Positions 1 through 64,000 of a DNA stretch of 64,000 bases are shown here, in pieces (position 1 is the first letter of the stretch; each line of letters begins with the position of its first letter). The DNA is taken from contig JAJTXY010000006.1 of NCBI GenBank assembly GCA_021463865.1, positions 124,001 to 188,000 on the forward strand, written 5' to 3'. The stretch is from Anaerolineae bacterium. GTDB lineage: Bacteria; Chloroflexota; Anaerolineae; Aggregatilineales; J027. A program made the position numbers and the translations under genes. The notes under the pieces are model-generated. The model was not told the DNA's origin. It worked only from the letters and a program-made list of their open reading frames with translations, and did no database searches.

Positions 1-2
1 AT

Positions 3-449
3 TTGTGGGACACCTATAAGACCACACGCGGCGAAGGGTTTGGGGCGGAAGTCAAACGCCGTATCATGTTGGGGACGTATGCGCTCTCGGCAGGCTATTA
101 CGATGCCTATTATCTCAAAGCTCAAAAAGTGCGTACCCTGATTAAACAGGACTTTGAAAAGGCCTTTGAACAGGTGGATGTCATTGCTTCACCCGTCGCG
201 CCAACCACTGCCTTCCGCATTGGCGAAAAAGCCGACGACCCATTGCAAATGTACCTGAGTGACGTTTTTACACTCCCCGCCAGTCTTGCCGGGATTTGTG
301 GCCTATCTTTGCCATGTGGGTTTGACGAGAGTAATCTGCCAATCGGGTTGCAGTTGATGGGGCCATTTATGCGTGAGGATGTGCTGCTGCGTGTAGGTCA
401 TGCCTATGAACAGGCCACCGAATGGCATATGCGCCAACCCGCTCTGTAA
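3..449 (+). CDS. gatA: Asp-tRNA(Asn)/Glu-tRNA(Gln) amidotransferase subunit A, C-terminal part (5' end outside window)
   Basis: ORF open at the window edge; GatA C-terminal motifs [56 protein letters not shown]. Confidence 0.95.
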
Positions 450-486
450 TTTTGCATATACTTGAGCATTCGAAACCGGAGAAAAT

Positions 487-1485
487 TTGATGAAGGTTGT
501 CATCCCTCTTGCTGGTTATGGTACGCGCCTCCGTCCTCATACCTATACCCGCCCCAAGCCGCTGATCAATATCGCAGGTAAGCCGGTGTTGGGCCATTTG
601 TTGGACAAGCTCAGCACGCTTGACATCAGCGAATATATCTTTATTGTGGGTTATCTGGGGGATCAGATTGAAGAATATATCACGGAACATCAGCAAGTCC
701 CTGCCAAATATGTAGTGCAGCAGGAGATGTTGGGGCAATCCCACGCGATTTATTTGGCGCGTGAACACCTGACCACAGATGAACCGGTATTTGTGGTGTT
801 TGGCGACCATATCTTCGAGACGAACTTTGACTTAATCAAAGATGGCAAACACGAAGCTGTGATCTATGTCAAAGAAGTGGATGACCCTCAACGCTATGGA
901 GTGGTGATGTTAGATGAGAACCGCCATATCGTGAAAGTAGTCGAGAAAGCGGCGCAACCCCCCACCAATCTCGCTGTCATAGGTTTGTATTACATCAACA
1001 GCGGACGCAAATTGATTGATGCAATTGCTCTTCAAATCAAAGACAACAAAAAGACCAAGAACGAATATTATATTGCCGATGCCCTGCAAAATCTGATTGA
1101 CAGTGGAATGAAATTTGATGTCGAGGCTGTCTCAGATTGGCTAGACTGTGGTAGCCCCGAATTGGTATTAGAAGCAAACCGTTATCTGCTCAGTCAGGGA
1201 GGCAAAGACAACAGCCATCAACTCCATTTCGATAATGTCATTGTCATTCCTCCCGTCCGCATTGATCCATCCTGTCGAATTCAAAATTCTGTCGTCGGCC
1301 CATATGTGAGTATTGCGGCGGGCTGCAAGATTGAATGGAGCATCGTGCGGGATTCCATCGTGGGCGAGGATGCCGAAATCCAAAATACGCTACTGGAATC
1401 CAGCCTTGTGGGGCAAGATGCCTTTGTCAAAGGGCAGTTTACATCCTTTAATGTGGGCGATTCGTCTAGCGTGCGCTTTTCGTGA
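487..1485 (+). CDS. Sugar-phosphate nucleotidyltransferase (glucose-1-phosphate thymidylyl/uridylyltransferase-like) with C-terminal hexapeptide region
   Basis: N-terminal VIPLAGYGTRLRPHTYTRPKPLINIAGKPVL signature; GDHIFE; C-terminal beta-helix-like repeats. Confidence 0.9.
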   Translation: MMKVVIPLAGYGTRLRPHTYTRPKPLINIAGKPVLGHLLDKLSTLDISEYIFIVGYLGDQIEEYITEHQQVPAKYVVQQEMLGQSHAIYLAREHLTTDEPVFVVFGDHIFETNFDLIKDGKHEAVIYVKEVDDPQRYGVVMLDENRHIVKVVEKAAQPPTNLAVIGLYYINSGRKLIDAIALQIKDNKKTKNEYYIADALQNLIDSGMKFDVEAVSDWLDCGSPELVLEANRYLLSQGGKDNSHQLHFDNVIVIPPVRIDPSCRIQNSVVGPYVSIAAGCKIEWSIVRDSIVGEDAEIQNTLLESSLVGQDAFVKGQFTSFNVGDSSSVRFS

Positions 1486-1514
1486 AATGAGCTAATGGAT
1501 TCAAGGAGGTTGCT

Positions 1515-2081
1515 ATGCAAAATCGGCGTAGGCGAAAAGTGATCCTAATGATCTACTGCGTCATGATGTCTATCTTGTTGGCCTGCAACCTCCCTTCAAT
1601 GTTCCAAACAGATTCGGAATCAGCTTCGGGTAGTTCCATATCTGATGAAGAAATCCAAACCATTGTTGACGATTATCGGGCATGGACGCGCTTGAATGAA
1701 GAGCCGTTTAATGTGTCAGCCATGTTATGGGCATTGTGCCGTTTCCCCTCAGCCGAAGAACAAGCCTATCTCGACAGCCCACACGCCGAATACTATATCA
1801 ATGTGTATGTCAACGAAGTGGGGCGTGATCTGATAACCCAAGAAGGGCCACGCACATTTCCAATTGGCACAATTGTGGTGAAAGAAAAACTCGCTACGCT
1901 GGAAGGTGAAGTGCGTAACGAGTTGGGGATTATGGTTAAAAGCGACTCATCGTCATGGCTATATCTGTATTGGGACGATGGCACACGCTATCAAGCCCCG
2001 GATGAAGTCGCCCATTGTGCAGAATGCCACAGCGCCGAAACCGAGGGGGATTCGGTATTTTGGCCCCTGTCCCCCCAATAG
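1515..2081 (+). CDS. Putative lipoprotein with cytochrome P460-like domain
   Basis: Signal/lipobox MMSILLAC; FPIGTIVVKEKL..ELGIMVK..WLYLYWDDG then CAECH (CxxCH). Confidence 0.65.
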   Translation: MQNRRRRKVILMIYCVMMSILLACNLPSMFQTDSESASGSSISDEEIQTIVDDYRAWTRLNEEPFNVSAMLWALCRFPSAEEQAYLDSPHAEYYINVYVNEVGRDLITQEGPRTFPIGTIVVKEKLATLEGEVRNELGIMVKSDSSSWLYLYWDDGTRYQAPDEVAHCAECHSAETEGDSVFWPLSPQ

Positions 2082-2087
2082 GCTTCT

Positions 2088-2504
2088 CTATACAACCGGA
2101 TTGCTGGCTTCGGTTTTAGGCAGTGTCACCCGCAGCACGCCGTTTTTAAACTCGGCTGTGATTTCTTGTGGTTTGATCGCTCGTGGGATGTGCAGTCGGC
2201 GCTCAAATTTACCGAAGCGTCGTTCGCGCTTGAGATAAGCCCCAGCTGGAATCGTCTCGTCAGCACGTGTTTCACCGCTGATCGTTAGAAAATCGCCGCT
2301 AATGACCACATCAATGCTCTCTGGCACAACACCTGCCATTGGATTGGTGACAACTACTACGCTGGTTGGGGTTTCATACATATCCACTGGCACAGCATAA
2401 ATGTGGCTCGCCGCAAAGGAAAACGCATCTTCCATCGCCCGCTTGATCGAATCTCCGACATTATTGAATTCACGCCGAGGGTCAAAACGCGGATTGCCGG
2501 ACAT
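2088..2504 (-). CDS. Hsp20/alpha-crystallin family small heat shock protein
   Basis: PVDMYETPTSVVVVTNPMAGV..DVVISGDFLTISGE..ERRFGKFERRLHIPRAI..AEFKNGVLRVTLPK. Confidence 0.93.
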   Translation of the reverse strand: MSGNPRFDPRREFNNVGDSIKRAMEDAFSFAASHIYAVPVDMYETPTSVVVVTNPMAGVVPESIDVVISGDFLTISGETRADETIPAGAYLKRERRFGKFERRLHIPRAIKPQEITAEFKNGVLRVTLPKTEASNPVV

Positions 2505-2513
2505 CGCAGCCTC

Positions 2514-3047
2514 CTATTGATAATATTGCTCAATCAGGCCAATTACCTGAAGCAGCACTTGGCGAACACTCGATTTTTGGGTGGAATTGCAGGGCATGAC
2601 CGTAATGTCTGACCCGACTTGCGTACCACGCCGTACCTCATTCAAATTCGACGCTCCTTGCAAATCGGCTTTCCCAGCCACAACGAGATAGGGCACCGGA
2701 TGGATGTTATAGAAATTCTCGATCAACTCCGTAGCATCAGGAAATGAGGCCGGGTCAGTGCTGTCCACCAACACAATAAACGCCGTCATTTCTTTTGCCA
2801 AGATTTCCCACATAAAGCTGAAGCGAGCTTGGCCCGGAGTGCCATATAAATGCAGTTGGCGACCATCAATCGTGACCCGCCCATAATCCATAGCGACAGT
2901 CGTTTCGGCTTTGATTCCGCTGTCCTCAGTAGTGATTTTGCGCTCAGTGCTGACCACTGGAACATCCGAAATCGCATTCACAAAACTGGTTTTTCCAGAG
3001 CTAAACGGCCCGGTCACAATCACCTTATACAGCGACATTCGATTCAC
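2514..3047 (-). CDS. Small Ras/Arf-like GTPase (MglA-like / GTP-binding)
   Basis: P-loop GPFSSGKTSF, switch II YGTPGQARF, G4-like AGKADL. Confidence 0.88.
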   Translation of the reverse strand: MNRMSLYKVIVTGPFSSGKTSFVNAISDVPVVSTERKITTEDSGIKAETTVAMDYGRVTIDGRQLHLYGTPGQARFSFMWEILAKEMTAFIVLVDSTDPASFPDATELIENFYNIHPVPYLVVAGKADLQGASNLNEVRRGTQVGSDITVMPCNSTQKSSVRQVLLQVIGLIEQYYQ

Positions 3048-3113
3048 TCCTCAGATTCCGCGCTTCAGTTGCCAGCATTTTATCGTGCCAAGCCTTAATT
3101 ATCCAGAAATGGA

Positions 3114-3881
3114 CTATTCCGGTTCAGGTGGCGGTGGTGCAGGCATAGTGCCCTGTTTCCGAAAATCTACAAACCGATAGCCCACCCCGCGCTCGGTCAA
3201 GATATAACGGGGATTGGTAGGGTCGGGTTCAATCTTTTCCCGTAGATAGTTGACATAGAGGCGGACGTAATGGGCCTCATCCCGATATTCATACCCCCAT
3301 ACCTTCGCCAATAGTTGTTCATGGGGCACCGTCCAGCCTGCGTTCTCAATCAGGTGATAGAGTAGGCGATACTCGGTTGGGCGAAGTTTAATCCGTTCAC
3401 CGTTGACGATGACTTCACGCTGGTTGAAGTCCACACTCAAATAATCATCAATTCTCATCACGGCATCGCTAGGCGGAGCAGGCATATCCAAACGGCGCAG
3501 CACTGCCCGCACCCGGCTGGAAAGCTCGCGTGGGCCAAAGGGCTTGGTGACATAATCATCTGCCCCTAGTTCCAAACCCACTACTTTATCATCTTCCTCA
3601 CTCTTGGCGGTCAGAATGATGACTGGGATGCTTGAGAATTCGCGTAACATACGGAGGGTTTCAAACCCATCCACCTGTGGCATCATGATGTCTAATATAA
3701 CCAAGTCGGGCAGTTTTGTGCGGATGGCTTCCAGCGCGTCCAAGCCATTGCGGGCCTCCAAGACATGGAAGCCCTCCAATTCCAAATTCATACGGATGAA
3801 ATCAATCATTCGTGCCTCATCGTCCACCACCAAAATGCGTTTGGCCTCTTTGGGGATGGATCGGGGCATTTGCGGTTTCAT
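3114..3881 (-). CDS. OmpR/PhoB-family response regulator
   Basis: Receiver [52 protein letters not shown] plus winged-helix [30 protein letters not shown]. Confidence 0.97.
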
Positions 3882-3911
3882 AATTCAATCAATCCTTCTA
3901 TATTAAACCGC

Positions 3912-4151
3912 CTAGTCGCGGATGAAGGTCATGACTTCTTCTTCTTCACCCGTTGGCATGATCTCAACATAGTTAATACGCCACCAAGGAATGATGATCT
4001 GAGTGACTTCTTCCATCAAATAGCTGAAATCTTTGCCATCGCGTTTGCGCGGATTTACCAATGTCAAAAATTGATGGGTCGGATCGGGAAGTTCAGCTAT
4101 CTCAGCCATAATTGCTTCACCATCCGAGACATGTACATAAACAGTTTGCAT
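3912..4151 (-). CDS. Small hypothetical protein
   Basis: 79-aa ORF within the minus-strand cluster, short spacing to neighbours. Confidence 0.7.
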   Translation of the reverse strand: MQTVYVHVSDGEAIMAEIAELPDPTHQFLTLVNPRKRDGKDFSYLMEEVTQIIIPWWRINYVEIMPTGEEEEVMTFIRD

Positions 4152-4163
4152 CGTAGAGCCATC

Positions 4164-4697
4164 CTATTTGAAGTAAATACGTAGCGCCAATTTTCCAAAA
4201 CGCATTTCATCCCCATCATGCACAATACGTGCTTGGCGAGGGATAAGTCGCTGTCCATTCAAAAAAGTGCCATTCACACTACCTAGATCTATCAGGGTGA
4301 GGGTCGTATCATTATATTGGATGATAGCATGAGCGCGGGAAACCCCTTGCTCGACTGCATTGAAGGCTGAAAGATCAATATCAGGATAATGGCCGGATTG
4401 AACGTCGGCACGGCCTACTGTCATCTCGGCACGAAGCCGAACCACCATTGGTTCAGACACCCCGCTGATATGAATCACCAACGATGAGATACCTTTGAGG
4501 CTGGATGTACCCCCATAAATACGGGTATTGATCGCATCAAACGCCGTCCCCGTACTGTTGTTTAGCTCTTCTGTCCTAATGGTAGTTGTACTCGTGCCGG
4601 TAGGCCCTTGTAACGCTAAGAGAATAGGATTTCCGCATTCATCGCAGAAATACTCTCCCTCCCGATTTCCTGTCCCACAATAATTACAAATAATCAT
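4164..4697 (-). CDS. Zinc-ribbon + FHA domain protein
   Basis: CNYCGTGN..FCDECG zinc ribbon; FHA core VGRAD..GVSRAHAII..LIDLGSVNGTFLNGQRL. Confidence 0.92.
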   Translation of the reverse strand: MIICNYCGTGNREGEYFCDECGNPILLALQGPTGTSTTTIRTEELNNSTGTAFDAINTRIYGGTSSLKGISSLVIHISGVSEPMVVRLRAEMTVGRADVQSGHYPDIDLSAFNAVEQGVSRAHAIIQYNDTTLTLIDLGSVNGTFLNGQRLIPRQARIVHDGDEMRFGKLALRIYFK

Positions 4698-4701
4698 GCG
4701 A

Positions 4702-6222
4702 TTATTCCTTGCTCTCGTCGGGCGGTGGCAGCATTAATGAGCGTGTGCCAAATTTTAGGGTCTTTCGTCCCTCTTCTGAGAGTTTGTTGGTCTGACGCAC
4801 CCGTCGAGCTTCTTCCATTGCCATATGGGCTAAATCTTCTTGGCCCGCTTGCAACAACCGCGTCGCCAGATTCTCCAGCCGTTGAGTGGCTTCTTGGACG
4901 CGACCCTCGCTAATGGCTTTTTCGGTTTTTTGCTGCATCCGATACAGCGCCAATTTACCGAGGGCGTCAATAATCATCTTGGGTGGTTCTTCGGCAGGTG
5001 GTTTAGCCGAGATTTCAGTGGTCTGGTCAACAATCGCCTTAAATTCGTAACGCTCCGATTCCCCAATCAAATCACCACTGACATCCAACCGCACCATCGA
5101 ACGAAACCCCGGTTTCATATTGGCGGGCATCTGGAACTGAAGCAGTACACGGGTTGGACGGGTGCTTTGTAGGGTTCCCAAATTAATGGGCTGCGATGTG
5201 ACCTCTAAGGGCTGGGCGCTAGGAGATAACCGGAAGGCGGATTCAATCTGGATGTCTGAATCGGGCGCAACCGTTAAACGCAGGCGCTCGGCAAAGGCCT
5301 CCGAGAGTGTGCGAATACGATCATTCAAAAAGTTGACCACCGCACTCGGTGAATTGACATAGGTTGCTCCACCGCCTGTTTTGGCGGTTAAGTCATCCAA
5401 AAAGACGTCGTTCCACTCGTCCCCAATGCCCATCGCACTGATACTGATCCCAACCTGCTTGGCATCATCAGCGAGTTCAAGGCACAACTGGTCATCACCA
5501 TAGGTGCGACCATCAGTAATCAAAATCACGTGGTTGACGAACTTGCGGTTGAAATGCCGTTTCACTTCCTCATAGGCCGCAGACAACCCTTGAAAAATCT
5601 CGGTGCCGCCACCCGCTGCAATAGTGTTCACCCGCGACTTGATGCCTTCCGGGTCGGTGACGGGTTCGCTTTTGACCAACACATCGGCCCGATCACTAAA
5701 CGCGACCACACACAGACGGTCTTCTTTGCTTAACTGCGAAAGAATCTGATGAGAGGCGACTTTAACTTTTTCCAATCGGCTGCCGCGCATGGATGAACTG
5801 TGATCAAGCACCAACGCGATGTTGAGAGGCGCTTTACGTGGTTCACCCGGATTGGCAACCTGATCACCTACGTTGCGAGCGAGAATTTCGAGCAGCAAGT
5901 ACATCACTTGTGGCTCTTTAATGACCGGCAAAATGCGTCTGCTCGGAACGCAACGCGCCGCAAAAGAAGGACGTTTCGTGTTGGCCTTGCTTGTCAATAC
6001 CCGATGGTAGGTCGAGCGTTGCATTTCGTCACTCAAGACCTCGTAGGCCAGATTAATATCCTTAAATTGTAGCGCCGCGCCTTCGTGCGAATTGACATCG
6101 GGATGAAAGCGTCGAGCCGCCTGACGATAGGCCGATTTAATATCATCAGCAGAGGCAGACGGCGATACCCCTAGAATCGTGTATAAATCAAACTCTTGAT
6201 ACTGAGAAGCCATGTATGACAC
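4702..6222 (-). CDS. DnaJ-domain / von Willebrand factor A fusion protein
   Basis: J domain DLYTILGVSPSASADDIKSAYRQAARRFHPDVN; VWA MIDAS LVLDHSSSMRGSRL. Confidence 0.92.
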   Translation of the reverse strand: MSYMASQYQEFDLYTILGVSPSASADDIKSAYRQAARRFHPDVNSHEGAALQFKDINLAYEVLSDEMQRSTYHRVLTSKANTKRPSFAARCVPSRRILPVIKEPQVMYLLLEILARNVGDQVANPGEPRKAPLNIALVLDHSSSMRGSRLEKVKVASHQILSQLSKEDRLCVVAFSDRADVLVKSEPVTDPEGIKSRVNTIAAGGGTEIFQGLSAAYEEVKRHFNRKFVNHVILITDGRTYGDDQLCLELADDAKQVGISISAMGIGDEWNDVFLDDLTAKTGGGATYVNSPSAVVNFLNDRIRTLSEAFAERLRLTVAPDSDIQIESAFRLSPSAQPLEVTSQPINLGTLQSTRPTRVLLQFQMPANMKPGFRSMVRLDVSGDLIGESERYEFKAIVDQTTEISAKPPAEEPPKMIIDALGKLALYRMQQKTEKAISEGRVQEATQRLENLATRLLQAGQEDLAHMAMEEARRVRQTNKLSEEGRKTLKFGTRSLMLPPPDESKE

Positions 6223-6237
6223 TCGGTAATGGATGTT

Positions 6238-7287
6238 CTATGGTTGGACTGGAGAGATGCGAATAATCACCACCGTGATGTTATCGCGCCCGCCACGTTC
6301 ATTGGCAAGTGCCACAAGTTTTTCACAAGCAGTCTGTGGACTGCCATTCGATTTCGATACGATTTCTAATAATTCATCTTGTTTTACGAGGTTCCACAGA
6401 CCGTCACTGCACAGTAGCAAATAGGCCCCCGGTGGAATCTGTCGTGTAATCGCATCTACCTCTAGGCTCTCACTTTGACCAATCGCCCGATACAGCACAT
6501 TGGATTGCGGATGGTCAATCGCCTCTTCTTCGTTGATATGATCCAATTCCTTGAGACGTTCAACCAACGAGTGATCACGGGTGAGTTTATCAATACTCGC
6601 GGGGGTAATGAGGTAGGCACGACTGTCGCCCACATGCGCAATATAGGCCAGATTGCCCATAATCGCGGCTGCCGTTACCGTTGTACCACCTTCGGGCACT
6701 TTTTCCGAGACGATCTGATTGGCTTTTTGCACCGCGCTCCGCAGTACCTCCGAAATCGTCGGGCGTTCGGCGTCTCCCCCGGCTTCGTTATAAAGCAAAG
6801 GCAGGAAAATGTTATTGACGACCTCACGGGATACGACTTGTACGGTCATGGCCGACGCCTTTTCACCGTCTTCATGTCCCCCCATGCCATCAGCAACAAT
6901 GAAAAGGCCGAAATCGGGTCGTTCCTCGGTGGTAGACATAGATGCGACCATTGTGAACATCGAATCTTGATTATTCTCGCGTACTTGGCCGATGTCACTA
7001 CGCTGTCCAACAATAAGTCGCGCTCCGGTTGATGAATTGGGCATAACGGTCTCCAAGGGGGGTAACTGGCGGGTGCGCCCATCGAGTTCGATTGTGAGCT
7101 TACCAGCAGGTGGCTCGGCAAGTTCGATATTTGGTAACGGGTGGGTATCTAATTCCGAAGGGGATACCACTTTCCCGTCAGTCGGCTGAACAGGTTTGGC
7201 TTCCACAATTGCAGCTTGCGGAACGGCAGGCTTGGTGGGTGTTTCTTCGGCAGGCCGAAGACCTAATAAACGTCTTAGAGCATCCAT
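6238..7287 (-). CDS. PP2C-family Ser/Thr protein phosphatase with N-terminal extension
   Basis: GQRSDIGQVRENNQDS, VADGMGGHEDGE, AHVGDSRAYLI, LLCSDGLWNLV, RGGRDNITVVII. Confidence 0.96.
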   Translation of the reverse strand: MDALRRLLGLRPAEETPTKPAVPQAAIVEAKPVQPTDGKVVSPSELDTHPLPNIELAEPPAGKLTIELDGRTRQLPPLETVMPNSSTGARLIVGQRSDIGQVRENNQDSMFTMVASMSTTEERPDFGLFIVADGMGGHEDGEKASAMTVQVVSREVVNNIFLPLLYNEAGGDAERPTISEVLRSAVQKANQIVSEKVPEGGTTVTAAAIMGNLAYIAHVGDSRAYLITPASIDKLTRDHSLVERLKELDHINEEEAIDHPQSNVLYRAIGQSESLEVDAITRQIPPGAYLLLCSDGLWNLVKQDELLEIVSKSNGSPQTACEKLVALANERGGRDNITVVIIRISPVQP

Positions 7288-7311
7288 ACTAGTAGTTGCC
7301 TCCCCACCTTG

Positions 7312-9243
7312 CTACGCTTTAAGCGCATAAACATGTTGATCGGTTGATCCGATGTATACAATTCCGTCTGAGACACAGGGCGACCCCGTAATGGCCCCAC
7401 CTGTGGCATACGACCAGCGCTCTTTGCCCGTTTTGGCATCTAGGCTATAGACTTTGCCATCCACGCCGCCGATGTAAATCGCCCCATTAAAATAGGCCGG
7501 GGAAGAAGTCACTTGGTCGCCTGCTTTAAATTTCCAGCGTTCGCGTCCACTTGACGCATCAAGGGCATAAACATAGCCATCCACTGAACCGAAATGGACA
7601 TTGCCATTGGCGATGACAGGGGATGAGATCACTGGCTTGCCGGTGCGATAGCGCCATACACTCCAACCGTTTTTCGCCTCAAGTGTATACAAATGTGAAT
7701 CACTTGATCCGAAAAAAACCATACCTTCATAGACTACTGGCGACGACATCACCGAGCGTTTGGTCTTAAAACGCCATTTTAGTTGACCGCTGAGGTCAAG
7801 GGCAAATACATCACCCAAATCGGTGCCAAAAATAATGAGTTCGTCGGTCAGGGCTGGTCGGCTACGGATGGGTGAACCCGCGTCATATTTCCACGCGGCT
7901 CGTCCGGTTGCAACACGCACCGCATAAAATTTGTGGTCATCGCTGCCAAAAAATACATGCCCGTGTGCAACGGTTGGGGAGGAACGAATCGGTCCCTGTG
8001 TCGTCAGTTTCCAATTTTGGCGCCCACTGCGAATATCTACTGCATAAATGCTGAAATCATTCGATCCGGCAATTACCAAATTTTCTTCTTCGGCAATTGC
8101 AGGCATGGTCGCCACACCGCCATCGGTGGGAAATTTCCACCGTAATTGACCATTTTCAACATTCAATGCCCACAGGTTGTTGTCATAAGAGCCAACAAAG
8201 AGCAAGCCTTGATGTACAGTCGGGGTCGAACGGATTTCTTCTTCAAATTTGAATTTCCATCGTACATCAATGGCATTACGTGAGGCTTCGGCCCATTCAT
8301 CCGAGAGAGCAGTTGTGGCTTGACTTGACCCACCCGCGCCAGCCCCGGCGGACACAACAGGCAGTCCTTTGGACTTGTTCAATACCGCTTCCAATGCTTT
8401 TTTCATGGCCTCGGCAGTGACAAATCGCTGACTCATATCGAAGGTCAGCGCCCGCATGACAACGGCTTCAAGTTCGGGCGAGACATCCGGATTGGCCTCA
8501 CGAATAGGCCGATCTGCAAAGGTGAAGGGTGGTTCAAGGCGTGGGTCGTGACGAGTGAGGGCATGATGCAGGGTCGCCCCTACTCCATAAATATCACTGC
8601 CGGGGTTAGCCTCGCCCTTATATTGTTCGGGTGCAGAATACCCCTCTGTACCAATCGTGGTACCTTTTTGCCCAACTTGAAAGGTGCGTGCAATCCCAAA
8701 GTCAATGAGACGCAGCCGACCAAATTGGTCAATCATGATGTTGGCGGGTTTGATGTCACGGAAAATAATGGGAGGTTGATGCTGATGTAAATAATTGATC
8801 ACATCACAGACATCAATGCCCCATTTCACAATCATTTCAATCGGAATATCAGGGACCGTATTGAGAATGGACTCGAAATCTTTGCCGTTGATATACTCCA
8901 TGACCAGATAGGCCCGGTCACGGACAGAAAAATAATCGTAAATCGTGGGAATCGCGGGATGACTAAGCGCCGCCAGCAAGTTGGCCTCGCGCTCAAAATT
9001 GCGTAGGCTCATATCTCGCAATTCTGGGTCTTGCGAGAGATTGAGCATTTCTTTCACCGCGACGTAGCGTTCTACATTGGGAAATTGTAAATCGCGGGCT
9101 TGATATACCGAACCCATGCCCCCAACACCTAACACCCCAGTGATGCGATAGCGATTCACCAATACAACATTGGGCTGAAGCGCACCATCAACACCGAGCA
9201 GGTCTTTTTTGGGTTCGCTTGCGAACTGCCTTGTATCTACCAT
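7312..9243 (-). CDS. Ser/Thr protein kinase with C-terminal PQQ/beta-propeller repeats
   Basis: GVGGMGSVYQARD, VAVKEM, FRDIKPANIMID, LIDFGIA, APEQYKG; then tandem RWKF..SSPxVxxGxVxFGSxDxxxYAL repeats. Confidence 0.96.
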   Translation of the reverse strand: MVDTRQFASEPKKDLLGVDGALQPNVVLVNRYRITGVLGVGGMGSVYQARDLQFPNVERYVAVKEMLNLSQDPELRDMSLRNFEREANLLAALSHPAIPTIYDYFSVRDRAYLVMEYINGKDFESILNTVPDIPIEMIVKWGIDVCDVINYLHQHQPPIIFRDIKPANIMIDQFGRLRLIDFGIARTFQVGQKGTTIGTEGYSAPEQYKGEANPGSDIYGVGATLHHALTRHDPRLEPPFTFADRPIREANPDVSPELEAVVMRALTFDMSQRFVTAEAMKKALEAVLNKSKGLPVVSAGAGAGGSSQATTALSDEWAEASRNAIDVRWKFKFEEEIRSTPTVHQGLLFVGSYDNNLWALNVENGQLRWKFPTDGGVATMPAIAEEENLVIAGSNDFSIYAVDIRSGRQNWKLTTQGPIRSSPTVAHGHVFFGSDDHKFYAVRVATGRAAWKYDAGSPIRSRPALTDELIIFGTDLGDVFALDLSGQLKWRFKTKRSVMSSPVVYEGMVFFGSSDSHLYTLEAKNGWSVWRYRTGKPVISSPVIANGNVHFGSVDGYVYALDASSGRERWKFKAGDQVTSSPAYFNGAIYIGGVDGKVYSLDAKTGKERWSYATGGAITGSPCVSDGIVYIGSTDQHVYALKA

Positions 9244-9428
9244 ATGGATAAGACCTTTGCCCTACATAAAAAGCTAATGAATGGAAATCAGATGACTGTC
9301 TCCCTATCCAGACAACCTAATTCCTCTCTTGTATTGTACATCGGGAACAGATTCAACAATAAATGATGAATGATTAACGAAATTATAGTAAATTGAGGTT
9401 TTAATCGCAATTATTCGGCATTGAGGTT

Positions 9429-10061
9429 TTAGGAACGGCGCGATAATCGAGGGAAAACGGCTTGTCGAATACGCTCTTGGATAATTTCCACCCCACCCAT
9501 CCCATCAACAACGACCCAACGGGCTGGTTCCAGTTGAATTAAGGTTTGATAGCCGACATGTACCCGCTGATGAAAATCGAGGGCCAATGCGTCCAGCCGA
9601 TTCCATTCAGCTCCCTGTTTGGCGGCAATTTGACGGCGCTCCAATCCCGCTTCTGGTGAAATATCGAGGTATAGCGTCAAATCAGGTTTCAATCCCTCGG
9701 TGGCAAAATCCAAAATCAAGCGGAGGGTGTCTAGATCGAGACCACGCCCATAGCCCTGATAGGCCAATGTTGAATCAACATAACGATCCGACAAAATAAT
9801 TTCGCCTGCTGCCAATCGGGGGCGGATGACCTCTGCCACCAGTTGGGCACGCGAAGCGGTATAGAGCAGCAGTTCGGTACGGGCGTGCATTTTTTCATTT
9901 TTGAGGGTGTGCAACACTTCGCGGATTTGATCGCCAATATCGGTGCCCCCCGGTTCGCGTGTCTGCGTCACGGTATAACCCTGTTCACGCAGAGCCGCCG
10001 CAAGAAGTTGGATTTGGGTGGTCTTACCGCTGCCTTCTGGCCCTTCAAATGTGATAAACAA
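9429..10061 (-). CDS. tmk: Thymidylate kinase
   Basis: MFITFEGPEGSGKTTQIQLL, TREPGGT, SDRYVDSTLAYQGYGRGLD. Confidence 0.97.
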   Translation of the reverse strand: MFITFEGPEGSGKTTQIQLLAAALREQGYTVTQTREPGGTDIGDQIREVLHTLKNEKMHARTELLLYTASRAQLVAEVIRPRLAAGEIILSDRYVDSTLAYQGYGRGLDLDTLRLILDFATEGLKPDLTLYLDISPEAGLERRQIAAKQGAEWNRLDALALDFHQRVHVGYQTLIQLEPARWVVVDGMGGVEIIQERIRQAVFPRLSRRS

Positions 10062-10087
10062 GAGGTGTATCCTTTTTTAGAGATATT

Positions 10088-10603
10088 TTATCGTCCCAAC
10101 CACGCGGCGGGGTGTTCGACTGCGACTATTGTTAATTCAGTGTAATCCGCTTGAGGTTGATTTTTTGTCCAGACGGTCAGTTCGCCCTTGTATGTTCCCG
10201 GCTGGGTGACGACCATTGCCACGCGCATCCGTAGGGATTCATCGGCCTGCAAAACGGGACGGCGCTGGATGGCAAAGGTGTATTCGACCCATTTGGATTG
10301 ACCTAGATCATCCGTTTCACGGTAGGGTGGCACCATTTCAATAACACTTACTCCCTGTTCCAGCAAGTCACGTTCCACGCCGATGCTAATCAACTCCTGT
10401 TGGCTGTCGGTGGTGTTATTCAGGGTCAAAGCTACGTCAAACGACTGATTAACCAACACAATACGGGGTGCTTCTGCTTTAGCTTCAATCACATTAGCCT
10501 CACTGCCCAAATAAGCCAAAACTGCACCCCCTAGTACAGCCAGCATGACAGCTATTAAACTGGTGCTGACCAAAAGTTTCTTCCAGCGGGCTTTTAAGTT
10601 CAT
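10088..10603 (-). CDS. Hypothetical single-TM secreted/membrane protein
   Basis: N-terminal TM LVSTSLIAVMLAVLGGAVLAYLG; beta-rich remainder. Confidence 0.75.
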   Translation of the reverse strand: MNLKARWKKLLVSTSLIAVMLAVLGGAVLAYLGSEANVIEAKAEAPRIVLVNQSFDVALTLNNTTDSQQELISIGVERDLLEQGVSVIEMVPPYRETDDLGQSKWVEYTFAIQRRPVLQADESLRMRVAMVVTQPGTYKGELTVWTKNQPQADYTELTIVAVEHPAAWLGR

Positions 10604-10678
10604 AGATGTTCCCGAAAATTAAAGGGTGATTGCACCAACCACCCTTATCATTTTTGCCACAGATTAGCACGTTTTCAA

Positions 10679-12430
10679 CTAGATGGGCTGCTCATTCCGC
10701 AAAACGCGCACATGACGGAATGGCTCGGTACCATAACTCTTGGAGACGAGGTTTTCGTCCCGGATGAGTTCATGCTGACGGCGACGGATATGTGGCGACT
10801 GCGGACGCAAATCCACGTAGTACACCGCGCCATCACGGATTTTATCAATGGCCTGTCGTGTTTCTTCCATCGCTTCTGCAAAGGGGTCAACATGGGTGTT
10901 CAGGTCAATGCCGAACAAATCTGCCAAGAAGTTTTCCACCTGATTGGCAGTATTGGCCCGCAAGACATGAATCGCCACATTGCGCCGTTCCGCGTCCACA
11001 ATGAGCTTAGGTCGCTGACGATAGTAAGTTTTTACCGTGACCAGCACATCCGCACCTCGCAGATCATCTACTAGATGGATCGGTACATTCAATCGTTCAG
11101 CGGCTTCCGTCAAACGATTACGTGCCACTCCATAGGCATAGATTTTGATTTGCCGATTTTTCAACTGCTGGGGCAGCGGAAGCGGCTGGGTGTGGTCAGG
11201 GTCGGAATCTTCCATCGCCAAAGCCAAGGTGTTTTCCAATGGCATTGATCTGGGTTTAGGTGGAGCGGCAACCGCAGCATGTTCTCGACTGCCATTTTTC
11301 GTCACCGCAATAGATTCATCATGGTCGCGGTGTTCATGCCGTTCTGCCTTATGCCGTTTACCATTGCCGCCACTCGCCCGCAGATCAACCACCTCTCGAG
11401 CGTGATTGCGTTCTGGCACAAGCGTGGTTTCGGGGATAATCATTTCTTTATGAATGGCCCCGTTTTCATCACGCCAGCGCACTTCCACAGGCAATGGCCG
11501 CCCGCGCAACTGCGAGTCAACCGCTGCCCCGACATCGTTATGGATAACCATACGATCACGGGCTTGGATTTCGATCAAGACGTCAAAGGTTGGGGGGGCA
11601 CGCCGCTCCAAAACAGTTTTTTGGGTGCCCCGTCGCCGAGCTTCTTCGTCTGAAAGTGTTACCGACTCCACCCCACCGACTAGATCGGAAAGGGTTGGAT
11701 TCCGCAAAATATTTTCCAACGTATTGCCGTGTGCCGTGCCAATCAATTGCACCCCACGTTCGGCAATGGTACGGGCGGCCTGTGCTTCTAGCTCACGCCC
11801 AATTTCGTCAATGATGATGGTTTCGGGGTTGTGGTTTTCCACTGCCTCGATCATCACTTCATGCTGGAGGGTTGGTTGCGCCACCTGCATTCGGCGTGAA
11901 TTGCCGATTGCGGGATGCGGCACGTCACCATCCCCACCGATTTCATTTGAGGTATCCACAATCACCACGCGGCGCGATGCCCCTAACACACGAGCAGTCT
12001 CACGCAGCATCGTTGTTTTGCCTACGCCGGGTGGCCCCAGCAGCAATACACTTTGCTTGGACTGGATAATGTCTTCGATAATGTCAATCGTGCCATAGAC
12101 CGCACGGCCCACGCGGCACGTCAACCCGACGACATCCCCGCGTCGGTTGCGGATAGCGCTGATACGGTGAAGGGTGCGTTCAATGCCCCCGCGATTGTCG
12201 GCGTCAAACATCGCAATCCGCGAGACCACATACTCCAATTCTTCATGAGTAATTTCGTGGTCACTCAACGGATGATTACCGTCAAGATAGCGTGCCATCG
12301 GGACTCGCCCCAGATCGAGGACGACTTCCAACAGCATATCATGACGGCCCAGCTTGTCTAACGTGGCGACAATGGCAGGAGGCCAGATTTCCTTCAGCCG
12401 GTCAATGTCATCAGTTATCCGATGTTCCAT
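10679..12430 (-). CDS. SpoIIIAA/Ycf45-like AAA ATPase with C-terminal R3H-like domain
   Basis: LLLGPPGVGKTTMLRETARVL, VVIVDTSNEIGGDGD, ETIIIDEIGRELEAQAARTIAERGVQLIGTAHGNTLENILRNP. Confidence 0.93.
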   Translation of the reverse strand: MEHRITDDIDRLKEIWPPAIVATLDKLGRHDMLLEVVLDLGRVPMARYLDGNHPLSDHEITHEELEYVVSRIAMFDADNRGGIERTLHRISAIRNRRGDVVGLTCRVGRAVYGTIDIIEDIIQSKQSVLLLGPPGVGKTTMLRETARVLGASRRVVIVDTSNEIGGDGDVPHPAIGNSRRMQVAQPTLQHEVMIEAVENHNPETIIIDEIGRELEAQAARTIAERGVQLIGTAHGNTLENILRNPTLSDLVGGVESVTLSDEEARRRGTQKTVLERRAPPTFDVLIEIQARDRMVIHNDVGAAVDSQLRGRPLPVEVRWRDENGAIHKEMIIPETTLVPERNHAREVVDLRASGGNGKRHKAERHEHRDHDESIAVTKNGSREHAAVAAPPKPRSMPLENTLALAMEDSDPDHTQPLPLPQQLKNRQIKIYAYGVARNRLTEAAERLNVPIHLVDDLRGADVLVTVKTYYRQRPKLIVDAERRNVAIHVLRANTANQVENFLADLFGIDLNTHVDPFAEAMEETRQAIDKIRDGAVYYVDLRPQSPHIRRRQHELIRDENLVSKSYGTEPFRHVRVLRNEQPI

Positions 12431-12499
12431 ATGGTTTGTTGTTTTTCTCCAGAGTTGTTTTAACGCATAACGAACATGCGTAGGGCGACAAACCGACCC

Positions 12500-13600
12500 C
12501 TAGCGCAGCGGTTCAATCGAAATTTCCGCTGAACTTACGAGCGTGCCGAATTCCAAAGTGGCCCGCGCTGGCTCTGTCCCGTTTTCCATCCGTGCTACGG
12601 TGTGTTTGACAAACACCGCCTGCTGGTCACCCGCTACTAGGCCCAACAGATTCAGCGGTATTCGCAGCCAATCTTGATAAGATCGCACCGCAAAATACAT
12701 GGGCAGGCGTTCGGCTTTTGACCAACAATTGATGGCATGTTCAAGGATAGCTTCGGCCTCTTCATACACGTCCGGGTGTAGATAGGGCTTCACCATTAAC
12801 CCCGCTTTGCCTTCAATCACCGACAGATAACCGAGCAGTCGTTGTTCGCCAATGACCTCCACCACCAAACTGCCGGCATTAATCTCCGGTAGAGGGTCAG
12901 CCTGTTGGATAAGACTTGGCACCAACGCGGCATGAAGCGCTTGTACGCGAATCATGTCAATTTCATTGGCAGGCCGCACATGCAGCCGTTCCAACGAAGC
13001 ACTCGGTCGGATTGGTCCCGGCGCTCTTCGGAAAATGGTCTGTCGAGCGTAGACGACAAACCCCGCTTTACGCAACAGCTTAAACGCACTATGTTCATGC
13101 TCTAACACCTCCGCTGTAATCGTCCACGCACCCCGCCGCCCTGCTGTATGAACTAGCCCGTCAATTAACTGCAACCATGCCACATAATCGAGATTTTCTT
13201 GTGGAATGGGAGCGAGGCAAGCGATATGCGCGGATCGTTCCCCAACCCGATGCCGAATCTGCCCGATCAATCCATTGTCGCCGTCACGCATAACCAATGT
13301 TGGAAAACCGAGATCAGCCATTGGCACCATCGCAAGCAGTGCCGCTTCCAAAGGATTAATCCCTCGGGTAAGTGCAATGGTCGTGTCGGTCAGTAGTTGG
13401 CGTGACGCCAGACGACGCACGAGAGCGAGGTCCATTGGGGTTGGGGCAAAGGGGCGAACGTCAGTCACAAATTTGTGTCGTTTTGGGTGGTCCAAAAAAG
13501 CTGCATAAGCGGTTCTCAGCGAAAACTCCACTGGCGCATCCCACAAAATTGTGCGCCCGATTAAAAGTATTGTATCACAAGCCATGCCCATTCGCGGCAA
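12500..13600 (-). CDS. GNAT-like acetyltransferase/hypothetical protein
   Basis: Long ORF; GNAT-like segment HSAFKLLRKAGFVVYARQTIFRR. Confidence 0.65.
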   Translation of the reverse strand: MPRMGMACDTILLIGRTILWDAPVEFSLRTAYAAFLDHPKRHKFVTDVRPFAPTPMDLALVRRLASRQLLTDTTIALTRGINPLEAALLAMVPMADLGFPTLVMRDGDNGLIGQIRHRVGERSAHIACLAPIPQENLDYVAWLQLIDGLVHTAGRRGAWTITAEVLEHEHSAFKLLRKAGFVVYARQTIFRRAPGPIRPSASLERLHVRPANEIDMIRVQALHAALVPSLIQQADPLPEINAGSLVVEVIGEQRLLGYLSVIEGKAGLMVKPYLHPDVYEEAEAILEHAINCWSKAERLPMYFAVRSYQDWLRIPLNLLGLVAGDQQAVFVKHTVARMENGTEPARATLEFGTLVSSAEISIEPLR

Positions 13601-13679
13601 AAATTTATAGACTTCTTACTAAAATTAGCGCCACGTCATGAGATGGATAGAAATCGGTTGCTCTGGGGAAAAATTAGGC

Positions 13680-13713
13680 AGAAAATGAAAAACCCCTGCC
13701 CGGAGCAGAGGTT
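13680..13713 (-). terminator. Intrinsic terminator downstream of the cupin gene
   Basis: Inverted repeat aacccctgc/gcagaggtt (one mismatch) with a T-rich run on the minus strand. Confidence 0.75.
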
Positions 13714-13742
13714 CATGTTTCAAAGGGTGATTGAGAGGAATT

Positions 13743-14081
13743 TTAGCGGCGGGCGGCGGGTGTACCTTCGACACACATGACGCCCTGAGGGCCAACGGTT
13801 ATGCTATGACGTGCCCCGGCTGCAATGTCAATGCGGTCGCCCTTTTTCAGTACGACACGCTGACGGGTATCAGGCAGAAATACCTCCATGCTACCCTCCA
13901 CACAATAGAGCGATTTGGCATGTCCGTGACTGCGAACCCCATACCGATAATTGGCATTATTCGACCATTTAAAGGGTCGTAATCCATCTTGCTCAAGCTG
14001 ATGGGTCATCAAGGCAAGCGTTGGATGTTGGCTGCCATGCCAGCGAACGACGCGCAGCATATCAGTTTTTGTTGCAGACAT
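13743..14081 (-). CDS. Cupin domain protein
   Basis: HGHAKSLYCVEGSMEVFLPDTRQRVVLKKGDRIDIAAGARHSITVGPQG. Confidence 0.85.
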   Translation of the reverse strand: MSATKTDMLRVVRWHGSQHPTLALMTHQLEQDGLRPFKWSNNANYRYGVRSHGHAKSLYCVEGSMEVFLPDTRQRVVLKKGDRIDIAAGARHSITVGPQGVMCVEGTPAARR

Positions 14082-14171
14082 AAAACTCCAAAGTCCCTTC
14101 CAAAATTTGGTCTAAGTAACAAACCAAATTCTAATAATTGAATTGTCATTCAATTGATGCCGGAGAAAATA

Positions 14172-14732
14172 TTATACCAATCCTAAATATTTTTCAAGCA
14201 TCCAGCATGGCTCATGGACTTGTACAATTTCACCAACATGGTTTACATACTGCCATTTACCGGGGTCATCCGCATACACGCTATAATCATGGCGTTCGTA
14301 CAATCGCCGCGCCCCCACATTGGTTTTGGCAACCGAGATGGTTGACCATTGGTTGTCGTGCTGCACCAATAGTCGTTCGGCCTCTTGTAGCAGTCGTGTG
14401 CCGATGCCTCGATTATGGAGGTGTTCCATGACCCGCAGTGCGTAAAGATACCCCCGCCGCACCGGTTCATCTTCTTCGGTGTGATAACGATTGCGTTTAT
14501 AGGGGGTTGGCTGTCCGGGCAAAATAAAAACATGCCCTACCGGGAATCCGCCTAAATCCGCGATCAGCATGAGGCGTTTGCCCAGACATTGGTCTTCATA
14601 GGTCAGCCGGAACATGCGCCGAAAATGGGTATATTGACCATACCATTCCAATTTGGGCAAATCTTCGGGAATGGCTAACCGCAGTTGTAAATCGAGTTCG
14701 AGGTGCATAGAAGCGACAACAGTGATGTCCAT
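14172..14732 (-). CDS. GNAT family N-acetyltransferase
   Basis: LYALRVMEHLHNRGIGTRLLQEAERLL..TNVGARRLYERHDYSVY. Confidence 0.88.
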   Translation of the reverse strand: MDITVVASMHLELDLQLRLAIPEDLPKLEWYGQYTHFRRMFRLTYEDQCLGKRLMLIADLGGFPVGHVFILPGQPTPYKRNRYHTEEDEPVRRGYLYALRVMEHLHNRGIGTRLLQEAERLLVQHDNQWSTISVAKTNVGARRLYERHDYSVYADDPGKWQYVNHVGEIVQVHEPCWMLEKYLGLV

Positions 14733-14734
14733 AA

Positions 14735-17329
14735 TTATTCCACTTCGGTCAACAGACTTGCTAGGAACGCCGCCTCTTCTTCGGCTGATTGAATTTCACC
14801 ATCCAGCCATGCCCGCCGAACTTCGCGTAAAAGCTGACCAATGATTGGCCCACGCTTTAATCCTAGTGTAAGGAGGTCATTGCCATTGATGGTAGGATGA
14901 ATGTGACGCCATTCCATGACAAAATGTACAATTTTCTGCCGCAGAAAGGCAAATGGGGCGGCGGCCCAATTCACTAACCAACTCACCTCCCCTAACGATT
15001 CCAACGCATAAACCACTGAACTGCGCGGTGTCTCAGGGGTAAATTGCAGCACCGCCTGATAGCCTTTGCATACTGCGCTGAGGTGGTCAACGTTCGTCTT
15101 CGAAATCATCAAGCGCTGGCCCAATTGACGTAACTCTTCTTCGGCAAACCGCACCACCAAAATAGCGAACATAGCCACCCGCCAGTCATCAAAAGCGGGG
15201 GATATGTTGAACGGTTGAAATTCCTTCGCATACAGCAGCGCCCGAATTGCCCCTTCCGCCCATTCATCCAAGCGTAATTGGGGATGGATTTGGCGCAATA
15301 GACCCAATTCATCCATCCGACGGAGTCCTCGTATTGGCTGCTGTTCCGCCATAATAAGGTTCAATTCATGCCGCACCCGTTCGCCCGATACCCGATCCAA
15401 AAATGGTAGGGCGTCATACAATAAATGTTCGGTACGCGGTTCGATTTTGAAGCCAAACCGCTGCTCAAATCGGATGGCCCGTACCATGCGCGTCGGGTCA
15501 TCTACAAAGCTGAGGCTGTGCAGTACACGGATTAGGCCATCGTGTAAATCGCGCTGTCCGTTGTAATAATCCAGCAACTCCCCCATTGGTTCGGGGGCCA
15601 GCCGGATTGCCATCGTGTTGATGGTGAAATCCCGCCGATGCAGGTCTTGTTTTATCGAACTTTGGCGCACGGTGGGGAGTGCGGTGGGTTCTTCATAAAA
15701 TTCAGCGCGGGCTGTCGCAAAATCTATAAAATCCGGCCCGTTGGCTAAATTGAGTCGGGTGGCATCCAACACCCATTTCGCCGTGCCAAATTGGGCATGA
15801 AAATGAACAACGCCCCCATATTTTTCACATAGGCTTTCTACCAAACGCGGTACATCCCCTTCAACCACGAAATCAATATCCAGATTGGGCACATCGAGCA
15901 GCAGATCACGCACAAAACCGCCCACTAGATATAGCCCCATGTGAGCCGCCTGAGCTTCTTGGGCGATGGTCAAAATCAACTGCCATACATCGTTGGGCAG
16001 AACCTGTGCCAATTTTTGGTATATCAAGGTAGGTTGATTGGCATAAGGGGGTGGTTCCGTCCAGCGCCGGATAAGATCAGTACGGGTTACAATCCCGATA
16101 ATCTTGCCATCTTCGTTGAGGACGGGCATCTGCCCCCAACCGGAATCCATCATTTTCTGGCGCAAGGTTTCCAATCCATCGTTCGGCTGCACGTAGATCT
16201 GTCCCGCTTCCATAATAACGGCAACGGGCTGCTGGCCCATTTGATGATTCATGGCCCTGTCTACAGCGCGGCGGGTTAATAAGCCCACCAGTGCCTTTCC
16301 GTCGAGTACCGGATAGCCTTCATGCCCAGAACGCTGCATCAGGAGCGCTGCATCTTTAATGAGCGTCTTAGAAGAAAGTGTTTGCACGCGCCCGGCTGAC
16401 ATCAACTCTGCGACACGCACACCGGGTTTGACAATCTGGGGCAGTAGGTTTTCAATCTGGGCTTGGATACTGGCAATATCCCCATCCCGTATGAGCGCAG
16501 CGGCGGCGCGGTCATGTCCGCCCCCACCCAGTTGATCAGCGATTTCTGAAACATCAATTTCGGGCGTGGTGCTGCGGGCCACTAGTTGGACATTTTGCCC
16601 CATCTGTACCAGCAGAAACATTGCATCAGGATCAAACAGGTCGCTCAGTTTGGGGGCAAGCGATGAAATCTCGGCGATTTGTTCGGCGGCCTGCGCTGTC
16701 GCTATCAAAATCCAATGGCCCATGATTTCAATGGTTTCCGCTGAGTCGCGCAGTTGGTCATAAAGCTCGAGTTGGTCATCTTGTAGGGGATGGCGCAAAA
16801 AATCGCGTACCAGATCAAGCTGTGCCCCTTGCTCCAACAGCCATGCCACTGCCTGAATATCACGCACCGTCGTTCGGCTGTAGGTCAATGACCCAGTGTC
16901 CTCATGAATCCCCAACATCAGTAAAGTTGCCTCAAGGGAATTGATTTGTACGTTGTGACGACGAATTTTTTCGACGAGTAAGGTAGTATTGGCCCCAAGC
17001 GTCTCACCTTCGAACTCATAATGGACAGGCCGGTCAGGATTAGGGGCATGATGGTCAATGACGTGGACGGGCGTTTTGGGCCGGATACCACGCATATTGG
17101 CAATCGTCTGGGTATCTACCACATAGGCCCGTTCAATTTTGGGGTGGCGCGTCAAATCTTCTTCGTGAATGGCAGGCAAGAGGCTGGCGTAGAGGGTGAG
17201 GAAATTGCGCACATTGCGATTGACCCGACTTGGCAAGACGGCGGTTGCTTGTGGGTCAAGTTTGGTCATTGCCAGCAGTGAGGCGATTGCATCAAAATCA
17301 GCATTATTGTGGGTTAAGATGAGCCGCAC
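14735..17329 (-). CDS. DHH phosphoesterase-CBS-CBS-tRNA nucleotidyltransferase/poly(A) polymerase fusion protein
   Basis: DADFDAIASLLA-like NNADFDAIASLLA, VIDHHAPN, GGGGHDRAAAA; paired CBS; LYLVGGFVRDLLL and DIDFVVEGD; KQDLHRRDFTINTMA. Confidence 0.95.
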   Translation of the reverse strand: MRLILTHNNADFDAIASLLAMTKLDPQATAVLPSRVNRNVRNFLTLYASLLPAIHEEDLTRHPKIERAYVVDTQTIANMRGIRPKTPVHVIDHHAPNPDRPVHYEFEGETLGANTTLLVEKIRRHNVQINSLEATLLMLGIHEDTGSLTYSRTTVRDIQAVAWLLEQGAQLDLVRDFLRHPLQDDQLELYDQLRDSAETIEIMGHWILIATAQAAEQIAEISSLAPKLSDLFDPDAMFLLVQMGQNVQLVARSTTPEIDVSEIADQLGGGGHDRAAAALIRDGDIASIQAQIENLLPQIVKPGVRVAELMSAGRVQTLSSKTLIKDAALLMQRSGHEGYPVLDGKALVGLLTRRAVDRAMNHQMGQQPVAVIMEAGQIYVQPNDGLETLRQKMMDSGWGQMPVLNEDGKIIGIVTRTDLIRRWTEPPPYANQPTLIYQKLAQVLPNDVWQLILTIAQEAQAAHMGLYLVGGFVRDLLLDVPNLDIDFVVEGDVPRLVESLCEKYGGVVHFHAQFGTAKWVLDATRLNLANGPDFIDFATARAEFYEEPTALPTVRQSSIKQDLHRRDFTINTMAIRLAPEPMGELLDYYNGQRDLHDGLIRVLHSLSFVDDPTRMVRAIRFEQRFGFKIEPRTEHLLYDALPFLDRVSGERVRHELNLIMAEQQPIRGLRRMDELGLLRQIHPQLRLDEWAEGAIRALLYAKEFQPFNISPAFDDWRVAMFAILVVRFAEEELRQLGQRLMISKTNVDHLSAVCKGYQAVLQFTPETPRSSVVYALESLGEVSWLVNWAAAPFAFLRQKIVHFVMEWRHIHPTINGNDLLTLGLKRGPIIGQLLREVRRAWLDGEIQSAEEEAAFLASLLTEVE

Positions 17330-17360
17330 CGGACGTGCCCTTGTTCAATTTGGCCGCTAA

Positions 17361-17401
17361 ACAAAAATGGGGTATACCCCAAGCGGAAGTATACCCCATT
17401 T
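17361..17401 (-). terminator. Intrinsic terminator downstream of plsY
   Basis: Perfect 12-bp inverted repeat aaatggggtata/tataccccattt followed by a T-rich run on the minus strand. Confidence 0.85.
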
Positions 17402-17417
17402 CTAAAGCGTGTCTATT

Positions 17418-18062
17418 TTAGGAGGCGCGTTCACCCAAGCGGCGTTCTTTGCCCTTGATCAGTGCCTTAATGTTCTCACGGTGGCGATAGAAAATCATGG
17501 CTGTAACCGCGATGTACCCCACATATACGGGGTCGGCTTCTTTAAGGATGACCATGCCAATCATTACGGCTGAAACAAAAGCAACGCTGGCAAGTACACC
17601 AAGCGAAACGTAGCGGGTCACAAATACAATGGTGGCCCACAGCATCAGGCAAATGGCAATAATCAGCGGCGGCACCAGCAGCACCCATGTTCCGGTGGCT
17701 GTTGCAGCGCCCTTACCACCACGAATCCGTCCCGTAATGAGTGAGGCGAAGATTGACCAATTATGACCGACTACCACCGCAATCGCCGCGATAATCATGG
17801 CTGCGGAAGAATAATCATGGGCATGATGCGAGGCGATTGCACGGGCCAACAACAGTGCCCCGATGCCTTTGAAGCCGTCGAGCAGCCAAACCAGCAACCC
17901 CCATTGGAAGCCGAGCGCACGGGCGGTATTATTGGCACCCATGTTGCCGCTGCCGACCTCAAAAATGTTAATCCCGTGCAGCCGACCAATAACATAGGCA
18001 GTCGGGAACGAGCCGATTAGATAGCTGGTAATTGCGATGGTTAAAACTTCTTGGAAACTCAT
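17418..18062 (-). CDS. plsY: Glycerol-3-phosphate acyltransferase PlsY
   Basis: YLIGSFPTAYVIGRLHGINIFEVGSGNMGANNTARALG, GHNWSIF..RGGKGAATATGTW. Confidence 0.96.
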   Translation of the reverse strand: MSFQEVLTIAITSYLIGSFPTAYVIGRLHGINIFEVGSGNMGANNTARALGFQWGLLVWLLDGFKGIGALLLARAIASHHAHDYSSAAMIIAAIAVVVGHNWSIFASLITGRIRGGKGAATATGTWVLLVPPLIIAICLMLWATIVFVTRYVSLGVLASVAFVSAVMIGMVILKEADPVYVGYIAVTAMIFYRHRENIKALIKGKERRLGERAS

Positions 18063-18226
18063 AGGTCGCCATGCCTCATGGACTGGGTTATTATCGTGCG
18101 ATAAGCTGGCACAATAATGATAACACCGTTGATTCCAGAACGGTGCGCTTTTGGCAAAATGTATTTAATTCTTTCTCAGTAGTTGTTGTATTCTGTACAA
18201 GTCAAATACAAAAGTCGGAGTTGGCG

Positions 18227-20398
18227 ATGTCCAAAATCCATCTTTCACTGGTGTTCCACAACCATCAGCCTGTTGGAAATTTTGATTATATTTTTCATGA
18301 TGCCTATGAAAAAGCCTATAAACCCCTGACGGACTGCCTTGACCGTCACCCGACCATTTTGGCGGCGATGCACTTTACTGGCCCTCTACTAGATTGGCTG
18401 ATGGCAAATCAACCCGCCTATTTAGATCAAGTGGCATCTCAAGCCCAACGCGGCCAACTCGAAATCCTAACGGGAGCCTATTATGAGCCGATACTGGCAA
18501 TGTTGCAGGACGCCGATAAGCTAGGTCAGATACAAAAGTTAAATCAAGCCATTGAACAGCTTTTTGGAACTACGCCTGCTGGCCTATGGCTGGCCGAGCG
18601 TATCTGGGAGCCGCATTTCCCCAAGCCGCTGCAAGAAGCAGGCATCCAATACACCATCTTGGATGATGCCCATTTCCAATCAGCAGGGTTTCCAGCGGAA
18701 GACCTTTTTGGTTATTTTGTGTCGGAGGAGCAAGGTCAAACGATTAACCTTGTACCCTCCCATCGCCAACTGCGTTACTTGGTTCCGTGGAAGCCAGTTG
18801 ATGATGTGATTAGCTGGTTGCAAGAGCAAGCCGATCAGCGCAATTCCCCCGGCAAGCCCCCAGCATGGGCTGTCATGGCGGACGATGGTGAAAAATTCGG
18901 CCATTGGCCCGAAACGTATAACAGCATCTGGGTAGAGGGCTGGTTGGATGAATTTTTCACTGCACTAGAGCAAAACGCCGAATGGGTACAGTTGATTCAC
19001 CCCAAAGACTATATGGCCCAATTCCGTCCGCGTGGTCGGGCATATCTACCTACCGCTTCCTATATGGAAATGGGCGAATGGGCGTTGCCATCGCCTGCGT
19101 CATGGGAACTACGTGACCTGCGTGAACAATATCAACAAGAACTAGAAATTATTCCTGAATGGGATCAGGAGAAGCGCGAAGAAACTGGGCGTGTGTTGAA
19201 ATTTTTGCGTGGCAGTTTTTGGCGCAACTTCTTGGTGAAGTACCCCGAAATTAACCACATGCAGAAACGCGGCCTTGCCCTCAGCCAGCGGATTCACGCC
19301 CTACCCCCAAGCCCCACGCGCGAAAAAGCCTTAAATGCGCTGTGGGCTTCGCAATGCAATTGTGCTTATTGGCATGGGGTATTTGGTGGAGTCTATCTGT
19401 TCCATATCCGCTCTGCCAATTACAGCAATATCATTGAAGCCGAGTTGTTATTGGAGGATGGCAAGACGGCATCGGTGCAGGAAAGCGATTTTAACTCCGA
19501 TGGCTTTGCCGAGGTGATTGCCTCCAATGGGCCATTACAGGTGGTTGTTGAGCCAGCACAAGGTGGTATCTTGACCGAATTGGACTATCGTCCCGCCAAA
19601 TATAACCTGCTCAATATTATGTCGCGCCACCCCGAAGGTTATCACATTCAGATTCAAGAAGCCGCCGACACCCATATGCTCATGACCCCCGGTGATGACC
19701 GTAATAAGTTTGAAGGCGAACCCGTGCGGGCCAAAGAGAAGGGCCTCGAAAAATATATTTATGTGGATTGGCATCGGCGCGGCATGTTTGTTGACCATTT
19801 TCCCGGCGAACAAACCACCCTGCAAAATTTTGAGGCCAGTCAATACCCCGAGCAGGGCGATTTTGTAGACCAGCAGTATCAAGTTGAAATCCAAACTACC
19901 GACCCTAGCCCCGTGCTGCGGTTGGTACGCGATGGGTATGTGTGGGTGCGTGATATTCGATTAGCTGTGCAAGTTGCCAAGACCATCCGTCTTGAAAATG
20001 AAACTATCGTGGCGGTCTATCAAATTACCAATAAGGGCGATGTGGCACTGGCGACCCGTTTTGGAGTCGAATTGGCCTTTGGTCTTGATGGGGGTGATAA
20101 CCGCGAATATTGCGTGTTAGAGGTCAATGGCAATAGCTATGGATTGGGCACAACGGGGGAAGTGGGAGGTGTGACGCGCTATCGTGCTTCGACCAAGCTG
20201 CGTAAAGTGGCCCTCGAATTTTCGTTAAGCCGCTCGGCGACCCTGTGGCGCTTCCCACTGGCTCCGATTACCCTGTCCGAAGGTGGTTTTGAACGGGTTC
20301 ATCAGGGCATGGTGTCGTTTCCATGGTGGGTGCTCAATCTAGCCCCCGGCGAAACTTGGGAAACCGAAATTCAATTGGCGTTGACTTCACTCAAGTGA
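18227..20398 (+). CDS. GH57 family glycoside hydrolase / 4-alpha-glucanotransferase-like
   Basis: MSKIHLSLVFHNHQPVGNF; GLWLAERIWEPHFP; VMADDGEKFGHWPETY; start trimmed from track ORF start 18071 to the ATG at 18227. Confidence 0.93.
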   Translation: MSKIHLSLVFHNHQPVGNFDYIFHDAYEKAYKPLTDCLDRHPTILAAMHFTGPLLDWLMANQPAYLDQVASQAQRGQLEILTGAYYEPILAMLQDADKLGQIQKLNQAIEQLFGTTPAGLWLAERIWEPHFPKPLQEAGIQYTILDDAHFQSAGFPAEDLFGYFVSEEQGQTINLVPSHRQLRYLVPWKPVDDVISWLQEQADQRNSPGKPPAWAVMADDGEKFGHWPETYNSIWVEGWLDEFFTALEQNAEWVQLIHPKDYMAQFRPRGRAYLPTASYMEMGEWALPSPASWELRDLREQYQQELEIIPEWDQEKREETGRVLKFLRGSFWRNFLVKYPEINHMQKRGLALSQRIHALPPSPTREKALNALWASQCNCAYWHGVFGGVYLFHIRSANYSNIIEAELLLEDGKTASVQESDFNSDGFAEVIASNGPLQVVVEPAQGGILTELDYRPAKYNLLNIMSRHPEGYHIQIQEAADTHMLMTPGDDRNKFEGEPVRAKEKGLEKYIYVDWHRRGMFVDHFPGEQTTLQNFEASQYPEQGDFVDQQYQVEIQTTDPSPVLRLVRDGYVWVRDIRLAVQVAKTIRLENETIVAVYQITNKGDVALATRFGVELAFGLDGGDNREYCVLEVNGNSYGLGTTGEVGGVTRYRASTKLRKVALEFSLSRSATLWRFPLAPITLSEGGFERVHQGMVSFPWWVLNLAPGETWETEIQLALTSLK

Positions 20399-20493
20399 AA
20401 CATTGTAGACTCCCCACAGACTAATCAGGATATGGGATGAGGATTCGTCTTCATCCCTTCATCGAACCATTGTGGAGCATGAAAGGCGCATTG

Positions 20494-21219
20494 ATGACCA
20501 CTTATCCCGATTTACAAGGCAAGGTCGCCATTATCACCGGGGCAGCAGGCGCACTTGCCGAAGCCGTCATTCAACGATTTCAAGCCGAAGGGGTTTTGCT
20601 GGCACTGGTTGACCGCGATCAGGGACGATTGGAGGCCAAACTGGGTGCGGTTGATCCCTCTAAATGTTTGTTGGTGGGTGGGGTGGAAATTTCCGATAAG
20701 GCTAAAGTCATGGAAGCCGTCGAAAAAATTACGGCCCATTTTGGCAAAATTCATATTTTGGTCAATATCGCAGGCGGCTACAGCGCGGGCAACCCTGTGC
20801 ATGAAACGGATGAAGAGACTTGGGATTCGATGGTGAATTCCAACGCCAAGTCGGTGTTTTTGATGAGCGGTGCGGTCATCCCAGCCATGTTACAACAAGG
20901 TGAGGGTGGACGGATCATCAATATTGGCGCGACGGGTGGCCTTAAAGGGGGCAAAAACTCGGCGGCCTATAGCGTGGCAAAATCCGCTGTTTTTCGTTTG
21001 ACAGAGAGCATGTCGGTTGAATTGAAGGACGCTCGAATTACGGTCAATGCTATTTATCCAAGCACGATTGACACCCCCGCCAACCGTGCCTCGATGCCGA
21101 ATGCTGATTTCAGTAAATGGGTGACAGCCGATTCAATGGCAGGGGTCATCGCATTTTTGGCTTCGGATGCGGCACGGGATGTCACTGGGGCGGCATTGCC
21201 TGTAACGGGTCGGTCATAA
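20494..21219 (+). CDS. SDR family oxidoreductase
   Basis: IITGAAGALAEAV, NIAGGYS, YSVAKSAVFRLTESM; start trimmed from 20437, alternative ATG 20479. Confidence 0.9.
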   Translation: MTTYPDLQGKVAIITGAAGALAEAVIQRFQAEGVLLALVDRDQGRLEAKLGAVDPSKCLLVGGVEISDKAKVMEAVEKITAHFGKIHILVNIAGGYSAGNPVHETDEETWDSMVNSNAKSVFLMSGAVIPAMLQQGEGGRIINIGATGGLKGGKNSAAYSVAKSAVFRLTESMSVELKDARITVNAIYPSTIDTPANRASMPNADFSKWVTADSMAGVIAFLASDAARDVTGAALPVTGRS

Positions 21220-21266
21220 CATAAGGGATTTAAGGGGACAGGCCGCATCTGACCTGTCCTCGAATT

Positions 21267-22343
21267 TTAGTAAATGTATTGTTCTTCGAGTTCATCTCGC
21301 AGGCGCAGATAGCTGTCGTAGCGTTCTTCGCTGATATGCCCCGCTTCAACCGCCCCACGTATGGCACAACCGGGTTCATGCCGATGAGAGCAGTCCGCGA
21401 ATTTACAGGTTTCTACATAGGGCCGCATCTCAATGAAATAGCTGTCCAGTTCATCCGGCTCTACATCCCATGGAACCATTGTGCGAAGGCCGGGGGTATC
21501 GGCGACATAGCCACCGTCATTCATTTTGATCAACTGGCTAAAGCGGGTGGTATGGCGGCCTTTAGTGGTGGCTTGGCTCACATCGTTGGTTTCGAGTTTT
21601 AACCCCTCCTGCATGGCATTGAGCAGGCTACTTTTGCCCACACCTGACGGACCGGTAAAGACCGATACCCGATTGGCATCGCCGCTTAGTAGGGTTTTCA
21701 GACCACCTAATCCCTCCTTTGTGAGGGCGCTGACCAAGAGGACTTGATAGCCGATTTTGCGATAGTCCTCGAACATAGCCTCAACTTCTTCGCGCTTCAC
21801 AAGGTCAATTTTGTTGATACAGATCACAATGGAGGGGATTTCGGCTTTTTCGGCACACACCAAAAAGCGGTCAATCGAGCGTGGATTGGGAGATGGGTTG
21901 GCGGCGGAAAATACAAATATCGCTTGGTCGGTATTCGCAATAATAATCTGTTCGCTCTCGGCGGACGTGCCAGCGGTAGATTCACGCGACACACGGGACA
22001 ATACATGTTGGCGTTCGGCAACTTTAATAATCGTGCCCTTGCCGGCGGTGTCTAATTCAAGGGTCACGGTGTCGTTTAGGGCCACCAAGTCGCTGCGGGA
22101 TGCGCCTTGACGCTGTTTGGCCCGTTGTGCGCCAATTTTGATCTTGCCGCTGATCTGGCAGGTGACAAGTCCGGCAGGTGTTTCGACGGTAAAAAAGCCA
22201 CTTTGCGAACGTATCACTCGTCCGGTTACTATTTTTTCGTTTTGAGCAGGGGCGGGAACAGGGTTAACGGGTTGAGCAATCGCGGGTGAAACCGCTTCGC
22301 GCGAAGTTTCCTGAACTTCAATGGGCAGTGTTGCAATATCCAA
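21267..22343 (-). CDS. rsgA: Ribosome small subunit-dependent GTPase A
   Basis: INKIDLV, FTGPSGVGKSSLLNAM, KGRHTTRF, DTPGLR, C-terminal zinc motif CKFADCSHRHEPGC. Confidence 0.97.
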   Translation of the reverse strand: MDIATLPIEVQETSREAVSPAIAQPVNPVPAPAQNEKIVTGRVIRSQSGFFTVETPAGLVTCQISGKIKIGAQRAKQRQGASRSDLVALNDTVTLELDTAGKGTIIKVAERQHVLSRVSRESTAGTSAESEQIIIANTDQAIFVFSAANPSPNPRSIDRFLVCAEKAEIPSIVICINKIDLVKREEVEAMFEDYRKIGYQVLLVSALTKEGLGGLKTLLSGDANRVSVFTGPSGVGKSSLLNAMQEGLKLETNDVSQATTKGRHTTRFSQLIKMNDGGYVADTPGLRTMVPWDVEPDELDSYFIEMRPYVETCKFADCSHRHEPGCAIRGAVEAGHISEERYDSYLRLRDELEEQYIY

Positions 22344-22667
22344 CTTTGAGGCTCCTTACTTGGTATACGATAACCACATAGCCACTAGGCGCATGACTCT
22401 GCCGCTATTCGCAGCAGTCGCGTGCGCGTCCTCCTTAGATAAACTTATTTGAACGATCTAGATATGAATGAAAAACGGTGGTTAGGACACTTGTTGACCG
22501 CAACAAGTTGATGGCGAGGTAGTCAGACATTTACCCCGTGATAACAGGCGCGTGGCAACATAATTATGTCGCATATTCACGATAACACACTTTGGCGCAT
22601 GGTGTCAACGAATTGAGGCCCCAATTGGGTATAGTAATCAAGGAATTTCTCAGGAGGCATAAGGAAT

Positions 22668-24038
22668 ATGGCTGTTACCCAAAAGCGACTCCGCTACAAA
22701 CTCAAAATCTATCTCCGTGCCGCGCTGATGATTGTCTTGGCCTTCACCATCAAAGATGGATTGCCTGATCGCAGTCGGGGAGGTCGTATTCATGCGGCTG
22801 CCCGCCCCTATGAGTTTAATTACATTGCGTGGGAGGTTGAGGCGTTGTGGAGTAAAGCCCGCCAATCCATGTGGGGCTATCAATCGTATGTGCCGGAAGC
22901 AGACCGGAAAGAGGCCATTCTGGAATATATTGAGTTGGTCGGGCAGCTATTGGATTTGCAGAGTCAATTAGAAGCGACCTACATCACCCCATCCGCCGCC
23001 AATGCCGATGTGCTGCGCCGTCAGATTACCGATTTGGAAAAGCGCCGCGCCGAACTACAGCCGATAGTCGAGCCGATGATTGAGAGCCAAGTGAGTACGG
23101 TACTGGCGGAACAGGGCTTTGGCGTAATGGGTCAGATTGTACCGCCAGTATCCTTCCGATTTGTCGAAACGCCGGATGTGTTGGTCGTGTCACCGCGCAA
23201 GGTCATCCGCCAAGATTTTGCTATTTCGCTGCGCCCGCTGGATGTGGACGAGGCCGCACAATTGGAGCAAGCAGTCGAAACGGTTTCGCCCAACGATGCG
23301 GCATATGTGACGGGGACTGGGGGAGTGGGCATTTGGCCTGCGATGGTAATAGAAAGTCGCTATCCGGCCTATGTTTTTGAAATCGTGGCGCACGAATGGT
23401 CACATCACTATTTATTCATGTTTCCGTTGGGGATGGAATATTTGGGTCTGCCAGAAACCCGTATCATCAATGAGACCGCTGCGACGGTGTTTGGTAATGC
23501 AATGGCCCTGTTGGTGTTAGATCGTTTTTATGAGAAAGAGGTGACGGATGGGAAAATCTGGATTCCCGATTACCCCACCCTTGCCGATTTTCAATCCCCC
23601 GCTGTTCAAACGCCAACGACGCCGACCATGCCTGAACCCATCCGTGACCCCGATGGCCCTCGCCCGACCACACGCGGCACGATCATCAATCGCACCCGCA
23701 TCACCACCGATTATCTTTTGGCGCTGGGTCGGGTAGATGCTGCCGAAGCCTATATGGAAAGTCGCCGTCAATGGCTGGGGATGCGCGTTTTAAATCAGGC
23801 ATGGTTCGCGTTTAATGGGGGCTATCAGGCCGATCCCGGTCAAGGTGGAGGGGCTTCGGTGGGGACGACGGTGGATGTCACCGACCCAGCATATCCCGGT
23901 GACCCGATTGGCCCTGCTATACATGAAATCGCCGAACTAGCACCCACACTAGGGGATTTTCTGAATATCATGCGGGATGTCACGACCCGGCAGGCATTGA
24001 TTGACACCCTCATTGAAGCACGGGCACGCTGGAAGTAG
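22668..24038 (+). CDS. Putative exported metallopeptidase-like protein
   Basis: N-terminal hydrophobic segment; HEWSHHYLF (HExxH) followed by NETAATVFGNAMALL. Confidence 0.72.
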   Translation: MAVTQKRLRYKLKIYLRAALMIVLAFTIKDGLPDRSRGGRIHAAARPYEFNYIAWEVEALWSKARQSMWGYQSYVPEADRKEAILEYIELVGQLLDLQSQLEATYITPSAANADVLRRQITDLEKRRAELQPIVEPMIESQVSTVLAEQGFGVMGQIVPPVSFRFVETPDVLVVSPRKVIRQDFAISLRPLDVDEAAQLEQAVETVSPNDAAYVTGTGGVGIWPAMVIESRYPAYVFEIVAHEWSHHYLFMFPLGMEYLGLPETRIINETAATVFGNAMALLVLDRFYEKEVTDGKIWIPDYPTLADFQSPAVQTPTTPTMPEPIRDPDGPRPTTRGTIINRTRITTDYLLALGRVDAAEAYMESRRQWLGMRVLNQAWFAFNGGYQADPGQGGGASVGTTVDVTDPAYPGDPIGPAIHEIAELAPTLGDFLNIMRDVTTRQALIDTLIEARARWK

Positions 24039-24042
24039 ATTG

Positions 24043-25455
24043 TTAAGGTATTGGGGTGGGTTCGGGTAGTTCCGCCCCGAATTCAAATGCCCCAATATCA
24101 CACACATTAGTACGAGGTGCGCCGCGCTCATCTATCTGGCTACATGCGGGGAGATGACCTGCTCCAATGGCGTTGCTGTTGTCTAACAGGGCATGGGTTT
24201 TGGTTGGGCCGCCGTGATCGGCCAGTTCAGGATCAAGCCCCTCTAATCGTTGGGAATTGGGACAGCTTCCATCACTATCGAGATTGGCATCTCCTGAGAC
24301 AACAGTATAGGCGGTCAAATTTAGGCAATCACCGCCCATATTTTCAGCGATGATCGTATTTTGGATGGTGAGTTCGCCTCCATCGGTCACAACCCCGCCC
24401 TGACTCTCACGTGCGTCCCGATTATTGTTGTAGATGGTGCTGTGGACAATAGAGGTTTCAACAGGCAAGCCCGCTGACGATACCTCATTCACAATTGCTG
24501 TGCCGCCATTGCCCGAAAACGTGCTGTTGACCACCGAAAGAAAACCTGAATTTTTGACCACATTCCCGATATTGTCAGCAAACAGGCTACCGTCTATGGT
24601 GAGGCGTCCATAGAACGCATTGAACACGGTTGCTTCGTTACGATAGAACACGGTATTTTGGACGGTCATTGTGCCTTCATTTTCAATGCCGCCCCCGCCA
24701 CCAAACCCCATGTCGGTGAGTTTACTGTCTACAAAGCCGCTTTCTTCAATGACTACGGTACTTTCTTTGCAGTTAAATATGCTGCCTACATTTGCGGAAA
24801 ACAAAGTGCCCGTAATGGTCGCTGTGCCGCCATCACAATTGCGAATGGCATCCCCTAAATTGCTCTCAAAAACGCTTTTGGATGTGGTGAGCGTTCCTCC
24901 AATATTGAGAATACCCGCTGCGTTATAGGCCCAACTGCCCCTATTGCCATCAATACGGCTTTCGATCAATGTGACTGTGCCACCCTGATTTTTGATCGCA
25001 CCCCCTTCCATAATGGTCGGGCTTTGCCAGCCATCGGCGCCCCTGACTGTGACATTCATGAGCGTTAGATTACCCTCCATTTGAAAATCGGGGTCATTGA
25101 GTACCAGAAAAATGCGAAAAACAGGGGCATCAGGGTCACGTTCAATTTCAAAACCTTGACCGTCAATGGTCATGGGGCTGGTAATCGGTGGGAGACCCGT
25201 TTCACCGTCGGTGTGGTCAGCCGCTTCAATCAGGGTAACATCGCGTGCCAAGACAATGGTATCCTCTCCAACCCCAGCCTCGCAGCCACCATACGCTTGG
25301 TCATCATTGGCACTGCGAATCGCATCAATGAGTCTGCAATCTCTGTCAACAGTGATGGTCGCGGCATGGGCGGTTTGATCGGCGAAGGGCACACTATGAA
25401 TCAGGGCAATAAACGAAATGACTACGGCAAGGCGCAGAAACGGGGTTATTTCCAT
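24043..25455 (-). CDS. Secreted right-handed parallel beta-helix protein (choice-of-anchor Q-like)
   Basis: Signal peptide; ITVDRDCRLIDAIRSANDDQAYGGCEAGVGEDTIVL; repeated G.tvtiesS.f..N.g strands; C-terminal RGAPRTNVCDIGAFEF. Confidence 0.88.
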   Translation of the reverse strand: MEITPFLRLAVVISFIALIHSVPFADQTAHAATITVDRDCRLIDAIRSANDDQAYGGCEAGVGEDTIVLARDVTLIEAADHTDGETGLPPITSPMTIDGQGFEIERDPDAPVFRIFLVLNDPDFQMEGNLTLMNVTVRGADGWQSPTIMEGGAIKNQGGTVTLIESRIDGNRGSWAYNAAGILNIGGTLTTSKSVFESNLGDAIRNCDGGTATITGTLFSANVGSIFNCKESTVVIEESGFVDSKLTDMGFGGGGGIENEGTMTVQNTVFYRNEATVFNAFYGRLTIDGSLFADNIGNVVKNSGFLSVVNSTFSGNGGTAIVNEVSSAGLPVETSIVHSTIYNNNRDARESQGGVVTDGGELTIQNTIIAENMGGDCLNLTAYTVVSGDANLDSDGSCPNSQRLEGLDPELADHGGPTKTHALLDNSNAIGAGHLPACSQIDERGAPRTNVCDIGAFEFGAELPEPTPIP

Positions 25456-25565
25456 TCACAGGTCTCCTGTAAATTGATCTAATAACCCCGATTATAAATT
25501 TCAGGTTAATTTTGAGAAGTGACACCTGAACAAAATTGTCTGCTGTTTAGCACTGAGACTCGGCC

Positions 25566-27722
25566 TTAAAATTCTGCCTCCTCGTTCAGCAATTTGCCCA
25601 TTTTCTGGTGTTCACGGCGGATGGCATGGGTGACATGTGACATGCGGATATAGGTTGAATCCTCGGATGCCGCCAAAAATGCCGATGCAATGGCCGCATT
25701 ACGAATATTGCCCCCTGCCATACGATAACGCCGTGCCACAAAGCCGAGGTCTACATCTTTGCCGATGGGTGCTCCGGTGGGGAAGCTGATTTGCCAAATT
25801 TTCAGGCGGTCTTCTTCTTCGGGGAAGGGAAAGTCTACCAAGAAATCGAGACGGCGCGTAAAGGCTTCGTCCAAGTTTTGACGCAGGTTGGTCGCCAAAA
25901 TCGCAATGCCATCGTAGCTTTCCATGCGCTGCAAAAGATAGCCGATTTCGATATTGGCATAGCGGTCATGACTGTCTTTGACCTCCGAACGCTTGCCAAA
26001 AAGGGCATCGGCTTCGTCGAAAAACAGAATCGCACCACTGTGTTCGGCGGCTTCAAACAACCTAGAGAGATTCTTCTCCGTTTCGCCGATGTATTTACTG
26101 ACGACGCTGGCAAGGTCAATTTTGTAGAGTTCGAGGCCAAGTTCTTTGGCGATGATTTCGGCGGCCATCGTTTTGCCCGTACCACTTTGCCCTGCGAACA
26201 AGGCCGAAAGCCCACGTGAATTGGCGACACGTCCGCCGAAACCCCATTTTTCATAGACCTGTACCGCATAACGCAGTTGATTGCATATTTCTTGTAGCTG
26301 TTGCACGCGGTCTTGGGGCAAGACGATATGCTCCCATGCGTAACGCGGTTGGATTTTGACGGCGAGATCGGTCAGCTTGCGATTATTTTGTTCGCGGCTG
26401 GCGCTATACAAATCTTCTAACGTCGGTTGACCTTCCCCGCGCCATGCTGCCATGTCGTAGGCCATCGAAACAGCGTCTCGGATTTGACCACCGGTCAGCT
26501 TGAACTTATAGGCGAGTTCATCAATATCGAGGGTGCTGCCGTTGAGATATTGCCGCCACTGCTGGACACGTTCATCATATTCTGGCACGCCCATTTCCAG
26601 CCGCAGCACCGAACGCTGCCGGGCTACCCCGCGCGGCTCCCATGTTTCACGACCACTGAGGATGACGGCATGAGAATAACGCAAAATTTCCTCCCACATC
26701 CAGCGTGGTGGGTCTTGATTGGTATCTAACATCACTTCCCAGCGGGAAATGAGCAAGGCTGCATCACGCAACAACCCCTCCCGGACGCCAAAGCGAAAGA
26801 CTTGGGCTGCCGAAACGCTAGGGGAATCCTGCTGCAATTGCTTGAGTGCCTGCAAATCAATTTCGATGAGGGAGCGACCCTGTTCCGCCGCTAGTGCATT
26901 GGCTACCGCGCGTTTGCCGCTGCCATAGCTGCCATAAAAATGAAAAATGGGCGCTTCTTGGCGATTGGCATTACGAAGGGCCTGTCGGAAATCTTCTTTA
27001 AGCACCAGCGATTCTAAATCCGTCGCTTGGTCGGTGATGGGGCGGATAACATTTTGCCATTGGGCTGGAACGGTATCCAAGCCTTGCACATATTGGGCGA
27101 GACGGGTATCCACTTTGAGGAAATGGTTGATAAAGGGCATGTGCTGTCCGCCGGATTCGGTGAAAGGAATCACAACAGCATAGCGGATTAACGTGGAGGT
27201 GTCGGTGAGATAACCGAGCAGTCGCGTGCGCTGTTCCCAATTGCCTCCCAATAAATTAATCACGACGTTGACCGTCGGTTGGCGTTTGGTGACATCATCC
27301 TGTAGATAACCATAGATGCGCTCATAACGGCGGTCAATGGCAGGGGCAAGGCATACTAGAAAAATATCAAATTCTTCTTCGCTCAATTCCAACGCCTCAA
27401 TGAGATGAAGCAAGCGAAGAGGAGTATTGATTTTCTTGGCATCGAGTTCAAGGGCGGTAATTCGATCCACCGCTCGACTGTACTGCTGCTGCAATACTGC
27501 GCTTGACTCTGGCGGCGGGGTAATGCTGTCCCATAGTCCAGCCCCCGGTGCAAGCCCCAGATGACGCTGCATTTCTTCATCTGAGATATATAATCCCTGA
27601 AATTCATTATTGGGGTCGAATCCGGCGGCCTGTGCCCGTTCAACAGCGAAACGCAGCAGTAGGTCAATCCGAATGAGGTGAGCCTGTAAATAGGCGAGAT
27701 TTAACGGGAGTGTTGTTTGCAT
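25566..27722 (-). CDS. AAA+ ATPase with degenerate first and canonical second ATPase domain
   Basis: Walker A GQSGTGKTMAAEII, Walker B ILFFDEADALFGKRSEVKDSHDRYAN; upstream degenerate GSYGSGKRAVANAL. Confidence 0.9.
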   Translation of the reverse strand: MQTTLPLNLAYLQAHLIRIDLLLRFAVERAQAAGFDPNNEFQGLYISDEEMQRHLGLAPGAGLWDSITPPPESSAVLQQQYSRAVDRITALELDAKKINTPLRLLHLIEALELSEEEFDIFLVCLAPAIDRRYERIYGYLQDDVTKRQPTVNVVINLLGGNWEQRTRLLGYLTDTSTLIRYAVVIPFTESGGQHMPFINHFLKVDTRLAQYVQGLDTVPAQWQNVIRPITDQATDLESLVLKEDFRQALRNANRQEAPIFHFYGSYGSGKRAVANALAAEQGRSLIEIDLQALKQLQQDSPSVSAAQVFRFGVREGLLRDAALLISRWEVMLDTNQDPPRWMWEEILRYSHAVILSGRETWEPRGVARQRSVLRLEMGVPEYDERVQQWRQYLNGSTLDIDELAYKFKLTGGQIRDAVSMAYDMAAWRGEGQPTLEDLYSASREQNNRKLTDLAVKIQPRYAWEHIVLPQDRVQQLQEICNQLRYAVQVYEKWGFGGRVANSRGLSALFAGQSGTGKTMAAEIIAKELGLELYKIDLASVVSKYIGETEKNLSRLFEAAEHSGAILFFDEADALFGKRSEVKDSHDRYANIEIGYLLQRMESYDGIAILATNLRQNLDEAFTRRLDFLVDFPFPEEEDRLKIWQISFPTGAPIGKDVDLGFVARRYRMAGGNIRNAAIASAFLAASEDSTYIRMSHVTHAIRREHQKMGKLLNEEAEF

Positions 27723-27858
27723 GGAGAATTCTAGCCTGCCAATAAGATAAGCATTAAGAATCGGATTCTGACAACTTCTATTCTAAATCCAACCCTAGCT
27801 TGCGCTATAATCAAACTTAAGTATACGACTTTATCCCCATGGGTTGGAAAACAACATA

Positions 27859-29280
27859 ATGCGTAACTTCGTGATTGTAGATAATCGCCTGCTGACGCCC
27901 TTTAATGAACCGGCCCGTAATTTATCAGTGGTCAGTTCCAATATTATGCCCAACTTTTTTGGGACGCCCACGCAGCTAAAAATTCATCAAAAAGAAGTGA
28001 CGGCCCGTGTCTTGGGGTCGTCTGCTGTCGAAGAAGATCTGCATCATATCAATGATTTGTTGCAAGCGCTCCAAAAACCCCGCCTAGACGCCAACCCCAA
28101 TGACGAAATTTTTGTTTATCGAGATAATATCTATTTTGATCAAGAGTTTTTGGACTATTTCTTGAAGGTGGCACGGAAACTGGGCAAACCCTGTCAGGCG
28201 GTGCTGCCGCTTGATGACCCAGCATGGGCCAAGTATACCTTGCCTCTTAGCAGTCTCCAGCGAATGTATCCGATGGAAGGCCCGCCCTACTGCCCGATTG
28301 ATATGTGGTATTTCCCCAAAGGCTGGGCGAATCCTGACGAATGGGTACCCATTGCCGTGCCATCTGGGGCGATAGAAAAGGGCTACTACAACATCCCCGA
28401 CAGCATGGCGAATATCAAGATTGACCCCGACAACGCCACCCAGATGCGCGAACAAGACTTGACCCATTGGCTTTCGGAGCGTACTTGTATCGTCATTGAA
28501 AGTTGGGTTCACCTATGGAATGCCACCATTCCATTGGGTACATTCTCGCAAGGCAGCCGTTTTGAAGAGTATGTCGCTAAACACAATGTTTTTGCCATGC
28601 GCTTGTTGATGCAGGCCGTGATGGAACAAAAACAAATGCTGTCCAGTTCGCGCGTGGTCAAGGTTGGAGCGGGTACGGAAATCCATCCTTCCGCAGTCAT
28701 CTTGGGGCCGACCAGTATCGGCAAAAACTGCGCGATTGGGCCGGGGGTGGTCTTGGACAACTGCGTCATTGGCGATAATGTCAATATCGCACAGGGCTGT
28801 CAACTGATGTTAAGCGTGGTAGGGCATAACTGCTTTTTACCCTTCCGGGCTGCCCTGTTTATGACGACGCTTATGGACAACACCATCGTTGCCCAAAATA
28901 CCTGTTTGCAGATGTGCGTGGTGGGCCGCAACAGCTTTGTCGGCGCAGGCACAACCTTTACCGATTTCAATCTTATTCCCACCCCCATCAAGGCGCTCAA
29001 TTTTGAGGGTGAGTTGGAAGATATTCGACAGCCCGTCATCGGCGGATGTATCGGGCATAACTGCCGGATTGGAGCGGGTATGGTGGTTTATCCGGCCCGC
29101 ACGATTGAATCCGACTCCGTGTTGATTGCCTCTCCGGATCGCCGCGTGATTATGAAAAACATCACCTATGAACAAAGTGACCATCACCGATTGAATCCCG
29201 AAGCCGCCAAGCAGCAAAAGCGGCTGTATCGGCGCGGTGAAATGGCAGATGAGCAGCAGTTATTGGAAGAATGGACTTAA
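27859..29280 (+). CDS. Left-handed beta-helix (hexapeptide repeat) nucleotidyl/acyltransferase-like protein
   Basis: VGAGTEIHPSAVILGPTSIGKNCAIGPGVVLDNCVIGDNVNIAQGC..; ATG at 27859 preferred over TTG 27844. Confidence 0.82.
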   Translation: MRNFVIVDNRLLTPFNEPARNLSVVSSNIMPNFFGTPTQLKIHQKEVTARVLGSSAVEEDLHHINDLLQALQKPRLDANPNDEIFVYRDNIYFDQEFLDYFLKVARKLGKPCQAVLPLDDPAWAKYTLPLSSLQRMYPMEGPPYCPIDMWYFPKGWANPDEWVPIAVPSGAIEKGYYNIPDSMANIKIDPDNATQMREQDLTHWLSERTCIVIESWVHLWNATIPLGTFSQGSRFEEYVAKHNVFAMRLLMQAVMEQKQMLSSSRVVKVGAGTEIHPSAVILGPTSIGKNCAIGPGVVLDNCVIGDNVNIAQGCQLMLSVVGHNCFLPFRAALFMTTLMDNTIVAQNTCLQMCVVGRNSFVGAGTTFTDFNLIPTPIKALNFEGELEDIRQPVIGGCIGHNCRIGAGMVVYPARTIESDSVLIASPDRRVIMKNITYEQSDHHRLNPEAAKQQKRLYRRGEMADEQQLLEEWT

Positions 29281-29318
29281 TTCGTCTTGAATGGGCAGAT
29301 TTCAGAGGAAATTCATAA

Positions 29319-30443
29319 ATGACCGACGACACCTTTTGTTTCATCATTCATCCCATCACCATCAAAAAAGATGTGTCGCGTAAATATCCCATTCTCGGCA
29401 AAATTTTGACTGAGGGGCAAATCAACTTTTTTTCGCAATTTTTTCCACCCGTCTACATCAGCGAAATTCATGGGGTGGTATCGCAAGATAACGGCAAAGA
29501 GGCGACAGGCTGGTTTATTGCCTGTCCCTTTACCCCGCCGACGATGATGCGCCTGCCCGTCGAAAAGGTCTACCGCAAAATTGTCGCCTGTGGGCATATG
29601 GCGGAGGAACTTGGCGCAAAGGTGCTCGGTTTGGGGGCGTATACCTCGGTGGTTGGGGATGCGGGGGCAGAAATCGCCAAGCGGCTAGATATTCCTGTAA
29701 CGAATGGCGATAGCTATACGGTCTACATCGCAGTCGAGGCCGTGCGAGAAGCTGCCCGTGTTATGGATATTCCCCTCGAACAATCCCGTGCTGCTGTGGT
29801 CGGGGCAACGGGCACGATTGGCAGTACGTGCGCGGAAATTTTGGCGGGGGATGTGGCGGAATTGATTTTGATAGGCCGCCGCGAAGAAGCCTTGAAAGAT
29901 GTATTTGAGCGCTGTCGGGGTAAAAAGGCCAAAGTGCGGTATGGTACCGATATTGAGGCGATTTATAATTCCGATCTGATTTTGACTGTGACCAGTGCTA
30001 CCCATGCCGTGATTGAGCCGGAACACATCAAACCCGGCGCGGTGCTGTGTGATGTAGCCCGTCCACGTGATGTCAGTTGGCGAGTGCATCAACAGCGCGA
30101 TGATGTACTGGTGATTGAGGGTGGCATGGTCGAAGTCCCCGGCCCGGTGGATTTTGGGTTTGATTTTGGCTTCCCCCCCGGCAAGGCCTTTGCTTGTATG
30201 GCAGAAACAATGGCGCTGGCACTTGAGGGGCGCTATGAAGATTACAGCGTTGGGAAATATATCTCGATTGACCAAGCGCTCGAAATCGGGGATATTTGTG
30301 CGCGACATGGCTTCAAACTCAGCGGTTTTCGTAGCTTTGAAAAAGCCGTGACGCCGGAACAAATTGACCGCGTGCGTGAGAAAGCGCAACAAAACCGCCG
30401 TTCGTGGACGCCCTATCGGGAACAGGCCATCCTTGTGCCATGA
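29319..30443 (+). CDS. Long-chain acyl-ACP reductase-like / NAD(P)-binding dehydrogenase
   Basis: VVGATGTIGSTCAEILAGDVAELILIGR; LGLGAYTSVVGDAGAEIAKRLDIPVTNGDSYTVYIAVEAV; resembles cyanobacterial AAR by eye. Confidence 0.78.
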   Translation: MTDDTFCFIIHPITIKKDVSRKYPILGKILTEGQINFFSQFFPPVYISEIHGVVSQDNGKEATGWFIACPFTPPTMMRLPVEKVYRKIVACGHMAEELGAKVLGLGAYTSVVGDAGAEIAKRLDIPVTNGDSYTVYIAVEAVREAARVMDIPLEQSRAAVVGATGTIGSTCAEILAGDVAELILIGRREEALKDVFERCRGKKAKVRYGTDIEAIYNSDLILTVTSATHAVIEPEHIKPGAVLCDVARPRDVSWRVHQQRDDVLVIEGGMVEVPGPVDFGFDFGFPPGKAFACMAETMALALEGRYEDYSVGKYISIDQALEIGDICARHGFKLSGFRSFEKAVTPEQIDRVREKAQQNRRSWTPYREQAILVP

Positions 30444-30496
30444 GTTAGCCTACGGAATGGATATAAAACCATTAGGGAAAAGTTGAGGCGCGGTAG

Positions 30497-30526
30497 TTGG
30501 TAAGCATTCAGGCTTCATGATATGAT
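30497..30526 (+). promoter_or_regulatory. Candidate sigma70-like promoter, ~100-nt leader
   Basis: TTGGTA-N18-TATGAT upstream of the response regulator at 30636. Confidence 0.45.
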
Positions 30527-30635
30527 TAACTTCTATAGGCACGCTTCATTTATCCAATAAATAGTAAGAGAGGAGGACGGCGCATCGCACCGTCGCCGCA
30601 ATCGGGGCGAACGTCACCTGCGCTAAATTGATTTT

Positions 30636-31544
30636 ATGAGCAAAGGCCGCATTCTTGTTGTCGAAGACGATTTTGACATCTCCAATATGCTCCGGATTTA
30701 TTTTAGTGGGCAAGGCTATGATGTACAGGTGGCCCCGCGAGGTGGAGACGCGCTGGCCCTGACGCGCAAACAGCTTCCCCAGTTGATTGTGCTGGATATT
30801 ATGCTGCCCGACATGAATGGGTATGATGTGTGCCGCGAATTACGTCAAACCACCCGCACCAGCCATATTCCGATTATCTTCCTCACCCAAAAGGATGAAC
30901 GCTCCGACAAAATCGCCGGGTTGGAATTGGGCGCGGACGATTACATCACCAAGCCGTTTGACATAGAAGAATTGAAACTGCGGGTCAAGAATCAAATTGA
31001 CCGGGCTGAACGCGAAAATTACACTGATCCCAATAGCGGCCTCCCCAGCAGTGCAATTATCGAAGACCGGCTCCGTGAATTGATGCGTTCCAGCGGCACA
31101 TGGACGTATCTGGATTGCAAGGTTTTAAACTTTGATGATTTTAAGGAAGTCTATGGATTTGTAGCGGGCACTGAGGTCATGCGATTTATGGCTCTGTTGA
31201 TGGGCGAAATCGTGGATAACTATGGCACGCCGAATGACTTTTTGGGACATCCCGGTAGCGATAATTTTGTCATCATTACCTATTCAGATCGCGCCGAGAC
31301 GTTTGAGAGCAAGTTGAGCGAACGTTTTAATGAAGAGGTGCAGCAGCACTATTCCTTCATTGACCGTGAACGCGGACATATGTTAAAAGAAGGCAAAGAA
31401 GTATCCTTGATGAAATTAGCGGTAGGGTCGGTCTCCAACGCTAAAAATCAATTTGCCGATATTCGTGAAATTACGGAACGGGCCGCCGAAGATCGCCGCC
31501 GAGGTGATAACGACACCTTTGAGGAAATTGAAACCTCTTGGTAA
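30636..31544 (+). CDS. Response regulator with degenerate GGDEF-like domain
   Basis: VVEDDFDISNML..LIVLDIMLPDMNGYDV..GADDYITKPF; YTDPNSGLPSSAIIEDRL and HPGSDNFVII at the GGDEF position. Confidence 0.93.
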   Translation: MSKGRILVVEDDFDISNMLRIYFSGQGYDVQVAPRGGDALALTRKQLPQLIVLDIMLPDMNGYDVCRELRQTTRTSHIPIIFLTQKDERSDKIAGLELGADDYITKPFDIEELKLRVKNQIDRAERENYTDPNSGLPSSAIIEDRLRELMRSSGTWTYLDCKVLNFDDFKEVYGFVAGTEVMRFMALLMGEIVDNYGTPNDFLGHPGSDNFVIITYSDRAETFESKLSERFNEEVQQHYSFIDRERGHMLKEGKEVSLMKLAVGSVSNAKNQFADIREITERAAEDRRRGDNDTFEEIETSW

Positions 31545-31582
31545 TCATTTCAGAGTAGCGCAGGCCGTGAGGGTGGAAGGCC

Positions 31583-34500
31583 ATGTTGGTTGAGATATTT
31601 TTTGTCATAATTGGCCTTGCCTTTATACTGTGGCTATGGGGGTTTACCTATCAACTTCTCCGCAGCCGCCGTTATGAACCGCAGGTCGAAGAAAAACCAA
31701 TCCTCCCTGTCAATTTGCTAGATAATAATGACGGAGTGATTGTAGCTGAGGGACGTGGGCATTTGGTGTATATCAACCAGAATGCCCGCAGTTTGTTTGG
31801 CTTAAATGGAGGCGACCCCAACCTAACCTCGCTTTCATCGCGGGTCGAACCCTCGGATGTATTCCAAGATTTGTTCGCCGATGAGGGCCGGGCATCATTC
31901 CGTTTGGGGATGAAGCGCATCCAAGCGGCCTCCCACGCCATCCCAACCACTGAGGGTCGGCGCATGGTGGTGGTGCTGCGGGATGCCTCGCGTGAAGCCG
32001 CCGACGAAGAACTGCTCGACCCTGAACGCGCCTTGATGGTAGTGCAAGAGGTTAGCCAAACCATCTCAGGCGGTCTCGATTTGCGACAAACTCTTAATAC
32101 TATCCTGACCAGCCTCTCGCGTGTCCTCCAATTCGACGCGGGAGAAATTACCCTGTGGGATAACAATCTCAACGCCCTCCGTCCGGTGGGACGAATTGGG
32201 GATCGGGTATATGCCAATCTACTGGATGAAACGGGCGGGTTGTATGAGATTGATGAGGGTTTTACAGGCTGGATTGCACGCTATCGCCAACCCCTGATGT
32301 TGGGGGATGTGAGCGTGCGTTCGGATGTGCGCCCCAAACTCGAAGCCTTTCCTTTCAAGAGTTATGCAGGTCTGCCTCTGCTGATTAGCAATCGGTTTAT
32401 TGGCACACTGGAACTGACCAGCTATCAGCGCCACGCCTTTGACCATGAAGACCTCGCGTTGCTCCAATCAGTGGCAGGCCAAGCGGCGATTGCGATTGAA
32501 AATGCCCGCCTGTCGGGTGAACAAGCCAGCCGCCTGACCCAACTCTCTGGTCTGCAAGATATTGTTCAAACGATGGGTGAAATGAGTAGCCCCCGTGAAT
32601 TATTTGAACAATTAAGTATGCGAATCGCCGACCTGATGAATGTGGAAGTCTGCGGCCTGCTCCTCTTTGAAGATGATAGCGAATCGCTGGTGAGCCAGTT
32701 ACCCTTTTTTGGTGTGCCGGATTCGGTGATTTCGCTTTACCGCATTCCTGCTCCCCCCAACAGCGCGGGTTATAACATCTGGCAAAATTCACCATGGTGG
32801 TTTAGCAACGACCTGCTCAATAATGAATTGGTCGGGGCGTTGAATATGCGGAATATGGCGGAGGTCATTGGCCTGCGTTCAGCGGCCCTTGTTCCGCTAT
32901 CCATCGGCAACAACCGCATCGGCCTTGTCCAAGTTTCCAACAAGCGTGATGGCGGCGGTTTTAGCGAAGACGACATGCGCCTGTTGAGCATCTTTGCGGC
33001 ACAGGCTACCATCGTTATCGAAAACGCCAACTTGTATGAGCGGGAACGACGCTATGTTGCGGAGTTAGCAGGTCTGCAACAAATGACGCAGGTCATGAAC
33101 GTCGCTGACCAAAGCGAACTGCTCAAAGAGGTGACCCAGCGTATTTCCGGTATGATGCGGGCTGAAATGTGCGGCCTGTTATTCTTTGAAAAAAATACGG
33201 TTCAAGGCGACGAGCAAGAGCATATTCTGGTTGCCCAAAAGCCGTTTTTTGGTATTGATGAGGACGGTATCCAGTTTTATCAAGTGCCTGTCGTATTGGG
33301 ATCGGTTTTTGACCAACTATATGCCGGACGGGATTATTGGTTTACCAATGATTTGAAGATGGAGGTATGGGCCGGGGCGATGAATTTCGCTCAATTGGCC
33401 TCTATGCTCGGTTTCGAGCGCACGTTGATGGTCCCGCTTGTCATTGGTGGACAGCGTATTGGCCTCCTGCAAGTTTCGAATAAGCTGAACGGTGAAGATT
33501 TTACCGATTCCGATGCCCGTTTGATGATGATTGCGTCTGGACAAGCGGCGGTGTTAATTGAGAATGCCCGCCTTTTCCGCGAGGTGGAACGGCTGACGCT
33601 TGAAACCGACACAATGCGGACAATCAGTGAAGCCGCAGCGACCCAAACCGACATTAGCAAGATTTTGGAAGAGTCATTGGGTCGGATTGCGCGATTGTTT
33701 GGCGTACAAGTGGTGGCCGTTGGTTTCTTGGATACGCAGACGGGTGATTTGATCTATGAACCCACTGCGATTTTTGGGACGAAATTAGCCGCCTCGATTG
33801 TGATGGATGCTTATAGTGCCGGATTTGCCAATAGTCCGGTTATCTCACGCCGCCCCTTCCGTACCGAAGATATGGTACGTGATAAACGAGTCTTAACCCC
33901 CTATCGTCAAATCGCTAATCGCCTGAATTTGAAAAACTGCTTGATTGTGCCGTTGGTGATTAACCAGCGTTCATTAGGCGAAATCATCGTTGCCAATCGT
34001 CTGGCAGGTGAATTTACTGAGAGCGATGAACAACTGCTGCTGACGATTGGGGCACAAATTGCCGCCGCTGTCGAACGTGGTCGTCTCACCGCTACCTCCG
34101 ACGCTGAATTACGGGCACGTTTGGAAGAACAAGAATCTATTGAACGCCTTAGCCGCGAACTCGGTGAAACCCTCATTCTGGATCGCCTCTTAGATGTCAT
34201 CCGTAATGAGGTGCTGCGTAGCACCCCTGCCCAAGAGGTATCGGTTGTCCTGTTTAAGCCTTCGTCCGAATGGATGACAGCCGATAAACCCGAAATCGAA
34301 AGCCGCATGGGGCTGACCCAATTGTTCACCGTCGAGACCGTCGGGGCCGATGAAGTGCCGATTTTGCCAATTGAGCGACAGGTCTTGCAAACAGGGGATG
34401 CCGTCACGATTGAAGATTTTGCAGCAGCTTCGATTGCCCCCGGTGTGCCGACAGCCCGTTCCGCGATTGCCCAGCCTGTGCGTCTGGGGAATGAAGTCGC

Positions 34501-37500
34501 CGGGATTATTTCCGTCTTTAGTGACCAACCCTCTGGCCTGCCCGAGCAAACACGTGTCCTGCTTTCACGCCTAAGCCGTCCGGCCTCCTTAGCGGTACGG
34601 AATGCACGGCAGTACAGCGAACAGCTTCAACTCAATGAACGGTTGACCCGCCGGGCTGTGCAATTGCAGCATATTTCCTATCTGGGGCAGTTGCTGCGTG
34701 AAGGTGCTGATCTGGCCCAATTGATGCAAGAAGTCGCCCGTGCCATTAGTGCCACCATCGGTTTCCGCGTGGTGGCGATGAATGTATTGGACGACAAAGT
34801 GCAGTCCTATCGCATGATTGCGGTGGTGGGGGCCGAAATAGCCAAAGAGGAACAGGACAAAACGATTATCCCAGTCGAATATATCGCCGGGATGATGCAA
34901 CCGCGCTGGAAGATTGGCGACTCCTATTTCCTGCCCGCCGAACTCAAGAGCGAATGGCTGCCTGATCAAAAAGACCTGAGCATCCGCACCGACCCTGAAT
35001 TTGCCAAGAAGACTGGCCCACGCGGGTGGCGCAATGAAGATGAACTACTTGTCCCCATTCGTGGCTCAACGGGCAACATGCTCGGTTTCATCTCGGTGGA
35101 CGATCCACGTGATGGCCTGCGTCCCGACGCCGAAGAAGTAGAGTCACTTGAAGTATTCGCGGCACAGGTCGGCTCGATTATTGAAAACTTCCGCTTGGTC
35201 GAAAGTGTGCAGCAAGAAGCGGAATCGGCCCGCCGCGAACGTGACCGTTTAGCACAGTTGCATCTCGTCTCCAGCGAAATCCAGCGTGCCAGTGACATGA
35301 GCGCCCGCCTGCAAGCCGTTGCCGATGGTATTGTTTCGGCAGGTTGGCAGCGGGTGCAGATTACCCTGCGCGATGAAAAACTAGAACCCTCCTTGCTGAT
35401 TTATTCGGGCTATGACCCCGAAGAAGCCAGCAATCTATATGGCAAACTACTCCCCGGCAAGATTTGGCGCGAACGCTTTAACGACCTCGCATTCCATGAT
35501 CTGCGTGTCGGGCGAGCCTATTATCTACGCTATAACCATCCTTGGGTGCAAAAGAATATCTTCCGAGGTCGCCCCCCAACCCCGCGCGAAGTGAGTGAGG
35601 ATGACTGGCATCCGCAGGACGTGTTATATCTACCCCTGTATGGACAAGACCAGAAGCGTATCATCGGCTTGATTCGCATGGGGATGCCTATTGATGGCAA
35701 ACGCCCCACCGAAGACAGCCTGCAACCCATTGAATTGTTCGCGCTGCAAGCATCGGCGGCAATCGAAAATACGCGGTTGTATCAAGAAACCGCCCGTCAA
35801 GCCGAAACCGAACAGCGGCTGAACGAATTGATGGAAGCGATGGCTTCTACACTTGACCAGACCGAAATTGTACGGGCACTGGCGGGTGGATTGAAGCCGT
35901 TTGTGGTGTTTACTCGTATGCACCTTGCCCTGCCTGCGGGTGAAAACGCCGCCAACTTTGAAATGACCCGCGTTGAATTGACGCCGGATGGCCGTGTTCA
36001 CATTTTCCCGGATAATCCCATTCCGACCAGTGGTACGGCGCTGGGTATTGTGTTTGTGACGGGTCGTTCTCAAACTTTTGAAACGGGTCTAGGTACCTCT
36101 TTTGAAGCCTACGAAGACCTGCCGATTTGGGCGGCTGAAGGCGAACGCATGATGCTGATGGTGCCGATGATCGCGGGTGGTAAAACGCTCGGCGTATTGC
36201 GGCTCGGCAGTGAGTTGGGTGGGACGTTTGGATTAACCGACTCAGACAGCATGACACTGGTTCAACGTATGGCGAACCTGTCGGCTGTGTCTATCCAAAA
36301 CTCGCGCTTGTTTGGCTCGCTAGAAGAAAGCACCTCGTTTAACGAAGCGGTGGTGCAGTCCATTCAACAGGGTATCGTTGTGTTGGATGCCGAACTGCGG
36401 ATTCAATTGGCAAACGCCTTCATGATTAGCCACTATGGTTGGAGTCCGGATGTGGTAGGCCGCCAGTTGTTTGATTATCGGCCTGAATTCCGTGATTTCC
36501 TTGAAGACCCATTGCGTGAAGCCCTAACCACTGGGCGCGAGTATCATCAGTTTGACCTGCAAGATATTGACTCGGATGGCCGCCTTGTCATTCGCAACTT
36601 CTATACCTACCCGCTACGTCAGCGCGAACGTATTACGGGTATCGTGCTGTTGGTCGAAGACATTACGCAGCGTGCGGTTTTGGAAGCCAACCTTGCCACC
36701 CAAGCCGAACAATTAGCGACCCTAACCGCTGTGTCCAGCCAGATGACCGGTACGCTCAAACCCGACGAAGTGGTTGAGGTCGTGTTGGATGCCTTGGATA
36801 ACGTGATTCCATATGATGGCGCAGTGGTATGGCTACTTGATCCCAAATATCCAGACCGCTTGCAGATCGCGGCGGCGCGTGGGTTCTATGACCCCGGTAC
36901 AGCCTCATCACGCGAACTGATTGGCCTGTGGGTTGAGATTGACAGCAGCGAACTGTTCCGCGATATGTCGGCTAACCGTAAAGTGATTAATGTCGGCGAT
37001 ACTACCAGCGGCGATCCTCGATTCCCCTATGGTGAGGCGCGTGTGTATAAAAATTGGCTGGGTGTGCCGCTGATTTCTAAGAGTGAAATCATCGGCGTGC
37101 TGCAATTGGAAAAGAAGCAGGCCAGTTTCTACAACAGCCAACATGAGCAACTACTCCAAACGTTTGCCAACCAGTCGGCAGTCGCGTTAAGCAATGCCCA
37201 GTTGTTTGCTGAAACCCAAGATCGTGCCGAAGAACTCAATCGTCAGGCCGAGCGTTTGGCCCTGCTCAATCGGGTTTCGGTGTCGCTGTCCCAGTCCCTC
37301 GATATTGAAAATGTCTTTGAAATCACCCTGCGCGAGACCGCCATTGCTCTAAATGTGCCTGAAGCCGCCGCAATCAAGGTGGATCAGGAAACGGGTATTT
37401 GTAAGGTGTTGATTGAACACCCGCGTGGCGATGAAGAGCCGTCACTGGTCTTTACGATGGGGGATAACGCCCTGATGCAGCGTATCCGTGAAGCTCTGCT

Positions 37501-40500
37501 GCCACAGGTGATTGAAAATGTGCAGACCGATACCCCGATTACTCGTGCTGCCCGCGAAATCATGCGTCGTAAGGAAGATGTACAGACGACGTTGATTGTG
37601 CCGTTGGTGATTAGTGGTTCGATTATCGGGGCGATGCGTTTTGATATTTTGGAACCGAATGCCCGGTTTACCAGCGAACAAATTGACCTTGCCCAAACGC
37701 TTGCCAGCCAAGCTGCCATCGCCGTGCAAAACGCGGGCTTATATGAACAATCGGTTCAACGTACCTATCAACTGGAAACCTTGTTCGAGGCGGCCCAATC
37801 TACGGCAGTCACACTCGACCTTGAAGACGCGATGCGCCGTGTCGTAACACAGATGTTGATCGCTCTGCGGGCCGATACCTGTTCGGTGATGACATGGGAC
37901 AACATTGAAAACAACTTGGTTTTGAGCGAATCAGCGAGTACATGGGTTGAAGAAGTGCCACACGACCCCAAAGGCACAGTCTACGATTTAGCCAAGTATC
38001 CGCTGCGTATGAGCGTTCTGAATGATCGCCGCGTGATTAGCATCCGTTCTGATGACCCGAACGCCGATGAAGCCGAAGTCGCTTCGATGCAGGGTGCTAG
38101 TGTGACTTCACGGGTGCTTGTTCCTCTAATTGTGAATGAGGTGTCCATCGGGATTGCCCAACTCGATTTGCGCGAAAAAGGCCGCTATGTTGAACCCAGC
38201 CAAATTCGACTGCTGCGTACCCTTGCCAGCCAAGCCGCGATTGCCATTGAAAATGCTCGTTTGCAGACCGAGACACGCAGCCAAATTGAAGAACTTTACC
38301 TCATCAATGATCTCTCGATGGCGGTGTCCAGCACGGTAGACTTTGACCAGATTTTGGAAAAAATCCGCGATCAACTACCCATGCTAACCGATGCCCAATT
38401 TGTCTATGTGGCGTTGTATGACCGTGAAAAGAACGAAATTCAGTTCCCGGTTGCAATTGACCAACTCGGCGACGATGTGCCTATTTCAAACTATGCCCCT
38501 ACACCTAAAGATGAGTTTGGGTATATCATCCAGCGGCGTGCGCCTCTACTCATGGCGGGCTTGAGCCTAAGTCAAATTCGCGCCAATTTAGGCATAACCG
38601 AGACTTTGTTCCCGACAGCCATGTGTTTCCTCGGCGTGCCGATGTTTGCCGGGGATGAATTGACGGGTATTTTGGCAGTGCGGGACGATGAAAATGCCCG
38701 TAAGTTCAGCCTAAACGACCAGCGTATTTTGAATACAGTCGGCGCTCAATTGGCGGTGGCCCTGCAAAATGCCCGCTTGTTCAAGCAGATGTCCGCCTTT
38801 ACCGAGACATTGGAACGGCGTGTGTCGGAACGTACTTCGCAGTTGGAGCAGGAACGTCAGCGCCTCAGCACTCTTTATAACATCACATCAGAAATTGCGG
38901 CCGCCACCCTCGACCTTGACCGTATTTTGAACAGTACCCTTGAAGCAGTATCGGAGGCGATTGGGTCCACGAGTTCTGTCGTATTGGCGATTGATGATAT
39001 TTCGGATCGGCTGTATGTCTTGACCCATCGTGGATTGGACGTGGACGACGAATCAGACCGTTTGCAGCTTCGCCAGAATGAAGGCTTGGCTGGATGGGTG
39101 ATTCAAAATCGGCAGGGGTTGGTGTTGCCAGATGTGCAAAAAGACCCACGCTGGTTGTCCATTACGGATCGTGATCGTCAACCACGTGCGTGTGTCGCAG
39201 CCTTGCTAGAAAGTGCCGAAGATATTCGCGGGGTGATTATGTTCTTTAACGAAGCGACGGGTGTGTTTAACGATGAACACCTGCGTCTCGTGGTTGCCGC
39301 CGCAACGCAACTTGCCAATGCCATGAACAACAGTGAGTTGTACGTCCTTATCCGTGATCAGGCCGAACGTCTAGGCGCGATTTTGCGGCAGGAGCAAGTC
39401 GAATCTACTAAGAACACCGCCACCTTGAACTCCATCGCAGACGGTGTAATGTATGCCAATGAAAAAGGCATCATCCGCGTGTTTAACAATACAGCGGAAC
39501 GCATTCTGGGCCTTTCCAGTGACCAAGTGCTCAATCGCCATATCCGCGAATTGACAGGAATTTATGGTGGACGTGCGACGGGTTGGGCTGAGACACTGGA
39601 AAACTGGATGCAGAACCCGACCCATCATCTGGATAAAGCCGAGCAGTTTGTTGAAGAACTGCTGACGTTGGAAGATGAGCGTGTCGTCAGTGTGCGTTTG
39701 ACCCCCGTGAACATGGGCGATCAATTCCTCGGTACGGTGTCTGTTTTCCGTGATATTACACGCGAAGTCGAAGTAGATCGCCTCAAGAGTGAATTTGTGG
39801 CGACGGTATCTCACGAACTGCGTACCCCGATGACCAGCATCAAAGGGTATGCAGACTTGCTGTTGTTAGGGGCGGCGGGTGAAATTACCGAAGCCCAACA
39901 GCGCTTCTTGCAGACCATTAAACAAAACGCTGACCGCCTGAGCATCTTGGTGAACGATTTACTGGAAGTGTCCCGTATTGATCAGGGTCGGATGCCACTG
40001 CGATTCGCTCCGGTGGAGGTTGGCGAAGTTCTACAAACCGTGCGGACGCACCTTGAAGGGCGCATCAAAGATCAAGACAAGTCCATGATACTAGAAATGG
40101 ATGTTCCGAATGATATGCCACGTGTTCGCGCAGATTATGATAAAATCATTCAAGTCGTCCAGAATATTGCGGATAATGCCTTCAACTATACGCCGGAAGG
40201 AGGCACAATCCGTCTAAGCGCCCAATATGTGCCGGACGATGAGGCGGTTATTTTTGTTGTCCGTGATAGTGGGATTGGCATCCCACCGGAAGTGCAAGGT
40301 CGCGTCTTTGAGCGTTTCTTCCGGGGTGATGAATATAGTGAAGTCGTGATGGATACTCCCGGTACCGGCCTCGGTTTAGCCATTGTGAAAGAATTGGTCG
40401 GGATGCACAACGGTACCATCTGGTTAGAAAGTGTCGTTGGCAAGGGCACTACCTTCTATGTCAAACTTCCAGTAGCAGTAGATACGCTGGAGACAGAAGA

Positions 40501-40513
40501 TAATCAGAACTAG
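31583..40513 (+). CDS. Giant multi-GAF/PAS sensor histidine kinase (2976 aa)
   Basis: N-terminal TM; about 13 GAF and 3 PAS modules counted by eye; HisKA EFVATVSHELRTPMTSIKGYADLL; HATPase NIADNAFNYTPEGG, RDSGIGIPPEV, GTGLGLAIVKELV. Confidence 0.97.
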   Translation: MLVEIFFVIIGLAFILWLWGFTYQLLRSRRYEPQVEEKPILPVNLLDNNDGVIVAEGRGHLVYINQNARSLFGLNGGDPNLTSLSSRVEPSDVFQDLFADEGRASFRLGMKRIQAASHAIPTTEGRRMVVVLRDASREAADEELLDPERALMVVQEVSQTISGGLDLRQTLNTILTSLSRVLQFDAGEITLWDNNLNALRPVGRIGDRVYANLLDETGGLYEIDEGFTGWIARYRQPLMLGDVSVRSDVRPKLEAFPFKSYAGLPLLISNRFIGTLELTSYQRHAFDHEDLALLQSVAGQAAIAIENARLSGEQASRLTQLSGLQDIVQTMGEMSSPRELFEQLSMRIADLMNVEVCGLLLFEDDSESLVSQLPFFGVPDSVISLYRIPAPPNSAGYNIWQNSPWWFSNDLLNNELVGALNMRNMAEVIGLRSAALVPLSIGNNRIGLVQVSNKRDGGGFSEDDMRLLSIFAAQATIVIENANLYERERRYVAELAGLQQMTQVMNVADQSELLKEVTQRISGMMRAEMCGLLFFEKNTVQGDEQEHILVAQKPFFGIDEDGIQFYQVPVVLGSVFDQLYAGRDYWFTNDLKMEVWAGAMNFAQLASMLGFERTLMVPLVIGGQRIGLLQVSNKLNGEDFTDSDARLMMIASGQAAVLIENARLFREVERLTLETDTMRTISEAAATQTDISKILEESLGRIARLFGVQVVAVGFLDTQTGDLIYEPTAIFGTKLAASIVMDAYSAGFANSPVISRRPFRTEDMVRDKRVLTPYRQIANRLNLKNCLIVPLVINQRSLGEIIVANRLAGEFTESDEQLLLTIGAQIAAAVERGRLTATSDAELRARLEEQESIERLSRELGETLILDRLLDVIRNEVLRSTPAQEVSVVLFKPSSEWMTADKPEIESRMGLTQLFTVETVGADEVPILPIERQVLQTGDAVTIEDFAAASIAPGVPTARSAIAQPVRLGNEVAGIISVFSDQPSGLPEQTRVLLSRLSRPASLAVRNARQYSEQLQLNERLTRRAVQLQHISYLGQLLREGADLAQLMQEVARAISATIGFRVVAMNVLDDKVQSYRMIAVVGAEIAKEEQDKTIIPVEYIAGMMQPRWKIGDSYFLPAELKSEWLPDQKDLSIRTDPEFAKKTGPRGWRNEDELLVPIRGSTGNMLGFISVDDPRDGLRPDAEEVESLEVFAAQVGSIIENFRLVESVQQEAESARRERDRLAQLHLVSSEIQRASDMSARLQAVADGIVSAGWQRVQITLRDEKLEPSLLIYSGYDPEEASNLYGKLLPGKIWRERFNDLAFHDLRVGRAYYLRYNHPWVQKNIFRGRPPTPREVSEDDWHPQDVLYLPLYGQDQKRIIGLIRMGMPIDGKRPTEDSLQPIELFALQASAAIENTRLYQETARQAETEQRLNELMEAMASTLDQTEIVRALAGGLKPFVVFTRMHLALPAGENAANFEMTRVELTPDGRVHIFPDNPIPTSGTALGIVFVTGRSQTFETGLGTSFEAYEDLPIWAAEGERMMLMVPMIAGGKTLGVLRLGSELGGTFGLTDSDSMTLVQRMANLSAVSIQNSRLFGSLEESTSFNEAVVQSIQQGIVVLDAELRIQLANAFMISHYGWSPDVVGRQLFDYRPEFRDFLEDPLREALTTGREYHQFDLQDIDSDGRLVIRNFYTYPLRQRERITGIVLLVEDITQRAVLEANLATQAEQLATLTAVSSQMTGTLKPDEVVEVVLDALDNVIPYDGAVVWLLDPKYPDRLQIAAARGFYDPGTASSRELIGLWVEIDSSELFRDMSANRKVINVGDTTSGDPRFPYGEARVYKNWLGVPLISKSEIIGVLQLEKKQASFYNSQHEQLLQTFANQSAVALSNAQLFAETQDRAEELNRQAERLALLNRVSVSLSQSLDIENVFEITLRETAIALNVPEAAAIKVDQETGICKVLIEHPRGDEEPSLVFTMGDNALMQRIREALLPQVIENVQTDTPITRAAREIMRRKEDVQTTLIVPLVISGSIIGAMRFDILEPNARFTSEQIDLAQTLASQAAIAVQNAGLYEQSVQRTYQLETLFEAAQSTAVTLDLEDAMRRVVTQMLIALRADTCSVMTWDNIENNLVLSESASTWVEEVPHDPKGTVYDLAKYPLRMSVLNDRRVISIRSDDPNADEAEVASMQGASVTSRVLVPLIVNEVSIGIAQLDLREKGRYVEPSQIRLLRTLASQAAIAIENARLQTETRSQIEELYLINDLSMAVSSTVDFDQILEKIRDQLPMLTDAQFVYVALYDREKNEIQFPVAIDQLGDDVPISNYAPTPKDEFGYIIQRRAPLLMAGLSLSQIRANLGITETLFPTAMCFLGVPMFAGDELTGILAVRDDENARKFSLNDQRILNTVGAQLAVALQNARLFKQMSAFTETLERRVSERTSQLEQERQRLSTLYNITSEIAAATLDLDRILNSTLEAVSEAIGSTSSVVLAIDDISDRLYVLTHRGLDVDDESDRLQLRQNEGLAGWVIQNRQGLVLPDVQKDPRWLSITDRDRQPRACVAALLESAEDIRGVIMFFNEATGVFNDEHLRLVVAAATQLANAMNNSELYVLIRDQAERLGAILRQEQVESTKNTATLNSIADGVMYANEKGIIRVFNNTAERILGLSSDQVLNRHIRELTGIYGGRATGWAETLENWMQNPTHHLDKAEQFVEELLTLEDERVVSVRLTPVNMGDQFLGTVSVFRDITREVEVDRLKSEFVATVSHELRTPMTSIKGYADLLLLGAAGEITEAQQRFLQTIKQNADRLSILVNDLLEVSRIDQGRMPLRFAPVEVGEVLQTVRTHLEGRIKDQDKSMILEMDVPNDMPRVRADYDKIIQVVQNIADNAFNYTPEGGTIRLSAQYVPDDEAVIFVVRDSGIGIPPEVQGRVFERFFRGDEYSEVVMDTPGTGLGLAIVKELVGMHNGTIWLESVVGKGTTFYVKLPVAVDTLETEDNQN

Positions 40514-40558
40514 GATTATTCGGGCAAACAATCTAGGAAGTGAGTTGCAGGAAAGCGT

Positions 40559-40936
40559 ATGGCTAAAATTTTGATAGCTGAGGATGAGCGCGACATCCGC
40601 GACCTGATTGAGTTTACACTCAAGTTTGCGGGTCATGAAGTCGTCAAAGCTGCCAATGGGGCAGAGGCAGTCGAGCTTGCCCCGACGGTGATGCCCGACT
40701 TAATCATGATGGATGTGCGGATGCCCAAGATGACCGGGTATGAAGCCTGCAAAGCGATCAAAGAAATTGAATCGGTCAAACATGTCCCAGTGGTTTTTCT
40801 TTCCGCCAAAGGTCAAGAATCAGAAATTGATACAGGCCTTGAAGCTGGGGCATTTGAGTATATCCTCAAACCATTTTCGCCAGAACTGCTTACACGCCGT
40901 ATAGCGGAGATTCTGGCCCAGTTTAATATTAAATAG
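40559..40936 (+). CDS. Single-domain (CheY-like) response regulator
   Basis: ILIAEDERDIRDLIEFTL..LIMMDVRMPKMTGYEAC..FLSAKGQ..YILKPFSPE. Confidence 0.97.
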   Translation: MAKILIAEDERDIRDLIEFTLKFAGHEVVKAANGAEAVELAPTVMPDLIMMDVRMPKMTGYEACKAIKEIESVKHVPVVFLSAKGQESEIDTGLEAGAFEYILKPFSPELLTRRIAEILAQFNIK

Positions 40937-40965
40937 CGGGTCACGGAAGGCAGATTTAGCCACGC

Positions 40966-42150
40966 ATGAGCGCCATTTCAATCGGCAGCGACCTTGTACA
41001 TTATGAAGTGCTCGGCAGGGGTAAACCAGTGGTGTTGCTCCATAGCTGGTTGGGGTCATGGCGGTATTGGATTCCGACCATGCAGCAACTCAGCGTGAAA
41101 TATCGCACCTATGCCCTTGACTTATGGGGATTTGGAGATTCTGGTAAAAACTATCCCCAATATGGCCTTGAGGGACAAACCGAGCTTTTGCGCGATTTTG
41201 TAAATAAGATGGGGATTCCCAAAGCGGTGTTTATTGGACATGGGTTAGGGGCTGCTGTCATTACCCATTTTGCTAATGACCCGGAGTGCCGTTCGATTGT
41301 CCATCGGTTGATGGCGATTGCACCACCGTTATTTGATATGGCCCCCCGCCCCTTGACGGCTAATACGGCCCAACAAAAGTCCCCGCTACCTGCCATCGCG
41401 CCTGTCGCTTCCAATGAGGCGGTTGTCGCTGGAATGAGCAGCAGTGGTGCGGCAGATGCCCCTACCTTGATTCGGCCCACCAGCGATATTGACCGGGAAA
41501 AATTGCGCCAAGCTGCCCTCGCCGCAGGGTTAGATGGATTGGCCTCACGCATTAAAACCAATACAACCGCCAATCCTACACCCACGACGACACCAGCCAA
41601 TCCTGCTCCATCAGAAGCACCAAGTACCCCAGCTCCCGTTGCGCCAACTCCCCCCGCCGCCGCTGTTGAGGAGACCCGTCTGAGCGGTCAGCCGACACCC
41701 GCCAAAGGGACACAGGCCTTGCTTAATAATCCAATCGCGGGGCTGATGGGAGATATGAACCCACTAAATATGCTAAAAGCGCATGTGGATAACTCGTCCA
41801 GCGATTTTGAAAAATTAAAAGCAGAAGTGGCGAAGGTTAAATCGGATGTGATTGCCGCCAGCACCGATTCATTTAAACATATCAACACCTTCCGCGAATT
41901 GTTGCAGGTGGCCGCTCCAACGGTTGTGTTATTGGGTGAGGCCGACACTTTTATGAAGCTACCCGAAGAAACGGTCTTATCTCAGCTTTCGGCCCGTCAG
42001 CAGTTCAACTTGACAGTCATGGAGGGGATTCGGCACTTCCCAATGTTAGAAGATCCCGCCAAATTTACCCGTTTCCTGCGCGATTTTTTGGAAACACCGG
42101 ATGTAACCGATTTGGCGATGAAAGAGGAATGGCGACGACGCACGCGGTAA
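40966..42150 (+). CDS. Alpha/beta hydrolase fold protein with Pro/Ala/Thr-rich insertion
   Basis: VVLLHSWLGSWRYWIPTM..FGDSGK..FIGHGLGAAVITHF; insertion ~41580-41700; C-terminal VVLLGEADTFMKLP and EGIRHFPMLEDP. Confidence 0.9.
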   Translation: MSAISIGSDLVHYEVLGRGKPVVLLHSWLGSWRYWIPTMQQLSVKYRTYALDLWGFGDSGKNYPQYGLEGQTELLRDFVNKMGIPKAVFIGHGLGAAVITHFANDPECRSIVHRLMAIAPPLFDMAPRPLTANTAQQKSPLPAIAPVASNEAVVAGMSSSGAADAPTLIRPTSDIDREKLRQAALAAGLDGLASRIKTNTTANPTPTTTPANPAPSEAPSTPAPVAPTPPAAAVEETRLSGQPTPAKGTQALLNNPIAGLMGDMNPLNMLKAHVDNSSSDFEKLKAEVAKVKSDVIAASTDSFKHINTFRELLQVAAPTVVLLGEADTFMKLPEETVLSQLSARQQFNLTVMEGIRHFPMLEDPAKFTRFLRDFLETPDVTDLAMKEEWRRRTR

Positions 42151-42173
42151 GGGTCTGGGCAATAAGAATACGG

Positions 42174-42202
42174 TTGACAGGCCGCTTGTGTTCCGCTACG
42201 AT
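42174..42202 (+). promoter_or_regulatory. Sigma70-like promoter of SRP RNA
   Basis: TTGACA-N17-TACGAT ending 7 nt before the predicted RNA start. Confidence 0.75.
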
Positions 42203-42208
42203 GTTCAA

Positions 42209-42364
42209 GCATTACTGAAAGCGGTTGTTTTCAGTAAGCTCGGACTTGGCCCTGCGCGGCAGAGCCTTCGAATCTGGTCAGGCCTGAGAGGGAGCAGCCA
42301 TAAGGAGTCCCCTCTGGGTGTCGTAGGATCACCGGGTCTGAGCTTACTGCGGATAACCGCTTTT
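42209..42364 (+). ncRNA. ffs: Signal recognition particle RNA (small bacterial type)
   Basis: Conserved core tggtcaggcctgagagggagcagccataa..gggtgtcgtaggatcacc; flanking stem cagtaagctc/gagcttactg; gcgg-ataa-ccgc-tttt at the 3' end. Confidence 0.88.
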
Positions 42365-42380
42365 CATAACGGTCAACATT

Positions 42381-43478
42381 ATGTCCCGGCAAATCAAACT
42401 TAGCCCCACGCTTCTCCCCGATTCTCCATCTCTGTTGGCACGCCGCTGGGTTAGAATATCGCTGTTAGGGATGCTTCTCATCGTTATAGCGCTTGCGGCA
42501 CTTATCACTGAGACCATTTTTGCTCGAACCACCATCACCATTGATGTCAACGGCAGTGTTCGTGAAGTACGAACAGATGCCCGTACCGTGCAAGAAGTTC
42601 TCCAAGATGCCAATATATTGGTTGATGAGGCTGATAGAGTTACTCCCCCCCTGCAAACACGAGTGAACGGTAATATGACCATTACGATCACCAAAGCCCA
42701 TCAATTGGTGTTAGAGATGGGGGGGGATGTACGGCGCGTCTATACCCATTCGAGTGATCCCCTCGTGATTCTCACCGAACAAGGTATTCAATTGGGGCCG
42801 AATGATGTGTTATATGTTGACCATCGGCCCTATCAATCGGATCAATCCCTTTCAAAAACCCCACCACGCTATTTGCAGGTCATCCGCGCCAAAAATTACA
42901 CCCTGATTGATGGCGAACATGAACAACCTCTCTATGGGCAGTCTATATCGCATACGGTGGGCGAAGTTTTGGAAGAAAATAGCGTGACGCTCTATCTTGC
43001 CGACCAAATTTCGCCCGCACCAAATACCTCTCTAACCGATGGCCTTGCTATTGTCATTACGCGCTCGACGCCGGTTCAAATTTCAGTGGATGGGCAGCGA
43101 TTACGGACACGGGCTATTGGCGCTACTGTGCATGATGTCCTTAATATGCTAGGATTTCCGTTGTTGGGTTTTGATTACACCATTCCAGCCGAAGATACCC
43201 CGTTTTCACCCGATATGGAGATTCAGGTCATCCGCGTGATTGAAGATTTTGAGGTTGAACAGTCACCCATTCCATTTGAAGTGGTCATGGTCAGTGCCGA
43301 GGATTTAGGGCCGGATGAACAGCGTATTATCCAAGAAGGTGTGCCGGGGGTGCAGGAAACACGGGTGCGTGTGCGGCGTGAAAATGACCAGATTGTCAGC
43401 CGCGTAGTTCAAGAAACGTGGACAGTGATTGATCCCATCCCACAAATTGTGGCGTATGGTGGTACTCCTCCCCAGTAG
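42381..43478 (+). CDS. DUF348/G5 domain protein (YabE-like)
   Basis: Single TM then repeated ITIDVNGSVREVRTDARTVQEVLQDANI modules; C-terminal G5-like PIPFEVVMVSAEDLGPDEQRIIQEGVPGVQETRVRVRREND. Confidence 0.88.
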   Translation: MSRQIKLSPTLLPDSPSLLARRWVRISLLGMLLIVIALAALITETIFARTTITIDVNGSVREVRTDARTVQEVLQDANILVDEADRVTPPLQTRVNGNMTITITKAHQLVLEMGGDVRRVYTHSSDPLVILTEQGIQLGPNDVLYVDHRPYQSDQSLSKTPPRYLQVIRAKNYTLIDGEHEQPLYGQSISHTVGEVLEENSVTLYLADQISPAPNTSLTDGLAIVITRSTPVQISVDGQRLRTRAIGATVHDVLNMLGFPLLGFDYTIPAEDTPFSPDMEIQVIRVIEDFEVEQSPIPFEVVMVSAEDLGPDEQRIIQEGVPGVQETRVRVRRENDQIVSRVVQETWTVIDPIPQIVAYGGTPPQ

Positions 43479-43516
43479 TGATATAAGGATGGCTTGCCAT
43501 TAGTAATCCTAAAAAC

Positions 43517-44329
43517 TTGCTTGAGTCGTTGAATATTCTCCCCAAAAAAAGTTTGGGCCAAAATTTTTTGCATGACCCCAACGCATTAGAAAAAATCGTG
43601 CAATCTGCGGAACTCCCCCCCGATGCGCTTGTATTAGAAATTGGCCCGGGGACAGGCGCATTGACCGCTCGGTTGGCTCAAGCAGCACGCCGAGTGGTGG
43701 CTTTTGAAACCGATGTACGGCTACGTCCGGTTTTGGAGGCGATGCAGCAGCAGTATCCTAATCTGAAGGTCGTTTGGGGCGATTTTTTGGAAGTGGATTT
43801 AGAGGGGGTTGTGGGGGGCGATCCGTATTATGTGGTTGCCAATTTACCCTACTACATCACGAGTGCCATTTTGCGGAAACTGTTGGAACATCCCAATCCT
43901 CCCAAACGTATAGTTGTTACAGTTCAGCGTGAGGTGGCGGATCGCATTACGGCGAAATCGGGTGAAATGAGCCTATTAAGTGTCAGTGTGCTGTTTTATG
44001 GCAAACCCGAACTGGTGATGCGTCTCAATCCAGCGGTCTTTTGGCCCCGCCCCGATGTTGAATCGGCGGTTGTGCGGATTGATACCTTTAGTCAACCACC
44101 CGTAGATGTCCCCGATGATGAGACCTTTTTTAAGGTGGTGCGGGCTGGTTTTGGGCAAAAACGCAAGCAGTTGAAAAATTCGCTGGCAAATGGCTTGGCA
44201 CTGACCAATGAGCAGGCTGATCAAGTGTTAGCAGGAGCGGAGATAGATGGTCGGCGGCGGGCTGAAACGCTGAATTTGGAGGAATGGGCAATTCTCACGC
44301 GCATTTATGCCGCATTGCCTAAAAACTAG
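43517..44329 (+). CDS. rsmA: 16S rRNA (adenine1518-N6/adenine1519-N6)-dimethyltransferase
   Basis: KKSLGQNFLHDPNALEKIV, LEIGPGTGALTARLA, VVANLPYYITSAIL; TTG start. Confidence 0.96.
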   Translation: MLESLNILPKKSLGQNFLHDPNALEKIVQSAELPPDALVLEIGPGTGALTARLAQAARRVVAFETDVRLRPVLEAMQQQYPNLKVVWGDFLEVDLEGVVGGDPYYVVANLPYYITSAILRKLLEHPNPPKRIVVTVQREVADRITAKSGEMSLLSVSVLFYGKPELVMRLNPAVFWPRPDVESAVVRIDTFSQPPVDVPDDETFFKVVRAGFGQKRKQLKNSLANGLALTNEQADQVLAGAEIDGRRRAETLNLEEWAILTRIYAALPKN

Positions 44330-45159
44330 CGTCTGATATAGCCCTGTGCCATGACCTCGACCTGATCTGGCTGACCCGTCAGTGGAGTGGCTCGTATCGA
44401 AAATGAGACCTTCCCCGTGTCTGGGTCAGTTAGGGTAATTTCCTGTGAACGGAAGCCACTTAGCTGACCTGACGCGGTGGTGAAGGCGGCGAGAGCGCGG
44501 ATGCTTTCCAACGGTTGCCCCATATCATTCACAATCTCCCCTTCAATCAAGTATTCACTGCCATTCCACGTCGTTTCAACGTTGATGACATTCAGCGGCA
44601 CAATTGAAGGAGGAGAATCAATGACCAATGCCTCAATGCCACGTACATCGGCATAGGTTGCCCATGATTCATTGGGGATTTCCGAAAAGATCACTCGATA
44701 CGGTAGGCTGGTATGGCCTGATAAAAGCGATAAAGCTGTTGTGGTGTCGGTGATTTGGATGGGTTGGCCTTGAGGAGTAAGCAGATAGACGGTAATCAGG
44801 GGATTGAGCAGAGGGTCATCGCCTGTGTTGCGAATCCAACCGATGCAAACCAAACTTTGCACCGCCGATTCATAACAGGTCGGGGCATCAACGCCAATAA
44901 ATGATGATAATTGCTGGGAAGCTCGGCGGGTTGCTACGTTCCCAAAAGGGGTCAAGGTATAGATAGGCCGAATAGGAAGTGTCGGCGGGGCAGTAGCTTG
45001 GGGAGTAAAGCCTTGCAGAGAAGGCGTGCGTGTTTGAGGTTTGGGAGTCGGAGTAGTAGACGAAAGCTGGGCACAAGCAGTTACGAGCACGCTTAACCAG
45101 CAGAACAGCCAACGCCAACCCCAGCGCCTCATGCTGAGACTTGCCTTTCCGAAATACAA
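44326..45159 (-). CDS. Hypothetical lipoprotein/secreted protein
   Basis: Signal/lipobox-like LLAVLVTAC-type segment (WLSVLVTAC), Thr/Pro-rich linker, beta-rich domain. Confidence 0.75.
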   Translation of the reverse strand: MYFGKASLSMRRWGWRWLFCWLSVLVTACAQLSSTTPTPKPQTRTPSLQGFTPQATAPPTLPIRPIYTLTPFGNVATRRASQQLSSFIGVDAPTCYESAVQSLVCIGWIRNTGDDPLLNPLITVYLLTPQGQPIQITDTTTALSLLSGHTSLPYRVIFSEIPNESWATYADVRGIEALVIDSPPSIVPLNVINVETTWNGSEYLIEGEIVNDMGQPLESIRALAAFTTASGQLSGFRSQEITLTDPDTGKVSFSIRATPLTGQPDQVEVMAQGYIRR

Positions 45160-45257
45160 TCAACAATATGAGTTCCACTTTTATTATAGCCCATTATGCT
45201 ATGGGCGAAAGCCTGAATCACCCCATATCTGGCCCTGAATTTAGCACTCGGCTGTGC

Positions 45258-45263
45258 TACAAT
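45258..45263 (+). promoter_or_regulatory. Extended -10 element of rnpB
   Basis: TGc-TACAAT about 9 nt before the predicted RNase P RNA 5' end. Confidence 0.5.
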
Positions 45264-45271
45264 GAATTCAA

Positions 45272-45630
<359 letters not shown>

Positions 45631-45690
45631 TAGCCCTTATTTTTAGGTCGGCAACCCCCTGTACCCGCCCTTTTATTTTTTGAGAGATTC

Positions 45691-46287
45691 ATGACCCGCC
45701 CCAAGTATCGTATTCTCCGTTTTTATAAACCCTATGGCGTCCTGACCAAATTTACCGATGCTGAGGGTCGCCCCACCCTTGCCGATTACGTGAACGTACC
45801 CAATGTCTATCCGGTAGGTCGGTTGGATATGGACAGTGAGGGTCTGCTCATTTTGACCGATTTTGGCCTGCTCAATCAGCGACTCACTGACCCGGCCTAT
45901 CGCCATCCGCGCACCTATTTGGTTCAGGTCGAACATATTCCCGATGAGGCCGCGTTAGAAAAATTGCGGGTGGGGGTGGTCATTGAAGGAAAAAAGACCC
46001 TGCCTGCCCTTGTCGAATTATTAGATCACCAACCCGATTTACCCCCGCGTGACCCACCTGTGCGTTTTCGCAAATCCGTGCCCACAGCCTTCCTAAAAAT
46101 GACGCTGTACGAGGGGCGCAATCGGCAGGTACGCAAGATGACGGCGGCGGTGGGAAATCCAACCCTGCGCCTCATGCGGATTAGCAGCGGCCCGATCAAA
46201 TTGGAGGGGTTACAGCCGGGAGAATGGCGCGATTTAACTGATGAAGAACGGACGGCGTTGTTAAAAAGTATCAAGTTAAAGGGGTGA
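45691..46287 (+). CDS. RsuA/RluE-family pseudouridine synthase
   Basis: LRFYKPYGVLTKFTD..YPVGRLDMDSEGLLILTDFG..YEGRNRQVRKMTAAVGNPTLRLMRI. Confidence 0.94.
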   Translation: MTRPKYRILRFYKPYGVLTKFTDAEGRPTLADYVNVPNVYPVGRLDMDSEGLLILTDFGLLNQRLTDPAYRHPRTYLVQVEHIPDEAALEKLRVGVVIEGKKTLPALVELLDHQPDLPPRDPPVRFRKSVPTAFLKMTLYEGRNRQVRKMTAAVGNPTLRLMRISSGPIKLEGLQPGEWRDLTDEERTALLKSIKLKG

Positions 46288-46307
46288 CTCTCAAAAAAAT
46301 CACCCCT
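46280..46307. terminator. Bidirectional intrinsic terminator between convergent genes
   Basis: aggggtga/tcacccct inverted repeat overlapping the TGA stop of the upstream gene. Confidence 0.7.
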
Positions 46308-46320
46308 CATTGCTACTTGC

Positions 46321-48180
46321 TTATTCCGCTGCCCATGTCCACTCTTGCAGGGTGCGGAAACGATCTGCGGGGGTAGTGATGAACCCGACCTGTAGATTTT
46401 CGAGGCGGTCATCCGCCACATAGCTGTAGACGGGATAGTATAGAGTCAGGGCTGGGGCACGTTCCACAAATAACCGCTGAAATTCCTTATATAGATATGC
46501 TCGATTTATACCGACTGTTTCGCGGCGGGCCTGCTGCAACAATTCACTCAACCGCAAATCGCGCATCGCTCCATAATTTTGCCCATCTTCGGCCTGTCCC
46601 ACATGCCAAAACGTATAGGGGTCGGGGTCGGCATAGGGCGCAAAACTAAATTCGACAATCGCCGTATCAAAGTCTCCATCCTCCAGCCGTTGGCGCAATG
46701 TAGCTCGATCTACCGCCTCAACTGTCACAGTGAAGTTGAGAGCCGCCCATTGTGTCGCTAAATCTTGGGCCAAAGCTATCAGGGTGGGGTCGTCGAACAC
46801 CAAGATGGTGAAACTACGCCGCACGGGTTCAGGTGTCGCTGAGGGTTCAGGAGTGGCGCTCGGCGTGGCATCAGGCGGGGCAGTTTCTGGTGTGGGTTCC
46901 GCTCCTGTTTCGGTGGGCGTTGGTTCAGGCGTGCTGGGTGATTCAAAGGATACCGTGTTCAGCAGGGCATTAGCGGCATTAACATCCGGGGAAGGATAAA
47001 CAGCATTGGGGTCATAGGCCCACGAACCGGGTATCAACGGGCTATTGGCAGGAATGGCCTTAATACCTAGTGTGCGCTGTACAGCCCCAACACGATCAAT
47101 ACCATAAGCAAAGGCTTGGCGCAGACGTTGGTCACGAACATAGCGGATACCGTCCCGATTCCAGTTGTAGATCAACACGCCTACCGCTGGCAGCGTTGTA
47201 TTATAGACCGCCAGATGAGGCAGACCGCGCAAACTGGCTAATTTATCGGTATCTATTTGCCCGATACTATTGACTTCGCCCTGCACATAGGCCGCAATTG
47301 CCTGATCTATGGTGTCGTAGGTATAAAACACAATCCGGTCAATTGAGTAGCCTGTTTGACCTTCAGGCCGCTGGCGATAGGTCGGAGCGACTCGCAAGCT
47401 GATCCCGGCAATCTGCCCATTGATGGAATAGAACGTTTCCAACTGATATGGGCCTGTACCAATCGGGTTTATTTGATTGATGGGGTGTTTGTCCAAATCT
47501 TTGATGGGATAGCCTTGTAGGGCATGGAATGGCAGAATCCCCATACGAAGTTGTTCGGGGAAAGCCGCCAGTGGCTGTACGAGGCGGAATCGCATAGTGT
47601 AATCGTCAATCACCGCAACCTCAACCGTTTTCCAAAATTCGGCAAGGCTGGCGTTGCCCTGAAAGTCGGGGTCACGGATAGCATCAATTGTATAGCGTAC
47701 ATCGGCACTGGTAAACGGAATGCCGTCTTGCCAAAGCACATCGCGCCGAATCGCCACGATATATTCTAGGCCATCTTTGGAGACTTCCCACCGTTCGGCT
47801 AAATCTGGCACAACTTCCCCATATTGATTGATGGTCGTCAACCCTTCAAAAATCAGCGAGGTGATGTCACGGTCAACGGGGTTAAATTCAGCATACAGCG
47901 GATTAATCTTGCTGATTCTGCCAACCAATGCCTCTGTTAATTGGCCGGGGACAGGCTTGGGCAAGGTTTCCCCCGGCTCAATTTCCACTGTTGGGATAGC
48001 CGTCGGTTCGACAATTTCTAGGGTTGGGCTGGGGGTAATTTGGGGCAAACTACTGATGGGTGTTTCATCAGAAGAGTTGTTGTTCGTGTCATCGCTGGCA
48101 AGTTGGGTATAGAGAGCCGCCGTCAAGAGCATAATGGCAAAGAGCAGGGCCAGCAAGGGCCAGCGTAAGGCTTTCCACAT
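46321..48180 (-). CDS. ABC transporter substrate-binding protein, family 5 (peptide/oligopeptide type)
   Basis: ALVGRISKINPLYAEFNPVDRDITSLIFEGL..WEVSKDGLEYIVAIRRDVLWQDGIPFTSADVRYTIDAI; TM/lipid-like N terminus. Confidence 0.94.
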   Translation of the reverse strand: MWKALRWPLLALLFAIMLLTAALYTQLASDDTNNNSSDETPISSLPQITPSPTLEIVEPTAIPTVEIEPGETLPKPVPGQLTEALVGRISKINPLYAEFNPVDRDITSLIFEGLTTINQYGEVVPDLAERWEVSKDGLEYIVAIRRDVLWQDGIPFTSADVRYTIDAIRDPDFQGNASLAEFWKTVEVAVIDDYTMRFRLVQPLAAFPEQLRMGILPFHALQGYPIKDLDKHPINQINPIGTGPYQLETFYSINGQIAGISLRVAPTYRQRPEGQTGYSIDRIVFYTYDTIDQAIAAYVQGEVNSIGQIDTDKLASLRGLPHLAVYNTTLPAVGVLIYNWNRDGIRYVRDQRLRQAFAYGIDRVGAVQRTLGIKAIPANSPLIPGSWAYDPNAVYPSPDVNAANALLNTVSFESPSTPEPTPTETGAEPTPETAPPDATPSATPEPSATPEPVRRSFTILVFDDPTLIALAQDLATQWAALNFTVTVEAVDRATLRQRLEDGDFDTAIVEFSFAPYADPDPYTFWHVGQAEDGQNYGAMRDLRLSELLQQARRETVGINRAYLYKEFQRLFVERAPALTLYYPVYSYVADDRLENLQVGFITTPADRFRTLQEWTWAAE

Positions 48181-48206
48181 AGGTGTAATCCTTTTTTACA
48201 AACACA

Positions 48207-48240
48207 AAAGGGGCAGTCTTGCACAATGCAAAACGCCCCC
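48207..48240 (-). terminator. Intrinsic terminator downstream of secG
   Basis: Minus strand ggggc-gtt-ttgca-ttg-tgcaa-gac-t-gcccc followed by tttt. Confidence 0.65.
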
Positions 48241-48278
48241 GCTATTCAATACATAGGCTTAAGCTGCGTATCCGCAGT

Positions 48279-48512
48279 TTATTGCACCAGTAGTTGTAGG
48301 ATGGAATTCACAATAAACAAAATAGACAGGACGACGGTCAGGCGGAACAGCGTAAGTTCCAGACCGCGACGGGTCTTGGTAATTGCGCCGCCAGAGTTGC
48401 CACCGAAGAGACTACCGAGGCCGCCTGTGCCACGCGCCTGCAACAAAATCACCGCCACCAGTCCAACTGCGATGAGGACTTGAATAAATTGGAGTGCGTC
48501 TTCAATAACCAT
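48279..48512 (-). CDS. secG: Preprotein translocase subunit SecG
   Basis: LQFIQVLIAVGLVAVILLQARGTGGLGSLFGG and second TM. Confidence 0.96.
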   Translation of the reverse strand: MVIEDALQFIQVLIAVGLVAVILLQARGTGGLGSLFGGNSGGAITKTRRGLELTLFRLTVVLSILFIVNSILQLLVQ

Positions 48513-48578
48513 GCGTGTCTTTTACCCGCTTTATTTGCTATTTCCAAAACTGCGTGGTCTTCAAACCACAGGGCGCAC

Positions 48579-48607
48579 ATTATACATCCAGCGCGGGGAT
48601 GTGTCGA
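48579..48607 (-). promoter_or_regulatory. Sigma70-like promoter of secG
   Basis: Minus strand TCGACA-N17-TATAAT, ~60 nt upstream of the secG ATG. Confidence 0.75.
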
Positions 48608-48650
48608 GAGACAGTCCAGTGAAACAGAGGATGTCAGACAAGCGTGGCAC

Positions 48651-48691
48651 AAAAAAGGGCGAAGAGTCCTATGATTGACCTACCGCCCTTT
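48651..48691 (-). terminator. Intrinsic terminator downstream of the SCP/CAP gene
   Basis: aaagggcg/cgcccttt inverted repeat with T run on the minus strand. Confidence 0.65.
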
Positions 48692-48699
48692 AGGTGAAC

Positions 48700-50154
48700 C
48701 TAGTCAGATGGGCCACCGGGGACGTTATAGGGGATAAAGTCCAGTTTGCCACGCTGTATTAAGTCGAGATAACTTGCTACTGAAATGAGCGCCTTGCCCT
48801 GATAACTGGCAGATATATAGAAGGCATTGACCCAACATTTCAGATATGTCCCTTCGGGCATTTGCCACCCTATATGCAGCCACAACTCATTCAGTTCGAC
48901 CCCCTCCCCCAATCGCGCGGCGGCATAGTCAGGAATTTCGATTACTATGCCGTCTGAGAAACCAACCCGCTCATCACGTGCTCCCGGCAGACCTAAGACT
49001 GTTATGGTTGAGCCGCTAGGGATTAGGCCAAGTGAAAATGCGGCGCTGGACGGATATTCACGGCATTGCAGATTGCTGCTTCGATTCACATTTACTAAGC
49101 CTGATACTTCGGTTGTCGCGGGATTAAGCCCAGAGGCATTATTGACCGTCTCTATCTTGACTTCGGGAGTAGAGGCCGGTGGGATATTGGCCTGAACAGT
49201 AGGCTGGGGCGGCGCTGGTGTGGTTGCCGCTACCGCGACTGCTGGTTCGGTGGGTAGTAGTGTGGGGACTTCAGTTACGGCAGGAGTAGCCGCAACAACA
49301 GTAGGCGTATTGGTAATACACTCGGTTGTGATTTCTCCCGTTTCCAACATTGGGAGAGTATTGGGAATAACAACCGTATTGGCTACAGCTTCTAGATCAA
49401 CCTGCTCTACAATTTCATGGTTGTCCTCCCGCAGTACCAGCGAAAACTGATAACCTATAGAGGCTGGAATGAGTATATGGGGCTGCCATGTTTGGGGTTC
49501 AGTAATGGGCGTTCCATCCAAACTCCGCAATTGGACAGTTTCTACCGATTGTATCCACTGGCCCTTGCCACTGGTATGGTATTCGTTAGCTGTAAATAGG
49601 AGGCAGCGTTCGGGATCAAAAAGGGGCGGAAAAGCGTTTGGGCGGGAGCCAAATACCAAAATGATGAAATAGCCGTATTCATGGGGTACAACACCTACAC
49701 CAATCTCCCGATAGACCGGGTTTTCCATTGTGCTGCGGTGTAGATTGGATTTGCGCCAATAGTCCATGACAAATTGGACACCACCCAGACCCGCGTTTTC
49801 GCCCACCTCAATTTGTCTTGGATCGGGGCCAAAGGTGGGCCAGTTGTAACGTAATGCCCGTTGACGCGGATATTCACCACGAGCATCCTTGTGAAAATCG
49901 TAGTTCTCTGGGCGGAAATTGAGTGACCGGATGTAATATGCCTGATCTTCAGCCATTTTGTTAAGTGTTGCATTCAGAGCCAATGGGCTTAGGCCTAAAC
50001 TCATGCGATGGGTGTTCACCTCGGCCACAATTTCAAGGGCAGCCGAAGCCACATTATCGTTTGCCTGAGCTTGTTTGACCGGATGTAATGGCAAAAAAAC
50101 ACTTTGGCAGATACCGACGAGGATGAGAATGAGAATAAGGCGACGCGATAGCAT
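48700..50154 (-). CDS. CAP/SCP-domain secreted protein
   Basis: IVAEVNTHRMSLGLSPLALNATLNKMAEDQAYYI..GENAGLGGVQFVMDYWRKSNLHRSTMENPVYREIGVGVV. Confidence 0.9.
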   Translation of the reverse strand: MLSRRLILILILVGICQSVFLPLHPVKQAQANDNVASAALEIVAEVNTHRMSLGLSPLALNATLNKMAEDQAYYIRSLNFRPENYDFHKDARGEYPRQRALRYNWPTFGPDPRQIEVGENAGLGGVQFVMDYWRKSNLHRSTMENPVYREIGVGVVPHEYGYFIILVFGSRPNAFPPLFDPERCLLFTANEYHTSGKGQWIQSVETVQLRSLDGTPITEPQTWQPHILIPASIGYQFSLVLREDNHEIVEQVDLEAVANTVVIPNTLPMLETGEITTECITNTPTVVAATPAVTEVPTLLPTEPAVAVAATTPAPPQPTVQANIPPASTPEVKIETVNNASGLNPATTEVSGLVNVNRSSNLQCREYPSSAAFSLGLIPSGSTITVLGLPGARDERVGFSDGIVIEIPDYAAARLGEGVELNELWLHIGWQMPEGTYLKCWVNAFYISASYQGKALISVASYLDLIQRGKLDFIPYNVPGGPSD

Positions 50155-50282
50155 GACGGACGCTCCAATAAGTTGTCAGTATCTCGTCAGTATATGAAAA
50201 ATCTTTTGACTTGTCCGTGAAGAGTTTATGAAAAATGTGCGATTTTAGTATGAATGCAATATGGGTTTGGTTAGTAAATAGT

Positions 50283-50903
50283 TTACATTTCGCCCCGCCC
50301 CTGTAAAGCCCGCAGTAGGGTCACAGTATCCACATATTCTAAGTCGCCACCCGAAGGTAAACCCCGTGCTAGGCGGGTAATCTTGATACCCAATGGGGCT
50401 AGTTTTTGTTTGATATACATGGCAGTGGCCTCACCTTCCATATTCGGATTGGTGGCGATGATAACTTCCACGATGCCCTGCGTTTGGGCACGAACAACCA
50501 GTTCTTTAATCCGCAAATCATCCGGGCCGATGCCTTCTACTGGCGAAATCGCGCCATGCAAGACATGATAGAGACCATTAAAACTGCCAGTGCGCTCGAC
50601 GGCCACCACATCGAGAGGGTCTTCGACGACAACGACGGTCGCCCGATCTCGTTTTTCATTTTTGCAAACCACACATGGGTCGTCTTCGGTGATGTTATGA
50701 CAAGTCGAACAGTAGCGCGTTTTGCTTTTTAGGTCAGCTAGAGCCTCTGCCAGCGACAAGGTGATATTGTCCGGCGCACGCAGAAGATAATAGGTGAGGC
50801 GTGAGGCGGTCTTTGGCCCAATCCCCGGCAGGCGTGAAAAGGCTTCGATCAATTTGGTGACAGACGGTGGCAGGACTTGGCTCATGGTGAATTTACATTC
50901 CAA
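50283..50903 (-). CDS. recR: Recombination protein RecR
   Basis: LIEAFSRLPGIGPKTASRLTYYLL, CSTCHNITEDDPCVVC, GLPSGGDLEYVDTVTLLRAL. Confidence 0.97.
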   Translation of the reverse strand: MECKFTMSQVLPPSVTKLIEAFSRLPGIGPKTASRLTYYLLRAPDNITLSLAEALADLKSKTRYCSTCHNITEDDPCVVCKNEKRDRATVVVVEDPLDVVAVERTGSFNGLYHVLHGAISPVEGIGPDDLRIKELVVRAQTQGIVEVIIATNPNMEGEATAMYIKQKLAPLGIKITRLARGLPSGGDLEYVDTVTLLRALQGRGEM

Positions 50904-50945
50904 ACAGTAACGATTATATGTTCGATTTTACCCCGTAATGGAGGT

Positions 50946-51695
50946 CTATGCTTCATTTTTCGCCAACTCTGCCAGATACCAGCGTTCGGCTTCGGTCAAG
51001 TCGGCGGTTAACAGCATATCCGGGCGGCGTTGCCATGTGCGTTTGAGACTCTCGCGGCGTCGCCATTTTTCCACCTCGGCATGGTGTCCGCTGACCAACA
51101 CATCTGGCACACGTAGCCCTCGAAATTCGGCGGGTTTAGTGTAATGGGGGTATTCCAATAACCCTGTGGCGTGCGAATCCTCACCCGCCCCCCACTGCGC
51201 CCCCAAGACTCCCGGCACGAGGCGCGAAACGGCATCTACAATAACCATCGCCGCCAATTCACCCCCCGTCAGGACATAATCGCCAATGCTGATTTCATCG
51301 GTGGCAACGGTTTGGCGCACCCGTTCGTCGAACCCCTCATAGCGTCCACACACCAAAATCAGGCGGGGATATTGGGCCAATTCTTGTACGACTTTTTGGT
51401 TAAATACTCGACCCTGTGGCGTCATCAAAATTACAGGCGTATGGGTATCCTCACCCCGCACCCTTTCAACGGCACTGACCAACGGTTCGACCTTCATCAC
51501 CATGCCCCCACCACCCCCATAAGGCGTATCATCGGTGGTTTTGTGTTTGTCGGTGGCATGGTCGCGGATATTATGAAGATTGACCTCAATCAAGCCTTTT
51601 TCTTGGGCGCGTTTCAAGATGCTTTCGGTCATTGGGCCTTCAAACATGGCAGGAAAAAGGGTCAGGACGTCAAAACGCATGGGGATTTTCCTCAA
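50946..51695 (-). CDS. trmD: tRNA (guanosine(37)-N1)-methyltransferase
   Basis: [59 protein letters not shown]. Confidence 0.97.
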
Positions 51696-51797
51696 ATATG
51701 CTTATATGCAAAAATTTGCAAAACGCCTGTCACATGCGCGGCAGATGGCAGTGTGCTATATTCTGCCCCCATCAGCCAAATTTTGGGAGTGAGAATT

Positions 51798-53075
51798 ATG
51801 AGCAGTCAGGCGGTTGACCTCATTATCTACAATGCGCGGCAATTATGTACCATGCCCCTGCAAGACAATGGCCCCCAGCGTGGACATCGGCTTGGAGATG
51901 TGGGGATGATTGAAGATGGGGCTGTCGCTATTCACGATGGCGTGATTACGGCGATTGGTACGAGTGACGAGATTTGCCACAGCTATTATTCCGCGACGGT
52001 GCTGGATGTCACCAATCTAGTTGTCACACCCGGCCTGATTGATCCCCACACCCATGCGATTTGGGCCGGGGATCGCGCCGCCGAATTTGAACGCCGTATC
52101 GCCGGAGCGACCTATCAACAATTGATGGCGGAAGGGGGCGGGATTAATTCCACCGTGCGTCAAACCCGTGCCGCTGATCTGGCTACATTGGTTGACCAAA
52201 CCAAACCCCGCCTTGAGCATATGATGCAGTACGGCACAACGACTGTTGAATGCAAAACGGGTTACGGCCTTGAAACGCATACCGAACTCAATATGCTGAA
52301 TGCCATTGCGATTTTGGATGCTGAAATGCCGCTAGATTTAATCCCCACCTTTTTGGGTGCTCATGCTGTGCCTCCCGAATATAAAGACGACCCGGATGCC
52401 TATGTGGATTTGTTGGTGCGTGAAATGATTCCGGCGGCGGGGGAATGGAAATCTGAACACTGGCCCGGAATGTTATTCTGTGATGTGTTTTGTGAAGAGG
52501 GTGCATTTTCGGTTGAGCAGAGTCGCCGAATTTTAGAAGCGGGACAGATGGCGGGTTTGGGTCTCAAAATTCACAGCGACGAATTTGAGGCGCTTGGTGG
52601 GACACGTTTGGCAGTTGAATTAGGGGCGACCTCCGCTGACCATCTGGTGGCGACCAGTGATGAAGAAATCGCCCTGCTTGGTCAATCGAATACCGTTGCC
52701 GTGTCCCTGCCCTGCACGCCGTTTGGCTTGGGCCATCATCATTACAGTCGCGCCATAGATATGCTCGAAGCGGGTGTAGCCGTAGCCATTGCAACAGATT
52801 GCAATCCGGGGACGGCATGGTGTGAAAATATGCAGTTTGCAATGGCATTGGCGACCCGCTATTTACGCCTCACCCCGGCCCAAGCATTGGTCTGCGCGAC
52901 GGTCAACGCGGCCTTTGCGATTGGGCGCGGCGGCGAAGTGGGTACATTGGCGGTAGGCAAACCCGCCGATTTAGTTATATGGGAAATGGATGATTACCGC
53001 CATTTGGGGTATCGCTTTGGTGGAAATTTAGCCAAGACGGTTATCAAGCATGGCAGTGTCGTGTTTGAGCAGTAG
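51798..53075 (+). CDS. hutI: Imidazolonepropionase
   Basis: MSSQAVDLIIYNARQLCTMP; VVTPGLIDPHTHAIWAGDRAAEFERRIAGATYQQLMAEGGGINSTVRQTR; CEEGAFSVEQSRRILEAG; NPGTAWCENMQFAMALA; start corrected from track 51171. Confidence 0.95.
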   Translation: MSSQAVDLIIYNARQLCTMPLQDNGPQRGHRLGDVGMIEDGAVAIHDGVITAIGTSDEICHSYYSATVLDVTNLVVTPGLIDPHTHAIWAGDRAAEFERRIAGATYQQLMAEGGGINSTVRQTRAADLATLVDQTKPRLEHMMQYGTTTVECKTGYGLETHTELNMLNAIAILDAEMPLDLIPTFLGAHAVPPEYKDDPDAYVDLLVREMIPAAGEWKSEHWPGMLFCDVFCEEGAFSVEQSRRILEAGQMAGLGLKIHSDEFEALGGTRLAVELGATSADHLVATSDEEIALLGQSNTVAVSLPCTPFGLGHHHYSRAIDMLEAGVAVAIATDCNPGTAWCENMQFAMALATRYLRLTPAQALVCATVNAAFAIGRGGEVGTLAVGKPADLVIWEMDDYRHLGYRFGGNLAKTVIKHGSVVFEQ

Positions 53076-53076
53076 A

Positions 53077-53691
53077 CTATTGCCTCGCTAAGTAGCTTTT
53101 TAAAATCGGTAGTGAGGCTTGTAAGGCCCGCCCGCGATGGCTAATCAGATTTTTTTCGTCAGAGGGCAATTCAGCCAACATCCGACCATCTGGCAGCAAA
53201 AACACGGGATCATAGCCAAAACCATTGCTGCCACGTGGCTCAAACCCGATATGTCCTTCGACCCGCCCCTCTGCAAATTTGGGGGATTGATTGGGTAAGG
53301 CTATCCCAATGACACAGGCAAAATGGGCCGTGCGTTGGGGCATCTCAACATGGGCTAGATTTTTGAGCAGCAGTTGATAGCGGTCTACATCGGAGGCGGC
53401 TTCGGGAGCACCATAACGGGCGGAATAGACCCCCGGCGCACCATTGAGGGCATCCACGACTAAACCAGAATCATCCGCAAGCGTGAGCATCCCGGCGGCG
53501 TTGGCGTATGCTTCAGCTTTGAGGCCAGCGTTCTCTTCAAAGGTCGCGCCCGTTTCCTCAACTTCCATATGCCCCAAGCCGACATCCCACAAAGACAGCC
53601 ACTCGACATCACCGAGGTCATCCAAAATTTCTTGATATTCCTTGAGTTTGCCGGGGTTTTTGGTAGCGACAAGGAGTTTAGTTGTCGACAT
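53077..53691 (-). CDS. rdgB: XTP/dITP diphosphatase (Ham1/RdgB family)
   Basis: LLVATKNPGKLKEYQEIL, TFEENAGLKAEAYA, DDSGLVVDALNGAPGVYSARY, GFGYDPVFLLPDG. Confidence 0.96.
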   Translation of the reverse strand: MSTTKLLVATKNPGKLKEYQEILDDLGDVEWLSLWDVGLGHMEVEETGATFEENAGLKAEAYANAAGMLTLADDSGLVVDALNGAPGVYSARYGAPEAASDVDRYQLLLKNLAHVEMPQRTAHFACVIGIALPNQSPKFAEGRVEGHIGFEPRGSNGFGYDPVFLLPDGRMLAELPSDEKNLISHRGRALQASLPILKSYLARQ

Positions 53692-53799
53692 ATTTCCTCT
53701 GTGAAAAACATGAAAAACCGATACTGATGAAACTCAACCTTTTTCGTTTTAGGAAACTGGGTAAAATATATTTATCAAATAGTTGGGAGACATATAAAT

Positions 53800-54417
53800 A
53801 TGGAAATTCTAAATGTAGATCAACTCGGTAATTTTATATTCGCTACTGTAAAAGAAAATTTGCTTGTGGCAGGTGGTCCTGACGCATTCAAAAAGTTTAC
53901 CGAAAGTTGGCTGATTTCAAAAAAACAGAATTATAAAGGAGAGGCATATATCAACCAACTAGAAAATAATTCGGTGTATTTTGTTGAAAGTGCGGTAGCT
54001 ACGATTCACAAAATCGTGCATTATATACATGATGGCAAACCTAAACTTAAACCTAAGAAAGTTCAGGCGTTCGTAGATTATGAAACACGATTTTTAACTA
54101 TAAATAACATTGTAAATCCTATATTAGATTACATACGTGGTGCATCAAATCAAATACCCTTTCAGCTTTCAAATTGGCGATGGGACAAGGTTAAAGCCAT
54201 GCGAGAGGCAAATGATCTTTCAACATATGTTGGCGAATTAGAAATCACCTGCCTTTTTGCTCAAGCAGAAGTAACATTGGCTAGAACTTTTCCCGTAGGC
54301 ATAATGAGTGATCGGAAATGTGCGGGAATTGCCAAAACCATTCCAAACAGTCAAGTCTTTGACACGGTTAATGCGAGATTTCAATTTTTGGCGAATTTCT
54401 TAATGCGAGATACTTAA
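53800..54417 (+). CDS. Hypothetical protein (AT-rich orphan)
   Basis: Complete 205-aa ORF; much more A/T-rich than flanks; no family recognised. Confidence 0.75.
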   Translation: MEILNVDQLGNFIFATVKENLLVAGGPDAFKKFTESWLISKKQNYKGEAYINQLENNSVYFVESAVATIHKIVHYIHDGKPKLKPKKVQAFVDYETRFLTINNIVNPILDYIRGASNQIPFQLSNWRWDKVKAMREANDLSTYVGELEITCLFAQAEVTLARTFPVGIMSDRKCAGIAKTIPNSQVFDTVNARFQFLANFLMRDT

Positions 54418-54578
54418 TTTACCCTCATCTAAAATAAATCATAAAATTTCAATTCAATAGATTCTCCTTCACTATAACTGCTGCCGTTTAGAAATAGCCA
54501 AGATGTCGTGGTTGCCAGATTGGGGTAATCATGACTATCCTCAAACTCTAGTGCAAAACGATTGAAAGGTGATTCGGC

Positions 54579-55691
54579 ATGAAATCAACACGTCTATGGT
54601 TTGGCATTTTCACCGTATTTCTGCTGGGGTTAACGGGGATTGGCCTAGTCAGTTCCGCCCCAAACGCAAGCAGATTAGCGGATGTTGCCACGCCCACTCC
54701 AGCCAGTGCCACCGCCACGCCAATACCCAGTGCAATTGGCCCGAGCTTTGCTGCGAATGTTAATCCATTAACCGGGCTGACTGTCACTGACCCATCTGTG
54801 TTAGACCGCCGCCCCATCGCTGTCAAGGTGAGTAATGCCCCGGCATCGGTGCGTCCCCAAGCAGGTTTGGCCTATGCCGATATTGTGTTTGAGCATTATC
54901 TTGAGGCCAATTACACCCGCTATACAGCACTGTTTTATGGCAATTCGGTCGAGCGGGTGGGGTCGGTTCGCAGTGCCCGCCTGATTGATTTGCAGATTCC
55001 GCGTATGTACCAAGCGATTTTGGCTTTTGCGGGGGCGAGTGGGCCAGTGCGTGAGCGCATTTTGAACAGTGCCTTTGCGGATCGTGCCCTTGAAGGAGTG
55101 ACGACGGGCCAGCCACGCTTTTTCCGTGACCCATTGATTCCCGTGCCCGATAATCTTTTTGCGAATCCAGCTAAAATCTGGGAACGGACCGCCCGTGATG
55201 GACAAAATGTTCGCCCCGTTCTTGACGGTATGGTCTTTTTGCAGGACGTTCCGCCAAATCCCGACGGAACAGCGAATGACATCACGATTGCTTACGGGCC
55301 GGATACGGTGCGCTGGCATTATGACGCCGAGGCTGGTCTATACTATCGCTTTGTAGACGATGAACTGCATGTGGATGCGCTGGATGAGACGCCCATTACC
55401 GCCGCCAATGTGGTCATTTTGGGCGTTAACCATGTGACCGATTACACGATCATCGAACATCAAGTGGGGGACGCCAAAAACTATTCCATCGAAATTCAGC
55501 TTTGGACATTGGGGCCAGCCACCATTTTCCGCGATGGGCAGCGTTATGAAGGGCGCTGGCATCGTTGGCAGGATGAGGTGGTGCTGACCTTTTGGCGTGA
55601 CGATTCGATGGTCGAGCGCATGTATCTCAAGCCGGGGGTCACATGGTTTCAAGTCATCCCGTTGGACTTTCAAGGCATGACCATCGAATAA
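54579..55691 (+). CDS. DUF3048 (YerB-like) domain protein
   Basis: NPLTGLTVTDPSVLDRRPIAVKVSNAPASVRPQAGLAYADIVFEHYLE..RYTALFYGN..VGSVRSARLIDLQI. Confidence 0.92.
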   Translation: MKSTRLWFGIFTVFLLGLTGIGLVSSAPNASRLADVATPTPASATATPIPSAIGPSFAANVNPLTGLTVTDPSVLDRRPIAVKVSNAPASVRPQAGLAYADIVFEHYLEANYTRYTALFYGNSVERVGSVRSARLIDLQIPRMYQAILAFAGASGPVRERILNSAFADRALEGVTTGQPRFFRDPLIPVPDNLFANPAKIWERTARDGQNVRPVLDGMVFLQDVPPNPDGTANDITIAYGPDTVRWHYDAEAGLYYRFVDDELHVDALDETPITAANVVILGVNHVTDYTIIEHQVGDAKNYSIEIQLWTLGPATIFRDGQRYEGRWHRWQDEVVLTFWRDDSMVERMYLKPGVTWFQVIPLDFQGMTIE

Positions 55692-55722
55692 GCGTTTGGG
55701 ATAGTCAAGGTGTAAAGGGTAT

Positions 55723-56535
55723 ATGAAAAAAACGGCCTGCTTCATCGGATTGATCATCATATTGTTGAGCAGTGGTCAGGTGGTCGCTCAAACAGATGAA
55801 CCGCCTGCCATCTGGCAACCTGCCCCTAGCACGACATGGCAGTGGCAACTCACCGGGGAAATCAATACCACATGGGATGTGGAGATGTACGACATTGACC
55901 TGTTTGATGTCCCGCCGGAAACCATTGATGAACTCCATGAAGCAGGCCGAATGGTGATTTGTTATTTCAGCGCAGGCAGTTTTGAAGATTGGCGACCCGA
56001 TGCCAACCAATTTCCCCCAAATGTTTTGGGCAAGGACTTGGATGACTGGCCCGGTGAGCGCTGGTTAGATATTCGGCAGATTGAGGATTTAGCGCCCATC
56101 ATGACGGCCCGCCTTGACCTCGCAATTGAGAAAAAATGTGATGGGGTCGAGCCGGATAATGTAGATGGTTATACCAACGAGACGGGTTTTCCATTGGACG
56201 GCGATGACCAATTGGCGTATAACCTGTGGTTGGCGGAAGAAGCCCATCAACGAAATCTCTCGATTGGTCTCAAAAACGACCTCAATCAGATTGTTGATCT
56301 CGTGGAATCTTTCGATTGGGTGCTGAACGAGCAGTGTTTTGAATATGATGAATGTGAACTGCTGCTGCCCTTTATTGAAGCAAACAAGGCGGTTTTTGGG
56401 GTGGAATATGTTGAGGAGGGTGGCGATCCAAAAGATTACTGCCCCGTCGCTAATGAATTGGGTTTTTCATGGCTGACCAAGACTTATGATTTAGGGGATA
56501 AGCCGCCGAGCGGATGTTGGGAAGGGAATTTTTAA
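55723..56535 (+). CDS. Endo-alpha-1,4-polygalactosaminidase-like (GH114)
   Basis: STTWQWQLTGEINTTWDVEMYDIDLFD, ICYFSAGSFEDWRPD, KCDGVEPDNVDGY, LSIGLKNDLNQI; signal peptide. Confidence 0.92.
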   Translation: MKKTACFIGLIIILLSSGQVVAQTDEPPAIWQPAPSTTWQWQLTGEINTTWDVEMYDIDLFDVPPETIDELHEAGRMVICYFSAGSFEDWRPDANQFPPNVLGKDLDDWPGERWLDIRQIEDLAPIMTARLDLAIEKKCDGVEPDNVDGYTNETGFPLDGDDQLAYNLWLAEEAHQRNLSIGLKNDLNQIVDLVESFDWVLNEQCFEYDECELLLPFIEANKAVFGVEYVEEGGDPKDYCPVANELGFSWLTKTYDLGDKPPSGCWEGNF

Positions 56536-57243
56536 TTGTCTGGTACACCGGTTATTCGGACTGAGCATTTATGTAAATCACTGCCTGTTGGGGGGCAGAT
56601 GTTGGAGATTTTAAAAGACATCACCCTCGATATTTGGCCTCAAGAGATGGTGGCGATTATCGGGCCATCAGGCAGCGGCAAAAGTACCTTGATGGGGCTG
56701 ATGGGGGGTCTCGATTCAGCCACCAGTGGCAAGATATATCTGAATGGCGAGGACATTACCGTCTTGGGCGAACGTGCCCTGACCCGGATGCGAAATCAAA
56801 AAATCGGCTTCGTGTTCCAATATTTTAATCTTGTGCCAACCCTGAACGCGCTCGAAAATGTGATGCTACCCCTACAATATGCTCCTAACAGCCCCCGGCG
56901 GGGTCACAAAAAACGCGCTCAAGAATTGTTGGAAATGCTGAATTTAAGTGAACGCATGAATCACAATGCGCGTCAGTTATCGGGTGGGGAGCAGCAGCGG
57001 GTAGCGATTGCACGGGCACTGGCAAACAACCCCTCGATTTTGCTGTGCGATGAACCCACCGGAAATTTGGATCGGGCATCAACGGCGCTAGTAACAGCGG
57101 CCCTGTTTCAAGTACGCGAAAATACCGGAACGACGGTGGTCGTAGTGACACACAACCCCACATTGGCAAAACGCATGGATCGAATTGTCGAACTTGTTGA
57201 TGGGCAAATCGTACCCTCCCCTGCTACAATTGCCTCCCACTGA
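56536..57243 (+). CDS. ABC transporter ATP-binding protein (LolD/MacB type)
   Basis: [50 protein letters not shown] start directly after the GH114 stop. Confidence 0.95.
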
Positions 57244-57269
57244 ACTACCCATTATGAAAGATTGGTTGA

Positions 57270-58358
57270 ATGGAAACCGAAATTTTGACAAAGCCCACTG
57301 CTGAAGTGGATGAAAAGAAACTCAAGCGTCAAAAACGCGCTCGCACGGCCCTACGCATCTTTGGACGTGTCTTTGAAAAACTCCTCACCCGCACGGTGGT
57401 GACAGGCCTCGAAAACATTCCCAAGCAGGGGCCGGTGTTGTTTGGGCCAAATCATTTTTCGACCTATGACGCGCTCATTTTAATGATTCATCTGCCCAAA
57501 GAGGCCCAATTTGTCGGCCCCGGCGACTTTAAACTACTGTGGCCTGCCAATGTGGTGGTGGAAAATTTAGGGCTGATCTTGACGGATCGTGGCTCGGTAG
57601 ATCGCCACAGTCTTAAGCAGATGGAAGATGTGCTGAAAAATGGCGGGATGTTGGGACTGTTCCCCGAAGGCGGCACATGGGAAAAAGGCATCCATGATGT
57701 CAAATCCGGCGCGGCTTATCTTTCGATGGTGACAGGTGCAACGATTGTGCCGATGTCGTTGGGGGGAACGTATTGGGCATGGGACAACATCCTACGTTTA
57801 AAGCGTCCCCGTATCACGATTCATTTTGGTGAGCCAATTCCGCCAATTCAAACCAGTGGCAACCGCAAAACCCGCCAACAGGAGTTGCAGCAGGCCAGCG
57901 AAGATTTGATGGATCGCATTTACGCCAAACTACCGCCGGAAGACCAAAAACTTTATGACGATGTGCCGCGCAAACGTTACCGTGCTGAATTGGAATTTAT
58001 GCCAGATACATTTAAGCCAGAAAATGTGCCATCTCTCTCAGGTTTAACTGAACTCATCAGCAAGCCAAATTTGTTCTATCCGATGCACCGTAATGCGAAA
58101 TTGCCCTGCCGTCCGTTTGTCCAGCGCAAAGGCCAATTTACCCCTGCTCGTGAATTTCAAGTGGCGGTGTTGGCTTTGCAAGAAGGGTTTAATACGATTT
58201 TTAAAGGCTATCTGGAATATCGGTTGGGGGACGAAAAAGCCGCGCTCATTCGACGCGATTTTGAGGAATTTCTACCCCTGATCGAACAGGCGATTAAAGC
58301 CGATGTCGCCATCAAATTTAAACCGATTGAATGGATGGTTGAAGACGGACAGCAGTAG
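57270..58358 (+). CDS. 1-acyl-sn-glycerol-3-phosphate acyltransferase-like (PlsC)
   Basis: FGPNHFSTYDAL (HX4D), GLFPEGGTWEKG. Confidence 0.9.
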   Translation: METEILTKPTAEVDEKKLKRQKRARTALRIFGRVFEKLLTRTVVTGLENIPKQGPVLFGPNHFSTYDALILMIHLPKEAQFVGPGDFKLLWPANVVVENLGLILTDRGSVDRHSLKQMEDVLKNGGMLGLFPEGGTWEKGIHDVKSGAAYLSMVTGATIVPMSLGGTYWAWDNILRLKRPRITIHFGEPIPPIQTSGNRKTRQQELQQASEDLMDRIYAKLPPEDQKLYDDVPRKRYRAELEFMPDTFKPENVPSLSGLTELISKPNLFYPMHRNAKLPCRPFVQRKGQFTPAREFQVAVLALQEGFNTIFKGYLEYRLGDEKAALIRRDFEEFLPLIEQAIKADVAIKFKPIEWMVEDGQQ

Positions 58359-58376
58359 AGGGTTCAATAAAAAATA

Positions 58377-58402
58377 ATGGGTGGTCAAAAAGCCACCCAT
58401 TT
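58377..58402. terminator. Bidirectional intrinsic terminator between convergent genes
   Basis: aatgggtgg/ccacccatt perfect stem flanked by A-rich and T-rich sequence. Confidence 0.8.
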
Positions 58403-58409
58403 GATTGAT

Positions 58410-58790
58410 TTATGCCCACGCATCACGATTATGCGAATTACGGCGGATTTGGCTGTTGGCAAGTGCCGACTGCCACGATTCATAAATGGGAATAACCAGA
58501 TCAGCGCCGTTTAAATAGAGCGCCTCGTAGACATGCGGTTGGGGTTTTGCCAGCGACATTTGACCGCCCTGACCTGTCACCGTACCACATGCTTCCACTA
58601 AACATCCGATGGCATAGCTAGAGACAAAATCCACCTCTGCCAAATCAATCACGATGTTGAGACCCGGATACTCCTGAATAATGCTCCACAAGATTGGTTC
58701 AATGCCCCGACAGCCCTGTGTATCCAGCCGACCATCAATGACAATCACCGCACTCATACTGGAAACAGCATAGTGTTTGAGAGTAGCCAT
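58410..58790 (-). CDS. STAS-domain protein (anti-sigma factor antagonist-like)
   Basis: IVIDGRLDTQGCRGIEPIL..LNIVIDLAEVDFVSSYAIGCLVEACGTV. Confidence 0.85.
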   Translation of the reverse strand: MATLKHYAVSSMSAVIVIDGRLDTQGCRGIEPILWSIIQEYPGLNIVIDLAEVDFVSSYAIGCLVEACGTVTGQGGQMSLAKPQPHVYEALYLNGADLVIPIYESWQSALANSQIRRNSHNRDAWA

Positions 58791-58998
58791 ATACTTTCTG
58801 GATAAAGATAATTGCAGGTACCCGATAATAGTACCGTGTACCTATATCATACACGCATTTTTCAAAAATCCATCGGTGTATTACCATAAGACTGTCAGCA
58901 AATTGTCTAAAATTACCCTAAAGTCGGTATCTGGTAAGAGTCTGGCAGGTTTTGGGTGAAAGCCGCCTTACAGATTTTTGGTCTAGGAAAAGCTATGC

Positions 58999-59004
58999 TA
59001 TACT
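58999..59004 (+). promoter_or_regulatory. Extended -10 promoter element, likely near-leaderless
   Basis: TGc-TATACT seven nt before the ATG at 59012. Confidence 0.5.
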
Positions 59005-59011
59005 GACCACC

Positions 59012-59314
59012 ATGAACGACCAACCACTGGATGCTGAGTTTGCCCAAAACGCCGTTCGCTGGCAGGCGTGGTTGCAAAAACATGGCCTTGAGGGATTGGC
59101 GGACGCCTTATTAGGGGCAAGTGAACCCCTTGCGCCAATTGGGGCACAATTGCTCTATGTGGCACAACCTGCGCTCAGTTTGATAGCGCCGCGCGAAGCC
59201 ATTGGTCGTTGGGCCAGATTACTCGAAACACCGGGGGGACTGGCGTGGCTGCGTGAACAATTAATTCCCGGTGATGCGTTGACTATGAGAGCAGAAGATT
59301 CCGATGGCGAATGA
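59012..59314 (+). CDS. Small hypothetical protein
   Basis: MNDQPLDAEFAQNAVRWQAWLQKHGLEGLADALLGASEPLAPIGAQLLYVAQP; overlaps next gene by 11 nt; start trimmed from 58952. Confidence 0.8.
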   Translation: MNDQPLDAEFAQNAVRWQAWLQKHGLEGLADALLGASEPLAPIGAQLLYVAQPALSLIAPREAIGRWARLLETPGGLAWLREQLIPGDALTMRAEDSDGE

Positions 59315-60053
59315 AAATACCTATTTCTGGCTCATCATTACCCTCGCATTTGTGATGACCGTTTTAAGTGGGACGATTTCGAGTCGCCGCCGCCGATTAC
59401 CCACGCTGCGCCCTATTCCCGGCTATGAAGCGATGCCCCGGGCGGTGGACGAATCTATTGAAAGTGATCGCCGCCTCCATCTCTCGCCGGGTTCAGCCGC
59501 AGTGGGTCAAACGAGTACCATTACGGCCATTGCCGCGACCAGCATTATCTATGCCCTGACCGAACGCCAATCTTTTCTCAACCGCAGCCCATTGGTAACG
59601 CTGACTGATCCTGTCACAATGGCAATGACCAACGATCTTCTGCGTAAGGCATATATGGCACGCGAAAATCTGACCGCCTATCGCAGTCGTGTCGTATCGT
59701 GGTTTCCGCAAGGGCAAAATTCGGTGGCGTTTGGGGCTGGGGCGGCGATTCGGGCAAAAAGCATGGATACGTCCAGTCATATCATGGTGGGCGAATTTGG
59801 CCCCGAATTAGCATTTATAGGCGAGGTGAGTATGCGCTTTCGGCAAAATTTTGTTGCGGCAAGTACCAATCTCGAAGGCCAAGCCATCGCCTATGTTCAA
59901 TCGGATGCCCCCCTTATTGGTGAGGAAATCTTTGTCGGTAGCGCCTATCTTGAGCCACAAAGCACCACATTTGCCGGAGGCGTCGTTGCGTTGGATGCGC
60001 TCCGTTGGGCTATTATAATTGCCATCATTATCGCGGCTATCGTGAACGCCTAA
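59304..60053 (+). CDS. Two-TM membrane protein, DUF6754-like
   Basis: N-terminal TM WLIITLAFVMTVLSG, GSAAVGQTSTITAIAATSIIYALTERQSFLNRSPLVTLTDPVTM, C-terminal TM. Confidence 0.85.
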   Translation: MANENTYFWLIITLAFVMTVLSGTISSRRRRLPTLRPIPGYEAMPRAVDESIESDRRLHLSPGSAAVGQTSTITAIAATSIIYALTERQSFLNRSPLVTLTDPVTMAMTNDLLRKAYMARENLTAYRSRVVSWFPQGQNSVAFGAGAAIRAKSMDTSSHIMVGEFGPELAFIGEVSMRFRQNFVAASTNLEGQAIAYVQSDAPLIGEEIFVGSAYLEPQSTTFAGGVVALDALRWAIIIAIIIAAIVNA

Positions 60054-60069
60054 TAAAGGAAAAACCGCT

Positions 60070-60750
60070 GTGCAGGCTGATCGCAAAACACGAAGACGAC
60101 GGCGTTTGAAATTAGGAAATGCGGTGAATGCCACGCTGGTCTTGGCGCTGGGATTTACCACGATGGTTGGATTGATCTCGCCTGCCGATTCGACGGTGGG
60201 TGTGACTGCCGACATCTTTTTGCAATTGGCAGGGGTGTTGGCGGCGGTTGCGGTGCTGGTGGGGGTGTCGAATCTGCTGTTTGTACATCTAGGCCGTCTG
60301 CCCCGTGTGCGAAAAGGTGGTTTTTACAGCCTTGTGGTGATTCTTTCGGCGGCGGCGGTCACGGCGGTGCATGTGCTTGACCGTACCGACGCATGGGGTG
60401 GTGATTTGGAGGGTGAAAAAGTTGGCCCGCGCTTGTTTGGCGTAATACAGGTCACACTAGAATCGGCCCTTGCCGGGTTAGTGTTCTTTTTCCTTGTTTA
60501 TGCCGCTTATCGGTTGATGCGCCATCGTGTGACATGGGCCAATTTGGTGTTTCTCGCCGCTGTACTGATTGTGCTGGTTGGCTGGCTACCCCTCAAGGAT
60601 TGGGAAGGCGCAGGCGATGTGCGGGATTGGTTGATGGAAATTCCGGTTACAGCGGGGTCACGTGGCCTGCTGATCGGGATCGGGCTAGGAACCGTGACCG
60701 TTGGTGTGCGTGTTTTACTAGGTCGGGAGCGAGCGTACCGTGAGCCATAA
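60070..60750 (+). CDS. Multi-pass membrane protein
   Basis: Several hydrophobic segments (ATLVLALGFTTMVGLI, LAGVLAAVAVLVGVSNLLFV, SALAGLVFFFLVYAAYRLM); GTG start, 16 nt after previous stop. Confidence 0.82.
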   Translation: MQADRKTRRRRRLKLGNAVNATLVLALGFTTMVGLISPADSTVGVTADIFLQLAGVLAAVAVLVGVSNLLFVHLGRLPRVRKGGFYSLVVILSAAAVTAVHVLDRTDAWGGDLEGEKVGPRLFGVIQVTLESALAGLVFFFLVYAAYRLMRHRVTWANLVFLAAVLIVLVGWLPLKDWEGAGDVRDWLMEIPVTAGSRGLLIGIGLGTVTVGVRVLLGRERAYREP

Positions 60751-60786
60751 ACCTTATGTGCCACCGGGACGACGGGAGTTATTGTC

Positions 60787-63700
60787 ATGAACGACGACCA
60801 AAACTTTAATTTTGATGACATGCTAGAGCCAAACTTTGATACGGGTTGGCTCGATAGCAACAAGCTGCCTCCGCAGGATGAGGACAAAACCACCCTGCCG
60901 GATTGGTTAAGTTCTGCTCCATTATTGGAAGATGAACCGCAATCATCTACCAAAACGCCCTCGGGGACTTCCGTACCTGATTGGCTAAGTCAGACAGAAT
61001 CGGATGATTTTGGCAGCACCTTTGTAGAAGAACCTGCCCAACGTGGCCCCCTTTCGACTGATGCTCTGCCAGATTGGTTATCCAGTAGCGAGGCGTCGGA
61101 AGAACCCAGTTTCGATTTTGAAGAACCACCCCTGTTGATTGATGAAGAGCCTGAAATTGAAGAGAAGCCCGCATCCTCATTGGGGTTAAAGCGGCTGAGT
61201 CAGACCACCCCGGCGGTGCAACCACCTGAACAACCTGCTGCTCCACGTCCCGCATCTAGGCCACCGGAGCCGCCGCCACCTCCCCAACCCCAGATTCGCA
61301 AATTGGGGCAAAAACGCGAATCTCAATCTATTTCACCGGATGAGATGACGTTTGAGGAGTGGGAACGCCAACAGCATCAAAAGGAATATGAGCAGGTACA
61401 TGCCGAAGATATTGCCATGACCGAGGCTGTGCCGGATTGGTTTGTGGATAATGTCGAAATCGGGACTGCCGACAAAGATATTGCTTCTTTGGTGCTGGAT
61501 TTGGAAGAAGAGGAAGCACCCTATATTCCTGAAGTACCCCCACCCACCACTACCGGGTCGTTGACCAACTACGTACCCGATTGGTTTATGGGGTTGGAGG
61601 AACAAAATCTTGAGAACGCACCGGAATGGGCACGGACGGTTGGGACAGATGACCTGAGTTTCGAAACGCTGGTGGACGCCTCGGCTTTTGCGCCGCCCGA
61701 ACCCGAACCTCAGCCCGAACTACCCACCGCCCCGACCTTTGATGATGATGTGCCCGATTGGTTCAAAGGGGTTGCTACTCCCTCTGCTGAGGCAGGCGGG
61801 GCAGATGATTGGATGTCGGCACTCGATTCGGCGTTGGCAGCCTCGGCAGAAGCACAAATGCCAACCACGAGCCAAGATGAAACCGATCTTGCCGCTAATA
61901 TGACATTCGAGCAACCAGATTGGTTTGAACCGTCTGCCGAAACATCCCCGGATGTTATGCAGACTTTTATGGAAACTCCCGCACCAACAGATTTCGAGCC
62001 GAGTTTTGGTCAACCCGATTGGTTTCCAATTGAGCAATCGTCAGAAGCAATGCAGACGTTTGTTGAAACACCCGATCAGGAAGAGGGTTTTGAACCGAGT
62101 TTCGATGAACCCGATTGGATGGCGGATGTAGCCCCACTTGGAACGCCGGAAACCGAGCACGCCGTGCCTGTCGAAGATTTGTTTGCTGCCGAGCCTGCCC
62201 CCGAAGAAGACTTTTTTGCCACGATGATGGGGGCTGAGTCCGATTTGTTTGGGGAAGGTGGTGCTGCGACTAATCTGTTTGCACAACCTGCGGTTGAGGA
62301 TGATAGCCCTGATTGGCTACGTGAATATGAGGCCCCCGACGAACTCCCCGTCCTACAAGTGCCAGAAGAGCCGACAGTCCTGCTGCCGCGTGAGCAAGAA
62401 ACTGCCCCGGAATGGTTAGGGGATATTTCAGGGGTAGATTTTGCGGGCGCGGATGATTTATTTGGGGACGTTCCCGGCAGCAAGCCCCCAACTTTTAGCG
62501 ACCAAGACCTAAAAGCGGTTTCCAGCGGCACGAGCATTGATGACCTGTTGGGTCTGTCCAAAGAATCCAATCTACCAGTAGTTGCAGGGCCAAAGGGTCT
62601 TGTTCCAGTGCGCGGCAAGACGCCTACTGAAGAAGTCATGACCAGTGATCTTTTTGAGGGCATTGATGATGAACTGCTCAAGGCACTGGATGATGCCTCT
62701 CCCAAAGCACCCCCCAAGTCTACGACGTCTGAATCTGAAGCCGTCAAAGAAGCGGTTGTCGCGGATCGCCCCGAGTGGATTGCGGATTTGCGGCCTGATG
62801 TCCCGGTCACGCTAAGTGCGGGTGGAATTAGTATCGCATTTGAGCAGCAACGTATCAGTGATTTGCCAGACGACCTGCGACGGCTACGTGAGAAATCCGT
62901 TGATGTATTGAAGACCGAAGCAGGGACTTCAGCGCAAATCTCCGACAGTGGCCCATTAGCAGGGGTAACAGGTGGGCTGGGGATTGCTCCCCAAGCAACC
63001 GCTCTCGGTGAGCTAAATATGGTGACCCAATTGAGTGTCACGGATTATCAAGCCGAACGGGTTGCGCTGTTGGAAGGCATTTTGGAACTGACCGAACAGC
63101 GGCGGCGAGCACTGGGCTTGGATGAAGACGAAGAACTGGAAGTCGCAGCGGCAGCACCATCGAAGAAACGCAAACGCACTCGCCCACATTTTGACCGTTT
63201 CTTGATTTCGATTATTTTGCTGGCGGCGCTGATTGGCCCATTTTTGAGTGATGCCCTCCATGTGGCTGAAGAAGCTGACAGCAGCGGATTTACGGTGCGC
63301 CAGTCTGCGGTGCCGAAGGCAGTGAATAGTATTCAACCGGGTCAATATGTCTTGATGGCGTTTGAATATGGCCCAACCGCAACGGGTGAATTAAATCCAC
63401 TAGCTGAGGCTGTGCTGCGCGATATTCTAAGCCATCGCGGGATACCGATTATTCTCAGCACCAATCCACTTGGAGCGATTAATGCACGCGGTGTAGTGGA
63501 AGCCCTCGCCGATGATCCGGCCCTGCTGGATGCTGTCGAGCGCGATGAGCCATTGGAAACCCGCGAAGACTATTTTGTTTTGCGTTACGTCTCGGGCGGA
63601 GCGATTGGGATTCGCGGGCTGACACGTAATGAGCAGGTCGGGGCGACGATTTTTGCCACTGACGCCGAGGGCGAAAAGACGGGTCTGGAATTTGATACGC

Positions 63701-64000
63701 TCGACGCCACTGACTTCGCGTTGGTGGTTGTGATTGGCGAACGGGCGGATGATATTCGTAACTGGGCCGAACAATTTGATGTGCCGGGACTGCCCAAATA
63801 TGCCTTGATGACCGCCGGGGCCGAACCACTGGCAACGGCCTATGTTAATGGTACGGGCTATCAGGGGTATCTAGCGGGGTATCGGGACACTTATCGGTAC
63901 AATCAACTTCGCAATACCCGAACTCGTGAGGCGTTTGAAACCCCGGAGGATATAGATATTCCCGACCCCGAAATTTCACAATGGCATAGCATGGCGCTGG
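60787..64000 (+). CDS. Large acidic single-TM protein with 13 P[DE]W motifs (3' end outside window)
   Basis: Own translation from ATG 60787: MNDDQNFNFDDMLEPNFDTGWLDSNKLPPQDEDKTTLPDWLSSAP...; no in-frame stop seen to 64000; TM FLISIILLAALIGPFL near 63199-63258; absent from ORF track because unterminated. Confidence 0.88.
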   Translation, partial: MNDDQNFNFDDMLEPNFDTGWLDSNKLPPQDEDKTTLPDWLSSAPLLEDEPQSSTKTPSGTSVPDWLSQTESDDFGSTFVEEPAQRGPLSTDALPDWLSSSEASEEPSFDFEEPPLLIDEEPEIEEKPASSLGLKRLSQTTPAVQPPEQPAAPRPASRPPEPPPPPQPQIRKLGQKRESQSISPDEMTFEEWERQQHQKEYEQVHAEDIAMTEAVPDWFVDNVEIGTADKDIASLVLDLEEEEAPYIPEVPPPTTTGSLTNYVPDWFMGLEEQNLENAPEWARTVGTDDLSFETLVDASAFAPPEPEPQPELPTAPTFDDDVPDWFKGVATPSAEAGGADDWMSALDSALAASAEAQMPTTSQDETDLAANMTFEQPDWFEPSAETSPDVMQTFMETPAPTDFEPSFGQPDWFPIEQSSEAMQTFVETPDQEEGFEPSFDEPDWMADVAPLGTPETEHAVPVEDLFAAEPAPEEDFFATMMGAESDLFGEGGAATNLFAQPAVEDDSPDWLREYEAPDELPVLQVPEEPTVLLPREQETAPEWLGDISGVDFAGADDLFGDVPGSKPPTFSDQDLKAVSSGTSIDDLLGLSKESNLPVVAGPKGLVPVRGKTPTEEVMTSDLFEGIDDELLKALDDASPKAPPKSTTSESEAVKEAVVADRPEWIADLRPDVPVTLSAGGISIAFEQQRISDLPDDLRRLREKSVDVLKTEAGTSAQISDSGPLAGVTGGLGIAPQATALGELNMVTQLSVTDYQAERVALLEGILELTEQRRRALGLDEDEELEVAAAAPSKKRKRTRPHFDRFLISIILLAALIGPFLSDALHVAEEADSSGFTVRQSAVPKAVNSIQPGQYVLMAFEYGPTATGELNPLAEAVLRDILSHRGIPIILSTNPLGAINARGVVEALADDPALLDAVERDEPLETREDYFVLRYVSGGAIGIRGLTRNEQVGATIFATDAEGEKTGLEFDTLDATDFALVVVIGERADDIRNWAEQFDVPGLPKYALMTAGAEPLATAYVNGTGYQGYLAGYRDTYRYNQLRNTRTREAFETPEDIDIPDPEISQWHSMAL
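61915..62121 (+). repeat. Degenerate tandem repeat (~32-33 aa period) around P-D-W motifs
   Basis: QPDWFEPSAETSPDVMQTFMETPAPTDFEPSFG / QPDWFPIEQSSEAMQTFVETPDQEEGFEPSFD / EPDWM. Confidence 0.7.

Follow-up and report, generated by a model that had tools for sequence, protein, structure and literature searches.

What is the function of a long, predicted cytosolic tail that carries 13 copies of one short tryptophan motif? This question is raised by the end of the window, a 64,000-nucleotide stretch of a contig from an Anaerolineae bacterium, where a large open frame runs across the edge. The cell biology of the phylum, Chloroflexota, is poorly studied (PMC7332563), and the frame, termed gene 4 here, encodes a protein with no family match in Pfam, NCBIfam or PADLOC.

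Gene 4 encodes a conserved protein with two predicted TM helices

An earlier note, made from the sequence of the window, had described an open frame from an ATG at 60787 to the window end, and this frame was found to be unbroken. Extension along the contig placed the end of the stop codon at window coordinate 64080, 80 bases past the window, such that gene 4 (60787..64000, + strand, continuing to 64080) has a total product of 1,097 amino acids when the assembly sequence beyond the window is included. Hydropathy and the positive-inside rule predicted a cytosolic tail of about 800 residues (residues 1 to 800, 60787..63186, + strand), a TM helix (residues ~805 to 823, 63199..63255, + strand), an extracytoplasmic alpha/beta domain (residues ~825 to 1067, 63259..63987, + strand), a second TM helix (residues ~1068 to 1089) and a C-terminal RRRRR sequence located just beyond the window edge. 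The inside-positive KKRKRTR stretch that ends the tail precedes the first TM helix, as described previously, but the description of a single TM has to be corrected to two. The presence of a TM helix on both sides of the domain and of a mostly basic C-terminal tail was recurrent among 41 order-level homologues, and homologues of the C-terminal part were detected in 57 of the 61 genomes searched (own genome counted).

The gene 4 frame had dN/dS values of 0.03 to 0.10 relative to close genus members. In comparisons with three of these, the values were 0.03 to 0.05 for the motif codons, 0.07 to 0.10 for the remaining tail and 0.05 to 0.07 for the C-terminal region, while residue identity to a more distant relative (G001) was 95% for the motifs, 76% for the remaining tail and 87% for the C-terminal region. 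These values exclude a spurious or decaying frame and show that purifying selection acts more strongly on the motif residues than on the remaining tail.

The folded-looking domain proposed in the note corresponded to a confident alpha/beta domain in the AlphaFold model (pLDDT 82.7), and alignments identified conserved ST.P.G and W-x-E-Q sequences within it. No PDB structure matched this domain at an E value of ≤0.001, and a known fold was rejected as neither sequence nor structure comparison gave a convincing PDB match. A paralogous relationship with DUF6754, the product of a neighboring gene, was likewise rejected (hhalign probability, 1%). In three relatives (L059, L062 and L064), the extracytoplasmic part of the array protein contains a bacterial SH3 domain (PF08239), which would be consistent with an extracytoplasmic and possibly wall-facing location.

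The tail carries an array of tryptophan motifs

All 13 of the P[DE]W motifs reported for the tail were present exactly at the positions given, with starts at 60898, 60976, 61069, 61432, 61576, 61621, 61753, 61915, 62014, 62110, 62308, 62407 and 62770, and extend over residues 38 to 664 (60898..62778, + strand). A mean of 0.37 and a maximum of 4 motifs were obtained in 20,000 composition-preserving shuffles of the first 840 residues. The tail was also acidic, as claimed, with a composition of about 21% D+E, 6% K+R and 11% P.

While P[DE]W is thus a repeated motif of this protein, it was too narrow as a description of the full motif, which is broader across relatives; the tails of Chloroflexus- and Herpetosiphon-like genomes contain mainly PAWL or PSWL. 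A W-centred profile of 50 tails had [DE] at −4, [LV] at −3, P at −2 (60%), D at −1 (49%, with E, A or P also occurring), L, F or M at +1 and L or I at +4, giving a general motif of [DE][LV]P[DEA]W[LFM]xx[LI]. A 16-residue example of a motif peptide is AMTEAVPDWFVDNVEI. Every sampled tail of at least 560 amino acids contained 3 to 63 copies of P.W[LFMIVY], well over the shuffled mean, and none was present in the sampled tails of ≤254 amino acids. Copy number turns over, with 63 copies in G194 (period of 14 amino acids) and 49 in its congener, G178; the spacing in G170 was ~23 amino acids.

The best-conserved core of the tail, as judged by invariant alignment columns, lies at residues ~180 to 300 (61324..61686, + strand) and comprises an EEWE helix, VPDWF, VPDWFxGLEEQN and APEW. 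Conservation of the W positions, on which the earlier note had made its interpretation depend, was observed in part: many of these positions were invariant among the nearer families, including those in EEWE, VPDWF, VPDWFxGLEEQ and PEW, but only the class of motif was kept in farther families and the array is altogether lacking from some orthologues.

In AlphaFold models, which rested on 15 to 33 sequences, the tail was predicted to be mostly disordered, with a mean pLDDT of 46.8 and 555 of 798 residues below 50. Short predicted helices began at 8 of the 13 motifs, compared to 1.26 expected from circular shifts, and a predicted helix at residues 189 to 213 had a high pLDDT. The topology, disorder and motif-nucleated helices of this protein are thus predictions that, together with the array, support the earlier suggestion of a cytosolic tail on which a short linear motif is repeated many times, accompanied by an extracytoplasmic domain.

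Gene 4 lies within a conserved Chloroflexota gene cluster

Gene 4 is the fourth gene of a co-directional seven-gene cluster encoding, in order, a small protein, DUF6754, a polytopic protein, the array protein, another polytopic protein, a MutL/GlmL-type ASKHA ATPase and a barrel-sandwich/KOW protein. Gene 1 (59012..59314, + strand; ~100 amino acids, no Pfam match) opened the cluster in 36 of 41 order-level loci and in most loci of other lineages. Gene 2 (59304..60053, + strand) encodes a 249-amino-acid DUF6754 protein (PF20539, E = 1.8e-20) with a TM helix near each end, and its position was conserved in both the order-level and other-lineage loci. The position of gene 3 (60070..60750, + strand), encoding a polytopic membrane protein of 226 amino acids with nothing above the Pfam cut-off, was kept in 40 of 41 loci; some of these 41 loci are cut by contig ends, and the MutL or barrel gene is not adjacent in a few. 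The gene 6 product belongs to PF13941 (E = 8.7e-62; 209.8 bits versus a cut-off of 27) and hence to a family of the ASKHA fold, and scored under every NCBIfam cut-off for GlmL, the methylaspartate mutase accessory protein (NF040745, 107 versus 475 bits; TIGR01319, 64.5 versus 204 bits).

The same gene order was observed in several other Chloroflexota lineages, where the barrel gene was often not adjacent. Defined as genes for PF20539, a polytopic protein, a two-TM protein, a second polytopic protein and MutL in fixed order, the DUF6754 cluster is present in the window's genome. DUF6754 was found in 38 of 151 genomes of the phylum and in none of 14 control genomes, while a collection-wide search with the C-terminal domain detected 38 loci, the titles of which all named Chloroflexota lineages. 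No match in Pfam, NCBIfam, PADLOC, PDB or the literature accounted for the putative complex, and an anti-phage defence system was rejected as an explanation, as none of the eight cluster and TPR proteins compared with PADLOC models had a match.

Several features of individual loci were also recorded. Two acidic single-TM proteins with similar N termini are encoded just downstream of the cluster (L002:9966-12107), and relatives of these genes were downstream in 31 of 41 loci. In G006 (L041/L178), a protein kinase domain (PF00069, E = 7e-27) is fused to the N terminus of the array protein; its catalytic motifs are degenerate, HGG replacing HRD, and it is possibly a pseudokinase. In two Herpetosiphon-like genomes (L131 and L132), MutL carries two P-x-W motifs, which in L132 are located in the C-terminal tail.

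A tree of three neighbor genes contained an array-less outgroup (G143, G081 and G159) with essentially no tail, and within the order the array was missing from at least two distinct parts of the tree (G057 with G042; G050). It was also missing from G165, G075 and G079. The array was rejected as a defining part of the protein, as orthologues with tails of 8 to 254 amino acids have none. The tail was thus lost at least twice in the order and is absent from outgroups, indicating that the putative complex is older and more widespread than the array and that the array is an add-on.

Unlinked TPR proteins carry the same motif

A codon scan of the window's genome for PDW[LF] detected two clusters of matches, one in gene 4 (9 matches) and the other in a second locus (12 matches) unlinked to the gene 4 cluster. 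The second locus (L073:6031-13476, minus strand; G000:C8) encodes a 1,580-amino-acid TPR-then-array protein followed by an 877-amino-acid array-then-TPR protein, with a TPR domain at L073:12700-13476, and relatives have members of both families. The searches for the motif in other parts of the genomes utilized narrow DNA patterns. Among the matches listed for G132, the clusters were again in the operon gene and a TPR gene. In a Herpetosiphon-like genome, a paired-motif pattern matched a cluster only in the operon gene, and a further array was rejected there. The arrays of the TPR proteins had the same W-centred profile as the membrane-protein tails, and a second motif, GVTGxLxW, was common to both in a few lineages.

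Arrays were present on both proteins in 22 sampled genomes having both genes. In G050 and G057, the membrane protein has no array and the TPR protein has 0 to 1 P[DE]W (2 by a looser pattern); in G148, where no DUF6754 was found, the TPR protein has 1. In the Anaerolineae, therefore, arrays on the membrane and TPR proteins tend to co-appear and co-disappear, with partial co-loss. Of the 33 sampled genomes that have DUF6754 and lie outside f22, a family without the array, 32 had a TPR homologue, compared to 0 of 5 within f22; the sample included many fragmented MAGs and some truncated TPR genes. TPR homologues were also present in many genomes without DUF6754, and the TPR protein was, therefore, rejected as a strictly cluster-specific partner. 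The flanks of the motifs were slightly more similar within than between genomes (0.40 versus 0.357; permutation P = 0.001); this effect was weak and may be due to shared ancestry.

Possible functions of the array

We infer that the products of the cluster form a complex and that the motifs are recognized by a partner. The explanation favored here, in which our confidence is evenly balanced, is that the gene 4 tail is a disordered multivalent linear-motif docking platform for a putative partner in an uncharacterised Chloroflexota membrane complex. The gene 4 protein would be a two-TM subunit of a complex with DUF6754, the two polytopic proteins and the MutL-type actin-fold ATPase. Each motif would form a short amphipathic helix, capped by the P and D/E residues and with W and the +1 and +4 residues as a sticky face, that could dock into a groove on a cytosolic protein; through the combined action of numerous weak sites, this partner would then be recruited to or clustered at the complex. 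As the soluble TPR proteins of the Anaerolineae display the same motif, these scaffolds probably have the same partner or belong to the same assembly, and a TPR protein bearing the motifs could cross-link the system.

Docking is favored by the excess of motifs over shuffles, the arrays in all long sampled tails and their common profile, the selection on motif residues, the invariant positions, the predicted disorder and helices, the fixed gene order, the occurrence of the motif on TPR proteins with partial co-loss and the distribution of TPR homologues inside and outside family f22. Counted against it are the dispensability of the array, given that the gene cluster exists without one, the presence of the array on the membrane protein alone in Chloroflexus- and Herpetosiphon-like genomes and in G210, the TPR homologues in genomes lacking DUF6754 and the weak flank similarity within genomes. 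TPR domains can read tryptophan-acidic peptides, as exemplified by kinesin light chain (PMC6214655), and on the basis of co-occurrence the TPR domain would be the first candidate for the motif partner, albeit one we consider unlikely to be correct. MutL and the barrel protein were rejected as readers that track the array, both being encoded in array-less clusters (e.g., L130, L143 and L144).

A different ligand relationship was suggested by cell division proteins. FtsA, an actin homologue, binds the FtsZ C-terminal peptide (PMC5832921), which is helical in some complexes (PMC9939409), and the array motifs, as PxWL helices, could be FtsZ-tail-like ligands for the pocket of FtsA or for a comparable one in the cluster's own MutL-type ASKHA protein. 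Such docking would connect the complex with the divisome or bring copies of the ATPase together. All 20 genomes checked encode FtsA and an FtsZ C-terminal peptide resembling LD[IV]P[APTS]FLR; SepF was not detected in any of the 20 and was rejected as a motif reader. When the W column of the array profile was masked, the FtsZ peptide ranked first in 8 genomes and no lower than 6th of ~400 windows in any of the 20, although these ranks are not independent, since the FtsZ sequences are homologous, and up to 0.75% of unrelated windows reach an equal score. Furthermore, the FtsZ peptide has F where the array has W and is followed by basic rather than acidic residues, so that the array does not conform to [DE]-[IVL]-P-x-F-L-R at a basic C terminus and shares only the masked profile, and both MutL and FtsA also occur in array-less genomes. 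This connection is considered improbable. Two Chloroflexus-like genomes (L276 and L277; G194 and G178, respectively) encode a second, divergent FtsZ with DLPPFLK near the C terminus.

The tail could alternatively function without any reader, the W/L motifs being stickers for homotypic, condensate-like clustering of complexes, with the soluble TPR array proteins as co-condensing clients. An acidic low-complexity chain with regularly spaced aromatic residues (every 14 amino acids in G194 and ~23 in G170) and the sharing of the motif with TPR proteins would fit such clustering, but conservation of P, D/E, L at +1 and L/I at +4 in addition to W, helix nucleation and positionally invariant motifs resemble a specific groove-binding motif, and we regard stickers as fairly unlikely. 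Near-identical tandem repeats in some lineages and complete loss in others could even indicate that the array has no function and arose through tandem duplication within a linker under no constraint. The copies in the window's genus are, however, not near-identical tandem repeats, constraint is higher on the motif residues than on the tail around them, and unlinked TPR proteins carry the motif and co-vary within the Anaerolineae; this possibility is considered very improbable.

A wider scheme can also be envisaged, though we put it forward tentatively and as less likely than not. The cluster would encode a hitherto unrecognized, phylum-specific envelope machine driven or organised by the MutL-type actin-fold ATPase, and the PxW[LF] arrays would be a new bacterial linear-motif code joining this machine to cytosolic TPR scaffolds, and perhaps to the divisome, with copy number tuned by tandem expansion to as many as 63.

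Significance and comparison with known systems

Literature searches on DUF6754, on GlmL in Anaerolineae and on disordered tryptophan motifs in Chloroflexi found nothing. No earlier description of the protein family, the gene cluster or the motif code was found; the principle of a multivalent linear-motif scaffold is itself known from eukaryotes. We know of no conserved bacterial tryptophan array of comparable length. The locus draws attention to a conserved Chloroflexota cluster that encodes an actin-fold ATPase and lacks an assigned role, for which the array is an experimental handle, offering a defined synthetic peptide, a matched W-to-A control and natural array-free orthologues; the Chloroflexus- and Herpetosiphon-like genomes with 43 to 63 motif copies are a further handle.

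Gene 6 shares PF13941 with GlmL/MutL, accessory proteins of adenosylcobalamin mutases, but has membrane proteins as neighbors and no mutase gene among those scanned. In PilMNOP-type pilus assembly, an actin-fold protein is encoded beside membrane subunits with cytosolic N termini. The cluster has the same juxtaposition of genes but differs in gene content, and the scanned cluster proteins had no Pfam match to pilus families. The FtsZ C-terminal peptide and its partner FtsA provide a parallel in the [DE]-hydrophobic-P-x-aromatic-L core on a disordered linker and in the actin-fold protein of the cluster, whereas the array has W instead of F, acidic instead of basic downstream residues and many internal copies instead of one at the C terminus. 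The pairing of kinesin light chain TPR domains with W-acidic peptides is similar in that short disordered peptides have a tryptophan flanked by acidic residues, and a TPR protein occurs in most array-bearing genomes; the array differs in having P at −2, L/F/M at +1 and up to 63 repeats, and TPR binding is only a candidate here. Disordered tails bearing repeats of a helical linear motif are well known from eukaryotic trafficking, where the endocytic adaptors epsin and Eps15 have DPW/DPF arrays on long disordered tails, with many copies of the aromatic motif providing avidity. The gene 4 protein has no sequence relationship to these adaptors, uses another motif and is a membrane-integral bacterial protein with an extracytoplasmic domain, but resembles them in displaying many copies of one aromatic motif on a long disordered tail.
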